Assembly (NCBI RefSeq): GCF_037892605.1
Contig: NZ_JBBKTU010000001.1
Coordinates: 2,046,001-2,110,000 of the forward strand
From: Lacibacter sp. H407
GTDB taxonomy: Bacteria > Bacteroidota > Bacteroidia > Chitinophagales > Chitinophagaceae
Length of the DNA: 64,000 nucleotides
Direction of reading: 5' to 3'
The translations under genes were made by a program, and so were the position numbers. The notes beneath the pieces are model-generated. The model did not search any database, was not told where the DNA came from, and saw only the letters and a list, made by a program, of their open reading frames with translations. Positions 1-64,000 of the stretch are shown piece after piece; the first letter of the stretch is position 1; the number at the start of each line of letters is the position of its first letter.

Positions 1-695
1 TTGCAGTGATCCGTTGGTTATTGCCGTTGTTCCCCGATGCTGCTGTGCAATATGATAATGTAGTGATTGGTTTAAGTGTGATCGGTATGATCTACGCCAG
101 CATTCTTGCCATGCAGCAAGATGATATTAAACGTTTGATCGCTTATTCTTCCATTGCACATATTGGTTTGATGGCCGCTGCATTATTTGTAAACAACGAA
201 AGCGGTTTGCAAGGTGCCATGATCCAGTTGTTCAGTCATGGTGTGAATGTGTTAGGTATGTGGATCGTAATTGAATTGATCGAACGCAGGTTCGGTACAC
301 GCAAGATGAGCGAGTTGGGTGGACTGGCGCAGAAAGCTCCGGGCTTGACTATTTTGTTGGTGATTGTTGCCTTAGCAAACGTGGCATTGCCACTCACCAA
401 TGCATTCATTGGTGAATTCTTAATGTTCAACGGCTTGTTCAAATTCAATGTTTGGTATGCAGCAGTTGGCGGATTGAGCATTATTCTGAGTGCGATCTAT
501 ACGTTGCGTATGATCCAGAAAGTATTCTACGGCAACGAAAATACATTAACAGCAAAGGGAGAAGATATTACATGGTTTGAAAAAGCAAGTCTTGCTGTAA
601 TTGTTGTGGCCATTTTTGTAATGGGAGTTTATCCCAAACCGGTATTTGAATTAACTACAGATACTGTGACCTTGATACTGAGTGTGTTTAAATAA
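1..695 (+). CDS. nuoM: NADH-quinone oxidoreductase subunit M, C-terminal part (cut by window start)
   Basis: This is the C-terminal portion, about 230 residues, of the proton-pumping antiporter-like subunit M of respiratory complex I in the inner membrane. The reading frame is open to the window edge, so the GTG near base 6 is internal and not a start. The stretch DDIKRLIAYSSIAHIGL is the conserved antiporter-like (Proton_antipo_M) segment with its functionally important Lys. At least five hydrophobic helices follow, with the conserved LPLTNAFIGEF motif. nuoN starts 18 bp downstream on the same strand, which is the standard M-N order at the end of a nuo operon. Identity as M, not L or N, rests on this order and on the motif context. 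Confidence 0.95.
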   Translation, partial: AVIRWLLPLFPDAAVQYDNVVIGLSVIGMIYASILAMQQDDIKRLIAYSSIAHIGLMAAALFVNNESGLQGAMIQLFSHGVNVLGMWIVIELIERRFGTRKMSELGGLAQKAPGLTILLVIVALANVALPLTNAFIGEFLMFNGLFKFNVWYAAVGGLSIILSAIYTLRMIQKVFYGNENTLTAKGEDITWFEKASLAVIVVAIFVMGVYPKPVFELTTDTVTLILSVFK

Positions 696-713
696 TTTAT
701 TCAACGAAGAACG

Positions 714-2093
714 ATGAACCTGATTTTAATTTCGGCGATTTGGGGTATTGTGATGATGTTCAGCGGTTTGTTTTTAAAAGACAAATCGTCTGCAAAAACT
801 GTTGCATTGATTGGATCGATCGCTTTACTGATTGGTAACTTTTTTGATCTTTCCGGCAAAATGATCATCGACAGCAACTTTAATGGTATGCTGCAATACG
901 AACGTTTTGGTTTGTTGTTCTTAACTGTTCTTGTGCTTGCGCTTATCATGTACATCCTGCTCAGCGGTAAAGATGTAGAAGCCGTGGGCAATCATCCGTT
1001 TGAATATTTTGCTTTGATCTTTTTTGTCATGAGTGGTGCAGGTTTAGTGGCCTTGTTCAATAACCTGCTGATTCTTTTCATTGGTATTGAGATCATTTCT
1101 ATTCCTTTATACATTCTTACAGGGTCCGATAAACGAAACCTCAAGGGCAATGAAGCTGCATTGAAGTATTTCCTTATGGGATCATTCTCAACAGGTATCA
1201 TGCTCATGGGTATTGCATTTCTTTATGGCGCAACAGGTTCTTTCCAGTTGGAACAATTATTGGTAACTGCACAGGATGATTATCAGGTCTTCATGTTGAT
1301 CGGCATTGTAATGATCATGGTAGCATTAGCCTTTAAAGTATCAGCAGCTCCGTTTCATTTTTGGACGCCTGATGTGTACGATGGTGCACCAACCGTATTC
1401 ACTTCTTTCATGGCAACCATTGTAAAAGCAGCGGTGTTCATTGGATTCCTGAATTTATTTGCAAATGCCTTTGGCGATAAAACAGCTAACTGGCAAATGA
1501 CGATCGCTATTATAACGGCATTAACCTTGTTCATTGGAAATATTACGGCGGTTTATCAGCAAAGCGTAAAGCGTATGTTGGCCTACTCCAGTATTGCACA
1601 GGCAGGCTTTATGATGTTTGCGGTGTTTGCTATTAACGACATGTCGAAACAAGGATTGTTGTTGTACGCAGCTGCTTATTGTTTTGCTACTATCGGCATA
1701 TTTGCCGTGTTGGTGAAAATGAAAGATTATACGTTCGATGGTTTCAATGGCCTTGCTAAAAAGCAACCGTTGGTAGCATTGGTATTAACTGTTTGTTTAC
1801 TCTCTCTGGCAGGTATTCCTTCAACCGCCGGTTTCTTCGCTAAATATTTTGTGCTGGCAGCAGCTGTTAAAACAGGTACTTACTTGTGGTTGGTGATCTT
1901 CGCAGTTGTAATGGCAGCTGTGAGTGTGTACTATTATTTCCGTGTGATCCAGGCAATGTATTTCAAAGAAGGTGAAGGGCAGGAATTGGAAGTATCTGCT
2001 CCCTTTAAAGGTTTGTTGATTGTTGTGGCAGCCGTTATTATTCTGTTAGGTGTGTACCCAAGCATCTTGCTCAACTGGCTCACGATCTATTAA
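714..2093 (+). CDS. nuoN: NADH-quinone oxidoreductase subunit N
   Basis: This 459-residue polytopic membrane protein is the antiporter-like N subunit of complex I, which couples quinone reduction to proton translocation. Hydrophobic helices run through its whole length. The conserved segments include a Lys in the ALKYFLMGSFSTGI helix, AAPFHFWTPDVYDGAPT, the SVKRMLAYSSIAQAGFM motif, and LAGIPSTAGFFAKYF near the C-terminus. Length and motifs are normal for NuoN. It starts with ATG 18 bp after nuoM and is the last nuo gene here; the next gene is an unrelated permease 173 bp away. No hairpin with a U-run was seen directly after the stop. Confidence 0.96.
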   Translation: MNLILISAIWGIVMMFSGLFLKDKSSAKTVALIGSIALLIGNFFDLSGKMIIDSNFNGMLQYERFGLLFLTVLVLALIMYILLSGKDVEAVGNHPFEYFALIFFVMSGAGLVALFNNLLILFIGIEIISIPLYILTGSDKRNLKGNEAALKYFLMGSFSTGIMLMGIAFLYGATGSFQLEQLLVTAQDDYQVFMLIGIVMIMVALAFKVSAAPFHFWTPDVYDGAPTVFTSFMATIVKAAVFIGFLNLFANAFGDKTANWQMTIAIITALTLFIGNITAVYQQSVKRMLAYSSIAQAGFMMFAVFAINDMSKQGLLLYAAAYCFATIGIFAVLVKMKDYTFDGFNGLAKKQPLVALVLTVCLLSLAGIPSTAGFFAKYFVLAAAVKTGTYLWLVIFAVVMAAVSVYYYFRVIQAMYFKEGEGQELEVSAPFKGLLIVVAAVIILLGVYPSILLNWLTIY

Positions 2094-2266
2094 GTTTCAG
2101 TGACGGTATTTATTTGTCGCTTTTTTCATTCTTCAGGTGAAGTGCCCGTTTACGTAGTGCAGGGCAACCACTCATAGAAAGAACTTGTTTTTCGTGCAGG
2201 CTTTCTTAATTTCGGAGTGAAATAGAACGTTTGAAAACAAACTTCTGTTTTTATCATCTATTCAAT

Positions 2267-3547
2267 ATGACATTCTCTGACATTTTACGGCTTGCCTGGC
2301 GCACCATTCGATCCAACAGGTTACGGACAGGTATTACCGTTTCAATTATTGCATTTGGTATTATGGCGCTTATTGGCATTATTACGGCCATCGAAGCAAT
2401 GAACCAGAGTTTGTATGAGAACTTCTCGATACTGGGAGCTAATTCATTCAGCATTCGTTTTAAGGAACGTAACATCCGTTTCGGTGGCAACCGCTCCCGT
2501 ACCGATCTGACTAAATCAAAGAAAGGCGGTAATCGTGAACGAAACTCAAATCTCGACCGGGTGATCAGCTTTGAAGAAGCACGCCGTTTTAAAAATCAGT
2601 TTGGATTTCCTGCAACGGTAAGTATTTCAAAGTTTGCCAGCGGAAATGCAACCGTTGTGTTTGAAGATCAAAAAACAAACCCTACCGTACGGGTGATCGG
2701 TGGCGATGAAAATTACCTGATCAATAGCGGGTATGTGTTAGACCAGGGGAGAGATTTTAATAAACTGGATGTGGAGAGTGGACGGAATGTGGTGATCATT
2801 GGAAGCGATCTGGCAACAAAATTATTTAAGGGAAGGGCAAATTATGCCATCGGAAAATTGATCCGTATCGGATCAAACCGATACAGGATCATCGGCGTTT
2901 TAAAAGCAAGAGGTGCAAGTTCGTTCTTATCGTTGGACAATCTTGCGCTCATTACTTACAACAACGTTCGCCGGGTGTTCAGCAGCACCGGAAGCTACAG
3001 CATCACCATCAGGGCAAACGACTTTAAACAAATGGATGCGGCAGTGGGAGAAGCCACCGGTGTGTTCAGGCAGGCTCGTAAGCTCAATATTAAAGAAGCT
3101 GATAATTTTTATGTGGACCGAAGTGACAGCATTGTTGAAACACTGAAAAATACATTACGGTATGTGCGTTTAGCCGCCATGGTCATTGGTATTATTACAC
3201 TTATTGGAGCGGCAATTGGTTTAACCAATATTATGCTGGTGGCGGTGAGCGAACGTACACGTGAGATCGGATTATCAAAATCATTGGGCGCAAAAAGTGG
3301 AACCATCCGTACACAGTTTTTATGGGAAAGCATTCTCATCAGTTTGCTCGGTGCTTTCTTTGGTATCGTATTGGGAATTTCTGTTGGTAACCTTGCAGCG
3401 GTATTCTTAAAAACAGGATTTATAGTGCCCTGGCTCTGGATCATTGCGGGTGTGCTGATCTGTTTTGTTACCGGTTTACTGGCAGGTTTATATCCTGCTA
3501 TGAAAGCATCGAAATTGGATCCCATTACTGCATTACGCTATGAGTAA
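2267..3547 (+). CDS. ABC transporter permease, MacB/FtsX family
   Basis: This 426-residue inner-membrane permease has the MacB/FtsX layout. One N-terminal transmembrane helix (about residues 23-41) is followed by a periplasmic MacB-PCD-like core of about 240 residues. Three C-terminal helices carry the FtsX signature, including [16 protein letters not shown] and a terminal [19 protein letters not shown]. Such proteins transmit ATP-driven force for lipoprotein, antibiotic or peptide handling. No ATPase gene lies next to it, so the partner must be elsewhere or shared. The frame stays open upstream to a TTG at 2231, but the ATG at 2267 begins the canonical cytoplasmic segment and is preferred. 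A strong bidirectional terminator follows. Confidence 0.88.
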
Positions 3548-3570
3548 ATTGAATGCATCTGTTCAAATAT

Positions 3571-3607
3571 AAAAGAGAGCCGCTTCAAATGAAGCGGCTC
3601 TCTTTTT
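3571..3607. terminator. Bidirectional rho-independent terminator
   Basis: A perfect 16-bp inverted repeat (AAAAGAGAGCCGCTTC and its complement) with a 4-base AAAT loop is flanked by an A-run on the left and a T-run on the right. It sits between two convergent genes, the permease and the metalloprotease, and can terminate both. Confidence 0.92.
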
Positions 3608-3628
3608 ATAATGATCAACACTTGTTCC

Positions 3629-6199
3629 TTATCTTGGTTCAAGAATATTGGTGATACGATCGCTCAAATCCTGCAAGTGCAGTTTCGTCATTGCATCTGT
3701 AGTAAGAGGCAATGCAACTTTAATATCATTCTTCAGCGTACGCAATGTTCCTTTCAGAATTGAGTAAGCATCGGTATTCTTGATATTCAATGAAGGTGAA
3801 ACCTGGAATGAAATACCAATGCCACCAAGTGTTAGCGGAGAAGCCCCACCCGGTAACAGAGTAATGATTCGTTCTACAAACATTTTCTGCAGATTACGAC
3901 GATATACATCGGTTGCTTTACGTGTATACACTTCGCTGAAGATCGAACGACGAAGATCGTCCATTACTTCTGTTGCTTTGTATGCACTGTTACCTAATGT
4001 AGCTTCTGCTTCAAACAGTTTGGTCATGGTTGATCCGCTGATGATACGATTCAAAACAGATTCCTGTCTGTTTGCAATTATGATCTGCGGATTGATACCT
4101 GTACGGCTGAAGATATCGTTATTGATCAACCAGGTTGGGGTTGCAAACAACTGCTGGTTTAAGAAATTCATTGCTTCTTTTTGCGTTGCTTTTGGCGTAA
4201 ACTCATACACAGGTCCTGCTTGCTCAGTCATTTTTGGTGTTTCATAAATACCGCCAATGTTTTTTGCAACATGACCCATGTAACGTCCGAATTGTGTTTG
4301 CACCTGATTGTACATTTCATCCAAACCTTCATAGCTTTCGTTTGGTTGTTTGGTCCAGTTGATTAAGTTCGGCACAATACGTTGCAGGTTCTTGATACCA
4401 TAACCACTTGCTTTCATTGCATCGTTACCCAAATCTTCGTTTTGTGAACGTGGATCGTCAGGATTTGTTTCTGTACCAAACCAAAGACGTTTGTTTTTCA
4501 AACGCTCAGTGGTCATTTTTTGCAACACAGGAACTTCTGCTTCTGCTGTTTTGTAATCAGGCATCCAGCGGTAACCCCATTCGATCGCCCATTTATCATA
4601 ATCACCAATACGTGGGAACAAGCCCAGTCTTGATATATTATCTTCCGGTTGTGCTACGTAGTTGAAACGTGCATAATCCATAATAGATGGCGTATGGCCA
4701 TTTGCTTCAACCCATGCTTTATTACGAAGGCTGTCAACAGGAACTGTTGAAGAAGAACCATAGTTATGACGAAGGCCTAATGTATGACCAACTTCGTGTG
4801 ATGATACAAAACGGATCAACTGTCCCATTAAATCATCATCGAGCACCATTGTGCGTGAACCCGGATCAACAGCAGCTGTTTGTATGAAATACCAGTTGCG
4901 TAAAAGGCTCATTACATTGTGATACCAGTTGATATGACTTTCCAGAATTTGTCCGCTGCGTGGATCGTGTACATTTGGTCCGCTTGCGTTCGCAACTTCA
5001 CTTGGTTTATAAACAATGGCACTGAAACGTGCATCTTCCAAACTCCAGGTACTGTCTTCTTGTTTTGTAGGAGCCATTTTACCCATGATGGCATTTTTAA
5101 ATCCTGCTTTTTCAAACGCAACCTGCCAGTCGTTTACACCATCGATCAAATACTTCACCCATTTTTTAGGTGTTGCAGGATCGATGTAATAAATGATCGG
5201 ATTTTTAGGCTCCACCAATTCGCCACGCTTGTATTTTTCGATGTCTTCATCTTTTGGTTCGAGTTTCCAGCGAACCGCCATTTGAATTTCTTTTACACCC
5301 TGTGGGTTTGCATCGAAATCGGTATAGCGTCTTGTAAAGAAACCAACTCGTGGATCGAAATAGCGAGGCTTTGCAGGTGTTTTTGGCAACAATAACATTG
5401 AGCTGTTTAATTCCAATGTGAAGTTTGCACTACGGGCAGCAGCAGCAAACGGATTTGTTTGTGCACCGGGGGCAGCAGCACCACGGCCGAATGTTTTTAC
5501 CGTTTTAATTTCAACATTCATCGGGTATGACTTGATACCAACGGTATAAGATTTGTCGGATTGAATAGCGCCCAATTGAAGACTTGCTTTGGAACCTGTA
5601 TTAAAAAATAATACATCGTTATCGCCAGCAATATATTCTGTCATATCAATAACAGTAGAACGTGTATTGGTAACCGAATCTCTGCCATAGGCACTTACTG
5701 CAAACGACTGCATAATGGGTTGAATGTTTGAATTCACAACCGCATTGAACATGCCTTCTGCATCGCTTCCACGTTGATCGTAAGAAACTCTTCTTAAAAA
5801 CACCCGGTTATTCGGGCCTTTTTCAAAACGGATCACGTTGTTATTTACAATATCACCTGCATAACCAGAAAAGCCATTGCTGAGGCCGCTTGCCGATTTT
5901 GAAATACGTGTAACAATAAGGATATCTCTGTTCAGCAAAGAATCTGGTAGTTCGAAATACGATTTGTCGTCAACCGTGTGCACCTTAAATAAACCGTCGT
6001 CGGTTTTGGCTTTATCGGTGATTACTTCTTTGTATGGCTTTGGCCCTGCAGTTGGACGTTGAGCCGCCGGGGGCATCATACCGGTTGGAGGTTGTGTACC
6101 ATTGCCGGTTGGCGGGTTGCCGGGCCTGTTTTGTGCCACAGTAGTTAAAGCACCGCTCAGGAAAACGAGCAGGCATAACGATTTTACATTTTTCATCAT
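3629..6199 (-). CDS. Secreted zinc-dependent metalloprotease, DUF5117/DUF4953 type
   Basis: This is a predicted 856-residue exported protease. A signal peptide (residues 1 to about 22, ending TTVAQ) is followed by a Pro/Gly/Asn-rich linker, a DUF5117-like N-terminal domain and a metzincin-like catalytic domain. The zinc site is HEVGHTLGLRH (His468, Glu469, His472, His478), matching HExxHxxGxxH. The DUF4953-like C-terminal half follows. Size and domain order match the TonB-era Bacteroidota family often annotated as zinc-dependent metalloprotease; natural substrates are not established. The frame extends upstream to a TTG at 6265, but ATG 6199 (MMKNVKS) places the signal peptide at the N-terminus. 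It stands alone, convergent with the permease and divergent from exbB. Confidence 0.9.
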   Translation of the reverse strand: MMKNVKSLCLLVFLSGALTTVAQNRPGNPPTGNGTQPPTGMMPPAAQRPTAGPKPYKEVITDKAKTDDGLFKVHTVDDKSYFELPDSLLNRDILIVTRISKSASGLSNGFSGYAGDIVNNNVIRFEKGPNNRVFLRRVSYDQRGSDAEGMFNAVVNSNIQPIMQSFAVSAYGRDSVTNTRSTVIDMTEYIAGDNDVLFFNTGSKASLQLGAIQSDKSYTVGIKSYPMNVEIKTVKTFGRGAAAPGAQTNPFAAAARSANFTLELNSSMLLLPKTPAKPRYFDPRVGFFTRRYTDFDANPQGVKEIQMAVRWKLEPKDEDIEKYKRGELVEPKNPIIYYIDPATPKKWVKYLIDGVNDWQVAFEKAGFKNAIMGKMAPTKQEDSTWSLEDARFSAIVYKPSEVANASGPNVHDPRSGQILESHINWYHNVMSLLRNWYFIQTAAVDPGSRTMVLDDDLMGQLIRFVSSHEVGHTLGLRHNYGSSSTVPVDSLRNKAWVEANGHTPSIMDYARFNYVAQPEDNISRLGLFPRIGDYDKWAIEWGYRWMPDYKTAEAEVPVLQKMTTERLKNKRLWFGTETNPDDPRSQNEDLGNDAMKASGYGIKNLQRIVPNLINWTKQPNESYEGLDEMYNQVQTQFGRYMGHVAKNIGGIYETPKMTEQAGPVYEFTPKATQKEAMNFLNQQLFATPTWLINNDIFSRTGINPQIIIANRQESVLNRIISGSTMTKLFEAEATLGNSAYKATEVMDDLRRSIFSEVYTRKATDVYRRNLQKMFVERIITLLPGGASPLTLGGIGISFQVSPSLNIKNTDAYSILKGTLRTLKNDIKVALPLTTDAMTKLHLQDLSDRITNILEPR

Positions 6200-6358
6200 A
6201 CTTTTTATGGGGTTTAAAAAAATCGATTGAAGGTAATTGGAATAACCGAAACCTGAGTTATACAACCAACGAGTGGAAAAAGTTAAGGACAGACGGCGAA
6301 TTGTGATAAATGGTGCAAACGATTGATAGAGAAAAGAAAAAATTAAAATGTTTGGGAG

Positions 6359-6388
6359 TTGCGGAAAATAAATATTTCCCTAACTTGT
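6359..6388 (+). promoter_or_regulatory. Candidate promoter for the exb-tonB operon
   Basis: TTG (6359-6361) is followed 19 bases later by TAACTTGT (6381-6388). This resembles the Bacteroidota housekeeping promoter (TTG/TTTG at -33 and TAnnTTTG at -7), with two mismatches in the -7 element. It lies 116 bp upstream of exbB in a non-coding divergent region. It was assigned by eye only. Confidence 0.4.
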
Positions 6389-6503
6389 GCCACCCTGCAT
6401 GAGGGAAATGGTTTGATTTTTTGAAAAGGAAAATTTCATAGAATTGTACCACTATTAAAGATTTTAAAAACTTACTTAATTAAAAACCAAAAAATCAATT
6501 GTC

Positions 6504-7358
6504 ATGGCTGAAACTAAACCAACGGCAGCAAAGGCTGCAACTTCAGGTCAAGCAAAGCAGAGCAGCAACGTTATTTCGTGGATCGCACCAATCGTGTGTA
6601 TCATTGCCGGTTACTCTATCTGGCGTTTTATTTTAGGTAACCCAAGTGGTTTTGATGAGCCCGCAACGGAAGGTTGGTTCTGGCCGAAACATCACAAACC
6701 AAAAGGTGCATTGAATGCGATTTATGAAGGTGGTATCATTGTACCGTTTCTGATCGGATTGTTCTTAATGGTATTTGTATTTTCTATTGAGCGTTTCCTT
6801 ACCATCAGCAAGGCAATGGGTGCAGGTAACGTAACTGATTTTATCCGCAAAGTGCAATATCATCTTGCTAATAAAAATGTTGATGCTGCTTTGGCAGAGT
6901 GCGACAAGCAAAAAGGTTCTGTTGCAAACGTAATGAAGGCAGGTTTAAGAAAGTATCGTGAAATGACATCTGCAACAGATTTGGATCATGATCAAAAAGT
7001 AGGCGCTATTCAAAAAGAAGTAGAAGAAGCTACCGCACTTGAATTGCCAATGCTTTCAAAGAACCTCGTGTTCTTATCTACCATCACTTCACTCGGTACA
7101 TTGATCGCCTTGTTGGGTACGGTATTAGGTATGATCCGTTCATTTGCCGCTCTTGGTAAAGAAGGTGGTGGTGGTGATGCAGGTGCCTTGGCCCTTGGTA
7201 TCTCTGAAGCCTTGTACAACACAGCTTTGGGTATTGCCACTTCGTCGTTCGCCCTCATCATGTACAATATCTTTACAACAAAAATCGATTCGATCACATA
7301 CGGTATCGACGAAACAAGTTTCACATTAACACAGAGTTTTGCTACTCAGTATAAATAA
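6504..7358 (+). CDS. exbB: MotA/TolQ/ExbB proton channel family protein
   Basis: This 284-residue inner-membrane protein is the proton-channel component that, with ExbD, energises TonB for outer-membrane transport. After an N-terminal Ala/Thr-rich segment it has a helix at about 25-46, a second at 75-100 (ending in SIERFL), a long cytoplasmic loop, and two C-terminal helices. These carry the conserved TSLGTLIALLGTVLGMIRSF and ISEALYNTALGIATS motifs of the MotA_ExbB domain. The extra N-terminal helix compared with E. coli ExbB is usual in Bacteroidota. It heads a four-gene unit (exbB, two exbD, tonB) with short gaps. Confidence 0.94.
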   Translation: MAETKPTAAKAATSGQAKQSSNVISWIAPIVCIIAGYSIWRFILGNPSGFDEPATEGWFWPKHHKPKGALNAIYEGGIIVPFLIGLFLMVFVFSIERFLTISKAMGAGNVTDFIRKVQYHLANKNVDAALAECDKQKGSVANVMKAGLRKYREMTSATDLDHDQKVGAIQKEVEEATALELPMLSKNLVFLSTITSLGTLIALLGTVLGMIRSFAALGKEGGGGDAGALALGISEALYNTALGIATSSFALIMYNIFTTKIDSITYGIDETSFTLTQSFATQYK

Positions 7359-7444
7359 TCAAACCAATCTTCCGAAAAAATAATCGGAATGATGGTGTGG
7401 AATTTAGCTGAAATTGAATCTTCATATTTCAAAACTTTCAAGTA

Positions 7445-8110
7445 ATGTCTAAACTCAATAAAATAGCCAGGAAGAGTACATGGGTGGATATGACGGCCTT
7501 TGTGGACGTAGCGTTCCTTATCCTGTCGTTCTTCATGCTGGCAACAAAATTTAAGCCACCTGAAGTGGTTAAAATTGAGAATCCAAAGTCGGTTTCTTCT
7601 GAGAACGTGAAAGATAAAGATGTTTTAAAAGTATCGTTTGATAAGGACGGAAGAGTATTCATCAGTTTTAGTAACGATAAGGATGGCAAAGAAAAAGCCC
7701 AGCTTACAGCAGAGGTGCTCAGCCGGCAGAAAGGCTTGGGTCTTACACCAACTGAAATTTCCAATTTTATCAAATTCTCGGTAGGCGGTATCGGTGTACC
7801 CGTTCAAAATCTGAAAAGCTTTCTGGCTTTCAGTGATGATGAGTACAAGTCGTTTCAACAGCCCGGTATACCTGTATCAGATACATTGAACAATCAGTTG
7901 AACGATTATCTGGGTGCAATGTTAACCGGAACCGGCGGCCGTCGCCCGGCAAATGTGATGTTAAATGGCGATAACGCAACAAAATATCCCTACTTCAAAA
8001 ATGTATTAGCTGCATTTAAAAAGAATGGTATTTTCTCGTTTAAGTTGGTAACATCGCTAGAAGGGGTTCCTTCGGGCACACCTTTGTACAAAACACAGAA
8101 TAAAAAATAA
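7445..8110 (+). CDS. ExbD/TolR family biopolymer transport protein (first copy, long form)
   Basis: This 221-residue protein anchors in the inner membrane through one N-terminal helix (about residues 17-38). The helix contains the essential acidic residue in WVDMTAFVDVAFLILSFFML. A periplasmic domain follows, longer than usual for ExbD (about 140 residues), so this copy may be functionally distinct. It lies 86 bp after exbB and 26 bp before the second exbD. Paired, diverged ExbD proteins are a known feature of Bacteroidota TonB systems, where one copy can be required for particular substrates. The role of this one cannot be told from sequence. Confidence 0.9.
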   Translation: MSKLNKIARKSTWVDMTAFVDVAFLILSFFMLATKFKPPEVVKIENPKSVSSENVKDKDVLKVSFDKDGRVFISFSNDKDGKEKAQLTAEVLSRQKGLGLTPTEISNFIKFSVGGIGVPVQNLKSFLAFSDDEYKSFQQPGIPVSDTLNNQLNDYLGAMLTGTGGRRPANVMLNGDNATKYPYFKNVLAAFKKNGIFSFKLVTSLEGVPSGTPLYKTQNKK

Positions 8111-8136
8111 TTTAGTTAACATTAAATCACTGAACA

Positions 8137-8685
8137 ATGGGAGCAGATGTATCAGCACCGGAAGGTGGGGGTCATAAAAAAGGCCCGGGGGTCAAGAAAC
8201 AAACCCGTAAGGATACCAAGGTGGACATGACACCCATGGTGGATCTCGGATTCTTGCTTATCACTTTCTTCGTGTTTACAACGACAATGAGCACGCCCAA
8301 AGCGTTTAAGCTGAACGTTCCTGACGATACTGCCAAGGACGAAGAGCAAACAGAAGCAAAAGCTTCGGGTGCGTTTACGGTATTGCTCAGTAAAGAAAAT
8401 CATGTGTATTTCTACGAAGGCCAGTTAGACGCTGAAGGAAAAAACTTTAAGTCGTCCAATTTCAAGGAAATCCGTGCAGAGCTCCTGCGTAAAAAGGCCA
8501 ACACTCCGGAAAAAGATTTCGTAGTGATCATTAAACCAAATGAACAGGCCAGTTACAAAAACGTAGTAGATATGCTGGATGAAATGCAGATCCTGGAAAT
8601 TAAGCGTTATGCAGTAGTGGATATTGCCGAGGGTGAAAATGCCTTGATTGGCGTTACCGAAGGTACTCCTGCCGGTGGCAAGTAA
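8137..8685 (+). CDS. exbD: ExbD/TolR family biopolymer transport protein (second copy)
   Basis: This 182-residue protein begins with a Gly/Lys-rich cytoplasmic tail, then a single transmembrane helix with the ExbD signature DMTPMVDLGFLLITFFVF, whose Asp is the expected proton-carrying residue. The periplasmic TolR-like domain ends in NVVDMLDEMQILEIKRYAVVDI, which is conserved in Bacteroidota ExbD proteins. It lies between the long ExbD and TonB and is the closest relative, by motif, of the third ExbD gene 1 kb downstream. Confidence 0.93.
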   Translation: MGADVSAPEGGGHKKGPGVKKQTRKDTKVDMTPMVDLGFLLITFFVFTTTMSTPKAFKLNVPDDTAKDEEQTEAKASGAFTVLLSKENHVYFYEGQLDAEGKNFKSSNFKEIRAELLRKKANTPEKDFVVIIKPNEQASYKNVVDMLDEMQILEIKRYAVVDIAEGENALIGVTEGTPAGGK

Positions 8686-8737
8686 TGGTACGTATGGAAT
8701 TTTCTGATTGCAGCATCTAATATTAAAACCGTTAATT

Positions 8738-9565
8738 ATGGAAGTAAACAAAATATTAAGCGCCGATTTTCTCGACATCCTGTTCGATGGCAGGAATAAG
8801 GAATATGGTGCTTATGAACTCCGCAGAAACTACCGCAAGCGGTTAACAACTGCATTGGCAATTACGGCCGGATTGGCCTTGTTGATCTTTGTAGCGGTGA
8901 TCGTGAGCCGCAGCGTATCGGCCAATGAGAAAACAAAGGTTAAGTCAACCGATGTTACTCTTTCAGAGATTAAGCAGGAAGAGCCGGTTAAAATTGAACC
9001 GCCACCCCCGCCACCTCCTAAGCAGGAGCCACCAAAAATTGAGATCACCAAGTTTACTCCTCCAAAAATCGTTGAAGACGAAAAGTTTGAAGAGAAAAAC
9101 GAAGTGAAGGAACAGGAAGAAATTACCAACGTAGGTAAAATTGACCAGGAAGGTATTAAGGATCCCGAAATTGTGAATCCTCCTAAAGTGGAAGAAGAAA
9201 CAAAAGTAGTGGAAGCTCCAAAAGAAGATCCCAACCAGGTATTTACCAAAGTGGAAGTGGAAGCCCAGTTTCCCGGTGGTGAAGGTAAATGGAACCAATA
9301 TGTACAACGTGCCGTTGAAAAAAATATTGACGACCTCGTTGATGATGGTCAGGCTGGTACATGTGAGGTTCAATTCATCGTGGACAGAGAAGGTAACGTA
9401 AGTAATGTAGAAGCATTAACCATGAAAGGTTCGGTACTTGCACGTATTGCAACAGATGCGATCCGCAAAGGACCTAAATGGATTCCCGCTATTCAAAACG
9501 GCCGTCAGGTAAAAGCATGGCGTCGTCAAAAAATTACGTTCCGTCTGCCAGACGAACAACCCTAA
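8738..9565 (+). CDS. tonB: Energy transducer TonB
   Basis: This 275-residue protein transmits energy from ExbB/ExbD to outer-membrane TonB-dependent receptors. An N-terminal segment with FDGRNKEYGAYELRRNYRKR is typical of Bacteroidota TonB. A transmembrane helix follows at about 45-65, then a Pro/Lys/Glu-rich periplasmic spacer including PPPPPPPK, and a C-terminal TonB domain (about 185-275) with VEAQFPGGEGKWNQYVQ and CEVQFIVDREGNVSNV. ATG 8738 is chosen over an in-frame ATG at 8708 because MEVNKIL is the family start. A terminator lies 31 bp after the stop and closes the operon. Confidence 0.95.
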   Translation: MEVNKILSADFLDILFDGRNKEYGAYELRRNYRKRLTTALAITAGLALLIFVAVIVSRSVSANEKTKVKSTDVTLSEIKQEEPVKIEPPPPPPPKQEPPKIEITKFTPPKIVEDEKFEEKNEVKEQEEITNVGKIDQEGIKDPEIVNPPKVEEETKVVEAPKEDPNQVFTKVEVEAQFPGGEGKWNQYVQRAVEKNIDDLVDDGQAGTCEVQFIVDREGNVSNVEALTMKGSVLARIATDAIRKGPKWIPAIQNGRQVKAWRRQKITFRLPDEQP

Positions 9566-9596
9566 GACCTTTTCAAGAAGGAATATACAAGCAAGT

Positions 9597-9630
9597 TCCC
9601 CATCGGTTTTTCCGATGGGGATTTTTGTTT
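9597..9630 (+). terminator. Rho-independent terminator after tonB
   Basis: A 10-bp stem (TCCCCATCGG with CCGATGGGGA) and a T5 loop are followed by a T-rich tract. It separates the exbB-tonB unit from the third exbD, which therefore probably has its own promoter or depends on readthrough. Confidence 0.88.
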
Positions 9631-9715
9631 TTGTCCGACGGTTTTTGTTGACAGTAAAAATTTTTTGTTGTTATGGATTTTGTTGTTGTTATCATCTCAG
9701 TATAAAACAACGCTT

Positions 9716-10183
9716 ATGTCTGCAATAGAAAATACAAACGACAAACGGGCCGTCCGCATCGACTTTGCACCAATGGTTGACCTTGGATTTTTGCTCATTA
9801 CCTTTTTTGTTTTTACTACTTCCTTAATGGAGCCAAAGGCATTTGGTTTGCATATGCCGGAAGATGGTATAGAAACGCAGGCACCCTTATCTGCAACCAT
9901 TACACTAACCCTATTGGAAAACGGACGTATTGATTATCTGGAAGGCAGTGAAGCACATGTATTGACCAAGGGCAGCACACATTTGTATCAGCAACAATCG
10001 TTGCGTAAGCATTTGCTTGAAAAGCGAGAACGTATCATTGAACAACTCGGTTCTGATGAACAATACACCGTGCTCATTCAACCAACATCACAAACGAATT
10101 ACAAAGAAATGGTGGATGTATTGGATGAAATGACCATCACCGGTATTAAAAAATATGTGCTGTTGCAGGATAAAGCAAATTAG
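9716..10183 (+). CDS. ExbD/TolR family protein (third copy, short form)
   Basis: This 155-residue protein has the same helix signature as the second ExbD (DFAPMVDLGFLLITFFVFTT) and the same C-terminal motif (MVDVLDEMTITGIKKYVLL), so it looks like a shortened duplicate. The ATG at 9716 (MSAIENTN) is preferred to an in-frame start at 9665, whose extra residues (MLLWILLLLSS) do not fit the family. The gene follows the tonB terminator and ends 39 bp before mnmE, so it may be co-transcribed with mnmE. Its substrate or partner is unknown. Confidence 0.85.
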   Translation: MSAIENTNDKRAVRIDFAPMVDLGFLLITFFVFTTSLMEPKAFGLHMPEDGIETQAPLSATITLTLLENGRIDYLEGSEAHVLTKGSTHLYQQQSLRKHLLEKRERIIEQLGSDEQYTVLIQPTSQTNYKEMVDVLDEMTITGIKKYVLLQDKAN

Positions 10184-10222
10184 GGATGTGGCTATTCTCT
10201 TCCATCGGGCTATTTTTGCATT

Positions 10223-11602
10223 ATGCTTGGAAAATTAGTAGGCTGGGATGATACGATCGTTGCATTGGCTACTCCGCACGGTGTTGGGGCAATTGGAGTG
10301 ATCCGTTTAAGCGGACCAAAAACAATTGACATCGTTAATCAATTATTCCCTTCGAAGGATCTGTCAAAACAAGCATCACACACGATTCATGTTGGGTTGT
10401 TGAAAGATGGAGAACATGTGTTGGACGAAGTAGTAGTGTCGTTATTTAAAAATCCGAAAAGTTATACCGGCGAAGATGTGATCGAAATTTCCTGTCACGG
10501 GTCTCCATTTATACAGGAACAAGTCATCAACACACTTGTAAAGCACGGAGCACGTTTGGCAAAGCCGGGTGAATTTACACAACGTGCTTTTTTGAAAGGC
10601 AAGCTTGATCTTACTCAGGCGGAAGCAGTGGCCGATCTTATAGCCAGTAATACAGAAGCATCGCAAAAAACAGCGCTGCATAATATACGTGGCGGTTTTT
10701 CATTGGTATTAAAAGAATTGCGGGAACAACTGATCACATTTTCTGCATTGATCGAACTGGAGCTTGATTTTTCGCAGGAAGATGTGGAGTTTGCCGACCG
10801 TACAAAATTTTACGAACTCATTCACCGATCACAAAAAGTAACTACCGACCTCTTGCAATCGTTCCAGTTAGGGAATGTGATCAAGAACGGTGTAAGTGTT
10901 GCTATTGTGGGCAAACCCAACGCAGGCAAATCCACGTTGTTGAATACACTGCTCAATGAAAACCGTGCTATTGTAAGTGAAATAGCAGGTACAACGAGGG
11001 ATACGATTGAAGAGATCATCAATATCAACGGAATTTTATTTCGTTTAATTGATACAGCAGGCATCCGTAAAAGTACAGATGCAATTGAAGTGATCGGTGT
11101 TGAAAAGAGTATGGAAAAAATGCAGCAGGCCGATCTTGTTCTTTACCTGTTTGATGTGAACAGTGAATCACAAGCTGAGTTAGAAACGGCATTACAGCAA
11201 GTGCAGGAGCAGAATAAAAGTTACTTGTTGATCGGCAATAAAGTTGATCTGCTGGGAGAAGAAAATGCACAACAAAAATTTTCAGGCGATGGCGTATTTT
11301 TTATAGCTGCCAAATCAAATAAGCACATTGATGTATTGAAAGAAAGGTTGGTTGATAAAATTGTACAGGGAACCATTCAGCCGGAGAATACGATTGTTAC
11401 CAATGCCAGGCATTATGCAGCGTTACAGGAAGTAGAAAAATCGCTTGTTGATATAAAAGCAGGACTTGATAATAAACTTTCAGGGGATCTGCTTTCCTTG
11501 GACATCAGACGATGTTTGCATTTTCTCGGAGAGATCACCGGAGAGATCACCAATGAAGACCGGTTGGATTATATTTTCAGTAAGTTCTGTATCGGAAAGT
11601 AA
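10223..11602 (+). CDS. mnmE: tRNA modification GTPase MnmE
   Basis: This 459-residue potassium-dependent GTPase works with MnmG to install the 5-(carboxymethyl)aminomethyl group at wobble U34 of tRNAs. The N-terminal tetrahydrofolate-binding domain starts with DDTIVALATPHGVGAIGVIR. The central helical domain carries a Ras-like G domain with a P-loop GKPNAGKS (about 227-234), DTAGIR and NKVD motifs. The C-terminal FCIGK provides the catalytic Cys. Length and all motifs are normal. The last helix contains a short internal repeat (GEITGEIT). It lies 39 bp after the third exbD on the same strand. Confidence 0.97.
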   Translation: MLGKLVGWDDTIVALATPHGVGAIGVIRLSGPKTIDIVNQLFPSKDLSKQASHTIHVGLLKDGEHVLDEVVVSLFKNPKSYTGEDVIEISCHGSPFIQEQVINTLVKHGARLAKPGEFTQRAFLKGKLDLTQAEAVADLIASNTEASQKTALHNIRGGFSLVLKELREQLITFSALIELELDFSQEDVEFADRTKFYELIHRSQKVTTDLLQSFQLGNVIKNGVSVAIVGKPNAGKSTLLNTLLNENRAIVSEIAGTTRDTIEEIININGILFRLIDTAGIRKSTDAIEVIGVEKSMEKMQQADLVLYLFDVNSESQAELETALQQVQEQNKSYLLIGNKVDLLGEENAQQKFSGDGVFFIAAKSNKHIDVLKERLVDKIVQGTIQPENTIVTNARHYAALQEVEKSLVDIKAGLDNKLSGDLLSLDIRRCLHFLGEITGEITNEDRLDYIFSKFCIGK

Positions 11603-11654
11603 AAAGCGTCGCCAATATAAGCAACGCTGAAACCAAAACAACTGCATGAGACGG

Positions 11655-12200
11655 TCAGGGAATGTCGATACTCCGGATGGTACATTCGTTCACAATTTTC
11701 CCATCGCCATATTTATCCCAAAAAATCACTTGTATGTTATAATTCTTTTCCCATTCCATGGGCTTGCCGGTATTGATGGTACATTTTAATCTTGTTGCTT
11801 CCTCTTTTTCAAATACATCATTACCTGCAAACAGATCTTTATCCTGAAACAGCACTTTCCCGTTTTCATCGCTGATGCGAAGGGAACAGCCAACAGAAAC
11901 CTTTCCATCTTTCTCCTGCATACCCGTTACATTTTCATTGATGAGGAGAAAACTTTCACCAATCGGAATATCTGTATGATTCAGTATTTCATTATTCATC
12001 ATCAGTATTGCTTTCTCCAACTCCATGTTTTGATATGTAGAAGTAAGACCGGTTGTAAGATCTTTTTTTACACCTGCAGTTTTATTCATCGAGCAGGCAG
12101 AGAAAAAAAGGATCAACAACAGCGAAGAAAGTACCGGCAGTAAACCCGTCGGTACCTGCAACGCTTGTTTAAAGATCGAAAAGGAGTTTTTCAGCAGCAT
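11655..12200 (-). CDS. Putative lipoprotein of unknown function
   Basis: I do not recognise this protein family. From ATG 12200 it is 181 residues. A long hydrophobic segment ends in LFFSAC, a plausible lipobox with Cys36, followed by a short Ser/Lys linker and a roughly 140-residue beta-rich domain containing EKAILMMNNEILNHTDIPIG, GCSLRISDENGKVL and INTGKPMEWEKNYNIQ. The C-terminal half resembles an immunoglobulin-like domain reporting agonist-like properties, but this is only an impression. In-frame ATGs at 12266, 12260 and 12248 would give longer versions, but the lipobox would then be more than 40 residues in. It stands alone, convergent with mnmE and 190 bp from the receiver gene upstream. 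Confidence 0.6.
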   Translation of the reverse strand: MLLKNSFSIFKQALQVPTGLLPVLSSLLLILFFSACSMNKTAGVKKDLTTGLTSTYQNMELEKAILMMNNEILNHTDIPIGESFLLINENVTGMQEKDGKVSVGCSLRISDENGKVLFQDKDLFAGNDVFEKEEATRLKCTINTGKPMEWEKNYNIQVIFWDKYGDGKIVNECTIRSIDIP

Positions 12201-12456
12201 TGACCATGCATTCCGGTGTTTTCTGTTTTGAGTATCCTGTAAAATCATAGATAGCAGCATGTTCATATCAGTTTAACATTGTAAAAATGCAACAGTTAAA
12301 TAGCAGCATAAAATATTACTGACTGAGATGCAGTACAAATAGATCGAAATGTGGTAAACGAATGTTGAAGCGTAAAACAGAAATTGCAAGTTCAGGATCT
12401 AAGCGAAATGCAACAGAAATAATATAGTAGAATATGTAAGATACGAAACAACAAGA

Positions 12457-12852
12457 CTATCTGTCCATTTCTTCAATTGCTTCAGCCGTAAGTGGCTTGG
12501 TGAATAGTTTTTTTACGATGGAAAAGTTTTTTGCTTTTAGTTTGTCTTCGTGATACACGGAAGAAGTGTACAAATACACAGTTGTGTTAAAATGATTTCG
12601 TTGTTCAAGTTTGTCAATTGCTTTCAGAAATTCCCATCCATCCATCAATGGCATATTGATGTCCAGCAGAATAATATCGGGCAGCGGTTGTTGTAGTTTT
12701 AATTTTTCACGAATGTATTCCAGCGCTTCTTCAGGGTTGGTAAACGAATCAATTTTTGTGAGAGGCATATACATGCTGATAATTTCCCTGCTCAGAAAAT
12801 TATTGATCTCATCATCATCAATCAAAAGAATATGTTTATTCCCCTTGCTCAT
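12457..12852 (-). CDS. Single-domain response regulator (receiver only)
   Basis: This 131-residue CheY-like receiver has acidic residues in IDDDE (11-15), phospho-acceptor Asp64 in ILLDINMPLMDG, a Thr/Ser pair in YLYTSS and Lys119 in the LFTKP motif. It has no output domain. Its ATG overlaps the stop of the upstream sensor kinase in an ATGA arrangement, so the two are translationally coupled and almost certainly form a cognate pair. Receivers of this type (Rcp1-like) usually act by protein contact or in a phosphorelay. Confidence 0.93.
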   Translation of the reverse strand: MSKGNKHILLIDDDEINNFLSREIISMYMPLTKIDSFTNPEEALEYIREKLKLQQPLPDIILLDINMPLMDGWEFLKAIDKLEQRNHFNTTVYLYTSSVYHEDKLKAKNFSIVKKLFTKPLTAEAIEEMDR

Positions 12853-15194
12853 ATTGTTCCAGGTGTTTTTGGCAGGGTGATGGTAAATACGGTACCGTGA
12901 TCTTTTTTGCTGCTTACATGGATACTGCCGTTGTGCGATTCAAGTTGTGATTTTACAATATACAGTCCCATTCCTTTACCATCGACACCAGTATGAAAAC
13001 GCTGAAAAAGCTGAAACATTTTAGCGCCATACTTTTCCAGATCGATACCTGAGCCGTTATCAGTAAAAGCGATCGTATACGAATCTTTTGATTCTGTTGT
13101 GGTAATATGTATTTCGGCTATTGAACCGGGTTTTCTGTATTTGATGGCATTCGTAATAAGATTCTGAAATACACTATGCAGAATTCGTTTTGGAAATGCA
13201 ATTTCCTGCACCGCAAATTCATGCGTGATCTTCGTTTCTGTTCGTTGTATCCATTCCCCAATTGAAGTAATTACTGTTTTGAGTAGTTGTTCTAATTGTA
13301 CAGTTTCGGGCTTTTCTTCTGCTGCAGTGCGAAAGGAAAGTATTTCATTTACATCATTCAATGTTTCATGCAGAATAAAAACACACTCTGTGATCTTTGA
13401 AAAATAGGAGCTGTTTATTTCACCCAGTTCATCTTTTTTAAATAATCGTGTAAGGCTCAATAAATTTGCTACAGGCGACCGAAGATTGTGAGAGGTGATG
13501 TATGCAAACTGTTGTAATTCACTATTTCGTTTCAATAAAGTAGAAGACAAGTCGCTCAATTCAACTTCTTTTTTCTTCAGATCATCCACATCCAGGTAGA
13601 TGCCTGTTAAATGTGTAGCCCGGTTTTTATGATCTCTTTTCAGTACTCTGCTGATCAGCAGGCACCATTTCCATTCCCCTGATTTTGTTTTTAAACGTAT
13701 GATAATACCAGGACTTTCAATTGATGTTTCAATTTGAGCTCGAAATGTTTGGGCTAATTCTGGCAAATCATCCGGGTGAACCTGTGAACGTAAAAAATTC
13801 CTGTCGTTTGCAAGCTCATTTGAATCGTATCCAAGATTTGTTGCAAATGAATCGCCCAGAGAAACAGTATCGTTGTCAAGATCAAGGTCCCAAATGCCAA
13901 TGCCTGCAGCCTGCACCGCCATTTTTAATCGTTCTTTATTAATGAGCAGTTGTTCCTGTGCACGTGTTCGTTCTTTTACCTCCAGCTCTAATTCACGTGT
14001 TCGCTTACGCACTGCTTTGCGAAGGGTAATGCCATATGCAAAGAACATTGTAATGATAAATGCGGTTACAATACCGCTGATGAATATAATGCGCCACAAT
14101 CGTCCTGATTCTGATTTGCCGGGATTGTAAATAAATCCGTCCAATGTAACAGCGGAATCAATAATTCCAAGTGATTTATGTACATCAAGTATATGCTGCC
14201 ATCTGCCTTCGTTCTGATGCCCGATCTCCACAAACATTGGAAGGATCAGCTTTCTCATTTCTGCCGCTTCAAACAGCAATGCTTCTCTTCTAACATTCCG
14301 CTCTTTCACGCCGGGCAGTGTTAAAATATATTCAGCAATTTCTTCGGGGTGTGCCAATGCATAATCCCATCCTTTAAAACTGGCTTTTCTTATTTTTTCT
14401 GTAAGCAAAGGGTTTTCTTTCGCCATTTCCTGTGTGGTAAACAGCAAGTCGCCATAAAAATCGATCCCATAATTTACAGGAAGAATTGTGTTTACTTTAA
14501 TACCGGTGAGTTCCAATTGACGGGGCTCTACAGAAATGTAGCCTGTCATTGCATCAGCATGGCCATTCAAAAGATCGGCATTGTTCCAGGTATGAGGAAT
14601 AACCCGCAGAGAATCTAATGGGATACCTTCTTTCAAGAACAACGCCTGCAGCTGTACCCATCCCTGATCCTGTGAAGCCATGATCTTTTTTCCTATGAGA
14701 TCAGATGGAAAATTAATATTTGCCGCAGCAGGTGAAATAACGGTGTAGGGTGAGTGCTGAAACACAGTGCCAAGCACCACTATCTTTTGTCCCATCGCAT
14801 GGTTGAGAATGAGATCAGAACCGGTAATGCCAAAATCAGCAGTACCATTGAGTACCGCTGCAACAGGCGGATGATCTTTGTCGGCAGGAATAATTTTTAC
14901 GTTTAACCCTTCATCGGTATAAAACCCTTTGAGTTGAGCTGCATAGTAACCTGCAAACTGAAACTGATGCCACCATTTCAGATGAATACGGATACTGTCA
15001 GCAGCAGAAACAGATTTGCTTGTAACGCAAATCAATGTTCCATACATCATCAACTTAGCAATAAATGATATTGGTTTTAGTAGTAACAGTTGGGTTTTGG
15101 TTTTAGTCAAACGTGCTCCAATCTCTCCTAAGTTACGGATATAAAAATTATTTAAACTGTAGTTTTCGATTAATTTTTTGTTTACTGCAGGCAT
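12849..15194 (-). CDS. Sensor histidine kinase with NMT1/THI5-like substrate-binding domain
   Basis: This 781-residue hybrid joins a periplasmic ligand-binding domain to a kinase. After an N-terminal hydrophobic segment (about 37-64) comes an SsuA/THI5/NMT1-like domain (about 67-300) with IHLKWWHQFQFAGYYAA and the FGITGSDLIL pocket motif. A transmembrane helix (366-388), a coiled coil and a PAS domain (about 422-540) follow. The HisKA domain has phospho-acceptor His569 in ITSHNLRSP. The HATPase domain contains TDNGSGID and GKGMGLYIVK. The binding domain is the type that recognises pyrimidine or sulfonate-like ligands in ABC transporters. The ligand here cannot be read from sequence. The stop overlaps the start of the receiver gene. 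Confidence 0.9.
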   Translation of the reverse strand: MPAVNKKLIENYSLNNFYIRNLGEIGARLTKTKTQLLLLKPISFIAKLMMYGTLICVTSKSVSAADSIRIHLKWWHQFQFAGYYAAQLKGFYTDEGLNVKIIPADKDHPPVAAVLNGTADFGITGSDLILNHAMGQKIVVLGTVFQHSPYTVISPAAANINFPSDLIGKKIMASQDQGWVQLQALFLKEGIPLDSLRVIPHTWNNADLLNGHADAMTGYISVEPRQLELTGIKVNTILPVNYGIDFYGDLLFTTQEMAKENPLLTEKIRKASFKGWDYALAHPEEIAEYILTLPGVKERNVRREALLFEAAEMRKLILPMFVEIGHQNEGRWQHILDVHKSLGIIDSAVTLDGFIYNPGKSESGRLWRIIFISGIVTAFIITMFFAYGITLRKAVRKRTRELELEVKERTRAQEQLLINKERLKMAVQAAGIGIWDLDLDNDTVSLGDSFATNLGYDSNELANDRNFLRSQVHPDDLPELAQTFRAQIETSIESPGIIIRLKTKSGEWKWCLLISRVLKRDHKNRATHLTGIYLDVDDLKKKEVELSDLSSTLLKRNSELQQFAYITSHNLRSPVANLLSLTRLFKKDELGEINSSYFSKITECVFILHETLNDVNEILSFRTAAEEKPETVQLEQLLKTVITSIGEWIQRTETKITHEFAVQEIAFPKRILHSVFQNLITNAIKYRKPGSIAEIHITTTESKDSYTIAFTDNGSGIDLEKYGAKMFQLFQRFHTGVDGKGMGLYIVKSQLESHNGSIHVSSKKDHGTVFTITLPKTPGTI

Positions 15195-15282
15195 AAGAGT
15201 ACCCGAAAAATCTATTTTTTGCGATTGTGTTGAATAAGCTGCAGATATAGTTGGGGTTGTTTTATTCCTATTGCAGCCAAAT

Positions 15283-15314
15283 AAAAAAGAGGCACGTTAT
15301 TGTGCCTCTTTTTT
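15283..15314 (-). terminator. Rho-independent terminator of the type IX secreted protein gene
   Basis: Perfect 13-bp arms (AAAAAAGAGGCAC and its complement) enclose a 6-base loop and abut the stop codon of the minus-strand gene at 15315. The flanking A/T runs allow termination in both directions. Confidence 0.9.
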
Positions 15315-16076
15315 CTACTGTACAATTATTTTCTGGTACAGCTCTTTTTGCGAACCAAGTTTTACAATGTAAGTACCCGGTGCAAGTCCTGTGAGTTGAA
15401 CAGGTGTTTGTGCCGTTATGGTTAGCTGTTTCATCAACCGTCCGTTGTTATCAAATACGAATAATACATCGTTTTCTATCCCGTCTGCACTGATGTTTAC
15501 AGGCCCTGTGGATGGAATGGGCCATGCTTTCATTGAAATCACTTTTCCATTATTTCCATTTACTAACCGCACAATTGAATACATAAACTTACCATCAATA
15601 TCTTCCTGCTTCAAACGATAATAGGTTTTACCTCTGAAGTCGTTTGCATCAACATGCGAATAGTTAAGTGGTGATGATGAATTACCATTGGGCGCTGCCG
15701 ATTTTACAAAGTGGAGTTGGGTAAAGTTGATTTCGTTTTCTTTTTTCCACTCCACATAAAAACCTTTGTTGTCGATTTCCTGCACCGTTTTCCAATCGAG
15801 TTGCACCTTACTGTTGTTGATGCGTTTGGCATTGAATTCGAGGCCGAGAACAGGAAGAGGGGCTTGTGCAAGTGTTATCGGTTGCAACAAACCTTGTGTA
15901 ATAAAAGTTCCATTGCCGATGGTTGTTGTAAAGCTTTCGCCGAGATTAAATTCAAAGTGAATGTTATTGGCTATGCCAGATGAGCCGCTGCTGTTTAATA
16001 CGGTTGGTTGAATTGTTTGGGCTTTTGAAAAAACAATCATAACCAATAGTGTAGCAGACAAAAAAGTTGATTTCAT
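15315..16076 (-). CDS. Secreted protein with type IX secretion C-terminal sorting domain
   Basis: This 253-residue protein has a signal peptide (MKSTFLSATLLVMIVFSKAQ) and an N-terminal region with TIQPTVLNSSGSSG and LGESFTTTIGNGTFITQGLLQP, a pattern common in short Bacteroidota surface proteins. A fibronectin-like stretch (RINNSKVQLDWKTVQEIDNKGFYVEWK) follows. The last 75 residues are a type A sorting domain (WPIPSTGPVNI, NGRLMKQ, GLAPGTYIVKL). It should be exported through the outer membrane by the type IX system and anchored or released. It lies 23 bp after the C1q-like gene on the same strand, so the two are probably one transcript. No catalytic residues were seen. Confidence 0.85.
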   Translation of the reverse strand: MKSTFLSATLLVMIVFSKAQTIQPTVLNSSGSSGIANNIHFEFNLGESFTTTIGNGTFITQGLLQPITLAQAPLPVLGLEFNAKRINNSKVQLDWKTVQEIDNKGFYVEWKKENEINFTQLHFVKSAAPNGNSSSPLNYSHVDANDFRGKTYYRLKQEDIDGKFMYSIVRLVNGNNGKVISMKAWPIPSTGPVNISADGIENDVLFVFDNNGRLMKQLTITAQTPVQLTGLAPGTYIVKLGSQKELYQKIIVQ

Positions 16077-16099
16077 TTTTTCTGATTTATTGGTCTTTA

Positions 16100-17626
16100 T
16101 TAATCTGCAAATACCAGGTGTCCTGAAAACTGTGTAACATTTACATACGATGCACCGCCCTGTGATGCTGATACACCTGTTAATTCAGGATCATTAAATT
16201 CACCATTGAACCATCTGAATCGTACATAAACTTTATCACCGGCTGAAAGTTTTGCATCGGTACTTACGGAATAGTTTTGTCTTTGACCAATATTGTCAGG
16301 GTTATCCATCAATGTTTCAGCATAAGCGGAAACCTTCAAGCTGCTTATTTGTCCGGTACTGTTTACCCGAACTAATTCAGCCCAGCCAACAACGCCATCG
16401 GATCTAATGCCAACAGAGGCATCAAAATGATATACACCGCTGTGAGGTGCTGTGAAAACAGAATTTGCCGCTGTACCACCAACACTAATCGTGTTTCCAT
16501 AATCATAATCAACATTATTAAAGAAAACTTTAAACCAGTTAATTTCACTGTAATTATTAAGTCCGCCGGGATAAACCCCTGAAACTTTAAAAGCAACTTT
16601 AGGCGGAGCTGTAGGTGCGGGTGGTAAATTTTGCCAAGTGGCATTACCAGCAGCATCACTTGTTAATACTTTACCAGCACTTGGGTTTGTATTGCCTCCG
16701 CTTATTTTTACATTTCCTACAACTTCCAGTGCTTTGCCTCCCGAGTTTGTTTGAAAAAACTTCCCCGCTACTCCTGAATTACCTGTAGCAATACCAAAGA
16801 TTGCAGTACCATTACCAGCTGAAGAATACACACCATACCCCAGGTCGTTAGCCATTGCACGAACACCTGTTCCCTCGGCTGTTGCAACACCAAAAATACC
16901 GTTACCAAATGCAGTTTCTCCTTTTATTCCCGAGCCATTCAAAGCTTGTCCTAAAACTCCAGCTCCCGTTGTATTTGATCCGGATGTATATCCATGAACT
17001 CCATAGCCACCCATTGTTCCGTTTACACCTGTTACACCACCCACTCCCGTTGTATAGCTGTAGCCGGAAATACCACTTTTTGTTTGTGACACACCAACAA
17101 TACCAACGCCGTTAATACTTTCTCCGTTAATCGCCGGAAGTTGACCCACAGCGTTATTTTTAATCGTAAAAACCGGTGAAGAATTGCTGTTTACAGTTGT
17201 GTCGAATGGAAAGACCAACTGTTTTGCCTGTAAACTGTGTATAGCAAACGGCACACTCATCATTTGTGTAGTGCCAAGATTTGCATACGGCTGGCCATTT
17301 ACACTTATTTCTGTTTGTAAAAATTTTGCACCTGCTGCCCAGTTGATGGTTGTAAAATTTCCCTGAATTGCAGATGCGCCTGCACTGCCGATCTGTACAT
17401 TAAATAAACCAAACTGGTTGGTAGTTACACTGCGTGTTTCACTGTATTCAATGTTTCCTTCAGGCGTACCTGTATGAATTGATAATCTTACATTGATTTG
17501 TTGCCCCGCATAAGCTACACCACTTGCATTGCGGGCAACGCCCTGGTAGTTGATTGCCTGCGGAGCCTGTGCCCAGACAGCTGCCGTAAATAATAGTAAA
17601 AAAATTGAAGTGAAAAACTGTTTCAT
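16100..17626 (-). CDS. Secreted surface protein with Gly-rich repeats and C-terminal C1q-like domain
   Basis: From ATG 17626 this is 508 residues. A signal peptide ends at AVWAQ. A conserved N-terminal module (APQAINYQGVARNASG) resembles that of many Bacteroidota tail-fibre-like proteins. Residues of roughly 170-320 contain at least eight imperfect repeats built on G-(I/V)-x-G, such as GVGIVGVS and GAGVLGQ. The last 150 residues look like a C1q/TNF-like jelly roll (FTAPHSGVYHFDASV, DKVYVRFRWFNGEF, FSGHLVF). Such proteins trimerise and act in adhesion. The frame is open to 17677, but the extra residues precede the signal peptide. No type IX sorting domain was found at its C-terminus. Confidence 0.78.
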   Translation of the reverse strand: MKQFFTSIFLLLFTAAVWAQAPQAINYQGVARNASGVAYAGQQINVRLSIHTGTPEGNIEYSETRSVTTNQFGLFNVQIGSAGASAIQGNFTTINWAAGAKFLQTEISVNGQPYANLGTTQMMSVPFAIHSLQAKQLVFPFDTTVNSNSSPVFTIKNNAVGQLPAINGESINGVGIVGVSQTKSGISGYSYTTGVGGVTGVNGTMGGYGVHGYTSGSNTTGAGVLGQALNGSGIKGETAFGNGIFGVATAEGTGVRAMANDLGYGVYSSAGNGTAIFGIATGNSGVAGKFFQTNSGGKALEVVGNVKISGGNTNPSAGKVLTSDAAGNATWQNLPPAPTAPPKVAFKVSGVYPGGLNNYSEINWFKVFFNNVDYDYGNTISVGGTAANSVFTAPHSGVYHFDASVGIRSDGVVGWAELVRVNSTGQISSLKVSAYAETLMDNPDNIGQRQNYSVSTDAKLSAGDKVYVRFRWFNGEFNDPELTGVSASQGGASYVNVTQFSGHLVFAD

Positions 17627-17947
17627 AAATAGATGTTTTGTGTTGATGATGAAATGATTTTTTGTTTGACGGATCAAAAATGGAAAACAATCAACCTATT
17701 TAAAAACTTATCTCCTGTTGGTGTGGGGGTTTGCTTTTGAATAGTAGAAAATGACAGTTGAATAGTTTATTGAAAAAATGTTGAACGTAGTAATGCAAGA
17801 CAGAAGTCAATAATCGATTGCTTCGATTAAGTATAAGCACTCTATTTGACTTTTGCCACCTTTGAATAAACAAAACTTACCGTTGACTCAGTTCTATTTT
17901 TATTCGCACAGCCGACGATGCATTTTTACAGCCTCAAAACAGAATCT

Positions 17948-18706
17948 ATGAAATTGGTTATTGTTTTTCTGGCAGCGGCATTGTTGCTGTTGAATTGCAA
18001 AAAGAGCAGAATAACACCTGTGACAGATATAACACCTGTTGCTGCAAAACAACCGGCAACTATCCTCACCGATCATGGCGAAACGTTCAATTTGTTATAC
18101 GATGAGCATGGGCAGCTGCTTGTACATACAACAGGAACTGCTGTTTATTATTACAAACCCGGCAGCGATCATTTTCTTACTGAGTTGTTGAAAGAGACCA
18201 ACAAAAAAATTATCTATAAGCATGCGCAACGGGATGTACACAACAGAATTATTCAACTCGAAAAATTCAGTGCGGATGTTGCCGAAGCCACCATAGAGTT
18301 TACTTACAACAGCGATGGATTTTTAAGTAAGCGAAAGCTAAGTGTTGAAGGGTCCGGTATAGTTCAGGAGTTTATTTATACGTATGATGCGGGTAACCTG
18401 GTTAAGATAGAGGAATACGAAGATGCGGTACTGAAATCCACATTACTAATGGAATACGATAATAACCGTTTCAATTCTGTGGCCATTGATCTCTTTGATT
18501 TCAAGCAGATCGGATTTATAACCGATGCACAGTTTGGTAAACAATCGAAAAACCTTGTAAAAAGTATAAAGGCAGTGATCCCCAATGAACAGGTAGGGAT
18601 AGCATTTCAATACATCTATAAGACAGATGCAGATGGATATGTGAAGTCGATGGAGATTGAAACCAGTAACGAAGCGATAAGGAAGTACAATTTCATTTTT
18701 CAATAG
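17948..18706 (+). CDS. Putative lipoprotein, tandem family member 1
   Basis: This 252-residue predicted lipoprotein has a hydrophobic signal and Cys17 followed by Lys-Lys (LLNCKKS). It is the first of four tandem paralogues. Short beta-hairpin-like units recall YD/RHS-type repeats (YDEHGQLLVH, YNSDGFLSKRKL, YDAGNLVKIEEY). A family signature LFDFKQIGFITDAQFGKQS lies near residue 190. Function is unknown; the repeats suggest an extended surface beta structure. ATG 17948 is preferred to 17918 because it places the signal at the N-terminus. A hairpin terminator follows 20 bp after the stop. Its promoter has only a weak match to the repeats found upstream of its paralogues. Confidence 0.8.
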   Translation: MKLVIVFLAAALLLLNCKKSRITPVTDITPVAAKQPATILTDHGETFNLLYDEHGQLLVHTTGTAVYYYKPGSDHFLTELLKETNKKIIYKHAQRDVHNRIIQLEKFSADVAEATIEFTYNSDGFLSKRKLSVEGSGIVQEFIYTYDAGNLVKIEEYEDAVLKSTLLMEYDNNRFNSVAIDLFDFKQIGFITDAQFGKQSKNLVKSIKAVIPNEQVGIAFQYIYKTDADGYVKSMEIETSNEAIRKYNFIFQ

Positions 18707-18726
18707 TTCAGTTCTCTTGGTACGGC

Positions 18727-18754
18727 AGCCCGGTTTCAACCGGGCTTTTTTTAT
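18727..18754 (+). terminator. Terminator after lipoprotein 1
   Basis: A GC-rich hairpin (AGCCCGGTT/AACCGGGCT) is followed by a run of seven T. Confidence 0.88.
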
Positions 18755-18793
18755 TTGCGATATATCTAACAGCACTTATAAACAAAACTGGTT

Positions 18794-18823
18794 ACAGATA
18801 AAATCTATTCTCCTACACCTTAA
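18794..18823 (+). promoter_or_regulatory. LytTR-type direct repeat upstream of lipoprotein 2
   Basis: ACAGATAAA (18794-18802) and ACACCTTAA (18815-18823) are spaced exactly 21 bp start to start, and both are preceded by T or CT. About 25 bp further on is a TATAAAATTTTTG stretch that could be the -7 element, and the ATG is 92 bp downstream. The 9-12-9 layout is that of LytTR binding sites. The first half-site is the weaker one, with six of nine matches to ACACTTCAA. Confidence 0.6.
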
Positions 18824-18915
18824 CTGCAAATTCTTTCGCATTGATGATATAAAATTTTTGCAGGCTGTTTGTAATTGCATTTTTACAGTATTAATTAAAA
18901 CATCAGTTAAAATTT

Positions 18916-19653
18916 ATGAAACATCTAATCATCGCAGTAACAGCGGCAGTAGTACTGTTATCCTGTAAAAAAGACAAACAAACAACAGCTTTCAACAAAA
19001 AGCTAACAGAAATGAAACTTTCAAATGGCGGTTATTATAACTTTTCATATAACAATGCGGGGCTTATTACTAACGCATCAGGAAAGTTCACCACTACTGT
19101 TTATCAGCAGCAAAAGGCCTTTGAATCAAAACATACATATTTAAGCAGCGGTAATGTTTATGATTTAAAAAATACAGTACGCAATGCTTCCGGAAAGATT
19201 ATTTATGCGGAACGATTCCAGAATGGAATACTCTTTTCAAAAGTTGAACTGAACTATTCCCCTGATGGTTATCTTACAAAAGCTTCCTGGAGTAAAGATG
19301 GCGCAGTAAGCAAAACAGAACTTTTCTTTTTTTATGAAAATGGAAATCTTGTAAAAATCACAAACCATTCTAATGGTCAGCTTACAAATACATACCTGTA
19401 TGAATATGACCTCAACACATTAAATCCTCTTCAGCTGGATTGGTATGAATTTAATCAAATTGGCCATATTACAGATGATCAATTCGGGAAATTCAGCAAA
19501 AATCTTATCAAAAAGTATAAAGTATTGGATAAAAACGGAAACGTCTTTACAGAAACACAATTCAATTTTATACTTGATGCGGAAGGATATCCTGTTTCGC
19601 TAGATGAGAAAGCAAATAATTATAATGTGAAATACACATTCAAATTTGAATAA
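18916..19653 (+). CDS. Putative lipoprotein, tandem family member 2
   Basis: This 245-residue paralogue of the preceding lipoprotein has Cys17-Lys-Lys (LLSCKKD). It shares the YD-like hairpin units (YNNAGLITNASG, YSPDGYLTKASW, FYENGNLVKIT) and the family signature WYEFNQIGHITDDQFGKFS at about residue 175. Function is unknown; export to the outer membrane is likely. It has its own promoter region with a 21-bp direct repeat, so its control is separate from member 1, whose terminator lies between them. No terminator was seen before member 3, whose extended reading frame overlaps this stop. Confidence 0.8.
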   Translation: MKHLIIAVTAAVVLLSCKKDKQTTAFNKKLTEMKLSNGGYYNFSYNNAGLITNASGKFTTTVYQQQKAFESKHTYLSSGNVYDLKNTVRNASGKIIYAERFQNGILFSKVELNYSPDGYLTKASWSKDGAVSKTELFFFYENGNLVKITNHSNGQLTNTYLYEYDLNTLNPLQLDWYEFNQIGHITDDQFGKFSKNLIKKYKVLDKNGNVFTETQFNFILDAEGYPVSLDEKANNYNVKYTFKFE

Positions 19654-19686
19654 CTGTTATGTATCCTTTTATAATCAAGTCAATCT

Positions 19687-19716
19687 GTATTCAACAATTT
19701 TACGATTACATAAATC
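19687..19716 (+). promoter_or_regulatory. Weak LytTR-like repeat upstream of lipoprotein 3
   Basis: GTATTCAAC (19687-19695) and ACATAAATC (19708-19716) are 21 bp apart, with a TAATTTAC -7-like element about 20 bp beyond the second half. Half-sites match ACACTTCAA poorly, so this is a tentative member of the set. Confidence 0.3.
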
Positions 19717-19768
19717 TGTAAAGTGTGTTAACTGGCAAATTAATTTACAAACATCTAAAAAAAACAAA

Positions 19769-20515
19769 ATGAAAAGATTAGTATTATTCGGACTTCTTGC
19801 TGCATTTTTCAGCAGTTGTAAAAAAGACAAAGCACCCGCAGATACAATATCTGCATTTAAAAAGAATCTTATTTCTGTTTCAGCTCCCGGCCAAAGTGAA
19901 TGGACAATGTTTTATGCAAACGATCGCAAACTGCTATCGTTTAAAAATAACGAAATGAGCATAAGTTATAAACCCGGTATTCCTTTCTCGGCTAAGAAAA
20001 CAGCATTGGGTTCTGTAAGTGAATATAAAAATGCGGTACAGGATGCGCAGGGCAGGGTTACAAAACTTGAGCGTTACAAATCAGGTGCACTAATCTCTAA
20101 ACAGGAATTTAAATACAATGCCGAAGGTTATCTTATTGAACAGACAATTAGTCTAACAAGTTCAAATACTTTCGAAAAATCTGTATACGACTACCAAAAC
20201 GGAAACCTTACTTCAATATCGCTTTATATAGGCGGTATAAAAATGGGCTCGTTTGTTTTTGATTATTACACAAACCTCAGTAATCCGATTCAATTTGATC
20301 TGTTTGACTTTAAACGAATAGAATTTGTAACCGATGCTCAATTTGGAAAGCAATCGAAAAACCTGCTAAAAAACGTTAAACTTTATGATGCTTCCGGACA
20401 GCATTTTGTTGAGCTTAATCTCAGTTACGCAACAGATGCTGAAGGGTACATTAAAACGATGATCTATTCATTAAACGGGCAAGGTACAATAACTTACACC
20501 TTTTCTTTTCAGTAA
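19769..20515 (+). CDS. Putative lipoprotein, tandem family member 3
   Basis: This 248-residue paralogue has Cys17-Lys-Lys (FSSCKKD), hairpin units (YNAEGYLIEQTI, YDYQNGNLTSIS) and the signature LFDFKRIEFVTDAQFGKQS, which is closest to member 1. The reading frame is open to 19646, but those 41 residues have no signal and overlap the previous gene, so the ATG at 19769 (MKRLVLFG) is used. A terminator follows 18 bp after the stop. The short leader AAACATCTAAAAA before the ATG is shared with member 4. Confidence 0.8.
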   Translation: MKRLVLFGLLAAFFSSCKKDKAPADTISAFKKNLISVSAPGQSEWTMFYANDRKLLSFKNNEMSISYKPGIPFSAKKTALGSVSEYKNAVQDAQGRVTKLERYKSGALISKQEFKYNAEGYLIEQTISLTSSNTFEKSVYDYQNGNLTSISLYIGGIKMGSFVFDYYTNLSNPIQFDLFDFKRIEFVTDAQFGKQSKNLLKNVKLYDASGQHFVELNLSYATDAEGYIKTMIYSLNGQGTITYTFSFQ

Positions 20516-20533
20516 GAGAAATGTTGCAAAATC

Positions 20534-20560
20534 AAAGCCCTGCATCATGCAGGGCTTTTT
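20534..20560 (+). terminator. Terminator after lipoprotein 3
   Basis: 11-bp arms (AAAGCCCTGCA and its complement) have a 3-base loop and a short T-run. Confidence 0.87.
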
Positions 20561-20597
20561 ACGTTTTTGTCTCATCTGATTTAAGTAAGCACTGCTT

Positions 20598-20627
20598 ACA
20601 AATAAAATTGATTCTTCTACACCTTAA
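20598..20627 (+). promoter_or_regulatory. LytTR-type direct repeat upstream of lipoprotein 4
   Basis: ACAAATAAA (20598-20606) and ACACCTTAA (20619-20627) are exactly 21 bp apart. The second half and its flank (CTACACCTTAACTG) are identical to the site before lipoprotein 2, although the genes have diverged. A TATTTTTTAC -7-like element lies about 32 bp beyond the second half, and the ATG is 96 bp downstream. Confidence 0.6.
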
Positions 20628-20723
20628 CTGTAAATTCCCTCGGATAGCTTGTATTTATTTTTTACCGGCAGTTTGTGATTGCATTTTGCACTATCAATTA
20701 AAAAACATCTAAAAACAAAAATT

Positions 20724-21479
20724 ATGAAAAAGGTTTTTTTTGCATTTGCAACATTGCTTATTATCTCATCATGTAAGAAGAGTGTAGATTCTCCTGCGCA
20801 ACAACCAGCCAATCAAAAGATCACAAAGATCGAATACCAGGAACCGAATTATTCAAGCATGCGCACCATTGCTTACGATGATAAGGGAAGAATTAGTGTG
20901 TTTGCATTTAATAACGAAATGGATGAGTTTACATATCCTTCAAGCAATTCTATGTTGGTGAAAAGAAAAAATAAAACAACAGGTGAACTAAAATCGACCT
21001 TTGAGGCAGTGTTAAATAATGCCGGTGCTATTACTTCCATGAAGTTGACTCTGCCGGATGGTAAGGTGTCAGAAATTCTTACATTCACGTATAATGCAGA
21101 AGGCTACATGACGAAAATGAAAGACGAGTATCCGCTTAACGGAAATGTTTACGATCGTGAATATTCATGGTCAAATGGAAATGTTGTTTCGGGAAAGTAT
21201 TGGTATAAAGGGTCGCATGTTTACAATTATGAGGTACAATACGATGTTACAAAGCTGACCAGTGTTCCTGAAACACCATTTTATCGCTGGCCGTCTTATA
21301 CGTTATTTGGAAAAACAGTCAGGAATCCGTACACAGAAAACAAATTATTCAACGCCAACGGCACACTCAGTAGTCACTATAAATTTGTGCAGCAATACGA
21401 TGCACTTGGCCGCATCGTGAAAATTACTGAAAATGATCAGATCAATAATGCATCTGGTACATACAGTTACAGTTATTGA
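20724..21479 (+). CDS. Putative lipoprotein, tandem family member 4 (diverged)
   Basis: This 251-residue predicted lipoprotein has Cys17-Lys-Lys (IISSCKKS). Hairpin units are present (YDDKGRISVFAF, YNAEGYMTKMKDEY, YDALGRIVKIT), the last being a near-canonical YD repeat. The family signature seen near residue 175-190 in members 1-3 is replaced by FYRWPSYTLFGKTVRNP, so this copy is clearly more distant. Function is unknown. ATG 20724 is preferred over 20679. Its stop is followed by a terminator and then the sensor kinase gene. Confidence 0.8.
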   Translation: MKKVFFAFATLLIISSCKKSVDSPAQQPANQKITKIEYQEPNYSSMRTIAYDDKGRISVFAFNNEMDEFTYPSSNSMLVKRKNKTTGELKSTFEAVLNNAGAITSMKLTLPDGKVSEILTFTYNAEGYMTKMKDEYPLNGNVYDREYSWSNGNVVSGKYWYKGSHVYNYEVQYDVTKLTSVPETPFYRWPSYTLFGKTVRNPYTENKLFNANGTLSSHYKFVQQYDALGRIVKITENDQINNASGTYSYSY

Positions 21480-21515
21480 AATCACCAATATTGGATTTGA
21501 AAGAATACAGAGATC

Positions 21516-21540
21516 AAAGCCCGGTTATTCCGGGCTTTTA
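21516..21540 (+). terminator. Terminator after lipoprotein 4
   Basis: 9-bp arms (AAAGCCCGG/CCGGGCTTT) have a 5-base loop and end in TTTTA. The downstream edge touches the first half of the LytTR-type repeat before the sensor gene. Confidence 0.83.
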
Positions 21541-21569
21541 CGTTTCAACCCGTTTTCCCTACACTTCAA
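21540..21569 (+). promoter_or_regulatory. LytTR-type direct repeat upstream of the propeller sensor kinase
   Basis: ACGTTTCAA (21540-21548) and ACACTTCAA (21561-21569) are exactly 21 bp apart, with seven of nine identical bases. The extended halves TTACGTTTCAAC and CTACACTTCAAC are nearly the same. A TATATTTCC -7-like element follows, and the ATG is 67 bp downstream. This predicts autoregulation of the kinase/LytTR operon. Confidence 0.68.
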
Positions 21570-21636
21570 CTCCCATTCTGCAGTTTTTCAGCGATATATT
21601 TCCATATCAGCGCAGGAATAATAAATTTGAGGACGC

Positions 21637-24624
21637 ATGAAAATCCTTCTTTCCATCCTGTTCTCCATTTTCCTGTTAAGCGATGCATCTGCACAGCAGA
21701 GCCGTTTCTTTTTCAAGAAGCTTACAGTAGCTGATGGCCTGAACGACGGCGGTATACTTGCGCTTTCTCAGGATAGCAGGGGTTTTATTTGGTTTTCAAC
21801 AAGAGCCGGGCTTAACAGATTCGATGGTTATTCAGTTAAAAGTTACAGCTACATAGCCGGCGATAGTACTTCGCTACCAACTTCGCTTTCACGTGCTATG
21901 TCGCCCGATAGCAGCGGCGGGTTCCTCGTAGGTCTTGAAGACGGCATGCTGGAGTACAATGCAAATACTGATCGGTTTACACCGGTAAAGGCATTGGAGG
22001 GAACATGGGTGTTTCAAATTGAACCCATTAATAAAACCACTGTATTTATTTCCACCCGTAAAGGATTGGTGAAATACAATCCCGTAACAAAAAAAGCATA
22101 CTACTATAAAGATGGGCCAGTTGAAGTGTTGAAGGGACGGGTGTTTTCATTTGAGCGGAAAGAAAATTTCCTGTTTTTTATAAGTACCGACGGTTTGTAC
22201 AGGTTCAATACCACAACGGAGCAAGTGAATAAGATCAGTATCCCGTTTATTGAAGGCAAGCCGTTAATGGCTATGACGATCGATCACAAAAAGAATTACT
22301 GGCTGGTGGTGAATGATAAAGAAGCGGTGATAAAAGTATCGCCTGATCTGCAACAGTACGAAGTGTACAGCGAGTTTTTTGAATCAGGAAAAAATACCAT
22401 TGGAAATTTTACCTCAATGATCTCCGATAAAAAAGGAAGGATCTGGATCACCACACAATTAGATGGATTGTTGTTTTATAATGAACGTTTGAATAAGTTT
22501 GAACGCATTCTTCACGATCCGTTAAAAGTATGGACGCCTTCAACCAACCTGCACAGCAGTGCTTACTGCGACAAGGATGGTGTAATGTGGATAGCAGGTA
22601 ACAACGGTGTTAATTACTTCAATCCAGATAAAAATCTGTTTCACATTATCCCGGTATTTAATAAAGACGTAGACATCCGCAACCGCCGCGTGGCAAGGAT
22701 AGCAACCGAAGACAAGAATGGCAAACTATGGTTTGGAACAATTGACGGATTGGTGAAGTACGATCCTGTTACAAACGAATATCGTGAATGGAATAACAGA
22801 GATGATCAAGCACCAATGATCCATTTCAATTCTGTTCGTGGTTTGTTGTGTGATGATGAGAATAATATCTGGATCGCAACCGGCAGAGGCATCAATCAAT
22901 ACTTGCAGAAGGAAAATAAAATGATTTTTTACACTTCGAAAGATTCGATCCCAGCAGTTTTTTATTTCTCTGCCGATAAAGACCGAAGCGGTAACTTCTG
23001 GTTTTCCACAAGAGACGGAGACGGTTTTTACTATTACAATACAAAAGAAAAAAAATTTCACAGCATCCGTTCGTTTCCGGGATTGAGCAGATTTGCAGGG
23101 AACGGCGGACGAAAATTATTTCACGACAGTAAGGGACGTTACTGGCTTGGCTTTAATGGAAGTGGTTTGGCCATGTATGATGCAGCAGCAGATACTTCTC
23201 ATCATTGGGTTGCTTCAACAAACGGGCAACAAGGTATTTCAGGTAACAGCATTGTTGATATTACAGAGGATAAGAAAGGAATTGTATGGATCAGTACGTT
23301 TACCGGGTTAACGTCGATTGATCCGGAAACGAAAACCATCAAAAATTATAATCAAACCAACGGACTTATTAATAACAGTGCCAGTGCAATTGCTGTTGAT
23401 GTACAAAACAGGTTATGGATCGCAACGGGAGCTGGTTTAATGATGCTGGATAGCAGTCGCACTTATTTTACATCGTTTGGATTGCAGCACGGATTGCCCT
23501 CTATTGAATTTCCCGAGCATGCTGCTTCCGTATTGTCTGATGGTGATGTGATGATGCCTACGCAAAACGGCTTTGTGCGTTTTTCACCACAGCAATTTAC
23601 AAAAGAGCATAAGCAGTTGGTACCCTTCTTTACTTCATTTGCATTGTCGGGCAAACAGGCACAAGCCCTGTTGCAGGATGAGATCGTATTGAAGCACGAT
23701 GAGAATTTTTTCACGATCGGTTTTGCGGCGATCAATTATGAAAATGCATCGGGCACCTGGTATGCATACAAGTTAGATGGAGTAGATAAAGACTGGAAGT
23801 ATACACAAAACCGGTTTGCTGATTATACAAAACTGCCCGGCGGCAATTATACGTTTCATGTAAAAGCATCGGATGATCGTATGGAATGGAATTGCACAGA
23901 GAAAACGATCAACATTCACATTGCTACTGTTTTCTATAAAACATGGTGGTTTCGGTTGATGATCTTTTTAATAGCTATTGCTCTTGTGTATGTATTCTAT
24001 CGCTACCGTATTCGTCAGCAACAAAAGTTGCTGGAGCTGCAAGGGAAGGCACAATTGCTGGAAAAAGAAAAAGTAATGGTGATGTATGAAAGCTTACGGC
24101 AACAGTTGAATCCGCATTTTCTGTTTAACTCATTAACATCTTTATCAGGACTTATCCAAACCGATCAAAAGATGGCGGGTAATTTCCTGGAGCAGATGTC
24201 GAAGATCTATCGCTACATTTTAAAGAACAGGGATAGTGAGCTGGTGAGTTTAAAAGAAGAACTCGCTTTTGTACAGGTGTACATCAACCTGCAAAAAACA
24301 CGATTCAAAGAAGGCTTGCAGGTAAAGATGAATGTAAGCGAAGAGGAACTCCATAAAAAAATTGCACCTGTTACGTTGCAGAACTTAGTAGAGAATGCCA
24401 TGAAGCATAACATCATTGATCTTGATACGCCATTGATCATTGAAATAGTAAGCGAAGATGGTTACTTGTTGGTGAAGAATAATCTGCAGAAGAAGAATTT
24501 GGTGGAAACATCCAACAAGCAGGGGCTTGCCAGCTTACAATCATTGTATCAATACCTGAGCAGAAGACCGGTGTTAATTGAAGAAACAACAAGTGAATTC
24601 ATTATCCGTATTCCGTTGATCTGA
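21637..24624 (+). CDS. Sensor histidine kinase with two-component regulator propeller (LytS-like kinase core)
   Basis: This 995-residue membrane sensor has a signal peptide (1-20). Roughly 650 residues of Reg_prop beta-propeller repeats follow, recurring as DSRGFIWFSTRAGLNRFDG, DKKGRIWITTQLDGL and DKKGIVWISTFTGL. A Y_Y_Y-like Ig domain ends at about 765 and a transmembrane helix spans about 769-790. The cytoplasmic kinase is of the His_kinase (PF06580/LytS) type with phospho-acceptor His827 in QQLNPHFLFNSL and N-box LVENAMKHN. Propeller kinases of this kind in Bacteroidota usually sense carbohydrates or surface cues through the periplasm. The LytTR regulator gene follows 20 bp later and is the cognate partner. 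Confidence 0.93.
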   Translation: MKILLSILFSIFLLSDASAQQSRFFFKKLTVADGLNDGGILALSQDSRGFIWFSTRAGLNRFDGYSVKSYSYIAGDSTSLPTSLSRAMSPDSSGGFLVGLEDGMLEYNANTDRFTPVKALEGTWVFQIEPINKTTVFISTRKGLVKYNPVTKKAYYYKDGPVEVLKGRVFSFERKENFLFFISTDGLYRFNTTTEQVNKISIPFIEGKPLMAMTIDHKKNYWLVVNDKEAVIKVSPDLQQYEVYSEFFESGKNTIGNFTSMISDKKGRIWITTQLDGLLFYNERLNKFERILHDPLKVWTPSTNLHSSAYCDKDGVMWIAGNNGVNYFNPDKNLFHIIPVFNKDVDIRNRRVARIATEDKNGKLWFGTIDGLVKYDPVTNEYREWNNRDDQAPMIHFNSVRGLLCDDENNIWIATGRGINQYLQKENKMIFYTSKDSIPAVFYFSADKDRSGNFWFSTRDGDGFYYYNTKEKKFHSIRSFPGLSRFAGNGGRKLFHDSKGRYWLGFNGSGLAMYDAAADTSHHWVASTNGQQGISGNSIVDITEDKKGIVWISTFTGLTSIDPETKTIKNYNQTNGLINNSASAIAVDVQNRLWIATGAGLMMLDSSRTYFTSFGLQHGLPSIEFPEHAASVLSDGDVMMPTQNGFVRFSPQQFTKEHKQLVPFFTSFALSGKQAQALLQDEIVLKHDENFFTIGFAAINYENASGTWYAYKLDGVDKDWKYTQNRFADYTKLPGGNYTFHVKASDDRMEWNCTEKTINIHIATVFYKTWWFRLMIFLIAIALVYVFYRYRIRQQQKLLELQGKAQLLEKEKVMVMYESLRQQLNPHFLFNSLTSLSGLIQTDQKMAGNFLEQMSKIYRYILKNRDSELVSLKEELAFVQVYINLQKTRFKEGLQVKMNVSEEELHKKIAPVTLQNLVENAMKHNIIDLDTPLIIEIVSEDGYLLVKNNLQKKNLVETSNKQGLASLQSLYQYLSRRPVLIEETTSEFIIRIPLI

Positions 24625-24644
24625 TCACATTTTAAAACAGTTAT

Positions 24645-25418
24645 ATGAAAGCAGTTATTATTGAAGACGAAGACATCATTGCACGTGTATTGCAAGGCAA
24701 GATCAAAAATGTTGACCCTTCCATTGATGTAGTTGAAATCATCCCCAGTTTGAAAGTGGCAAAGAAATGGTTTTTCAATAATGCCGAGCCTGATATCTTA
24801 TTTATGGATATTCAATTGAGCGATGGTGTAAGTTTCGAACTGCTTGAGCATTTTAAACTCAATTGCCCCATTGTATTCACCACAGCTTATGATGAGTATG
24901 CCATTCGTGCTTTTAAAGTGAACGGAGTTGATTATTTATTGAAACCAGTTGATGAAGAGGAGTTAACAAGAGCGATTAATAAATGCAAAGCTATTATTGA
25001 ACGAAAGAATCCGGTTGCTACCGATTTCACTGAGTTAATGAAAGCATTGGCCAATCCGCAACAGTCGGTGAATAAGTACAAGGAACGATTCCTTGTAAAC
25101 ATCCGCAACCAGTGGATGCCCATTGCTACAAGTGACATTGCCTGCTTCGCCAAAGAAGCGCTCAACTATGTGTACCTGTTTAATGGCGATCGCTATATGC
25201 TTGATTTTTCTACACTGGATGATGTTGAGGAGGTGCTTAACCCAGATCAGTTTTACAGGGCCAATCGCCAATACATCATTAACATCGATGCTATTCAAAC
25301 AGTGAAGCCAATGGAGAATTCAAAGCTCACTATCCGCCTGAAAGAACCCAATCATAAATTTGAAATTGATATGAGCCGGGAAAAAGCGCCGGTGTTTAAA
25401 AAATGGGTAGACAAATAA
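24645..25418 (+). CDS. LytTR-family response regulator
   Basis: This 257-residue DNA-binding regulator has an N-terminal receiver (about 1-120) with EDED at 7-10, phospho-acceptor Asp55 in ILFMDIQLSDG, a conserved Thr (FTTAYDEYAIRAF) and Lys in the LLKPVD motif. The C-terminal LytTR domain (about 150-255) has KERFLVNIRNQW, DIACFAKEALNYVYLF and FYRANRQYIINIDAI. It starts 20 bp after the kinase stop. The direct repeats listed nearby have the spacing and sequence style that LytTR proteins bind, so it is the likely regulator of its own operon, the lipoproteins and the globins. Confidence 0.95.
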   Translation: MKAVIIEDEDIIARVLQGKIKNVDPSIDVVEIIPSLKVAKKWFFNNAEPDILFMDIQLSDGVSFELLEHFKLNCPIVFTTAYDEYAIRAFKVNGVDYLLKPVDEEELTRAINKCKAIIERKNPVATDFTELMKALANPQQSVNKYKERFLVNIRNQWMPIATSDIACFAKEALNYVYLFNGDRYMLDFSTLDDVEEVLNPDQFYRANRQYIINIDAIQTVKPMENSKLTIRLKEPNHKFEIDMSREKAPVFKKWVDK

Positions 25419-25437
25419 TTTGTTTTGTTATAACACA

Positions 25438-25467
25438 ACACTTCAGTTTAATTTCAATACGCTTCAA
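25438..25467 (+). promoter_or_regulatory. LytTR-type direct repeat upstream of the small protein/globin operon
   Basis: ACACTTCAG (25438-25446) and ACGCTTCAA (25459-25467) are exactly 21 bp apart, with seven of nine matching bases. The site begins 19 bp after the LytTR gene ends and lies 58 bp before the next ATG. Confidence 0.65.
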
Positions 25468-25525
25468 CAGGATAAATTTTTAATCCCCCTCATCTGATTG
25501 AATATTTGTAAGCAAAACAAAGGAT

Positions 25526-25837
25526 ATGTTGCTACAATGGTTCAATCGTTTACTTCAGAAAAATAACAGGCGCTTGATATACGAGCAACTGCAATGGCAG
25601 CGCTTTCTGTTACGCACCGGTGTTCCTGCAACAGCACATATTCTTGATATAGTGGAAGAGAATGACCAATTACTTGGTTATGTGCAACTACGCCTGTGGG
25701 TCATGTTGAAGATCAAAGGTGTTGTTACTTACAGGCACATGCAAACTCTTCTCAACAAAGAGCAGAAGCCACACGTTGGCGATTTGGTACACATCCGCTA
25801 TTGCCCTGATGACCTTTCAAGAATTTTAATTGTTTAA
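25526..25837 (+). CDS. Small protein of unknown function
   Basis: I cannot assign this 103-residue protein. The first 30 residues are basic and helical (LLQWFNRLLQKNNRRLIYEQLQW). The rest looks like a small beta domain with TGVPATAHILDIVEEND, a hydrophobic strand QLRLWVMLKIKG and a final GDLVHIRYCPDDLSRILIV. That ending resembles the small OB-like domains that close with a (V/I)xYxPxDxxxxxI pattern, but no family is claimed. There is no signal peptide. It lies downstream of a LytTR-type repeat and 23 bp before the first globin, so it probably shares that transcript. Confidence 0.7.
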   Translation: MLLQWFNRLLQKNNRRLIYEQLQWQRFLLRTGVPATAHILDIVEENDQLLGYVQLRLWVMLKIKGVVTYRHMQTLLNKEQKPHVGDLVHIRYCPDDLSRILIV

Positions 25838-25860
25838 TTATCACTTTAAAATAAATAAAA

Positions 25861-26286
25861 ATGACAGCTAACGAAACTCACCTCGTAAAGTATTCCTGGT
25901 CGGTTGTTGAACGTATTGATCCTGTAGTGGCAGGTGGAATCTTTTACAAACGTCTTTTTGAATCGGCACCTTATTTAAAGCCAATGTTCAGCGAATCAAT
26001 TCCTGTGCAATCAAAAAAATTGATGGCTATGATCGGTTATGTGATCAACAGGCTTGATAAGCTGGATACAATTCTTGAAGATGTAAAACAATTAGCAAAG
26101 CGTCGCGTGAAATATGGAGTGCAGGAAGAGCATTATGAAATTGTAGGCAGTGCTTTGTTATGGACATTAGCGCAGGCATTGGCAAACCTATTTACTGACG
26201 AAGTAAAACAGGCTTGGGCTAACTGCTATAATCTATTGGCATCAGCTATGTTGGAAGCAACGGCTGAAGCACCTGAACGTGCATAA
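25861..26286 (+). CDS. Single-domain globin lacking the proximal histidine
   Basis: This 141-residue globin belongs to the bacterial flavohemoglobin/Vitreoscilla-like group. It has Tyr29 at B10 (GIFYKRLFESAP), Phe43 at CD1 (KPMF) and Gln50 at E7, with a VGSALLWTL G helix. The heme-ligating proximal His of the F helix is expected in the LAK-(R/Q)-H-V segment, but the residue there is Arg82 (codon CGC at 26104-26106). The neighbouring globin has His at the same position. It may therefore bind heme differently or not at all. It lies 23 bp after the small unknown gene and ends before a terminator. Confidence 0.88.
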   Translation: MTANETHLVKYSWSVVERIDPVVAGGIFYKRLFESAPYLKPMFSESIPVQSKKLMAMIGYVINRLDKLDTILEDVKQLAKRRVKYGVQEEHYEIVGSALLWTLAQALANLFTDEVKQAWANCYNLLASAMLEATAEAPERA

Positions 26287-26317
26287 TTGGTTCTCCTGGT
26301 ATATAAGGTTTGATGCT

Positions 26318-26344
26318 GCCCCCGATATAAATCGGGGGCTTTTA
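26318..26344 (+). terminator. Terminator after globin 1
   Basis: 9-bp arms (GCCCCCGAT/ATCGGGGGC) with a 4-base loop and T-run. The T-run abuts the next LytTR-type repeat. Confidence 0.88.
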
Positions 26345-26373
26345 CACTTCAATCAATTTTTGCTACACTTCAC
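26344..26373 (+). promoter_or_regulatory. LytTR-type direct repeat upstream of globin 2
   Basis: ACACTTCAA (26344-26352) and ACACTTCAC (26365-26373) are exactly 21 bp apart and differ by one base. This is the best-conserved site of the set. The ATG is 63 bp downstream, after a TACTTTC -7-like element. Confidence 0.72.
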
Positions 26374-26436
26374 TCACTTATTTTTTGCTTGTTTTTTACT
26401 TTCATGCAATTTTACAGTTGAAGAAAATGAACAGAG

Positions 26437-26847
26437 ATGACAAAGGAAGAAATCATATTGATCAAACGTACATGGAAGCTCTTCCGGGAAATTAACCCGG
26501 TTGTTGTGGGTGATACATTTTATTCGAAACTTTTTCTTGAGAATCCATCGGTACGTAAAATGTTTCCAAAGGAAATGAATCAGCAATATCAGAAGTTAAT
26601 CGATATGCTCAGCACAATAGTAGGCCGGCTCGACAATCTGGAAGAATTATCAAGCGATATAGCTGCAATGGCGCAACGTCATGTAGCATATGGTGTAAAA
26701 CCGGCACAATACCAAAAAGTAGGAGAAGCCCTGTTGTGGACATTGGAACAAGGGCTCGGAAAAGATTATACACCGGAAGTAAAGGAAGCATGGACCAAAT
26801 GTTACACTGCACTGGCTGATGCCATGATCAATGCAACCGCAAACTGA
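26437..26847 (+). CDS. Single-domain globin with intact heme site
   Basis: This 136-residue globin is a paralogue of the preceding one. It has Tyr29 at B10 (DTFYSKLFLENP), Phe43 at CD1 (RKMF), Gln50 at E7 and the proximal His82 (MAQRHVAYGV), so heme binding is expected. Such globins handle oxygen or nitric oxide. It contains no reductase domain, so any dioxygenase cycle would need an external reductase. A LytTR-type repeat lies directly upstream and a terminator lies after the stop, so it is a separate transcription unit. Confidence 0.92.
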   Translation: MTKEEIILIKRTWKLFREINPVVVGDTFYSKLFLENPSVRKMFPKEMNQQYQKLIDMLSTIVGRLDNLEELSSDIAAMAQRHVAYGVKPAQYQKVGEALLWTLEQGLGKDYTPEVKEAWTKCYTALADAMINATAN

Positions 26848-26868
26848 CCTTTCAAAAACACGAATGCA

Positions 26869-26896
26869 GGCCCGGTAATTATTCCGGGCTTTTTTG
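26869..26896 (+). terminator. Terminator after globin 2
   Basis: A GCCCGG/CCGGGC stem with an 8-base AT-rich loop is followed by a run of T. Confidence 0.82.
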
Positions 26897-27207
26897 TTGT
26901 TGTGACGAATAGGGAACGTTCATTCATTGTTTGTGTGCGTCTGTTCAATTCTCAATTCAACTAAATCGGAGTAAAAGCCCGCCGATGGTAATCATCTCCA
27001 AACATCTTACATACTAAGGGTTTACAGCTAATTCTCTTCTTTCTGTGTCTTGCTTACAACTTGTAGAATCTACACTACATTATATCAGGCTGTTACACTA
27101 TACTTTACCTAAGGGTTTCTATGCACTTTTGTAAAAGCATTACCAATTTAAAAGAATTAACCTGTTCAGCAAGTTCAGATAACGGCGTAACTCTTTAAAT
27201 TCGGCGA
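26897..27207. other. Gene-free stretch between globin 2 and the kinase island
   Basis: No plausible coding frame or RNA gene was seen. It contains two copies of TAAGGGTTT (near 27015 and 27110) and a palindromic ACAACTTGTAG-A-ATCTACA element (27056-27074), which recurs in similar form before the kinase at 35112. Two TACACTA copies nearby are 23 bp apart. Confidence 0.5.
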
Positions 27208-27513
27208 ATGACGACCCAAAATCCACATTTAAACGAGCCAGATCATCCGGATGCAGTCATTCAAGAGGATCGATCTGTTATTATACCTGTAATGAGCATA
27301 AAACTGACTGCTGTACCGCTTCTGTTTAAAATACTTCATGTTGACAATGCAGGTAATTGTTTACAAGGCTAAGAAAAACAATTGCTGTAGTTGTTGGAAG
27401 ATGTTCGCTACAAAGTAGAACAACTTCCAGCGGGAATTTTTTAGTGAAAGAGAAGAACTGTTAGCAGAATATGATCATAACGAATTTAACATAAGCAAAC
27501 GCAATAAGTAAAC
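27208..27513 (+). pseudogene. Possible decayed gene remnant before the multi-PAS kinase
   Basis: Starting at ATG 27208, one frame reads 54 codons (containing LLFKILHVDNAGNCLQG) to TAA at 27370, then EKQLL, a TAG, and LLEDVRYKVEQLPAG. A +1 shift continues as REFFSEREELLAEYDHNEFNISKRNK. The residue pattern is protein-like, and KILHVDN recalls the start of a receiver domain. Two in-frame stops and one frameshift would be needed, so this is either a decaying gene or chance. Confidence 0.35.
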
Positions 27514-30500
27514 GTGCCTTTTTCAAAATCCATATCAAGTAATATAGACGATCAGCATACAGCCGGTTTGCAAAGTAACGATCAGTTACTGAAAGCTGTC
27601 TTTAATATCACAGCCATTGGTATTGTTGTAGTGGATGAAGCCGGTAGCCTGGTGGAAGTAAATGACCGCATTTGTAAAATGTTTGGCTATGAGCGTAATG
27701 AGTTACTGGGTAAGCCGCATACAATTCTTCATATTGAAGAAGAAATACAGGCAGCCATCGAAGCACATGTTACTTTTTTTAACGGACAGGATAGCGACGG
27801 TGAAAAAGAATGGACAGGCATCACAAAAAATAAGGAGAAGATCATTGTTTCATACAGTGCAAATTTGCTGTTACAGGATAACGGGCAACGGTTCAAAGTA
27901 AAATCGATACGTGATGTTACCAATGAACGGAAAACAGAAAAACTGCTTGAAGCCAGCCGTATAAAATTTGAATCGATCTTTGAAAATTCCTTACAGGCAT
28001 TTTTTCTTACAAAACCTGATGGCACTATTTTAGAAGCAAACAGAGCTGCTTGTGAAATGTTTGGTTATACTGAAGAGGAATTGTGCAAGTTGGGAAGGCA
28101 GGCAATTATTGATCATACTGATATACGGCTAACTGAAAAACTAAAAGAACGCAGTGCAACAGGGGTTGCCTCCGGTGAGCTGACGGGCATTCGAAAAAAT
28201 GGCCAGCATTTTCCAATTGAGTTCTCATCCTATGTTTTTATTGATAAAAACGGAGAAGAACGAACCAGTACAGTAATTGCAGATATTTCTGATCGTAAGG
28301 AACAGGAATTGAAGTTGCGTCAGTCGCAGGAAGAAATGGCTTCCATCCTCAACAATACGGAAGAAATATTCATGATCATTGATCGTGAATATCGCTTAGT
28401 GAACTATAACAAAGCTGCCGAAGAACGTTCGGCCGAACTGTTGGCCATGCCATTGAAACGTGGAGACAGTCTGTTGAAGTGGGCAGATCCGGAACGGTAT
28501 CAAATTCTGAAAAATATATACGATCGTGTATTGAACGGTGAAACGATCCGTTACAAACACACAATATCGAAAAATGGCGAAACAGCTACTCTGCAACTTT
28601 CCTATTTACCAGTTGTGAGTGATGATGGTTTATGTGATCGGTTCATGGTAAGTGTACGTGAAATAACGGTAGAAGAAAATGCACTGAAGGCGATCATCAG
28701 TAAGCGAGAGCTTTTAACCCAGGCAGAAGCAATTGCGCATGTTGGCAGTTGGGAACTTGATCTTACAACAAATACATTGCATTGGTCCGATGAGGTGTTT
28801 CGCATTTGCGGTTACCAGCCCGGAGCATTTGAAGTAACATTCGAAAAAGGATTGGAGGTAATTCATCCTGATGACCAAGCTTCTTCAGTTGAAGAAATGC
28901 AACAGGCAATACAGAATAAACGGGACTACGCTGCCAACAAGCGATTTGTACGACCCGACGGTAGTATCCGCTACATTGTATCGAAGGCAAAAATAATTTT
29001 GAATAACGAGGGAAATGCAGTGCGGTTGGTTGGCGTATTTCATGATATTACTGAACTAAAAGAAGTAGAGCGTGAGTTGGCGATCAGCCAGCAGGAATAC
29101 AAAACGTTGTTTGAGCAACACCCCGATGCGGTGGTATCATTTGATTTAACAGGAAAATTCACCAGTGTAAATGATGGTGCATTAGAGTTGGCAGAGGCAT
29201 CACGTGAGCAATTGCTGAAAAGTGATTTTGTACAGTATATTGATGTTGATAAAGCAGGTGATATCATCAACTATTTTCTGGAAGTTGTCAATGGAAAAAC
29301 ACAACGTTTCGAAACAGTTATTATTACCAGCACCAACGTACGGAAGTCGGTGAATGTGATTCTTATGCCCATCTATATTCAACAGGAGATAACGGGTGTG
29401 TATGGTGTGTTAAAAGATATTACGATTGAAAATTTGTACGAACAGGAATTGGAGTTTCAATCCCATTTACTGAATACCATTCAGCAATCTGTGATCGTTA
29501 CAAAACTGGATGGAACGATCATATTTTGGAACGGGTTTGCTGAAAAATTATACGGTTGGAAAAGAGAAGATGTTGTTGGCATCAACATTATGGAGGTAAC
29601 ACCAACAGAAATGTCGATTGAACAAGGTGCTGAAATAATGGCCAGGCTTTCGCAAGGTGAGAGTTGGTCGGGTGAGTTTTTGGTAATGCATAGAACCAAA
29701 GGACCATTTACTGCTCAGATATATAATTCGCCTGTAACTGACACAAATGGAAAATTAACAGGTATTATTGGTGTTAGCTGGGATATTACCGAGCAAAAGA
29801 AATACGAACAACAAAAAGAATTTGATCGTCTCGATAAGGAAGCGCTCATTAACACCACCACCGATCTTATATGGAGCGTTAGCAGCGATTATAAATTGCT
29901 TGCAGCCAACAAGGCTTTCCTGGAAAGCTTGAAATTATCGGATGATTTATTCCTGAAGCCAGGTGATGATGTTTTAATTCCGTCTGTATTTTCAGAAGAA
30001 AATGTAACGTTCTGGCGTCAGCACTATGCCCGTGCTTTAACAGGGGAATCGTTCACGATAGAATTACATACGGCGGAAAGAGGAGCGGTGGATGAACATT
30101 GGGATGAGATCATCTTCAACCCCATTACTAAAAATGGAGACGTAATTGGTGTAGCATGCCGGGGTAGAGATATAACACAAAATAAAAATTATCAACGGGA
30201 GTTATTGACCATCAATAACCAGTTGGAAATGGCACAGCAAATTGCAAAGCTGGGCTATTGGTCGCATGATTTGAAGAACGATGTTTTATTCTGGTCAAAG
30301 GAGGTGTACACAATTTTTGGATTGGAAGAGCAAGCATTCAATGGAGATTTTAATTCTTTTTTCCGTCGGGTACACCCCGAAGATCAGCAAGGATTTCTTG
30401 AAGGGCAACAACGTATTCTCAAAGGAGATGCACCTCTGGATCACGAACATCGAATAGTATTGCCAAATGGAGATATAAAATACGTTATTCAAAAAGGCAC

Positions 30501-32112
30501 TGTTATTTTTAACGAACAAGACGAACCCGTGCTTGTAGAGGGTACTATACAGGATATTACCGAAGCTAAAAATGCAGCACTTGCGCTGAAAGTGAATGAA
30601 GAGCAGTTGAATCTTATTTATAATTCCACGGCAGGCATTATTTTTCTGCTGGGAGTTGAGAATGAGCATAAGTTTCGTTTTATTTCTATGAATAACGCAG
30701 GTCTTACAACGATTGGCGTAGCTGCTGATGATGTGTTTGGCAAATATGTAGAAGAAGTAATTCCAGAGCCTTCATTATCTCTTGTGCTTGAAAAATATAA
30801 AGAAGCAATACGAACAAAGCAGTCTGTTGTATGGCAGGAAACATCAGCGTATCCTACCGGTGTAAAAGTAGGCATAGTAACCGCCACTCCCATTTTTGAT
30901 AGTGAAGGAAATTGTATCAGGCTGGTGGGTTCTGTAAATGATATTACCGAGCTAAAAGCAATTGAACAATCATTAGCCATCAGCCAACAGGAATATAAAT
31001 CATTGTTCGATCAAAATCCGGATGCAGTTTATTCGCTTGATAAAGATGGCAATTTTATAAGTTTTAATCCCGGTCTTGAAAAGCTGTTGGAATGTGATCG
31101 GTATGAGTTGTTTCAGGCAAAAACATTTATCCCATTCTGCCATCCGGCCGATCTGGAAAAAACGATGGGGCATTTTCAAAACGTATTGCAAGGCGACCCG
31201 CAAACCTACAATGTAAGAGCTATTACGCAAAAAGGAAACAGCAGGTATTTGTCGATCAGTAATATGCCTATTGTAGTTGATGGAATCATTACAGGTGTAT
31301 ATGGTATTGCAAAAGATATTACACTGCAAAAAGAAGCAGAGCTCCAATTAAAAGAATTGTTTACGCAATTGGAGCAACGGGCATCTGAGTTGGAAGTATC
31401 GAACAGGGAATTGGAACGGTTTGCCTACATTGCTTCACACGACTTACAGGAACCTTTACGGATGGTAAGCAGTTTTCTACAACTGTTGCAAAAAAAATAC
31501 AACAACTCAATTGATGAAAAGGGACAAGAGTATATCCGCTTTGCAGTGGATGGTTCTGTTCGTATGAAAAGGTTGATCAACGATCTGTTAGACTATTCAA
31601 GAGTTACTACCCGCAAACAGGAATTGGAAAAAGTGGATATGCAGGAGGTGGTGAAGGAAGTGTTGCAAAACCTGGGGTTACAAATTCAGGAGAAACATGC
31701 AACAATTGATGTGGGCGCAATGCCTCTGCTAACCTGGGCCGATAAAACACAGATGGCGCAATTGTTACAAAACCTTGTGGGCAATGCATTGAAGTATTCA
31801 AGTGATGAAACCCCGGTAGTACAAATTACTGCTGAGGAAAGAACTGATGAATGGCTGTTTGCTGTAAAAGATAATGGAATTGGATTTGATCAAAAGTTTG
31901 CTGAAAAGATCTTTGTGATCTTTCAACGGCTGCATAATAAAGCGGAATATTCCGGAACCGGTATTGGTCTTGCAATTTGTAAAAAAATTGTTGACAGGCA
32001 TGGAGGTAACATCCGTGTTGAATCAGAAACCGGAAAAGGAAGTGTTTTTTATTTTACCATCAGTAAACATTTAGTTGCTGAAAAATCAGGTTTTTCCTAT
32101 GAAAGAAGTTGA
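27514..32112 (+). CDS. Very large multi-PAS sensor histidine kinase
   Basis: This 1532-residue soluble-looking kinase has no obvious transmembrane segment. About ten consecutive PAS/PAC domains fill residues 25-1285, with recurring motifs such as GTILEANRAACEMFGY, WSDEVFRICGY and GNFISFNPGLEKLLE. The HisKA domain has phospho-acceptor His1309 (IASHDLQEP). The HATPase domain has a VGNALKYSS N-box, VKDNGIGFD and GTGIGLAICKKIVDRHGG. The HisKA type (ASHDLQEPLR) is that of phytochrome-like kinases that signal through single receivers. The GTG start at 27514 gives the full first PAS domain; no nearby ATG suits. Its last bases overlap the next gene, a receiver, by 14 bp. Confidence 0.92.
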   Translation: MPFSKSISSNIDDQHTAGLQSNDQLLKAVFNITAIGIVVVDEAGSLVEVNDRICKMFGYERNELLGKPHTILHIEEEIQAAIEAHVTFFNGQDSDGEKEWTGITKNKEKIIVSYSANLLLQDNGQRFKVKSIRDVTNERKTEKLLEASRIKFESIFENSLQAFFLTKPDGTILEANRAACEMFGYTEEELCKLGRQAIIDHTDIRLTEKLKERSATGVASGELTGIRKNGQHFPIEFSSYVFIDKNGEERTSTVIADISDRKEQELKLRQSQEEMASILNNTEEIFMIIDREYRLVNYNKAAEERSAELLAMPLKRGDSLLKWADPERYQILKNIYDRVLNGETIRYKHTISKNGETATLQLSYLPVVSDDGLCDRFMVSVREITVEENALKAIISKRELLTQAEAIAHVGSWELDLTTNTLHWSDEVFRICGYQPGAFEVTFEKGLEVIHPDDQASSVEEMQQAIQNKRDYAANKRFVRPDGSIRYIVSKAKIILNNEGNAVRLVGVFHDITELKEVERELAISQQEYKTLFEQHPDAVVSFDLTGKFTSVNDGALELAEASREQLLKSDFVQYIDVDKAGDIINYFLEVVNGKTQRFETVIITSTNVRKSVNVILMPIYIQQEITGVYGVLKDITIENLYEQELEFQSHLLNTIQQSVIVTKLDGTIIFWNGFAEKLYGWKREDVVGINIMEVTPTEMSIEQGAEIMARLSQGESWSGEFLVMHRTKGPFTAQIYNSPVTDTNGKLTGIIGVSWDITEQKKYEQQKEFDRLDKEALINTTTDLIWSVSSDYKLLAANKAFLESLKLSDDLFLKPGDDVLIPSVFSEENVTFWRQHYARALTGESFTIELHTAERGAVDEHWDEIIFNPITKNGDVIGVACRGRDITQNKNYQRELLTINNQLEMAQQIAKLGYWSHDLKNDVLFWSKEVYTIFGLEEQAFNGDFNSFFRRVHPEDQQGFLEGQQRILKGDAPLDHEHRIVLPNGDIKYVIQKGTVIFNEQDEPVLVEGTIQDITEAKNAALALKVNEEQLNLIYNSTAGIIFLLGVENEHKFRFISMNNAGLTTIGVAADDVFGKYVEEVIPEPSLSLVLEKYKEAIRTKQSVVWQETSAYPTGVKVGIVTATPIFDSEGNCIRLVGSVNDITELKAIEQSLAISQQEYKSLFDQNPDAVYSLDKDGNFISFNPGLEKLLECDRYELFQAKTFIPFCHPADLEKTMGHFQNVLQGDPQTYNVRAITQKGNSRYLSISNMPIVVDGIITGVYGIAKDITLQKEAELQLKELFTQLEQRASELEVSNRELERFAYIASHDLQEPLRMVSSFLQLLQKKYNNSIDEKGQEYIRFAVDGSVRMKRLINDLLDYSRVTTRKQELEKVDMQEVVKEVLQNLGLQIQEKHATIDVGAMPLLTWADKTQMAQLLQNLVGNALKYSSDETPVVQITAEERTDEWLFAVKDNGIGFDQKFAEKIFVIFQRLHNKAEYSGTGIGLAICKKIVDRHGGNIRVESETGKGSVFYFTISKHLVAEKSGFSYERS

Positions 32113-32521
32113 AATTTTATTAGTAGAAGATAATAGCGGCGATGTGCTGCTCACGCAGGAAGCGTTGCTCAATTGGGATACTAAAAACAGGATCAGTTCA
32201 GTTGGCGATGGTGAAGAAGCCATCCGTTATCTCAAAGCAATAGCAAAGAAATGCATCAGCCAATTACCTGATCTTATAATACTGGATATTAACTTGCCAA
32301 AGCTGGATGGTAAACAAGTGTTACAGCTCATTCGGTCTGATGTCGATCTGCAACATTTACCTGTGGTTATTTTTTCTTCATCCGTTAACGATAAAGATGT
32401 AAATGAAACAAGAGAACTAAAGGCTGATCTATACTTACAAAAGCCGGCTGAGTTGCAACATTATTTCGATGCGGTGTATACCATTGAACAATTCTGGACA
32501 TCCTACAAAAAAGCTATATAA
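32099..32521 (+). CDS. Response regulator receiver protein, Rcp1-like
   Basis: This 140-residue single receiver has VEDNSGD at 9-15, phospho-acceptor Asp63 (IILDINLPKLDG), VIFSSSVND with Ser/Thr switch, and an LQKPAE motif with the conserved Lys. The SGD residues after the acidic pair mark the Rcp1-like type partnered with HisKA kinases of the multi-PAS kind. ATG 32099 overlaps the kinase gene end and is preferred over the in-frame start at 32075. The next gene starts at the base after its stop. Confidence 0.93.
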   Translation: MKEVEILLVEDNSGDVLLTQEALLNWDTKNRISSVGDGEEAIRYLKAIAKKCISQLPDLIILDINLPKLDGKQVLQLIRSDVDLQHLPVVIFSSSVNDKDVNETRELKADLYLQKPAELQHYFDAVYTIEQFWTSYKKAI

Positions 32522-34342
32522 ATGACAGATAGTTCATTACATATTTTAGTAGTAGATGATAATCCGGGCGATCTTTTTCTGGTAGAGGAGCTGTTGCGTG
32601 ATACCATGCTGGATATCCGTGCCATTGAGAAAGCCGATACAGTTGCAGCAGCAATTGACATATTACAACAGAAGCGGGTAGATTTGATATTACTCGATCT
32701 TTCGCTGCCGGATTCATATGGGATCGAATCGTTTCTCCGGGTCAATCATTATGCAAAGGCGTTACCCATTGTTATACTTTCCGGTTTAAGCGATACAGCC
32801 ACGGCCACCGATGCCATCTCTTTAGGTGCACAGGATTTCTTACTCAAAGGAGAGTTTAATGAACGATTGCTTGAAAAAACTATTTTGTATAGTATTGAAC
32901 GGAAACGGAATTTACAGGAACTACGGCTTAGTAATGAACGGTATGAATTGGTAAGTAAAGCCACCAACGATATGGTGTGGGATTGGGATTATGTAAACAA
33001 CAAAGTATATCGTAATGAAGAACAGTTTGTAAAAATTCTGAAACTGCCCGCTCATTTAAAAGATGGCGGAAGTGAGTTTTGGCTTAGCCGTATCCACCCG
33101 GAAGATCAATACGTAAACAGTAAGTTGTTGAATGAGCTGGAAGGAGATTCAGTAAAAAATCAATTTGAAGAAGAATACCGGTTTCTTACCGGCGAAGATG
33201 AATACATTTATGTTTCAGACAAAGGCTATGTAGTACGGGATAAGGAAGGAAAAATTATTCGTATCATTGGGGCGCTTCGCAATATTACTGAACAAAAAAA
33301 GGCAGAGGAGCAACTTCGTATTTCAGAAGAAAAATACCGTTCCTTTTTTAACAGCATCCCGGCAAGTATTTTTATTTGGCGACTGCACGACTTCCAGATA
33401 CTTGAAATAAACGATGTGGCAGCAGTAACATACGGTTACACAAAAGAAGAATTGCTGCAACTTACAACGCTTGATCTTCGCCCTCCGCAGGATTACCAAT
33501 ACATTAAAGAGTTTGTAAAGGAAGCATTGGCTGACGAATGGTTTTCCATGAATAAAGTATGGCGGCATACTTCAAAAACCGGCGAAGAGTTGTTTATGCA
33601 AATTTCTTCGACCCGCATAAATTATAAAGGGCATCCGTCTATCATGGCCATTTCAATTGATATAACAGAAAAGATCAAACTTGAAAAACAACTGATCAAA
33701 GAACAGGAGCAGCGTGAATTGGAAATTACCAGGGCCGTGATAAGTGCTCAGGAAAAAGAACGTGAAGAAATAGGACGAGAGCTGCACGATAATGTAAACC
33801 AGATATTAGCCAGCTCCCGTTTGTATCTCGGTCTTGTAAAATCAAACGGTACTGCATACAAATCCTATATTGAAGAATCGGATCTGCTGATCGATAGCGC
33901 TATAAGGGAAATTCGTCAGCTGTCGCACTCATTAATTCCTCCGGCTATGACAGAAGCGAGCCTAGAAAAATCAATCGCTTCGCTCATTACAATTGTGCAG
34001 GAAGGCAGTGGCATGGAAGTGGAAACGCAACTTGATAATATGGATAGCTCCATCATGTCTGAACAGTTGAAATTGACGATCTATCGAATTTTGCAAGAGC
34101 AAATGAATAATATTCTGAAATACGCAAAGGCCAGTAATGTTCAACTTAAAATTGAACAGGTGGCAGATCGTGTCGTTTTACAAATAACTGATAATGGAAT
34201 TGGCTTTGATGTAACACAGAAAACAGGTGGTGTGGGATTACTGAACATCCGTACAAGAGCTTCGCTTGTAAATGGTGCTGTAACAATAAAAAGTGCACCC
34301 GGCAAGGGCTGCCAGCTTAATGTAGTTTTTCACAGCTTGTAA
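32522..34342 (+). CDS. Hybrid receiver-PAS-histidine kinase (HisKA_3 type)
   Basis: This 606-residue protein has an N-terminal receiver (Asp59 in ILLDLSLPDSYG) and two PAS domains (about 140-265 and 270-395). A HisKA_3 dimerisation domain has phospho-acceptor His422 (EEIGRELHDNVNQILASSR), and a HATPase domain has DNGIGFDV and GGVGLLNIRTRA. The N-terminal receiver in a kinase suggests a phosphorelay link with the preceding receiver and multi-PAS kinase, which are transcribed as one unit with it. Kinases of the HisKA_3 class partner NarL-type regulators such as the one at 40864. Confidence 0.92.
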   Translation: MTDSSLHILVVDDNPGDLFLVEELLRDTMLDIRAIEKADTVAAAIDILQQKRVDLILLDLSLPDSYGIESFLRVNHYAKALPIVILSGLSDTATATDAISLGAQDFLLKGEFNERLLEKTILYSIERKRNLQELRLSNERYELVSKATNDMVWDWDYVNNKVYRNEEQFVKILKLPAHLKDGGSEFWLSRIHPEDQYVNSKLLNELEGDSVKNQFEEEYRFLTGEDEYIYVSDKGYVVRDKEGKIIRIIGALRNITEQKKAEEQLRISEEKYRSFFNSIPASIFIWRLHDFQILEINDVAAVTYGYTKEELLQLTTLDLRPPQDYQYIKEFVKEALADEWFSMNKVWRHTSKTGEELFMQISSTRINYKGHPSIMAISIDITEKIKLEKQLIKEQEQRELEITRAVISAQEKEREEIGRELHDNVNQILASSRLYLGLVKSNGTAYKSYIEESDLLIDSAIREIRQLSHSLIPPAMTEASLEKSIASLITIVQEGSGMEVETQLDNMDSSIMSEQLKLTIYRILQEQMNNILKYAKASNVQLKIEQVADRVVLQITDNGIGFDVTQKTGGVGLLNIRTRASLVNGAVTIKSAPGKGCQLNVVFHSL

Positions 34343-35111
34343 CCTGTAAATAAAATAATAATGGAAAAACAAAACCCGGAAACGAATGTTTTAAAACACT
34401 GCTGCCGGGTTCAATAGGTTTGTTTTCAATAGGATCTGGATTCGGTGGTTTTCAAGGATAGGATCATCATCAATCATCAAACTTAAACATCATCAAAAAT
34501 TTTCAACATTTTTCACAGGCTTGGATCAATTGTGGTTTCAGAAGTGACAATGAATATTGAGCTCATCGGGTTCTGAAATTATGGTTGAGGTTTTTCAAAA
34601 ATCTCGTTTGTTTGTTGATACAAAGAGACAATTTTTAAGCCGTGCGGGCAATAGAGCCACGCCTCAACTTAAGGTCATACTTCCTGTGGACAACATGTAG
34701 TAGGATATCTACATAGATAATTTTTCATCAAGTGATATGCTCTTTTTGCGAACTCTCTTTAGAACAGATGAGTAGAAACCATTAGTTTTAGCAACGCCTG
34801 TTTGTTTTCGAATTGAAATTTGTTGAAATAGTAGAAAAGCAGACGAATAAAATCAGTATTTTGGAACTCAGGTTCTGTTCGGTACAGTTAAGCCAAACAC
34901 TGCTACAGGAACGGTTTCAGCTAACGGAAATAACATAACCTCTGAAAACCCTGTTGCAGCATACTACCAACAGTTATTATTAGAACCAGCAGTCATTAAT
35001 GAATTTGTACGTCAGTCGGACAGTGAAGATGGATTTGTGAAGAGGCATACAACCTGAGCCGGACATGCTTTTTAGAATGAGCAAACGTCCCTTATCGTGA
35101 AAGTTGACACT
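34343..35111. other. Long intergenic region before the next hybrid kinase
   Basis: No intact gene was seen. It holds an imperfect hairpin (AACCCGG at 34373-34379 with CCGGGTT at 34405-34411) without a U-run, and an inverted ACAACATGTAG/ATCTACAT element (34690-34714). From about 34795 to 35057 it reads as protein-like codons in two adjacent frames (QRLFVFELKFVEIVEKQTNK, then ENPVAAYYQQLLLEPAVINE), joined by a frameshift near 34930. That part may be a decayed gene; the identity is unknown. Confidence 0.4.
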
Positions 35112-38093
35112 ATGCAAAATGTTGAATCCATATTGGTGATAGAAGATAATGAAGGCGATTTCTTTTTGCTGAAAGATGTGCTTGAACATGGCGACCTGCA
35201 AATCGAAAAAATCATCAATCTGTCCAATCTTCAACTGGTACATCAACAAAAAGGATCACTTCATCCCTCGCTCATATTTCTTGATCTTATGTTGCCGGAT
35301 AGTTTCGGGCTTTCGTCGCTTGCTGAGATCAATGGGCTGTTTCCTTCTTCTCCAATTATTGTACTGAGTGGTATGAACGATCTGCAACTGGCACTCGAAG
35401 CGTTGCAATCAGGTGCACAGGATTACCTGGTGAAAGGTGAGTTTGATGAACGTATGCTCAGCCGCAGTATTCAGTACAGCATTGAACGTAAGAAAAATGA
35501 AATGGCCCTTATTGAAAGTGAACACCGTTTACGCACCATCTTAAATACAGATCCCGAATGCATTAAACTCCTTGGGCCCAATTGTGAATTGTATGAAGTA
35601 AACAAGGCGGGAATGGACATGATGGACATCGATGATTTTGAAGCAATAAAAGGACAATCGATATTGAGCGTTGTCGAAATTCCTTATCGAACAAAGGCAG
35701 CTGAACTTGTGCGGCTTGCGTTTGAAGGTAAATCGGGACAGCTTGAATTTGAAATGCGCACTTTAAAAGGAACACACAGATGGTGCGAGATCAACGTTGT
35801 TCCTTACAGAAATACAGAAGGCAACATCAGCAATGCATTGGGAGTTACACGTGATGTTACGGCACGCAAAAAAAATGAAGAACAACTCCGTCGCAGTGAA
35901 GATATTCGGGAGCTGATCATGGATTCGGCACTCGATGCAATTATTTGTGTTACCAGGGATGAAGTCATCTTCACATGGAACCCGCAAGCCGAAGTAATAT
36001 TTGGATGGAAGCAAGAAGAAGCGATCGGTAAAAAATTATCTGAACTTGTTATTCACAAACGTTATCATACTAAGCATGCTGCGGGGTTTACAAAATATCT
36101 TACCACAGGCAAGAGTATTGTATTGAATAATGTAATGCATTTGCCCGCCGTTCGTGCCAATGGCGAAGAATTTATGGCTGAACTGGTGATCAGGGAAATC
36201 AAAAATGATGGTGAAGATTTTTTATGCACGTATGTGCGTGATGTAACAGAGCGGCTTAAATCCGAAACAGAATTAAAGCATTCTAATGAGCGGTTCCTTC
36301 GCATTACAAGCACTACCAATGATGCTGTATGGGAATGGGAATTAAAAACCGGAAAGTTGTGGAGTAACGAAATGCATCAACAACTTTATGGACTTACCAT
36401 CAATGATCCTGTGCCAAGTTCACAGGAATGGGCAGCAAGGTTGCATCCGGAAGACCGGCAATCCATTCTCCAATTGCAGGACGATGCGTTGGCATCCGAT
36501 ACCAATGTATTTATTTCTGAATACAGGTTTCAATCAAACGGTACTTATAAAAATATCTTCGACCGATGTTATATTGAACGGGATGCTGAGGGGAATCCAA
36601 TCCGCATGCTCGGTAGTATGATGGATGTAACCGCTCAAAAACAAGCGGATGAAGCCATTAAACATTCCAATGAACGCTTTGAGTTGATTGCAAAAACCAC
36701 CAACGATGCCGTGTGGGAAAACGATCTTATCACACATGAGTCATGGGGTAACGAAATGAATCATTCGTTGTACGGTCTTACCATGCAAGACCCTGTGCCT
36801 ACCTATGATGATTGGTGTAACCATCTTTATCCCGACGATAGAGAGAAAATTCTGAAAAGCCTGGATGCTACCTTGAAATCAAAACGAAATATTTGGGTAA
36901 CTGAATATCGTTTCATTAAAGGAAATGGTGAGATCATCGATATTTATGACCGTACTTATATTGTGCGGGACGAACATGGGAAACCTATTCGTATGATGGG
37001 TAGTATGATGGATATTACAGAACGGAAAAAAGCGGAGAAGGCATTACAGCAAAGCGAAGAAAAATACCGCACACTTGTTGAGCAGGCGAACGATGGAATT
37101 TTTATTGCGGATCATACAGGCCGGTTCATTATTGTCAACTCAGCCGGTGCAAAACTCTCTCAATACAGTCATGAAGAATTGGCGAAGATGACCATCTACG
37201 ATTTAGCCGACCATCAAGAATTGAAAACAAATCCCTTTCAGTTTGAAGCAATGAAAAGTGAACAGGGCGCACGTTCGGAACGTAAGCTGAAGAGAAAAGA
37301 TGGATCAGCAATTGATATCGAGATCAATGCAAAATTTTTATCAGATGGTCGCTTTCTTGCATTTATTCGTGATATAACAGAACGTAAAAAGGCTGAAGAA
37401 GAAATCAATAACTCGTACAGGGCCATTCGTAAACTTACTTCTCATTTGCAAAATGCAAGAGAAGAGGAGCGTATCCATATTGCACGTGAAATACATGATG
37501 AATTAGGTCAGCAACTGACCGTATTGAAAATGGATATTTCATGGCTCAATAAAAAAATTAAAGCACTCGATCAGCCAACGTTGGTGGTTAAAACAGAAGA
37601 GATCGTACAAATGCTGAACGATACTGTGAATTCAGTACGACGGATATCATCTGATCTGCGCCCCGGTCTTCTGGACGACCTTGGATTAGCTGCAGCTGTT
37701 GAATGGCATTTGATCGAGTTTGGGAAACGATCCGGTATCAAAACCGATTTTATTACAGTAGAGACAAACATTGAAATTCCGCAACCACTGGCAACCGGCT
37801 TGTTTCGTATTTACCAGGAAAGTGTAACCAATGTTGCCCGGCATTCTGAAGCAACAGAAGTAGTTGTAGAACTTTTTATTGAGGAAAATGCAATTGCAAT
37901 GACCATAACCGATAATGGGAAGGGCTTTGATGTTACGTCCGTAGGGCGCAAAAAAACATTGGGTGTGTTAGGTATGCAGGAAAGAACCGTAATGATGGGA
38001 GGAAAGTTCAGAATACGCCGCAACCCCGATCGTGGAATGAAGGTAGAAGTAAACGTGCCGTTGTTGCAGGATGATACGAGTGATATATTCTGA
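35112..38093 (+). CDS. Hybrid receiver-multi-PAS histidine kinase (HisKA_3 type)
   Basis: This 993-residue protein has an N-terminal receiver (Asp58 in IFLDLMLPDSFG) and five PAS domains. The third and fourth PAS domains are close duplicates (SNERFLRITSTTNDAVWEWE and SNERFELIAKTTNDAVWEND). A HisKA_3 domain has phospho-acceptor His795 (HIAREIHDELGQQLTVLKMD), and a HATPase domain has DNGKGFDV. The kinase core is strongly similar to the one at 38156, showing paralogy. ATG 35112 is preferred to an in-frame GTG at 35097. It starts a three-gene run that ends in the NarL-type regulator. Confidence 0.92.
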   Translation: MQNVESILVIEDNEGDFFLLKDVLEHGDLQIEKIINLSNLQLVHQQKGSLHPSLIFLDLMLPDSFGLSSLAEINGLFPSSPIIVLSGMNDLQLALEALQSGAQDYLVKGEFDERMLSRSIQYSIERKKNEMALIESEHRLRTILNTDPECIKLLGPNCELYEVNKAGMDMMDIDDFEAIKGQSILSVVEIPYRTKAAELVRLAFEGKSGQLEFEMRTLKGTHRWCEINVVPYRNTEGNISNALGVTRDVTARKKNEEQLRRSEDIRELIMDSALDAIICVTRDEVIFTWNPQAEVIFGWKQEEAIGKKLSELVIHKRYHTKHAAGFTKYLTTGKSIVLNNVMHLPAVRANGEEFMAELVIREIKNDGEDFLCTYVRDVTERLKSETELKHSNERFLRITSTTNDAVWEWELKTGKLWSNEMHQQLYGLTINDPVPSSQEWAARLHPEDRQSILQLQDDALASDTNVFISEYRFQSNGTYKNIFDRCYIERDAEGNPIRMLGSMMDVTAQKQADEAIKHSNERFELIAKTTNDAVWENDLITHESWGNEMNHSLYGLTMQDPVPTYDDWCNHLYPDDREKILKSLDATLKSKRNIWVTEYRFIKGNGEIIDIYDRTYIVRDEHGKPIRMMGSMMDITERKKAEKALQQSEEKYRTLVEQANDGIFIADHTGRFIIVNSAGAKLSQYSHEELAKMTIYDLADHQELKTNPFQFEAMKSEQGARSERKLKRKDGSAIDIEINAKFLSDGRFLAFIRDITERKKAEEEINNSYRAIRKLTSHLQNAREEERIHIAREIHDELGQQLTVLKMDISWLNKKIKALDQPTLVVKTEEIVQMLNDTVNSVRRISSDLRPGLLDDLGLAAAVEWHLIEFGKRSGIKTDFITVETNIEIPQPLATGLFRIYQESVTNVARHSEATEVVVELFIEENAIAMTITDNGKGFDVTSVGRKKTLGVLGMQERTVMMGGKFRIRRNPDRGMKVEVNVPLLQDDTSDIF

Positions 38094-38155
38094 TATTGTT
38101 TTCATATTAAATAAACTATGAAGAAATACCAACCCAAAAAAAATTGCCGAATAAA

Positions 38156-40834
38156 ATGATTCGATTTACCCCCGACATTCCATTTCAAAAAAAACTCATC
38201 TACTGGTCGCAACTTTTTTTGATTGCCATTATAGGAATTGCTACGCTTGTATTATTTGGATGGGCTTTTTCTATTGAAGTGTTGAAACATCCTGTACCCG
38301 GTTATGTGGCAATGAATCCCCTTACCTGTATTTGTTTTCTGTTATTGGGAATTGTTTTTATAGCCAAACAGCGAAACAAAACAAATGTTGCTGTTCAACG
38401 GATAGCTGCTATTATCTGTCTGTCGGTAATGGTTGTTAGCGGTTGGAAAATACTGGCACTAACGCAACAATCAAATTATATTCTCGATCAATTATTATTT
38501 GCACAAAAAGTAAATACAGATGTAACAGGTGGGTTTACTAATAATATGGCACCTAACACCGCTTTTTGTTTTTTAATGTGTGCCGGGGCGATCATATGTA
38601 CATATAACCGCCATCGTTTCGCAATATTGCTATCACAATTATCAAATGTATTGGTGCTGCTGGTAGCTGTATTTTCTATTTTAGGTTATGTGTTTGGGGC
38701 AGAAGAGTTTTATGAGGTGCAGAATTTTATACCAATGGCCATTCATTCGGCCATCTGTTTTTTTATGCTGGCGTTGGCATTGTTCTTTGCAGTACCCGAT
38801 CAAGGCATTATGCAGCAGTTTACCAGTATTTACAGTGGTAGTTTTGTAGCATGGCGTTTACTGATACCTGCTTTTTTATTACCAATATTCATTGGCTTAT
38901 TTCGGTTATGGGGTCAGCGTTCGGGGTTGTATAACCTTGAATTTGGTTCCGCTTTATTTGTAACCAGTATGATCCTCGTTTTCCTTGCACTCATCTGGAT
39001 GAATACATTATTACTCAACCGGCGTGAATTTAACCAGGAAGAAATAGTAGCAGAAAAAAATTACCTGGCCAACCTTGTTGAGCAAACGAGCGATGCTGTG
39101 CTATCAACAGATGTTTCATTGAATATTAAAAGCTGGAACAAAGGGGCTGAAGAAATTTACGGATTTAAAAAAGAAGAGATTCTGGGCAAACCGTTAGGCT
39201 CTTTTCTTAAAAGCGACCTCGATCCTGAAACATCGCAACGCCTGTTGATCGATTTAAATAATAAAGGTTATTATAATGCTGAATATGTTTTTTATGATAA
39301 GTATAATCAGCCAATTTATGTGCAGGCATCTGTTACAGTATTAAAAGATAAATTCGGAAGTATTACCGGTTATGTGGCTGTGCATCGGGATATTTCGGAG
39401 CGTAGGCAATTAGAACAGCAGCTTCGTGAGTTTAATCAACAACTTGAACAGCAAGTGTTGGAAAAAACAACCGAACTCCGTGAGGTGTTTGAGCGTATTT
39501 CCGATGCGTTTTTAGGTGTCGATAACCAGTATCAGATCGTGTATGCCAATAAAAAAGCCGAACTGTTATTTGGGAACGATGCAAAACAGCTTTTAGGCAG
39601 TGAAGTGCATCATCTTTTTTCTGATCAGGATGGTGAGGCAGCCGTTGCCATCCGCCAGGCATTTGAAACACGTGAATATGTGTACCTCGAAGCTTGGTTA
39701 GATAAATTTAAAAAATGGTTTGAGTTAAATATTTATCCGTCGGCATCAGGGTTGTCGGTTTATCTAAGAGACATCAGTACAAGAAAAAATGCATTGCTGG
39801 AATTGCATTCCAGCGAAGAGAAGTATCGTTTATTTTTTGAAAATAGTTTAGATGGTATTTTGCTTACCAACAGTAAAGGTGAAATATATGCAGCCAATCC
39901 TGCAGCATGTGAAATTTTTGGAATGACGGAGGAAGAAATTTGCACAGGTGGGCGAATAGCAATTCTTGATGAATCGGATCCTAACTGGGCAGTATTTTTT
40001 GAAGAGCGTAGCCGTACCGGAAAAGCAAAGGCGGAGCTTCGGCATTTCCGGAAAGACGGAACAGTTTTTTTAGCTGAGGTTGCATCTGTAAAATTCAGAA
40101 ATGCCAGTGGTGAAACAAGAACGAATACAATTATAAGAGACATAACAGAACGCAAACGTGCAGAAGCAGAAGTGCAGGAATCGTATGAGCAAATACGCAG
40201 ATTAACAGCGCATCTGCAAAATGTGAGGGAAGAAGAACGTACACATATTGCCCGTGAAATTCATGATGAGTTGGGGCAACAGCTGACTGTAATGAAAATG
40301 GATATTTCCTGGATGAAAAAGAAGATCAATGCAGGAGATACAGAAGTGGTTCCTCCTAAAATGGATGAGTTAATGGAACTGTTGGATGGAACAGTTGCAT
40401 CGGTACGACGCATATCAACCGAGTTAAGGCCAAGCTTGCTGGATGATATTGGATTGATCGCAACAATTGAATGGCAAGCGGAGTTGTTTACAAAACGAAC
40501 CGGCATACCAATTAAACTTGAAATTGCCAACGATCTTCAAATTCCTGACGAGCATACAACAGGTTTGTTCCGGATCATCCAGGAGTCACTTACCAATATT
40601 GCACGCCATGCTAATGCAAGTCAAATAGTTATACATTTGGAAAATAATAAGAAAGAATTTATTTTGTACATTGAGGATAATGGGGTTGGCTTTGATAAGA
40701 ATCAATCAACACAAATAAAAACACTTGGGTTGTTAGGCATGAAAGAGCGTACCTTGATGATGAAGGGTGAGTTTCTGATTGAAAGCAAGCCGAATAGCGG
40801 AACTATGGTTAAAGTGCGGGTTCCATTAAGTTAA
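38156..40834 (+). CDS. Membrane-bound PAS sensor histidine kinase (HisKA_3 type)
   Basis: This 892-residue kinase begins with about eight transmembrane helices (residues 15-300), a MASE-like integral sensor. Three PAS domains follow (about 305-425, 440-555 and 560-680) with a coiled-coil between the first two. The HisKA_3 domain has phospho-acceptor His703 (HIAREIHDELGQQLTVMKMD) and the HATPase has EDNGVGFDK. The cytoplasmic core is very like that at 35112. ATG 38156 (MIRFTPD) is used; a longer frame begins at a non-ATG codon at 38144. It lies 62 bp after the previous kinase and 29 bp before the NarL regulator, its likely partner. Confidence 0.92.
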   Translation: MIRFTPDIPFQKKLIYWSQLFLIAIIGIATLVLFGWAFSIEVLKHPVPGYVAMNPLTCICFLLLGIVFIAKQRNKTNVAVQRIAAIICLSVMVVSGWKILALTQQSNYILDQLLFAQKVNTDVTGGFTNNMAPNTAFCFLMCAGAIICTYNRHRFAILLSQLSNVLVLLVAVFSILGYVFGAEEFYEVQNFIPMAIHSAICFFMLALALFFAVPDQGIMQQFTSIYSGSFVAWRLLIPAFLLPIFIGLFRLWGQRSGLYNLEFGSALFVTSMILVFLALIWMNTLLLNRREFNQEEIVAEKNYLANLVEQTSDAVLSTDVSLNIKSWNKGAEEIYGFKKEEILGKPLGSFLKSDLDPETSQRLLIDLNNKGYYNAEYVFYDKYNQPIYVQASVTVLKDKFGSITGYVAVHRDISERRQLEQQLREFNQQLEQQVLEKTTELREVFERISDAFLGVDNQYQIVYANKKAELLFGNDAKQLLGSEVHHLFSDQDGEAAVAIRQAFETREYVYLEAWLDKFKKWFELNIYPSASGLSVYLRDISTRKNALLELHSSEEKYRLFFENSLDGILLTNSKGEIYAANPAACEIFGMTEEEICTGGRIAILDESDPNWAVFFEERSRTGKAKAELRHFRKDGTVFLAEVASVKFRNASGETRTNTIIRDITERKRAEAEVQESYEQIRRLTAHLQNVREEERTHIAREIHDELGQQLTVMKMDISWMKKKINAGDTEVVPPKMDELMELLDGTVASVRRISTELRPSLLDDIGLIATIEWQAELFTKRTGIPIKLEIANDLQIPDEHTTGLFRIIQESLTNIARHANASQIVIHLENNKKEFILYIEDNGVGFDKNQSTQIKTLGLLGMKERTLMMKGEFLIESKPNSGTMVKVRVPLS

Positions 40835-40863
40835 ATCTATGTTCACTACTTTGAAATTTCTTT

Positions 40864-41493
40864 ATGAAGAGAATTTTAATTGCTGACGACCATGCCATTG
40901 TAAGGAGAGGACTGCGTTTACTCTTGCTCGAAGAATACCCATCGGCTGAAATTGGAGAAGCTGGAGATGCGGAAACTCTTGTGAATAAGATCATTCAGCA
41001 GGAATGGGATGTGGTGATATGTGATATCAGTATGCCTGGCCGTAGTGGTTTGGATGCGTTGTCGCAGATCAAACAAATTGCACCGAAATTGCCCGTACTT
41101 ATCATGAGTATGTATCCCGAAGATCAATATGCCCTGCGTGTGTTAAAAGCAGGAGCGGCTGGTTACCTTGGAAAAGAAACCATTCATGATGATATTGTAA
41201 AAGCTATCCAGACCGTTCAACTGGGTAAAAAATTCATTACACCCACCATTGCAGAAAAATTAGCGAAAGCTTTTGAAGTAGATACCACTGATCAGCTTCA
41301 CGAAAAACTTTCTGATCGGGAGTTTGATGTGTTCAAAATGCTGGCCAGCGGAAAAGCCGTCAGCGAAATTGCCAATCAGTTTGCATTAAGCGTAACTACG
41401 GTTAGTACCTACCGTTCACGTGTACTCGAAAAAATGGGCATGAAGTCCAATGCAGACCTTACCCGTTACGCACTGGAAAAGAAACTCATTTAG
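40864..41493 (+). CDS. NarL/FixJ-family response regulator
   Basis: This 209-residue regulator has a receiver (DDH at 8-10, phospho-acceptor Asp54 in VICDISMPGRSG, Lys in YLGKET). The LuxR-type HTH (about 145-209) has LSDREFDVFKMLASGKAVSE and the recognition helix LSVTTVSTYRSRVLEKM. It follows two HisKA_3 kinases in the same orientation and is the only DNA-binding regulator of the 27-42 kb island. It is therefore the probable common output. Target sites are not known; candidates are the ACAAC-TGTAG-N-ATCTACA elements at 27056 and 34690. Confidence 0.95.
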   Translation: MKRILIADDHAIVRRGLRLLLLEEYPSAEIGEAGDAETLVNKIIQQEWDVVICDISMPGRSGLDALSQIKQIAPKLPVLIMSMYPEDQYALRVLKAGAAGYLGKETIHDDIVKAIQTVQLGKKFITPTIAEKLAKAFEVDTTDQLHEKLSDREFDVFKMLASGKAVSEIANQFALSVTTVSTYRSRVLEKMGMKSNADLTRYALEKKLI

Positions 41494-41619
41494 CCTGTAA
41501 CGGTAAATCTTGTAGTCGTTTTACTACTTTCTACATTTAATTATTCTACAAAGAGTATGTGAAAAGACCTATACTCTGCCGAATTTAATCGACTTAATTT
41601 GCTACATAATTAATTCATC

Positions 41620-41994
41620 TTGAAACCTTTGGTCCTCATTGTTGACGATAATGTTAGCTATGTTGAGCGGATAGTCTCTATCCTCTCAGAGGATTTTAGT
41701 ACAGCAAGTTTTCACACCGCCGGTTCTTATGATGAAGCAACCACACTCATTGAAGAATTGAATCCACAGGTTGCCATGCTCGATATTAATTTGCCCGGCA
41801 AAAGCGGCATTGATATTCTCAATTATATCAAAAAGGAAAATAAAGACTGCCGCGTGATCATGATCACCAATCATGCCTTCGACAGTTATCGGAAAAAATG
41901 CATTGAATTGGGGGCAGAATATTTCCTTGATAAAAGCTCCGACTTTGAAAAAATTTCAGCTATTCTCGGCAATATGATCGGTCCTTCGAATTAA
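41620..41994 (+). CDS. Response regulator receiver protein
   Basis: This 124-residue receiver has no output domain. It shows VDDN at 8-11, phospho-acceptor Asp55 (VAMLDINLPGKSG), MITNHAF in the Thr/Ser region (with Thr replaced by Asn-His context) and FLDKSSDFEK with the conserved Lys. The start is TTG at 41620, since no ATG lies near the conserved N-terminus. Upstream, 41511-41550 holds several CTACA-like copies. It is likely the distal receiver of the signalling island. Confidence 0.87.
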   Translation: MKPLVLIVDDNVSYVERIVSILSEDFSTASFHTAGSYDEATTLIEELNPQVAMLDINLPGKSGIDILNYIKKENKDCRVIMITNHAFDSYRKKCIELGAEYFLDKSSDFEKISAILGNMIGPSN

Positions 41995-42060
41995 TACTGC
42001 AGGCCGTTTCCCTTTCTTATTAACGTTTTCAAATTGACCTGAAGTAAGTACATTTATTTT

Positions 42061-42987
42061 ATGGTCAGGCAAGTAATTTTTTTCATTCTCTTGTTCCTAA
42101 CTGCAAACGTAAAGGCGCAGGAATCGTTGCCATTCGTAAGTAGCGGTACTTTGCAACGGTTTACTGCATTCCCATCGGCTTTTGTAAAAGCAAGGAACGT
42201 AGATGTATGGCTTCCGGCTGGCTATTCTTCTGCAAAAAAATACAGCGTTCTTTATATGCACGACGGGCAAATGTTGTTTGATGGAAACAGCACATGGAAT
42301 AAACAGGAGTGGGGTGTAGATGAAACCATGAGTTTGTTGCTGCAACAAAAAAAGATTAAGGATTGCATTGTAGTAGCCGTCTGGAACACAGGAGCTGAAC
42401 GGCATGCAGATTATTTTCCGCAAAAACCATTTCTTTCTCTTTCAACAAAACAGCAGGATTCAATTTATGCTGTAACAAAAGGAACTGACTATGCATTGTT
42501 TCCGGTTCCTGTTCAGTCAGATGCTTATTTGAAATTTGTGGTCACAGAACTGAAGCCATTTATTGATTCAACATTTTCAGTTGCAACCGATCGTTCAAAT
42601 ACATTCATAGCCGGGTCGAGTATGGGCGGACTTATTTCCATGTATGCAGTTTGTGAATACCCTGCTGTTTTTGGCGGAGCCGCCTGTTTATCTACTCATT
42701 GGCCGGGAATATTTACTGCAGATAATAATCTCATACCTCAGGCATTTATAAATTACCTGAAACAACGTTTACCTGATCCCGCAACACACAAAATTTATTT
42801 CGATTATGGTACTGCCACACTCGACTCGTTGTACAAGCCTTTTCAATTGCAGGCAGATGAAGTAATGAGATCGAAGGGATACAACAACAAGAACTGGATC
42901 ACTAAAGAATTTCCCGGCGAAGATCATTCTGAAAATGCATGGCAAAAGCGTCTGCACATTCCAATTACATTTTTATTGGGCCGGTAG
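42061..42987 (+). CDS. Secreted alpha/beta hydrolase, esterase D-like
   Basis: This 308-residue exported esterase has a signal peptide (ending at VKAQ). A Putative_esterase (PF00756) domain shows YMHDGQMLFDG and the nucleophile motif AGSSMGG with Ser187. A likely catalytic His lies in GEDHSENAWQKR near the C-terminus. Relatives act on enterochelin, feruloyl or other ester bonds, so the substrate is uncertain. Its end overlaps the convergent gene at 42973 by 15 bp. Confidence 0.88.
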   Translation: MVRQVIFFILLFLTANVKAQESLPFVSSGTLQRFTAFPSAFVKARNVDVWLPAGYSSAKKYSVLYMHDGQMLFDGNSTWNKQEWGVDETMSLLLQQKKIKDCIVVAVWNTGAERHADYFPQKPFLSLSTKQQDSIYAVTKGTDYALFPVPVQSDAYLKFVVTELKPFIDSTFSVATDRSNTFIAGSSMGGLISMYAVCEYPAVFGGAACLSTHWPGIFTADNNLIPQAFINYLKQRLPDPATHKIYFDYGTATLDSLYKPFQLQADEVMRSKGYNNKNWITKEFPGEDHSENAWQKRLHIPITFLLGR

Positions 42988-43785
42988 TTTTTCGGTTGGC
43001 GGTTGAAGTTGGTAAAGTTCCATCCATCGTTCAAACAGATCTTTTTCCATCAGCCGAAGCATATCAGGTTGCTTACTGTAAGCAAGCCGCAGCTGCTTTA
43101 ATTGTTGTTGAATAATATCCATGTCAATAACGGCAGGAATAATGGCAAGAAAAAAAGTTGGCTTTTGTTTACTGTCCGATGGTATGGCTGTCCAACTCAG
43201 CAATGCAGCAGTGCTATCAGCTGTAATACTCTCAGGTAACGTAAAGGTATTTTTTGAAAGAAGAACAGTATCGATCTTTATTTGCTTGTAATGAACCGTT
43301 AGTTTGTACGGAATATTTTTTTGCTCAGGTTTCCATTGCAGTGAGATAGGAAACGATAGGATGAATGTACTGTCGGCCGGTAATTGCATGGCTTTTTTCC
43401 CTCTGAATACAGAGGCACTTACTTTTTGTTTTTCTTCCGCATCATCGTTGCTTAAAAATTTTTCAAATACATAGCTGAAGAATGCAGTTGATACCGATCT
43501 TTTTTCTGAACTGCTGAATAATTGTTGAATACGTGTAAAACTGTAGGTGCCGGATTTACTTAGCAGCAGTGATTGCCCGTCGTGTTGAATTAGCATTACT
43601 TCAGCCTTTTGCGGAAGAATAATACTTTGGGATGCCAACAGGAACATGCCTCTTTTTGCTTTTTCTTTTTTACCATCATGCACCCAGTGTACATCATTGT
43701 TTACATTATACAGCAGGTACTTTTGTTCAGCAGCCTGGGCAAAAGCGTGTTGTAACAGCAGGAGTAAAAAAAGTAGTTTAGTCAT
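42973..43785 (-). CDS. Secreted protein of unknown function, coupled to CHASE2 gene
   Basis: This 270-residue protein begins with a signal peptide (LLFLLLLLQHAFAQA). Residues 22-90 recall a FecR-like beta module (VHWVHDGKKEKAKRGMFLLA, KAEVMLIQHDGQSLLLS), and a middle region recalls an Ig-like sandwich. The C-terminal helix has MLRLMEKDLFERWMEL. I do not recognise a family. Its ATG lies in the last codons of the CHASE2 gene, with an 8-bp overlap, so the two are translationally coupled and likely interact. The longer frame to 43800 is less likely because it starts at TTG. Confidence 0.72.
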   Translation of the reverse strand: MTKLLFLLLLLQHAFAQAAEQKYLLYNVNNDVHWVHDGKKEKAKRGMFLLASQSIILPQKAEVMLIQHDGQSLLLSKSGTYSFTRIQQLFSSSEKRSVSTAFFSYVFEKFLSNDDAEEKQKVSASVFRGKKAMQLPADSTFILSFPISLQWKPEQKNIPYKLTVHYKQIKIDTVLLSKNTFTLPESITADSTAALLSWTAIPSDSKQKPTFFLAIIPAVIDMDIIQQQLKQLRLAYSKQPDMLRLMEKDLFERWMELYQLQPPTEKLPAQ

Positions 43786-44974
43786 GTTTATTTGTTCCAA
43801 GGAAAGCAGAATTAAAGCGGAGCTTTAGTTTGTGCCGTAAAAAGTTAAGCAAAACTTCGTATAAATTTATGAAAGTTGGCAATAATACAAGGCAGGCAAG
43901 CACCAATCCCGGATCAAATTTTAATCGAAAGCTGCTGTAGCTGATAAGGGTAATAAAAACAATCACAACACCACCTATCAATTGCAGCAAAGTGCCAACA
44001 GAATTGAACCACAGGTCGCCTTTAAAAAACAAACCACAGATCAAAGGAAGAATAAACCAGATCAAGAGAAATGAAATGATGGCAGTAAGCCATGATGGTA
44101 TTACACGGATATGATCATCTTCCAATGCCATTCGCAGAATGTTTGCATGGATCACTGTACCATACATATCCGGATAGCTTCGGCCGGACAGTCGGGGGTT
44201 GAGTGGCGTAAATAATTTGTCTTCATCAAGCTGCACCGTATTTCGCTTCGAAGGCAGTCCAAGAAAACCAATCAATACGATTTTATCTTTTACAAGTTCA
44301 ACTGCAAATGCAGGGTCCATCACTTCATCAAAATCATAGAATTGAAAATTCGACAGGTTACCAAAATAATGGATCTCGGTTTTTTGACCAGCACGTTTTT
44401 TTAATTTTTGATACGTTGTGGAATCGTAGTGCTTGAGGATGGAACTTGAAAAGGCTTCCTGATCATTCGAAAAAGGATAGTAATAGCGAATGGTTGAAAA
44501 TTCCGCAGCATCACCAACAATATTTGCATACCCATCTTTCTGGTTCGTAAAGAACGAATCGGAATAGATGCTTTGTTCCGGTTTTTCAAAATCAGCAATA
44601 TAGCTCACTATGTAATTGTTGTTTAGCTGAAAGGTTTGCTGCAGTAAACTGTCGGCTTCATTTTTCCGACCGGCAAATACTGCATCAATAGCAATGGTTT
44701 TTGGTTTTCCTGTTTGGAGTTGCTGCAACAGCAAGGCAATTTCTTTACGGTTCCTGTTCTCAAGATTTACCAATACAATATTGTCTTTGTAGATCGTGTT
44801 CCTGTCTTTTGCTTTTGTATAGTAAAGATCGGTGAGTGTAAAATCATGAAATGCTTCGGTAAACGGATCGAAGAAGGAAACATTCAGGATCACTAAGCTA
44901 AGCAGTGATACGCACCCAAAAATAAAACAATTGAGCAGCAGGTATTCGCCAAAAAAACGTTTGAGTGATCGCAT
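43778..44974 (-). CDS. CHASE2 domain membrane protein
   Basis: This 398-residue protein has an N-terminal helix (about 14-32), a large periplasmic CHASE2 domain (about 60-295), three C-terminal helices (about 300-385) and a short basic tail. CHASE2 motifs are NIVLVNLENRNRKEIALLLQQ and PKTIAIDAVFAGR near the start, with VKDKIVLIGFLG at the end. CHASE2 is an extracellular sensory module normally fused to kinases or cyclases. This protein has none, so it must pass its signal to a partner. It lies between a terminator and the coupled unknown gene. Confidence 0.88.
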   Translation of the reverse strand: MRSLKRFFGEYLLLNCFIFGCVSLLSLVILNVSFFDPFTEAFHDFTLTDLYYTKAKDRNTIYKDNIVLVNLENRNRKEIALLLQQLQTGKPKTIAIDAVFAGRKNEADSLLQQTFQLNNNYIVSYIADFEKPEQSIYSDSFFTNQKDGYANIVGDAAEFSTIRYYYPFSNDQEAFSSSILKHYDSTTYQKLKKRAGQKTEIHYFGNLSNFQFYDFDEVMDPAFAVELVKDKIVLIGFLGLPSKRNTVQLDEDKLFTPLNPRLSGRSYPDMYGTVIHANILRMALEDDHIRVIPSWLTAIISFLLIWFILPLICGLFFKGDLWFNSVGTLLQLIGGVVIVFITLISYSSFRLKFDPGLVLACLVLLPTFINLYEVLLNFLRHKLKLRFNSAFLGTNKHD

Positions 44975-45004
44975 GCAGTAGTTGGGTAAAGATGCATAAA
45001 AATA

Positions 45005-45038
45005 AGAAAGGGTATAAACATTTGTTTATACCCTTTCT
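45005..45038 (-). terminator. Terminator of the small secreted protein gene
   Basis: 15-bp arms (AGAAAGGGTATAAAC and its complement) with a 4-base loop lie 17 bp after the stop at 45055. The stem is AT-rich, so some readthrough to the CHASE2 gene is possible. Confidence 0.75.
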
Positions 45039-45054
45039 GTAAATACATATTCGA

Positions 45055-45459
45055 TTAACGCTTCAGGTTAAGCGTAAAGATGCGGCTGTCGTTGCAATAG
45101 CTGCTGTTGCTCCAGTAAAGACTTTTGTCTGTAGTTTCAGCATACCATTTTGTCCAGTTACCCGGTACCCATACATCAATACGAACTGATGTAGCATATG
45201 GAGAAAGACGACCTTGATAAATACCTTCTACCCAGATGTCTACATAGTGACCAGTATAGTTGTCGAAGTAAGCATAGCAATAGCCACGTGTTTTCTTTTC
45301 ACGGGGACCGCCATCAGGACCAGGCAGGTCTTTCTTTTCTTTTACTTCCTGTGCAACTACTGCTACTTTCTTTTTAGGTGCAGCTTGTGCGGTTGCTTTG
45401 TTGCCAAAAGCAACGGTTAAACCAATGATAGTCAGAGTAAGGAATACTAACTTTTTCAT
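45055..45459 (-). CDS. Small secreted protein of unknown function
   Basis: This 134-residue protein has a signal peptide (MKKLVFLTLTIIGLTVAFG, cleaved near KATAQA), a Lys-rich linker, and a beta-rich domain with YAYFDNYTGHYVDIWVEGIY and VRIDVWVPGNWTKWYAETTD. Two Cys (YCYAY and SYCNDS) could form a disulfide. The family is unknown to me. It lies 43 bp after the caspase-like gene on the same strand and is likely co-transcribed with it. Confidence 0.72.
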   Translation of the reverse strand: MKKLVFLTLTIIGLTVAFGNKATAQAAPKKKVAVVAQEVKEKKDLPGPDGGPREKKTRGYCYAYFDNYTGHYVDIWVEGIYQGRLSPYATSVRIDVWVPGNWTKWYAETTDKSLYWSNSSYCNDSRIFTLNLKR

Positions 45460-45502
45460 ACTGTTTGTTTTTGTTGATTTGTGAAAAATGATGGTTAAAA
45501 GT

Positions 45503-47506
45503 TTATTGTTTTTTTGGAACGATTTTATAAGGGACTGAAAAAATATTTACTGCATCTGGCTGAATGGTTTCTTCACCACTGCCTCTTGTTTGAATGCCAT
45601 CGGTACGGTTAATACCCTGCATCAGTTTTTCAAACGGATTGTTTGCCTTGGGTTGTTCTCCCCGGCTGTTACCTTGTACAACAAATATCTGGCGAAGATT
45701 TAATGGAGCTTTTGCAGCAACAAGTTTAATTACATTCATTCCATCAGGTGGTCCGATCCGGAAAATTCTTGTGAGCCGCACAGTATCACCGGGATTGATA
45801 AAACAATCCATTGGCTGCTGATTACTGGCAGGGAATAATACATTCACTAAGTTGTCGGGCTGAATTTCAAGAATGTTGTAATACAGGCGCTCCTGTCCAT
45901 TATTGATCACACGGAGATTATACCGGTCGTTATGCTGGAAGCTGATATTGCCCGATGGATCTTTGATCGTTTTTTCAGGGAGATCAGTGATCATCGCATT
46001 GTTATTTCCGGCAGCAGGTTTGTAATCAATTGGTACAAATTCAAAAACCACATTCAGTTCTTCGTTCTTCATGTTGAGATTACGAAGATAAGCGGCACGA
46101 CCATATCCGGCAATTTTTGAGCCGATAAATGATGCCAGTTGATCAGGTGCTAAGGACTTACTGCAAACTCCTAATCGGTAATCGCCGGATGTAGAAATGT
46201 AAATCGAATCAGCACTAAAACCATCTGCTCCCTGTTCAATAAAAACATCGCCTTGTGCGTCGGTCAATTTTGCCTGTTTGTTATTGGCTACAATTCCTTT
46301 CATGGTAGTAAACAATGTTGCATCTTTTGCTTTTACTGTAACCGGTACAACCAAATCGCCAAAGCTTACTTCTTCCAAAAAGATCCATGCTGTTTTTAAT
46401 TGATCAGCATTCAGTTCAGTATCCAATTCTACTTCACTACTGTAATCACCTGCTGTAATGATTGTTCCTTTTGCAATTGGTTTAGCAGTTTCTTTATTAT
46501 AGGTGTTGGATGGATAAACCGATACAGTTGTTCCTGCAAATACACTATAAATTTTTCCGCAGGCAATGGTTACTTTCTTTTTATCAGTTGCTTTTTCAAT
46601 TACATAGTAGTTTGGCTTACCCAATGCTTTGCCGCCAAAAATTTCTTTGTCAAGATCACCTTCTGCATTCGGCGTTTGTCCGGGTACTGATTTGCTCATT
46701 TCTAAACGGATGTTGTCAAACAATCCACGGTAGCTTGTTTTGCTGTCGGCTTTGGCCAATGCTTTTGAAAAAGCTAACGAAAGACTTCCGCAATGTTCAT
46801 CACCACATTCCTGGTTGAGTTCCGATGCTGCTGAAGCAAAGAAGGCACTCATGGGTGCAAGCCCGGGTTTTGATTCACCCAAACTAAACAAACCTTCATT
46901 AATGATCTTTGAATTCGCTGCAGGTTTATAACCCTTCGGCGCATATTTGTTGGTAGTGCCTCTGTAATTTCCAAGGCCTGATCGTGTGCTGGTGCCGCTA
47001 TGGCAGGCATCTACGATCACTAACAGATTACCATCGTTACCAAGATGTTTTCTTATTTTTTCCAGCTCTGTTCCAAATGCATCATCCCGTAAATGTTTTT
47101 CAACGCCGGGTTCGTAGTCCATGGGTGAGTCGTACGTAACCAATGCCTCATCATAGCCATCCGCTTCATCACCATTATCATCCATTACCTGTTGACCATG
47201 GCCACTAAAATGAAACACACAAATATCTCCCGGCTTTGCTTTGCCAAGAAACTGTTGTTGCATGGCTGTAAGAATTCCGGTTTTGGTTCCTTCTTTATCA
47301 CGCATGATGCGGATATTCTCTTCCTTAAATCCCTGCCGTTTCAACGATTCTTTAATTAATGGGATATCGTTTGCTGAATTGAGTTTATTCCATCCGGTGC
47401 TCGGCGCATAATTGGATATGGCTACAATGAGCGCATACTTTTCAGGGACCTGGGCGGATGCCTGCTGCAGCAGTAGAACAAGAACAAAAAGCAGGATTGA
47501 TTTCAT
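45503..47506 (-). CDS. Secreted caspase-like (peptidase C14/metacaspase) protein
   Basis: This 667-residue protein has a signal peptide (1-18). A caspase-like catalytic domain (about 22-280) contains ALIVAISNYAP at the start, catalytic His103 (FHFSGHGQQ), catalytic Cys168 (VIVDACHSGTSTR) and YDEALVTYDSP. The C-terminal half is a large beta-rich region with a DUF4384-like stretch (DRYNLRVINNGQERLYYNIL, NPGDTVRLTRIFRIGPP). That layout matches secreted bacterial caspase homologues. It is first in a minus-strand series of four genes with the CHASE2 protein. Substrates are unknown. Confidence 0.9.
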   Translation of the reverse strand: MKSILLFVLVLLLQQASAQVPEKYALIVAISNYAPSTGWNKLNSANDIPLIKESLKRQGFKEENIRIMRDKEGTKTGILTAMQQQFLGKAKPGDICVFHFSGHGQQVMDDNGDEADGYDEALVTYDSPMDYEPGVEKHLRDDAFGTELEKIRKHLGNDGNLLVIVDACHSGTSTRSGLGNYRGTTNKYAPKGYKPAANSKIINEGLFSLGESKPGLAPMSAFFASAASELNQECGDEHCGSLSLAFSKALAKADSKTSYRGLFDNIRLEMSKSVPGQTPNAEGDLDKEIFGGKALGKPNYYVIEKATDKKKVTIACGKIYSVFAGTTVSVYPSNTYNKETAKPIAKGTIITAGDYSSEVELDTELNADQLKTAWIFLEEVSFGDLVVPVTVKAKDATLFTTMKGIVANNKQAKLTDAQGDVFIEQGADGFSADSIYISTSGDYRLGVCSKSLAPDQLASFIGSKIAGYGRAAYLRNLNMKNEELNVVFEFVPIDYKPAAGNNNAMITDLPEKTIKDPSGNISFQHNDRYNLRVINNGQERLYYNILEIQPDNLVNVLFPASNQQPMDCFINPGDTVRLTRIFRIGPPDGMNVIKLVAAKAPLNLRQIFVVQGNSRGEQPKANNPFEKLMQGINRTDGIQTRGSGEETIQPDAVNIFSVPYKIVPKKQ

Positions 47507-47654
47507 ATTGGGAGCAGGAAGTTAATGATTCCTGTTACAGTAGCAATATTAAGATGACGGGCGAAAAGTTTCTATACCCACTTGAAGGTATTTTTCAGTT
47601 TTACTTGTTTATTCTTAATTCGGCTGATTGCGTCATTCTTTCTATTTTTAACGC

Positions 47655-48803
47655 ATGTGGGCTGTTCTGTTTTATTGTTGTGCAGGGGCAATTTTATATA
47701 CGTATGTCGGCTATCCGGCATTGTTGTACCTGTTTTCTTTTTACAAACGGGTAAATAAAAAAGATGCACCTGCCCACCTGCCATCAGTCACCATCATCAT
47801 TGCGGCATTTAATGAAGAGCGTGTAATAGAAGCCAAACTTCACAATACACTTTCACTTGATTATCTTGCACACAAACTCCAGATCATTGTAGCAGCTGAT
47901 GGATCAACCGACGATACGGTACGTATTGCATCATCGTTCTCCGCTGTTCTGGTTTTACATGAACCATTACGAAAGGGAAAAGCAGCAGCCATTAATAAAG
48001 CCGTCACATTTGCCACAAATGAGATTATTGTGCTCACAGATGCAAACAGTACGTTATCGAAACAAACGATCGATCAACTGGTCGCACCTTTTTCGCAACA
48101 AAAAGTGGGAGCTGTGGCAGGTGAAAAGAAAGTAGTATCGACCGAAGGTGCAATAGCATCGGGTGAAGGATTGTATTGGCGATACGAATCATGGTTGAAA
48201 CAACAGGAAACAAAATTTTATACCGTTGTAGGTGCGGCAGGCGAATTGGTTGCTTTCCGAAAAGAATTGTTTGTAACAATACCTGAGAAAACCATAACGG
48301 ATGATTTTTTTATTTCCTTATCGATCAACCTGCAACATCGTAAGCTGGCATATGTAGCGGATGCCATCAGTTCTGAAACTGCTTCGTTATCACTTACTGA
48401 TGAATGGAAACGTAAAGTTCGAATTGCAGCAGGTGGAATACAATCGTTATTTGTGTTACGTGCAGCGCTCGATCCATTTCGGTATCCACTACTTGCGTTC
48501 CAATTTTTTTCGCACAGGGTAATGCGTTGGATCGCATGCGCACCTGCATTTGTTTTTTTGTTACTGATAAACATGCTGCTTGTTAACCAACAGACAAGCG
48601 AACTATACACATGGCTGTTAATTTTGCAATTGCTCTTTTACATGTTGGCATTTGCAGGCTGGGTGATGGTGAAACAAAAACGATCTTTCTTTTTATTCAA
48701 CATTCCGTTTTACATTGTGTTTATGCATGCAGCGATGCTGGCGGGAATGATGGGTTATGCATCCGGTAAACAATCGGTGCTCTGGGAAAAAGCAAAGCGT
48801 TGA
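47655..48803 (+). CDS. Glycosyltransferase family 2 protein
   Basis: This 382-residue membrane-anchored transferase has an N-terminal helix (about 2-22). Its GT-A domain has VTIIIAAFNEERVIEAKL, VAADGSTDD, the metal-binding VLTDANS and an FFISLS acceptor region. Three C-terminal helices lie at about 280-375. It resembles processive or polyisoprenyl-linked GT2 enzymes of the BcsA/IcaA style, but a QxxRW motif was not seen. The substrate is unknown. It is divergent from the caspase gene and followed by recG after 43 bp. Confidence 0.87.
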   Translation: MWAVLFYCCAGAILYTYVGYPALLYLFSFYKRVNKKDAPAHLPSVTIIIAAFNEERVIEAKLHNTLSLDYLAHKLQIIVAADGSTDDTVRIASSFSAVLVLHEPLRKGKAAAINKAVTFATNEIIVLTDANSTLSKQTIDQLVAPFSQQKVGAVAGEKKVVSTEGAIASGEGLYWRYESWLKQQETKFYTVVGAAGELVAFRKELFVTIPEKTITDDFFISLSINLQHRKLAYVADAISSETASLSLTDEWKRKVRIAAGGIQSLFVLRAALDPFRYPLLAFQFFSHRVMRWIACAPAFVFLLLINMLLVNQQTSELYTWLLILQLLFYMLAFAGWVMVKQKRSFFLFNIPFYIVFMHAAMLAGMMGYASGKQSVLWEKAKR

Positions 48804-48846
48804 ACATTGTTACTCGTTTCTTCAATAATTTCATGTTTTTATTACG

Positions 48847-50961
48847 TTGAGTCAATCTTCCTCTACCATATTAAGCAGTCCTGTTGAATACCTGAAAGGT
48901 GTTGGTCCGCTGCGTGCTGATCTGTTGAAAAAAGAACTCAACATTTTTACGTTTGGTGATTTATTGGAACATTTCCCCTACCGGCACATCGATAAAACAA
49001 AAGTAACGCCCATTGCACAGGTGAACATGGGGATGGACTATGTGCAGGTGGCCGGACGCTTAACAGATTTTGAACTGATCGGTGAAAAAAGAGGAAAACG
49101 TTTGGTGGCACATATCCGTGATGCAAGCGGCAGCATGGAGCTTACATGGTTCCAGGGAATTAACTGGGTGGAAAAATTATTAGCGATCGGACAGGAATTT
49201 CTTGTTTTTGGCAAGCTTGGTTTTTTTATGGGGAAGCCGCAGATCGTACATCCCGAACTGGAAGTACGTACGCATGAAAACGCAGAGGGTAAATCGTTGC
49301 TGGAACCAATCTATCCTACAACAGAAAAATTAAAGGCAAGAGGATTGAATGGAAGAAGTATTGCAAAGCTGACCGCTGTGTTATTGCCGCAATTACACCC
49401 CAAAGATCTTCCTGAAAATTTGCCGGAGAAAATAATTGCTCAGTTGAATTTTCCATCTCGCTATGAAGCATATCGGTTCATTCATTTTCCTGCGGATGCT
49501 GCTCAATACGAAGCTGCGTTGCAACGCCTGAAGTTTGAGGAATTATTTTTCGCACAACTGCGTATGGGTATGATCAAGAGTAACCGTCACCGTTTTTCAA
49601 AAGGTGTTGTGTTTGATAAAGTAGGCGATCTGTTCAATACATTTTACAACGATCATCTTCCGTTTCAATTGACCGGTGCACAGAAAAGAGTGCTGAAAGA
49701 AATACGGCAGGATACAGCACGTGGCCACCAGATGAACCGTTTGTTACAAGGCGATGTGGGCAGTGGTAAAACCATTGTGGCATTGTTAACGATGTTATTG
49801 GCGGCTGATAATAATTACCAGAGTTGTTTAATGGCGCCAACCGAAATATTGGCACAACAACATTTCAACAGTATATCAAGTTTGTTGAAAGAGATGAATA
49901 TAAGTATCCGTCTGCTCACCGGATCAACCAAAAAAGCAGAACGGGAAAAGATACTGAGTGGTTTGCAATCTGGCGACATCCAGATGATCGTAGGTACTCA
50001 TGCGTTGATCGAACAAGTGGTACAATTTAAAAATTTAGGTTTAGCCATTGTAGATGAGCAGCATCGCTTTGGTGTGGCGCAAAGGGCCGAATTGCAAACA
50101 AAGGGTGCCATACCGCCGCATGTACTGGTAATGACGGCCACGCCTATTCCACGCACCATGGCGATGACGGCCTATGGTGATCTTGATTATAGTGTAATGG
50201 ATGAATTGCCACCAGGTCGTAAACCCATTACAACCGTTCATCGTTATGAAACGGCACGGCCATCGGTCATGGATTTTGTAAAACAGGAAATAGCCAAAGG
50301 ACGTCAGGCTTATTTTATTTATCCATTGATCGAAGAAAGTTCAAAAATGGATTTTGAAAACCTGATGAAAGGATATGAAGAAGTGAAAGCTTTTTTTCCG
50401 GAACCGAAGTTTTACATAAGTATGGTGCATGGAAAACAAAAAGCAGAGGTAAAAGATACCAACATGATGCGCTTCAAAAAAAATGATACACAGATCATGG
50501 TAGCAACTACTGTAATTGAAGTAGGAGTAGATGTGCCAAACGCAAGTGTAATGGTGATGGAAAGCGCAGAGCGCTTTGGTTTATCGCAGTTGCATCAGCT
50601 CCGTGGAAGAGTAGGAAGAGGTAGTGAACAGAGTTTTTGCATTCTTTTAACAGGGAGCAAATTAACGAATGATGCCCGGGAACGGTTAAAGATAATGTGT
50701 GCAACAAATGATGGTTTTGTAATAGCAGAAAAAGATCTGGAGATCCGCGGCCCGGGCGATATTGAAGGTACCCGGCAGAGTGGATTACTGAACTTTAAGC
50801 TGGCAAGTATTGTTCAGGATAGAGAATTACTGGAAACGGCGAAAATAATCAGTGATCAGTTGCTGCAGGATGATCCTGAACTTTCTTCGGCCGAAAATTT
50901 GCTGTTAAAAAACTACCTGTTGTCAAAAAAAGGTAAAACCGTGTGGAGTAAGGTAGCATAG
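48847..50961 (+). CDS. recG: ATP-dependent DNA helicase RecG
   Basis: This 704-residue branch-migration helicase remodels stalled forks and Holliday-like junctions. The wedge domain begins with VEYLKGVGPLRADLLKKEL and includes LLEHFPYRHIDKTK. The helicase core has Walker A GDVGSGKT (about 302-309), the DEQH box, TATPIPRTMAM and QLRGRVGRG. Length is normal. The start is TTG at 48847, as no in-frame ATG precedes the conserved region. Confidence 0.96.
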   Translation: MSQSSSTILSSPVEYLKGVGPLRADLLKKELNIFTFGDLLEHFPYRHIDKTKVTPIAQVNMGMDYVQVAGRLTDFELIGEKRGKRLVAHIRDASGSMELTWFQGINWVEKLLAIGQEFLVFGKLGFFMGKPQIVHPELEVRTHENAEGKSLLEPIYPTTEKLKARGLNGRSIAKLTAVLLPQLHPKDLPENLPEKIIAQLNFPSRYEAYRFIHFPADAAQYEAALQRLKFEELFFAQLRMGMIKSNRHRFSKGVVFDKVGDLFNTFYNDHLPFQLTGAQKRVLKEIRQDTARGHQMNRLLQGDVGSGKTIVALLTMLLAADNNYQSCLMAPTEILAQQHFNSISSLLKEMNISIRLLTGSTKKAEREKILSGLQSGDIQMIVGTHALIEQVVQFKNLGLAIVDEQHRFGVAQRAELQTKGAIPPHVLVMTATPIPRTMAMTAYGDLDYSVMDELPPGRKPITTVHRYETARPSVMDFVKQEIAKGRQAYFIYPLIEESSKMDFENLMKGYEEVKAFFPEPKFYISMVHGKQKAEVKDTNMMRFKKNDTQIMVATTVIEVGVDVPNASVMVMESAERFGLSQLHQLRGRVGRGSEQSFCILLTGSKLTNDARERLKIMCATNDGFVIAEKDLEIRGPGDIEGTRQSGLLNFKLASIVQDRELLETAKIISDQLLQDDPELSSAENLLLKNYLLSKKGKTVWSKVA

Positions 50962-51032
50962 TGATAATAAGCGGTAGTTATTTCCGTTTTAATTGACTAA
51001 ATTCAAAGTCCCGTAGCACAGAAAAAAATCAC

Positions 51033-54000
51033 ATGAAAGTACTCCGAATCTTCCTCGTACCAGCATTGCTGATAGCTTTTCCACTGATTGGTTTTGGTCA
51101 GCTCTCTTTTGCAGAGAATAAAGGCCAATGGGATCAGCAGGTACATTTTAAAACAGAATCGGGCAACAGTGCTTTTTTTCTTACAAAGGATGGTTACACC
51201 ATTCTCATGAATCATCCCGAAGACTATATGCGGCTTGCAGAATTTAATCATGGTCATGGCTTTGATTCAACTGTACGACGTAATTCAAGAGTTGCGCTAC
51301 CCGAAAAAATGCGGGCACATGCGTTTCGTGTAAAATTCCTCGGTGGCAACTTCAACTCAAAACCAATTGTGGAAAAACCCATACCGGGAGTAGAGAATTA
51401 TTTCATTGGAAACGATCCTTCAAAATGGGCAAGTGATGTTCGCCTGTACCAGGCGATCACTTATAAGAATGTATATCCAAATGTGGATGTACGTTATTAC
51501 GTCCAGGACGATCAGTTGAAATACGATCTGGTAGTTTATCCCGGCGCAGATATATCGAAAATTCAAATGCGCTACGAAGGGGCAGAAAAATTAAGCATCC
51601 GTGATAACGAACTGGTGGTATCAACTTCGGTTGGGGAAGCCCGTGAGTTAAGGCCTTATACCTATCAATTTGTAAACGGTAAGCGTGAAACTGTTGGAAA
51701 TAAATATAAGATCACGGGTAATACCGTAAGCTTTGATGTAAAAGCATATAACAAGTCCACCACGTTGGTCATCGATCCTTCGTTGGTGTTTTCTTCGTTC
51801 AGCAGAAGTACTGCCGATAACTGGGGCTTTACAGCAACATACGGAGCCGATGGTAGTTTTTTTGGTGGAGGTATTGCACAGCCAACAGGTTTTCCTGTAA
51901 CTGCCGGTGCCATTCAAAGCACAGGTGGTGGCGGTAGTGGAACAGGAGGCGTGCCTCCCGATATCGCCATCATCAAATTATCACCCGATGGAAGAAACCG
52001 GATCTACGCCACTTACCTTGGCGGTAATGGTTTAGATCAGCCGCATAGTCTGGTAGCGGATGGTGCAGGAAATCTGGTGATCGCTGGTCGTACAAATTCA
52101 GGTTCCTCTTTTCCAGGTTCATTAGTTCCCGCCGGTAGTGCCGGTGGAGGGTATGATATTTTTGTAACAAAGATCAACGCAACCGGTACAGCCATAATTG
52201 GTTCATCACGTATTGGCGGCGCAGGAAATGACGGTGTTAATATTACAGATACAAGAGGAGGTGCCAACTCATTACAACGTTTTTATGGTGATGATGGAAG
52301 AAGCGAAGTAATACTCGATGGAGCAGGGAATATTTTAGTGGCATCGTCTACTCAATCAACAAATTTTCCAACAGTAGGTGGATTTCAGGCTAGTTCTGGT
52401 GGTGGTTTGCAGGATGCGGTCTTACTCAAATTTAACGCTAATGCAACCGCTTTGATCTGGAGTACATATATGGGTGGTGCGGCGAACGATGCCGGGTTTG
52501 TGTTAGCTATAAATCCAACAAGCCCTTCCAATATCTATGTGGGTGGTGGTACTGCCAGCGCAGATTTTCCGGGAACCGGAGCAGGTGTATTGCAACCAAC
52601 ATTTAGCGGTGGACTTGCAGACGGTTACATTGCACATGTGCGGGATAATGGAGCTTCGGTGTCAATGGTTCGTTCCTCATACCTTGGAACAGGAAACATT
52701 GATATGGTGTATGGTGTGCAGTTCGATGCGATGGGTTTCCCCTATGTAATGGGAACAACAACGGGTAACTGGCCTGTAATAAATGCAGCTTATTCAGTTG
52801 CCAATTCAAGACAGTTTATTGCGAAGTTGCGAGCCGATCTCAGTGGTTATGTTTACTCTACAACGTTTGGCACAAATGGTGCACTTAATCCAAATATTTC
52901 GCCTGTTGCATTCTTGGTTGATAATTGCGAAAATGTTTATGTATCCGGTTGGGGTGGTGGTGCAAATAATTTCGGTGGCGGTTATCCTTCTGCCGGCACC
53001 GCAGGTATGCCTGTAACGCCCGATGCATTTCAACGGAATACAGATGGCAGTGATTTTTACTTTTTCGTATTGCAGAAAAATGCAGCATCTCAATTATATG
53101 GAAGCTTCTTCGGCCAGTTAGGTGGTGGCGGTGCTTTGGAACATGTGGATGGAGGTACAAGTCGTTTTGATGCTACCGGTACAATTTATCAGGCCATGTG
53201 TGCCAACTGTAAAAATGTGGCAAGTAATGTTCCGCTCTCTGCACCATTTCCCATTACTGCGGGTGTGTATGGAAATACAAATCCGGCAGGCGGCAGCGGT
53301 TGTAACCTCGGTATGGTAAAAATAAATTTCGATCTGTCAGGTATTGATGTATCACTTCGGGCAGTGGGAGCAAGGCAATTGAATTTTTGTTTACCGGCAA
53401 CGGTACAGTTTACAGATACCATTCGGGAAGCAAAACAATACATTTGGATATGGGGCGATGGAACTCCGAATGATACTACAACAATCAATCCCTTCGCACA
53501 TACGTACAACAGTGTTGGCTTCTTTGATGTAAAAGTGATTGGTATCGACAGTAACTCCTGTAACGTGAAAGATTCTGCCATGATGCGTATTCGTGTTACA
53601 ACCGATTCGGTGGATGTTGATTTCAATTTTGCACGGCAGGATTGTAACAGTCTTACATTTCAATTTACTAACACCAGTAATATTCTCACTTCATCCACAC
53701 CATTCGGTCCACGTTCGTTTATGTGGGTTTGGGGCGATGGTTCAAGGAATGATACCGTTCCGGCTTTTGCGCCTCCTATATCGCATACATTCCCTGGCAT
53801 TGGTTCATACAATGTTCGTTTGGTTTTGATCGATTCAAATTATTGTAACCTTGGCGATGCAGACAGTATCATCAACTTCCAGGTAATTGACAACATACGT
53901 GCAGGCTTCAGTGTAGGAAGTGTGTGCGTGCCCGATACCATTCCTATTGTTGATACGTCAAGGGGTGCTCTTACCTATTTATGGGTTAGCAGCGATGGGC

Positions 54001-54650
54001 AAACATCAACCGATCCTGTTCCGGCGTTCATTTATAATACTGCAGGTCCATACAGTATTACACAGTATATCTATAATCCCAATAGCTGTAATCTTGTAGA
54101 TTCTACTACCCGGTTTTTCCAGGCAGTGGGTCCACCTACCGCAGGGTTCTTCTACAATCCAAACCCATCGCAGGAAAATACACCTACACGGTTTACCAGT
54201 ACAGCGTCTGAAGATGTTGTGTCATGGCTTTGGGATTTTGGTGATGGTAACACATCAACACAACGTGATCCGCTTCATCAATACACAGCACCGGGCAGTA
54301 ATACTGTTTGTCAAACAGTAACTAACCAGGCAGGTTGTGTTGATTCAATATGTATTCCGGTAGAAGCGATCATCAATGTAGTGAATGATCTTCCGTCGGC
54401 CTTTACACCAAATGGCGATGGTGTGAATGATCTGTTCTTTGTACGTGGATTTGGCATAACAAAAATGACCTTGCGTGTGTTTAACAGACAGGGATTGATG
54501 GTATTTGAAAGCCGTTCTCAAAGCATTGGATGGGACGGAACCTATAAAGGAATACCACAGCCAATGGATGCCTACGCATGGACGTTGGATGTAGAATATT
54601 TTACCGGAGAGAAATTTAAAAAGAAAGGTGATGTTACGTTGATACGATAA
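51033..54650 (+). CDS. Large secreted adhesin with SBBP repeats, PKD domains and gliding-motility C-terminal domain
   Basis: This 1205-residue protein has a signal peptide (ending at IGFGQ). An N-terminal module (about 25-250) includes VENYFIGNDPSKW and VYPNVDVRYYVQ. SBBP-like repeats follow (about 250-760; KLSPDGRNRIYATYLGGNGLD, LKFNANATALIWSTYMGG). Four PKD-like domains (about 780-1120; IWIWGDGTPNDT, MWVWGDGSRND, SWLWDFGDGNTS) precede a type B C-terminal domain (PSAFTPNGDGVNDLF). The protein should pass through the type IX system. It directly precedes a PorP/SprF gene, the usual pairing. Confidence 0.93.
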   Translation: MKVLRIFLVPALLIAFPLIGFGQLSFAENKGQWDQQVHFKTESGNSAFFLTKDGYTILMNHPEDYMRLAEFNHGHGFDSTVRRNSRVALPEKMRAHAFRVKFLGGNFNSKPIVEKPIPGVENYFIGNDPSKWASDVRLYQAITYKNVYPNVDVRYYVQDDQLKYDLVVYPGADISKIQMRYEGAEKLSIRDNELVVSTSVGEARELRPYTYQFVNGKRETVGNKYKITGNTVSFDVKAYNKSTTLVIDPSLVFSSFSRSTADNWGFTATYGADGSFFGGGIAQPTGFPVTAGAIQSTGGGGSGTGGVPPDIAIIKLSPDGRNRIYATYLGGNGLDQPHSLVADGAGNLVIAGRTNSGSSFPGSLVPAGSAGGGYDIFVTKINATGTAIIGSSRIGGAGNDGVNITDTRGGANSLQRFYGDDGRSEVILDGAGNILVASSTQSTNFPTVGGFQASSGGGLQDAVLLKFNANATALIWSTYMGGAANDAGFVLAINPTSPSNIYVGGGTASADFPGTGAGVLQPTFSGGLADGYIAHVRDNGASVSMVRSSYLGTGNIDMVYGVQFDAMGFPYVMGTTTGNWPVINAAYSVANSRQFIAKLRADLSGYVYSTTFGTNGALNPNISPVAFLVDNCENVYVSGWGGGANNFGGGYPSAGTAGMPVTPDAFQRNTDGSDFYFFVLQKNAASQLYGSFFGQLGGGGALEHVDGGTSRFDATGTIYQAMCANCKNVASNVPLSAPFPITAGVYGNTNPAGGSGCNLGMVKINFDLSGIDVSLRAVGARQLNFCLPATVQFTDTIREAKQYIWIWGDGTPNDTTTINPFAHTYNSVGFFDVKVIGIDSNSCNVKDSAMMRIRVTTDSVDVDFNFARQDCNSLTFQFTNTSNILTSSTPFGPRSFMWVWGDGSRNDTVPAFAPPISHTFPGIGSYNVRLVLIDSNYCNLGDADSIINFQVIDNIRAGFSVGSVCVPDTIPIVDTSRGALTYLWVSSDGQTSTDPVPAFIYNTAGPYSITQYIYNPNSCNLVDSTTRFFQAVGPPTAGFFYNPNPSQENTPTRFTSTASEDVVSWLWDFGDGNTSTQRDPLHQYTAPGSNTVCQTVTNQAGCVDSICIPVEAIINVVNDLPSAFTPNGDGVNDLFFVRGFGITKMTLRVFNRQGLMVFESRSQSIGWDGTYKGIPQPMDAYAWTLDVEYFTGEKFKKKGDVTLIR

Positions 54651-54737
54651 TCATCACATTATTTATACCATACCCGATCGATCCTGTTTGAAAGAACCAG
54701 AACCATCAGCTTGTACTAAACGCTTAAACGAAGAGCT

Positions 54738-55766
54738 ATGAAGTGTAACCGTATCATTGGGGCTGTCTTTATCTTATTGCTGCTGCAACAAACTGCTGCC
54801 GCACAGGATCTGCATTTCTCTCAATTCATGAATTCGCCGTTAACAACCAATCCGGCGAACACAGGTTTTATTCCGGAAGCTGATTACAGGATCGGCGGCA
54901 ACTTCCGCAGCCAGTGGACATCGATCCCTGTGCCGTATAAGACGGCCAGTGTGTGGGGCGATGTGCAGATACTCCGCAACAAAATCGATAATGGCTGGGT
55001 AGGTGTTGGTGCCTTGTTGTTGAATGATGTGGCAGGCCGTGGTAATCTGCGTTCCAATAAAGTATATGCATCGGTTGCGTATCATCAAATGATCGGGTTG
55101 AGCAGTTTGCTGAGTGCAGGTTTTAATGCAGGTTATGCGAATAAGCGGATCGATGTAACCAAGTTTACATTCGATAATCAATGGAATGGAAAATTCTTTG
55201 ATGCAGGTGCGCCCAATGGTGAAGCCTTGTTGACCAACCCCAGTTCTTCTTATTTTGATTTGCAGGTGGGCTTAAACTATGCATACTTTCCAACCGAGAA
55301 TACGTACATCAATGCAGGTGCTTCTGTACATCATATCAATCAACCGAAAGAAACATTCTTTACAAATGGAACTAATGAAGTACCACGCCGGTATATCGGC
55401 TTCCTCAATGGCAGTTTTAAGGTGAATGATGATTGGATCGTAAATCCAAATGCATATTTCTCATCACAGGCCAAAGCAAATGAATTTGTGTTAGGTGGAA
55501 ATCTGGCTTACAATGCAATGGGCGATGGAAGTGTAGTTGTATTTGGAGGAGCGTATTATCGCTGGTCTGATGCTGCCATTGCAATGATCGGGCTGGAGTG
55601 GAAAGACATCCGGTTTACATTTACATACGATGCTACGATGAGCAACTTAACCCGCTTCAACGGAGCAAATGGTGCATATGAATTTTCACTGATCAAGAAT
55701 GGATATTATAACGAGTCCTTTGGCGATAAAAGCCAGCGGAGGCAGAGTTTGTGTCCGAGGTTTTAG
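54738..55766 (+). CDS. Type IX secretion system outer membrane protein PorP/SprF family
   Basis: This 342-residue beta-barrel has a signal peptide (LLLLQQTAAAQ) and the family start DLHFSQFMNSPLTTNPANTG. Other motifs are GVGALLLNDVAGRGNL, FDLQVGLNYAYFP and FVLGGNLAYNAMGDGSVV. PorP/SprF proteins attach or guide type B-domain adhesins, here the preceding gene, with 87 bp between them. It is a family partner and not the core PorP of the translocon. Confidence 0.92.
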   Translation: MKCNRIIGAVFILLLLQQTAAAQDLHFSQFMNSPLTTNPANTGFIPEADYRIGGNFRSQWTSIPVPYKTASVWGDVQILRNKIDNGWVGVGALLLNDVAGRGNLRSNKVYASVAYHQMIGLSSLLSAGFNAGYANKRIDVTKFTFDNQWNGKFFDAGAPNGEALLTNPSSSYFDLQVGLNYAYFPTENTYINAGASVHHINQPKETFFTNGTNEVPRRYIGFLNGSFKVNDDWIVNPNAYFSSQAKANEFVLGGNLAYNAMGDGSVVVFGGAYYRWSDAAIAMIGLEWKDIRFTFTYDATMSNLTRFNGANGAYEFSLIKNGYYNESFGDKSQRRQSLCPRF

Positions 55767-55924
55767 TGCAACAGCGGTTGTTATTGATCGTGTGCTTATA
55801 GTATTTTTTTGATTTCAAATTTCACTCAAAGTCCAAAGTTAGCGGGAACCTACCTTCTAAAGTAAAGATTGATTAGATTTTGCGCCCTCCCCATCCTTTC
55901 CGAATTTCGCCCAAAATACTGCAC

Positions 55925-57346
55925 ATGACCTCTGTTGATAATTATGCAAAAGTTGATCTGGAAATTGTACAGCAACTGAAAGCCATTGTTGGTGAACAGT
56001 TTGTTTTTGTTGATGAAGAATCACTCAGCAACTATGCACATGATGAAACAGAGAATCTGCATTTTCCGCCAGAGGTAGTGGTAAAGCCACGTACAACAGA
56101 AGAGATCAGCCGGATCATGAAATTGTGTAACGATGCACTCATTCCCGTAACACCACGTGGGGCAGGTACCGGTTTAGCAGGTGCTGCATTGGCCGATAAA
56201 GGCGGCGTATTACTCTCGACCGAACGGTTGAATTCCATTTTGAAAATAGACGAACGTAACCACCAGGTTACAACAGAGCCGGGTGTTATTACAGAAGTGT
56301 TGATGGAAGAAGTAAAGAAAGTGGGATTGTTTTATCCGCCCGACCCAAGCAGCAGAGGCAGTTGTTTTATTGGAGGAAATATTTCAGCCAACAGTGGCGG
56401 ACCCAAAGCAGTGAAGTATGGTGTAGTACGTGATTATGTATTGAACCTTGAAGTTGTATTGCCTAATGGAGAAGTGATATGGACAGGTGCGAATGTGTTG
56501 AAGAATTCAACCGGATATAATCTTACACATCTCATAGTTGGCAGCGAAGGAACACTGGGTATTGTTACAAAAATTGTTTTGCGTTTAATTCCATTGCCGA
56601 AATATGATTTGCTGATGTTGGTGCCGTTCAGGAATTTAGAACAGGCAGGTGAAGCGGTGAGTGAAATTTTCCGTGCAGGATTTGTACCAAGTGGATTGGA
56701 GTTGGTGGAGATCGATGCATTGAAGATCGTAAGTAAAATGGTGGATAGTTCAGCTGTACCGGTTACAGATGATACAGCGGCACATCTTATTATTGAAGTA
56801 GATGGGAATGATGTGGATGTGTTGATGAAAGACATGGAAGCAATTAGCGAACTCTTAACGAAATATGATATTGGCGAATTGTACTTTGCAGATGATGCAC
56901 AGCAGAAAGCGGAGTTGTGGAAACTGCGTCGACGTGTTGCAGAGGCTGTGAAGTTAGTTGGCTACACAATTGAAGAAGATACGGTGGTTCCGAGAGCTGA
57001 ATTGCCAGCCTTGATAAAAGGAGTAAAAGCATTGGGTAAGCAATACGATTTTAATGTGGTGTGCTATGGTCATGCAGGCGATGGTAATCTGCACATCCGC
57101 ATTTATAAAGAAGGAACGCCCAATAGTTACGGTGATGCAGCCATGAACCAATGTTTGCGAGCTTTGTTTGAATTAGTGCATCAGCTTGGCGGAACCATCA
57201 GTGGCGAACATGGTGTTGGTTTGATTCAAAAAAGCTACATGAACATCGTGATGAAAGAAGCCAACCTTCGTTTGATGCGTGATATTAAGCGAGCCTTTGA
57301 TCCAAATAATATTTTAAACCCGGGCAAAATATTTGATCTGCAATAA
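55925..57346 (+). CDS. FAD-binding oxidase, GlcD-like (glycolate/D-lactate dehydrogenase family)
   Basis: This 473-residue FAD-dependent oxidoreductase has a PCMH-type FAD domain (about 45-225; PRGAGTGLAGAAL, NISANSGGPKAVKYGVVRDY, VGSEGTLGIVTKIVLRL). A C-terminal FAD-oxidase domain has CYGHAGDGNLHIRI and GGTISGEHGVGLIQK. It should oxidise 2-hydroxyacids such as glycolate or D-lactate. No Fe-S subunit lies nearby. ATG 55925 is preferred over an upstream in-frame start at 55880. Confidence 0.92.
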   Translation: MTSVDNYAKVDLEIVQQLKAIVGEQFVFVDEESLSNYAHDETENLHFPPEVVVKPRTTEEISRIMKLCNDALIPVTPRGAGTGLAGAALADKGGVLLSTERLNSILKIDERNHQVTTEPGVITEVLMEEVKKVGLFYPPDPSSRGSCFIGGNISANSGGPKAVKYGVVRDYVLNLEVVLPNGEVIWTGANVLKNSTGYNLTHLIVGSEGTLGIVTKIVLRLIPLPKYDLLMLVPFRNLEQAGEAVSEIFRAGFVPSGLELVEIDALKIVSKMVDSSAVPVTDDTAAHLIIEVDGNDVDVLMKDMEAISELLTKYDIGELYFADDAQQKAELWKLRRRVAEAVKLVGYTIEEDTVVPRAELPALIKGVKALGKQYDFNVVCYGHAGDGNLHIRIYKEGTPNSYGDAAMNQCLRALFELVHQLGGTISGEHGVGLIQKSYMNIVMKEANLRLMRDIKRAFDPNNILNPGKIFDLQ

Positions 57347-57357
57347 ACCTGTTAATC

Positions 57358-57945
57358 ATGAAAAAATCATTGTTGCTGTTTACGTTACTCATCAGTTCTG
57401 TTGCTGTATTTGCACAGTACGAAGAAGAAGAAAAGGAAAAAGGATTCAAACGGGATCAACTATTCATCGGTTCCGGTATCAACCTCGGTTTTTTTAATGG
57501 GTTTATTTTGGGATTAAATCCTGAAGTAGGATATAGTTTAAACCGTTTTGTAGATGTGGGTGTAGGTGTTAATGTGAATTATATTACGCAAAACGAAATA
57601 AATGCACCGATCACCTACAGACAGTTTGTTATTGGTGGCGGACCTTTCGTAAGAGTGTGGCCGGTGAATATGATTTTTCTGGGAGGTCAATTTGAATTCA
57701 ATCGAATTGCTTTCAGTGTAAAAGACAACGGAACTGTTATGGGCAGAACAAATTACACGGCACCAAGTATATTAGTTGGAGGCGGGTATGGAAACCGATT
57801 GATTGGCCGCTCACAATTCTATACAAGTATTATGGTGGATGTATTGCGTGATCCGAAGTCGCCCTACATTGATCAGTTCAACCGCCTGCAGCCGGTTTTT
57901 CGCACCACCTTTCTTTTTTATTTGAAGCCTAAACGGGAACGTTAG
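57358..57945 (+). CDS. Outer membrane beta-barrel protein
   Basis: This 195-residue protein has a signal peptide (SSVAVFAQ), a Glu/Lys-rich linker and alternating-residue beta strands (LGFFNGFILGLNPEVGYSL, FVDVGVGVNVNYI, FVIGGGPFVRVWP), ending in a strand with TTFLFYLKPKRER. It belongs to the broad small OmpA/Opa-like barrel group. Function is unknown. It starts 11 bp after the oxidase and overlaps the convergent LOG gene by 17 bp. Confidence 0.82.
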   Translation: MKKSLLLFTLLISSVAVFAQYEEEEKEKGFKRDQLFIGSGINLGFFNGFILGLNPEVGYSLNRFVDVGVGVNVNYITQNEINAPITYRQFVIGGGPFVRVWPVNMIFLGGQFEFNRIAFSVKDNGTVMGRTNYTAPSILVGGGYGNRLIGRSQFYTSIMVDVLRDPKSPYIDQFNRLQPVFRTTFLFYLKPKRER

Positions 57946-58471
57946 TAAAAATAGCAGAAGGTTCCGTAACCACTACAATTCTATCCTCTAAGGTTTCATA
58001 CAAAAAATCTTCTTTGTACATGTGTCGTATATGTGCAATTAAATGATCGTAAAAGCCATTGCTGTTTACGAGAAATATTTTTTTGCTGTGGATCTTCAAC
58101 GTGTTCCAGGTAAGCATTTCAAACAATTCGTCCAACGTACCATAGCCGCCGGATAGAATAACAGCTGCATCACATAATTCATACATCATTTTTTTGCGTA
58201 CATGCATATCCGTTACCACATGCAATTCCGTAATGGCTTTGTGTTGTGCTTCCCATTCTAACAGTATTTCAGGAATGATTCCCACAACGTTGCCCTTTCC
58301 CTCCATCACTGCATCAGCCACTGCACCCATAATGCCTTTGCCACCGCCTCCATAAATGAGTTTAATATTCTTTTCTGCCAGCAAATGGCCCAACTCTTTT
58401 GCGTGTTGCAGAAAGATGGGATCAGCGCCGGCTTTTGAACCGCAAAAAACAGCTAACGAAGAAAATTGCAT
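57929..58471 (-). CDS. LOG family protein (TIGR00730 Rossmann fold)
   Basis: This 180-residue protein carries the LOG (Lonely Guy) signatures FCGSKAGADP at the N-terminus, LIYGGGGKGIMGAVADAVME and LSGGYGTLDELFEMLTWN. These proteins hydrolyse nucleoside 5'-monophosphates, such as cytokinin riboside 5'-monophosphate, and are often annotated as nucleotide 5'-monophosphate nucleosidases. The ATG at 58471 (MQFSSLAVFCGS) is preferred over the extension to 58510, whose extra residues do not fit the family. Confidence 0.92.
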   Translation of the reverse strand: MQFSSLAVFCGSKAGADPIFLQHAKELGHLLAEKNIKLIYGGGGKGIMGAVADAVMEGKGNVVGIIPEILLEWEAQHKAITELHVVTDMHVRKKMMYELCDAAVILSGGYGTLDELFEMLTWNTLKIHSKKIFLVNSNGFYDHLIAHIRHMYKEDFLYETLEDRIVVVTEPSAIFTNVPV

Positions 58472-58551
58472 AACGATAAAATATGCCGCAAAGTAAGCAA
58501 ACTGGTTCACCGTTCGATTAATTCTTTATCTTCATTTTTAAACAAGTCCTT

Positions 58552-60021
58552 ATGTCACCAGTCTTGCTGTTCTCATTTGTGTTTGGCTATTTTTTAGTGC
58601 TGCTTGTAGTAGCCTGGTACACATCTAAAAACTCAAACAACGAATCTTTTTTTATAGGTAACCGAAGCAGCAACTGGATGCTGGTGGCATTTGGTATGAT
58701 CGGTACTTCGTTGAGCGGTGTTACGTTTGTGAGCGTACCCGGTGCAGTAGCAAAAGAATCGTTTGCTTATTTCCAGATCACGATCGGTTATCTCATCGGC
58801 TACATCACCATTGCGTATGTATTACTGCCGTTGTATTACAAACTCAATCTTACATCCATTTATAATTACCTGAGCGGACGGCTCGGTTTCAAATCATATA
58901 AAACAGGTGCTTCGTTTTTCATTCTCTCAAGAACCTTAGGTGCAACTGCACGCTTATACCTGGTGGTAAAGATTTTGCAGGATGCATTACCTGCATCGGT
59001 AAGTATCCCGTTTTGGGTAACTACACTGGTGATCCTTATTATGATCCTGCTTTACACCTACGAGGGTGGTGTAAAAACAATTGTATGGACCGATACATTG
59101 CAAACAACTTGTATGCTGGCCGGACTTGTTATTTGTGTGGGTTATCTTCTCAATCAAATGGATTTGAGTTTTGGCGACAGTCTTGTTGCTATGAATGAAA
59201 AAGGGTATTCAAAGATCTTTTTTACTGATCCGGGCAGTAAATTATTTTTTCTAAAACAGATATTGGCGGGTGCTTTCATCACTATTACCATGACCGGTAT
59301 GGATCAGGAAATGATGCAGAAAAATATCTCCGTAAAAACATTAAAGGATTCGCAGAAAAATGTACTTACACTTGGTGTGATATTAATGGTGGTGTTGATG
59401 TTATTCCTGTTTCTTGGAGGCGTATTGTTATTGTATGCAGAGCAGCAAGGAATTACTGCTGTTGGCGATAAACTATTCCCTGCAATTGCGTTGAATCACA
59501 TGCCGCCTATTGTATCGGTGATCTTTATCATTGCATTAATATCAGCGTTGTTTCCGAGTGCCGATGGTGCCATAACAGCACTCACTTCATCGTTTTGTAT
59601 CGATATCATTGGAATGCAACGCAGAGCAGATCTAACGGATGCAGAAAAGAAAAAAATGCGTCAAAGGGTGCAGCTGGTATTCGCTGCTGTATTTTTAGTA
59701 TTGGTGATGGTGTACAAATGGGTGAATGAGCCAAGCATGATCGGCGTTATTTTAAAAGTAGCAGCCTACACATACGGTCCTTTGCTGGGCTTGTTTACAT
59801 TTGGCATTATTACCAAACGGGCGGTTAAGGATAAGTTTGTTCCATTCGTTTGTATCATCGCCCCCGTCATTTGCTTCTTCATTGATAAATTTCAAAAGCA
59901 ATTGTTTGGTTCATTTGAAGTAGGTCTCGAACTACTCATTATCAATGGACTTTTAACCTTTATTGGGCTGTGGTTGATCTCGCATAAACAAGAGAATCAA
60001 CAGGCAACAGCCAATAGGTAA
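58552..60021 (+). CDS. Sodium:solute symporter (SSS family)
   Basis: This 489-residue transporter has about 13 transmembrane helices in the SSS/LeuT-like fold. Characteristic stretches are MIGTSLSGVTFVSVPGAV, LYLVVKILQDALP, YTYEGGVKTIVWTDTLQT and FIIALISALFPSADGAITAL. It imports a solute with Na+. The substrate cannot be deduced. The extreme C-terminus (ENQQATANR) is encoded inside a GGCAAT-type repeat region that continues after the stop. Confidence 0.93.
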   Translation: MSPVLLFSFVFGYFLVLLVVAWYTSKNSNNESFFIGNRSSNWMLVAFGMIGTSLSGVTFVSVPGAVAKESFAYFQITIGYLIGYITIAYVLLPLYYKLNLTSIYNYLSGRLGFKSYKTGASFFILSRTLGATARLYLVVKILQDALPASVSIPFWVTTLVILIMILLYTYEGGVKTIVWTDTLQTTCMLAGLVICVGYLLNQMDLSFGDSLVAMNEKGYSKIFFTDPGSKLFFLKQILAGAFITITMTGMDQEMMQKNISVKTLKDSQKNVLTLGVILMVVLMLFLFLGGVLLLYAEQQGITAVGDKLFPAIALNHMPPIVSVIFIIALISALFPSADGAITALTSSFCIDIIGMQRRADLTDAEKKKMRQRVQLVFAAVFLVLVMVYKWVNEPSMIGVILKVAAYTYGPLLGLFTFGIITKRAVKDKFVPFVCIIAPVICFFIDKFQKQLFGSFEVGLELLIINGLLTFIGLWLISHKQENQQATANR

Positions 60022-60106
60022 TAAGCAATATCTAATACGCAGCAGGCAATAGACAAATGAAATGCTCATTAAAGCTTTGCCAATTGCCCGTTGCTAATTG
60101 CCTATT
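60013..60106. repeat. Inverted repeat of GGCAAT-AGCAA type
   Basis: AATAGGTAATAAGCAA (60013-60028) pairs with its complement at 60091-60106 with 14 of 16 matches. Between them are further related units (GGCAATAGACAA at 60046; TTGCCAATTGCCCG at 60078). The arms span the end of the symporter gene and the start region of the methyltransferase gene, so this could be a mobile palindromic element in the intergenic space. Confidence 0.65.
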
Positions 60107-60127
60107 TTCCAATCATCTGTTTTATCT

Positions 60128-60784
60128 TTGCCGAAACGTTTTTACTTGGAGCTGATTCATCCGAAGGCCGAAGCATATGCAAGCATCTTTTCTACACAGG
60201 AAGATGACGTACTCAAAAACATTGCTGCGGAAACGGAACAATCGCACGCACAACCACACATGTTGAGCGGACAGCTCCAGGGTCAGTTCCTTGAAATCAT
60301 CAGCAAACTTATTCAGCCAAAACGCATTTTAGAAATTGGTACCATGGTTGGCTACAGCAGTATTTGTCTTGCAAAAGGACTGGCTGCCGATGGAATATTA
60401 CATACCATTGAAATGCGTGAACAGGATGCAGCTATTGCAAAAAACAATTTTATCCGGGCTGGGTTGAGTGATAGAATTCAATTGCACGTTGGGAATGCAT
60501 TGGATATTCTTCCGCAGTTGAATGAAACATGGGATCTGGTATTTATTGATGCCGATAAAACAGGCTACGATCAATACTACAGCATAGTGAAACCTCGTTT
60601 AAGAAGTGGTGGATTGATACTAGCCGATAATGTGCTCTTTCATGGCGATGTGCTGGACGAACCCATTAAAGGAAAAAATGCAAAGGCCATTCATGCATTT
60701 AATGAAATGGTGAGTGCTGATGATGAAGTAGAAAAAATCATGTTAACGTTGAGAGACGGATTGTTTCTCATCCGGAAAAAATAA
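60128..60784 (+). CDS. O-methyltransferase family 3 (class I SAM-dependent)
   Basis: This protein of about 218 residues belongs to the catechol/caffeoyl-CoA O-methyltransferase family. The SAM site is ILEIGTMVGYSSICLA, followed by the metal-binding LVFIDADKTGYDQYY and LILADNVLFHGDVLD. The substrate is unknown. The start is uncertain. There is no ATG; TTG 60128 (LPKRFYLELIHPK) fits the family, whereas TTG 60098 would lie inside the inverted repeat. It ends 7 bp before the glucosaminidase gene. Confidence 0.88.
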   Translation: MPKRFYLELIHPKAEAYASIFSTQEDDVLKNIAAETEQSHAQPHMLSGQLQGQFLEIISKLIQPKRILEIGTMVGYSSICLAKGLAADGILHTIEMREQDAAIAKNNFIRAGLSDRIQLHVGNALDILPQLNETWDLVFIDADKTGYDQYYSIVKPRLRSGGLILADNVLFHGDVLDEPIKGKNAKAIHAFNEMVSADDEVEKIMLTLRDGLFLIRKK

Positions 60785-60791
60785 ATATCAT

Positions 60792-62012
60792 ATGAAGCGA
60801 CTGGTTTATTTGTTCATTACCCTTTTGTCTGTAACAGCACTGCATGCGCAGAACATTACGATTGAAGAGTATATCAACACCTTTAAAGAAATTGCCATTA
60901 AGGAAATGATCCGCACCGGCGTTCCTGCTTCGATTACCCTGGCACAGGGAATTGTAGAAACAGAAAGCGGTAACAGTAAGCTGGTAAAAAAATCAAACAA
61001 TCATTTTGGTATCAAGTGTAAGGAAACATGGACAGGCCCAACAGTAAGTCATGATGACGATGCACGGGGTGAGTGTTTCCGGAAGTATGAAAATGCTGAA
61101 CAATCATATGTTGATCATTCTGATTTCTTGCGCACACGCAAACATTATGATTTTCTCTTTGGTCTTGACCCGGCTGATTACAAAGCATGGGCATATGGGT
61201 TGAAGAAAGCCGGTTATGCAACCAATCCTGCTTATCCGCAAATGCTGATCAGGTACATTGAAAAATACAATCTCAACGAATATTCATTGATCGCTCTCGG
61301 TAAGAAAAAAGCAGAGGAACCGATTTTTGCGAAAACAGAACAACCTGTTACAACACAGGTACAGCAACCAATAACACAAGCTCAGATTCAACAAACAAGC
61401 GATGTTGTAAAAGAAACGATCAAGAAGCCTGTTGTAAATTATCCATCCGGTGAGTTTAAGATCAACGAAACAAAAGTGGTGTATGCAAAACAGGGCACGG
61501 CATTTCTTGCGATTGCTCAAAAATATAACGTGCAGTTGAAATGGTTGTTTGATTTTAATGATCTCAAAGAAGCAGAAGTGCTCGAACAGGATCAACTCAT
61601 TTTTCTGCAACGCAAACGTCTTGTTGGTGCCAATCCGTTTCATGTAGTAGCAACCGGCGAAACGCTGTATGATATTGCGCAGGCGCAAGGTATTCGTTTG
61701 GAAGCGTTGTTGAAGTTGAATCAGATTCCTGTCAATAAACAACCGCTGGCAGGTGAGCAATTGTATTTACAATCGCCTGCACCTGTTGCACCTAAGTTAA
61801 ACACGGTATCAATTGGTGCAGCAAACGGATCAACAGTTGTTGAACACAATGCTGTTGCATCAAATGCTGTAATTGTACATTTGGTACAACCAAAGGAAAC
61901 ATTGTACGGTATTTCAAAAAAATATGCGGTATCGCAAGAGCAGATTCAGCAATGGAATAAATTAGCCGGTACAGAATTAAAGGAAGGAACAGAGCTCATC
62001 ATCAATAAATAA
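60792..62012 (+). CDS. Glucosaminidase domain protein with three LysM motifs
   Basis: This 406-residue exported peptidoglycan hydrolase has a signal peptide (LSVTALHAQ). A Glucosaminidase (PF01832) domain (about 30-160) has the catalytic-type GVPASITLAQGIVETESGNS with its Glu, plus NNHFGIKCK and GYATNPAYPQMLIRYIEKY. A Gln/Thr-rich linker leads to three LysM-like modules (about 225-275, 278-325, 358-405), the last with KETLYGISKKYAVSQEQIQQ. It cleaves glycan strands during growth or division. It sits 7 bp after the methyltransferase and 5 bp before hpt. Confidence 0.93.
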   Translation: MKRLVYLFITLLSVTALHAQNITIEEYINTFKEIAIKEMIRTGVPASITLAQGIVETESGNSKLVKKSNNHFGIKCKETWTGPTVSHDDDARGECFRKYENAEQSYVDHSDFLRTRKHYDFLFGLDPADYKAWAYGLKKAGYATNPAYPQMLIRYIEKYNLNEYSLIALGKKKAEEPIFAKTEQPVTTQVQQPITQAQIQQTSDVVKETIKKPVVNYPSGEFKINETKVVYAKQGTAFLAIAQKYNVQLKWLFDFNDLKEAEVLEQDQLIFLQRKRLVGANPFHVVATGETLYDIAQAQGIRLEALLKLNQIPVNKQPLAGEQLYLQSPAPVAPKLNTVSIGAANGSTVVEHNAVASNAVIVHLVQPKETLYGISKKYAVSQEQIQQWNKLAGTELKEGTELIINK

Positions 62013-62017
62013 AACGA

Positions 62018-62566
62018 ATGGCAGACATCATCAAAGTCCACGATAAGTATTTTGTTCCTTATATGACGGAGGTAACCGTGCTGGAGCGAATTGCTCAACT
62101 GGCAGAACAGATCGATAAAGATTATGCGGGAAAGAAGCCTTTGTTCATTGCCATTTTAAACGGCTCGTTCATGTTTGCTTCCGATCTGTTTAAATACATC
62201 AGCATTGAAGCAGAGATCTGTTTTATTAAACTGGCATCGTATAAAGGCACAAAATCAACCGGACAAGTTATCACGGCCATTGGACTTGATACAGATATTG
62301 TTGACAGGCATGTGGTGGTGTTGGAAGATATTATCGATACAGGTAAAACCATGAGTGAGTTTTTACCGCAATTACAAAATCAGCAACCGGCTTCACTAAA
62401 GATCGCTGCATTGTTACACAAACCGGAAGCTACAGCGTACCCTATCACGATTGATTATTTAGGTTTTTCGGTACCGGATAAATTTTTATTGGGTTATGGA
62501 TTAGATTACGATGGATTAGGCCGTAACCTGAAAGAAATTTACCAGTTGACGGAATCTCCTTCCTGA
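62018..62566 (+). CDS. hpt: Hypoxanthine phosphoribosyltransferase
   Basis: This 182-residue purine salvage enzyme converts hypoxanthine or guanine and PRPP to the nucleotide. The motifs are AILNGSFMFASDLF, a KLASYKGTKSTG flexible loop, the PRPP-binding VVLEDIIDTGKTM and the C-terminal PDKFLLGYGLDYDGLGRNL. Length is typical. It begins 5 bp after the glucosaminidase gene. Confidence 0.95.
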   Translation: MADIIKVHDKYFVPYMTEVTVLERIAQLAEQIDKDYAGKKPLFIAILNGSFMFASDLFKYISIEAEICFIKLASYKGTKSTGQVITAIGLDTDIVDRHVVVLEDIIDTGKTMSEFLPQLQNQQPASLKIAALLHKPEATAYPITIDYLGFSVPDKFLLGYGLDYDGLGRNLKEIYQLTESPS

Positions 62567-62603
62567 TTTACCACTTACTAACCCGGTAAAGCAGGATACA
62601 ACT

Positions 62604-64000
62604 ATGAACCTAAGGTGCATTGCTTTGGTATGCTTGCTTCTATGCGCTGCAACAGCGGATGCACAATTCTATTTTCGTGGTGAAGTGAGAGATGCTTCCA
62701 ATGTTACCTTATCGCTGGTTCGAATTCATGTGTATTCCTCCAATTCATTTTATTATTCAGGTTCTACCGGCGGCTTCGGAATTCCTTCTGCCATTACAAA
62801 AGATACCGTGAGTTTTTTTCTGCATGGATATGAAGAAAAAGTAGTGGTGCTTAACAGCAATGAATACAACACCGTTGTACTAAAGCCCAGTTCAGCTATC
62901 AGTAATCCGAAACGAAAATTATTATCTGTAACAAAGAATAAAACGGAAGACAGAAACAGGTTGAATACAGTTTCGGGTGAAACCTATTCTTCGCAGGTAG
63001 AGAATAGTTTTAATGTGGCAGGTGAATATCCATCAGTTGGTTTTGCAATGAATGTTGACAAAGCATCGTACAGTAATATCCGTCGGTTTATAAATATGAG
63101 ATCACGTGTGCCGGTTGATGCGGTACGTATTGAAGAAATGCTGAATTATTTTCCGCAGAAATATAATGCGCCGGCTGCTGATAAATCCTTTCATGTACAA
63201 TCGCAATTAACAGATTGCCCATGGAATCCTACAAATAAATTATTGTTTTTGCAATTGCAGGCAAAAAAGATCAACTACGATTTTTTGCCGCCGAGCAATT
63301 TTGTATTCCTCATTGATGTGAGTGGTTCGATGGATCTGCCAAACCGATTACCACTCTTAAAAACTGCATTCCGTATGATGGTGGAGAATCTTCGTCCCAT
63401 TGATACTGTTTCGATGATGGTGTACGGCGGCACAGTTGGCATTGTATTGCAACCAACTGCAGGTAATGAAAAAGAGAAGATCATGGCGGTAATTGATTCA
63501 TTGGGTGCAGGTGGTGATACACCGGGTGAATCAGCCTTGCGACAGGCATATCGATTGGCACAAAGCCAGTTCATTGTTGGCGGGAATAACCGTGTGATAC
63601 TTGCAACTGATGGTGATTTTAATGTGGGTGAAGTAAGTGAAGAAGCGTTGATTCAACTCATCACCCAAAAACAGCAGACAGGAATTTATTTAACCTGTCT
63701 TGGTGTTGGGATGGGTAACTATAAAGATTCAAAGCTGGAAGCATTGGCAAAAAAGGGTAATGGAAATTTTGCCTATCTCGACAATGTAATGGAAGCAGAA
63801 AAAGTATTGGTGAAGGAATTAATGCAGACGTTATATGTTGTAGTGGATGATGCGTACCTGAATATGAATTTTCTTCCATCGAATGTAAAGCAATACCGGT
63901 TGATCGGTTTCGACAATCGTAAAGATGTATTGGCCGACAGCAACAGTATATTGGAAGGAGGGGAGATTGGCACCGGGCATACTGTTACGGCTGTATTTGA
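62604..64000 (+). CDS. von Willebrand factor type A domain protein, YfbK-like (truncated at window end)
   Basis: The first 465 codons of a longer gene are present, and the frame is open to the window edge. A signal peptide (CLLLCAATADAQ) and an Ig-like N-terminal region are followed by a YfbK-type N-terminal domain (NVDKASYSNIRRFIN, RVPVDAVRIEEMLNYFP). A vWA domain follows with MIDAS motif DVSGSMDLP, a downstream TDGDFNVG and a Thr-bearing loop. vWA proteins of this type bind divalent metal and mediate protein contacts, often with AAA ATPases. The C-terminus is not in the window. Confidence 0.87.
   Translation, partial: MNLRCIALVCLLLCAATADAQFYFRGEVRDASNVTLSLVRIHVYSSNSFYYSGSTGGFGIPSAITKDTVSFFLHGYEEKVVVLNSNEYNTVVLKPSSAISNPKRKLLSVTKNKTEDRNRLNTVSGETYSSQVENSFNVAGEYPSVGFAMNVDKASYSNIRRFINMRSRVPVDAVRIEEMLNYFPQKYNAPAADKSFHVQSQLTDCPWNPTNKLLFLQLQAKKINYDFLPPSNFVFLIDVSGSMDLPNRLPLLKTAFRMMVENLRPIDTVSMMVYGGTVGIVLQPTAGNEKEKIMAVIDSLGAGGDTPGESALRQAYRLAQSQFIVGGNNRVILATDGDFNVGEVSEEALIQLITQKQQTGIYLTCLGVGMGNYKDSKLEALAKKGNGNFAYLDNVMEAEKVLVKELMQTLYVVVDDAYLNMNFLPSNVKQYRLIGFDNRKDVLADSNSILEGGEIGTGHTVTAVF

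Follow-up and report, generated by a model that had tools for sequence, protein, structure and literature searches.

A propeller sensor kinase, a LytTR response regulator, two globins and several lipoproteins are encoded close together in a 64,000-nucleotide stretch of the Lacibacter sp. H407 genome (the window), and a direct repeat precedes a number of these genes, which raises the question of whether the repeats are operators of that regulator and which genes it would govern. PMC2766830 gives, as the rule for LytTR regulators, 9-bp direct repeats placed 12 bp apart, and the proposed targets in the window carry just such pairs. Judged from sequence, the repeats are probably operators of the LytTR regulator at 24645 (a probability of roughly 0.78), such that a propeller-kinase/LytTR system would regulate itself, the globins and surface proteins.

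Genes of the locus

The genes that enter the argument are as follows.

21637..24624, + strand: propeller sensor histidine kinase with Reg_prop, Y_Y_Y and His_kinase domains
24645..25418, + strand: LytTR response regulator, the proposed binder, with Response_reg and LytTR domains both above curated cut-offs
25526..25837, + strand: 103-aa protein upstream of globin 1, no Pfam match, predicted to fold into one helix and five strands at a mean pLDDT of 85
25861..26286, + strand: single-domain globin 1, Globin domain
26437..26847, + strand: single-domain globin 2, Globin domain
17948..18706, + strand: lipoprotein 1, weak DUF4595 match below cut-off
18916..19653, + strand: lipoprotein 2, weak RHS_repeat match below cut-off
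20724..21479, + strand: lipoprotein 4, RHS_repeat above cut-off and weak DUF4595
16100..17626, - strand: fibre-like protein, proposed target, weak below-cut-off match to mosaic adhesive trimer fibres (N-terminus)
11655..12266, - strand: lipoprotein-like protein, proposed target, no Pfam match

The His_kinase (PF06580) sensor adjoins the regulator, its gene ending 20 bp before that of the latter. As originally noted, the gene at 24645 is the only LytTR gene of the window; it is one of 11 in the genome, the next best of which is 35-38% identical to the window regulator. Mapping of DNA-contact residues found only receiver-domain structures matching the regulator alignment (E up to 1e-10), and a PDB comparison of the small protein's predicted fold found nothing at E up to 0.001. 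Globin 1 bears an Arg at a column occupied by His in 12 of 13 aligned globins, a residue that globin 2 keeps; we take this near-invariant column to be the haem ligand. Both globins find their best matches among the single-domain globins 3wfw, 3s1i and 3ubc of the PDB, followed by 1vhb and neuroglobins, but unlike in those globins, two tandem copies adjoin a LytTR system here.

Strong putative operators and their rarity

Three sites closely resemble a common consensus.

21539..21568, + strand: putative operator of the propeller kinase-LytTR operon (autoregulation), TACGTTTCA-N12-TACACTTCA, 2 mismatches, kept in G003 and G001
25437..25466, + strand: putative operator of the small protein and globin 1, AACACTTCA-N12-TACGCTTCA, 2 mismatches, kept in G003, G007 and G001
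26343..26372, + strand: putative operator of globin 2, TACACTTCA-N12-TACACTTCA, 0 mismatches, kept in G003, G007, G001 and G004

These are the window sites that fit TACACTTCA-N12-TACACTTCA (9-12-9) with at most 2 mismatches, counted over the 18 half-site positions; coordinates begin one base earlier than originally reported because the half-site is defined here as TACACTTCA. This half-site presumably differs from the AgrA-type letters, and one core letter of the described LytTR consensus seems different.

At this threshold, a spacer of 12 on the + strand gives the 3 window matches, against 1 in total for the remaining 81 combinations of spacer (0-40) and strand, and none of 60 dinucleotide-shuffled windows holds a match, in a test that is not blind because the consensus was derived partly from the same sites. 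The genome-wide scan proposed along with the original prediction returned 6 matches with at most 2 mismatches versus 1 for the reversed pattern and 0.44 expected, and 19 versus 7 for the reversed pattern with at most 3. Given the spacing scan, the shuffles and the reversed patterns, it is unlikely that the repeats are due to chance. Beyond the window, the stricter threshold leaves 3 matches, 2 of them upstream of genes (one encoding a DUF5694 protein, the other a DUF2807 gene adjoining another LytTR regulator), and the third, at 2944992, rejected as an operator as it sits within a coding frame. Scoring by matrix yields 10 window matches at 10 or above. Four coincide with proposed operators, three (28454 (-), 49638 (+) and 50468 (+)) were set aside as lying inside coding frames, and the remaining ones, at 4311 (+), 39481 (-) and 9079 (-), score 10-11.

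The kinase and globin 2 sites each begin where a hairpin-like sequence has its T-run. Neither hairpin is among the calls of the terminator scan, and no hairpin was seen immediately before the small-protein and DUF5694 sites.

Lipoprotein, fibre-gene and distant sites

Further repeats depart from the consensus to varying degrees or lie before genes absent from the original prediction.

18793..18822, + strand: weak operator-like repeat of lipoprotein 2, TACAGATAA-N12-TACACCTTA, with a promoter-like element at +54 and comparable repeats preceding lipoprotein genes of G003 and G001
20597..20626, + strand: weak operator-like repeat of lipoprotein 4, TACAAATAA-N12-TACACCTTA, in a promoter that nearly copies that of lipoprotein 2
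17857..17886, + strand: operator-like repeat of lipoprotein 1 with another half-site, CACCTTTGA-N12-TTACCGTTGA region, 21-bp lag
17738..17767, - strand: putative operator of the fibre-like gene, newly found, AACTATTCA-N12-TACTATTCA, equivalents in G003 and G001
12345..12374, - strand: putative operator of the lipoprotein-like gene, newly found, TACGCTTCA-N12-CACATTTCG, matrix 22.7, equivalents in G007 and G003

All five repeats that had been placed upstream of five genes are present, although the two before lipoproteins 2 and 4 are weak, with matrix scores below 10. The promoters of this pair are near copies and therefore do not count as independent cases. A consensus-free test for the 21-bp lag singled out neither these two sites nor the small-protein promoter. 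Repeats of the lipoprotein 2/4 type recur before two lipoprotein genes in G003 and one in G001, and the lipoprotein 1 site has related repeats in G003, G007 and G001 and a promoter-like element at +33. No operator was found for lipoprotein 3. The lipoprotein 2 and 4 sites represent a different, weaker flavour of half-site, and their assignment to this regulator is less certain. The predicted LytTR regulon, with autoregulation, lipoproteins and globins, is supported by the sequence in its main lines, with the lipoprotein sites as its weaker part.

The regulon also looks wider than first envisaged, as its original target list missed those of the fibre-like gene, the lipoprotein-like gene (12345) and lipoprotein 1. 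Nor is it only local, for the DUF5694 gene lies 0.9 Mb from the locus and, in the 4 of 14 searched Lacibacter genomes that have a close ortholog, always carries a site; the predicted structure of its product (mean pLDDT 48) was left unused.

It is a serious possibility, though not the one we favour, that the regulon consists of the strong sites only (kinase, small protein/globin 1, globin 2, DUF5694 and gene 11655), and that the repeats of lipoproteins 1, 2 and 4 and of the fibre-like gene arose by chance or belong to other regulators. The weak half-sites, the matrix scores below 10, the near-copy promoters and the scarcity of sites before out-of-genus lipoproteins (1/7; see below) all fit such a restricted set, but the repeats are retained in sister species, and the elements at +33 (lipoprotein 1) and +54 (lipoprotein 2) stand at distances seen elsewhere.

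Geometry of the proposed operators and promoters

The sites had been placed 58-96 bp before an ATG, close to the 59-97 bp measured here from the site end. A -7-like element had likewise been described for most sites, 20-40 bp beyond the second half-site; its distance is better expressed as two classes, with promoter-like elements starting 33-35 or 53-55 bp past the operator, the classes differing by about one repeat. Lipoprotein 4 showed nothing that matched the element well. The element peaks at offset 34 in the set of all globins (n=9), whereas the peak in the out-of-genus set of all kinases (n=10) is a T-run at +27, not +53; in the out-of-genus promoter-element sets, the 33 and 54 bp classes were assigned after looking.

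Conservation within and beyond Lacibacter

Globins are present in 6 of 14 Lacibacter genomes, those with the regulator group, and in none of the 8 others. In 21 other genomes, picked for having the regulator group, a group regulator stands no more than 5 kb from 17 of 33 globin genes, and homologs of gene 11655..12266 occur at 6 of the 22 out-of-genus regulator loci. A matrix test on 20 loci from other genera of the same family placed a site upstream of 13/22 kinases and 7/14 globins, compared by Fisher test with a background of 11/219 other ORFs. Scores fell below 12 at 9/22 kinases and 7/14 globins, and reached 12 at only 1/7 lipoproteins and 1/4 small genes, one small gene being counted twice as two overlapping ORFs. 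The two nearest out-of-genus regulators (G379, G399) had no kinase-upstream site. Left out of the test were L094, L095, L097, L098, L118, L119, L160 and L165, each being a continuation, a stretch with no regulator, a duplicate or a locus with no kinase match; scanned separately, L160 holds half-site arrays scoring 12-17 and L165 a single match of 12.0, distant from its regulator. A second spacing (spacer 7) that emerged from the out-of-genus test was taken as an echo of spacer-12 sites, since all 8 listed window matches overlap one.

Half-sites in the out-of-genus alignment are better conserved than most spacer columns. This, together with the similar placement before orthologous genes in other genera, the low counts for reversed patterns and the hairpin-free small-protein and DUF5694 sites, makes it very improbable that the repeats simply reflect terminators, core promoters or some dispersed repeat instead of operators, a reading to which the hairpin-like T-runs of the kinase and globin 2 sites, though missing from the terminator calls, lend some colour.

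Which protein would bind the sites is a separate matter. Half-site letters vary among the proposed targets, and one protein may therefore not bind them all; moreover, repeats of the TACAATTCA type cluster round another LytTR gene (locus L059) and look like the site of the fibre gene. The G007 ortholog of the regulator is in fragments, yet that genome retains the small-protein, globin 2 and DUF5694 sites as well as an intact paralog with 73% identity in the LytTR domain. These observations and the 11 LytTR genes of the genome would suit LytTR operators whose chief binder is another regulator, or which paralogs share, leaving the window regulator to govern only part. We consider this unlikely, as the window genome has no other close paralog and the strong sites flank the window regulator, its own operon included. 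LytTR control with autoregulation fits the scarcity of the pattern in the genome, its conservation in sister species, its reappearance upstream of orthologs in other genera and the physical linkage of the regulator group to globins.

A proposed circuit and its relatives

In the proposed circuit, the propeller of the kinase, probably periplasmic, would sense a signal, and the kinase, to judge from its domains and the adjacent genes, would phosphorylate the regulator. A regulator dimer may then occupy both 9-bp half-sites, which at a 21-bp period would share a face of the DNA, and from upstream of the promoter, at either of two helically equivalent distances, would aid RNA polymerase. Its putative targets are its own kinase-regulator operon, the small protein with globin 1, globin 2, the fibre-like gene, several lipoprotein genes and the remote DUF5694 gene.

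Operators of the LytTR (AlgR/AgrA/LytR) type, such as those of SilA from group A streptococcus (10-bp repeats, 11-bp spacer; PMC2766830), share with the present sites two direct repeats with a 21-bp period, upstream of target promoters and near regulator genes. The SilA system has a peptide receptor where a propeller kinase is found here, and controls peptide or bacteriocin genes rather than globins and surface proteins. The BlpR/BlpS regulon of Streptococcus gallolyticus similarly pairs a LytTR regulator with a motif of ~30 bp upstream of target operons, but in the accessible part of PMC8545106 that motif is reported in one locus only, unlike the present one with its distant site. The literature searched contained no described target set for this regulator, nothing joining LytTR with Chitinophaga and, as far as the texts showed, nothing related that joined LytTR with globins.

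More tentatively, and at somewhat less than even odds, an orthologous propeller-kinase/LytTR group may be devoted, across the family, to controlling single-domain globins along with surface lipoproteins and fibre-like proteins, activating from two helically equivalent distances one 21-bp repeat apart and joining envelope sensing and a haem-protein response (to NO, oxygen or haem stress) in one circuit. A joint response is expected of the globins, the lipoproteins and the DUF5694 gene, which makes the signal testable. The operators can here be read side by side with promoter geometry and targets and checked across several genera, and the system offers a candidate regulator for the single-domain globins of Bacteroidota.

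Gene neighbourhood

In the 4.87 Mb source genome, this region has a propeller histidine kinase gene, followed after 20 bp by one for a LytTR response regulator. Also encoded here are four lipoprotein-like proteins, two single-domain globins, and the following small protein:

25526-25837, plus strand: 103-aa protein belonging to no Pfam or NCBIfam family

This protein is present in 7 of 195 family genomes, and its predicted fold, comprised of an N-terminal helix and five strands, resembles no structure in the PDB at E up to 0.001. At a syntenic place in another genome, G112 (fetched stretch L095, 9599-10723), a lipoprotein gene and a small gene occur with no globin, kinase or regulator seen beside them.

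Strong candidate operators and their conservation

The original prediction placed direct repeats of two 9-bp half-sites, separated by 12 bp, upstream of five genes. All five are present; those at the kinase, small-protein/globin 1 and globin 2 genes are strong, but those preceding lipoproteins 2 and 4 are weak, and no upstream repeat was recognised for lipoprotein 3. Compared with TACACTTCA-N12-TACACTTCA, the kinase and small-protein/globin 1 operators each bear two mismatches and the globin 2 operator none. When the window was scanned on both strands with spacers of 0-40 and at most 2 mismatches to the TACACTTCA pair, the 12-bp spacer on the plus strand gave three matches and the other 81 spacer/strand combinations one altogether, while 60 shuffled windows gave zero. 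The genome-wide scan proposed alongside the prediction returned six matches at the same threshold, three of which had helped define the pattern, against one for the reversed pattern and 0.44 expected from base composition. Outside the window, one match lies 0.9 Mb away and precedes a DUF5694 gene, another is upstream of a DUF2807 gene adjoining another LytTR regulator, and the remaining one is within a coding frame. At 21518-21547 and 26322-26351, a GC-rich inverted repeat leads into a T-run at which the kinase and globin 2 operators, respectively, directly begin, an arrangement that looks like a terminator fused to an operator; both are absent from the terminator-scan list.

Among other Lacibacter genomes, the small-protein and globin 2 operators are kept in G003, G001 and G007, that of globin 2 also in G004, and that of the kinase in G003 and G001; no kinase ortholog was found in the DNA fetched from G007. 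DUF5694 orthologs (82-91% identity) occur in G003, G004 and G007; counting the gene of the window genome too, 4 of 4 carry the operator ~65 bp before the ATG. Genome G012 is without the regulator group (proteins matching the window regulator at E up to 1e-70), and its DUF5694 homolog (27%) shows no operator at up to 4 mismatches in the fetched 3.8 kb. Across 14 genomes of the genus, 13 of 25 pattern matches precede kinase, small-protein, globin 2 or DUF5694 genes, and the reversed pattern matches five times.

Recurrence in other genera

The regulator group is present in 58 of 394 family genomes, sampled evenly out of a larger group, and DNA was fetched around 20 well-scoring members outside the genus, plus two loci reached via the small protein. 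Fourteen Lacibacter sites served to train a matrix, which was applied to 20 of these loci; scores of 12 or more were found upstream of 13/22 kinases, 7/14 globins, 1/4 small genes, 1/7 lipoproteins, 0/21 regulator genes and 11/219 other ORFs, some of which may be true targets. For kinases, globins and small genes pooled, Fisher's test gives p = 1.7e-12, ignoring relatedness among loci. Two cases speak against a universal operator: in G379 and G399, whose regulators are the closest ones beyond the genus, no such site precedes the kinase.

Linkage to globins

Six of 14 Lacibacter genomes possess a regulator with 55% identity or more, and globin 2 matches occur in all six and in none of the other eight. 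Beyond the genus, 12 of 22 regulator loci have a globin in the fetched DNA. Whole-genome searches of 21 out-of-genus genomes, selected for possessing the regulator, gave 33 globin matches, 17 of them no more than 5 kb from a group regulator; several of the other 16 sit on separate contigs, some of them small, and have no assignable position. In G001, the match to globin 2 (L052 near 12776; G001:C24:84775-85182) was reported with one in-frame TAG. Among 13 aligned globins, globin 1 (25861-26286) alone has Arg at a column, probably the haem-binding position, where the remaining 12 have His; haem binding by globin 1 may be different or absent.

Further candidate targets and half-site variants

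Candidate operators, and repeats with other half-sites or in arrays
12345-12374, minus strand: candidate operator from the matrix scan, before a lipoprotein-like gene (gene 11655); equivalents in G007 and G003
17738-17767, minus strand: candidate operator AACTATTCA-N12-TACTATTCA, before the fibre-like gene; equivalents in G003 and G001
17857: candidate operator, 21-bp repeat with another half-site, before lipoprotein 1
Fetched stretches L093 (upstream of 1151), L050 (upstream of 14091), L057 (near 6719) and L160 (5032-5082, 5407-5457): arrays of three half-sites at 21-bp spacing
L059 (G000:C1:708000-727000), 3951-4100, 7221 and 13600: TACAATTCA-type 21-bp repeats around another LytTR regulator and kinase-like genes

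Repeats like those of lipoproteins 2 and 4 precede two lipoprotein genes in G003 and one in G001. By eye, the second-kinase promoters of genomes G003, G055 and G002 apparently bear three half-sites at 21-bp spacing, and such arrays precede both second kinases and an apparently kinase-less regulator. The 21-bp period is common across the cluster; the half-site letters vary. The TACAATTCA-type repeats of L059 may represent a second regulon that uses a separate half-site, and G007 has a comparable repeat close to the equivalent position (L089).

Promoter geometry

In Flavobacterium psychrophilum, the -7 element is TAnnTTTG at -12 to -5 (PMC9723704). The -7-like elements noted beyond the repeats fall into two distance classes. 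In the promoters of globin 2, lipoprotein 1, the small protein and DUF5694, a -7-like or related GCAWTTTTACAG element starts 33-35 bp past the operator; in those of the kinase, the fibre gene, lipoprotein 2 and gene 11655, the distance is 53-55 bp. For GCAWTTTTACAG itself it is exactly 33 bp at globin 2 and at lipoprotein 1, and exactly 54 bp, or 21 more, at gene 11655, lipoprotein 2 and two lipoprotein genes of G003; in the window its enrichment is only mild (5 matches, 1.4 expected; 5 reached in 2/100 shuffles). Seven of nine kinase promoters, spanning four genera, have TANNTTTG with 0-1 mismatch at +53. In four promoter sets, two of them picked by eye, the best eight-column information exceeded that of 1000 random-shift controls, the peak of the all-kinase set being a T-run at 27. 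If these are -7 elements, the operators would end near -46 or -65, typical places of upstream activators. At 21622-21637, the kinase's -7-like element TAAATTTG ends 7 bases before the ATG, and therefore the mRNA may be almost leaderless.

Binding regulator and proposed mechanism

The sites, with their spacing, conservation, recurrence and linkage, are observed directly, and are best read as bound by the LytTR regulator because of its domain make-up, the 21-bp period and the published LytTR operator rule (PMC2766830). The binder's identity is less secure in relatives with several LytTRs, since in G007 the orthologous regulator was found only as frame-shifted pieces (L055, 8066-8731), yet the small-protein, globin 2 and DUF5694 operators are kept, and there is an intact paralog whose LytTR domain is 73% identical. 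A literature search found no description of LytTR control of globins and no paper covering both LytTR and Chitinophaga, which is weak evidence of absence as most subscription papers lay outside it. By its domains and putative operators, the system belongs with, and would work like, known LytTR two-component regulators: the adjacent propeller kinase would phosphorylate the regulator, which would bind the operators as a dimer and activate transcription, with one regulator perhaps serving all half-site flavours.
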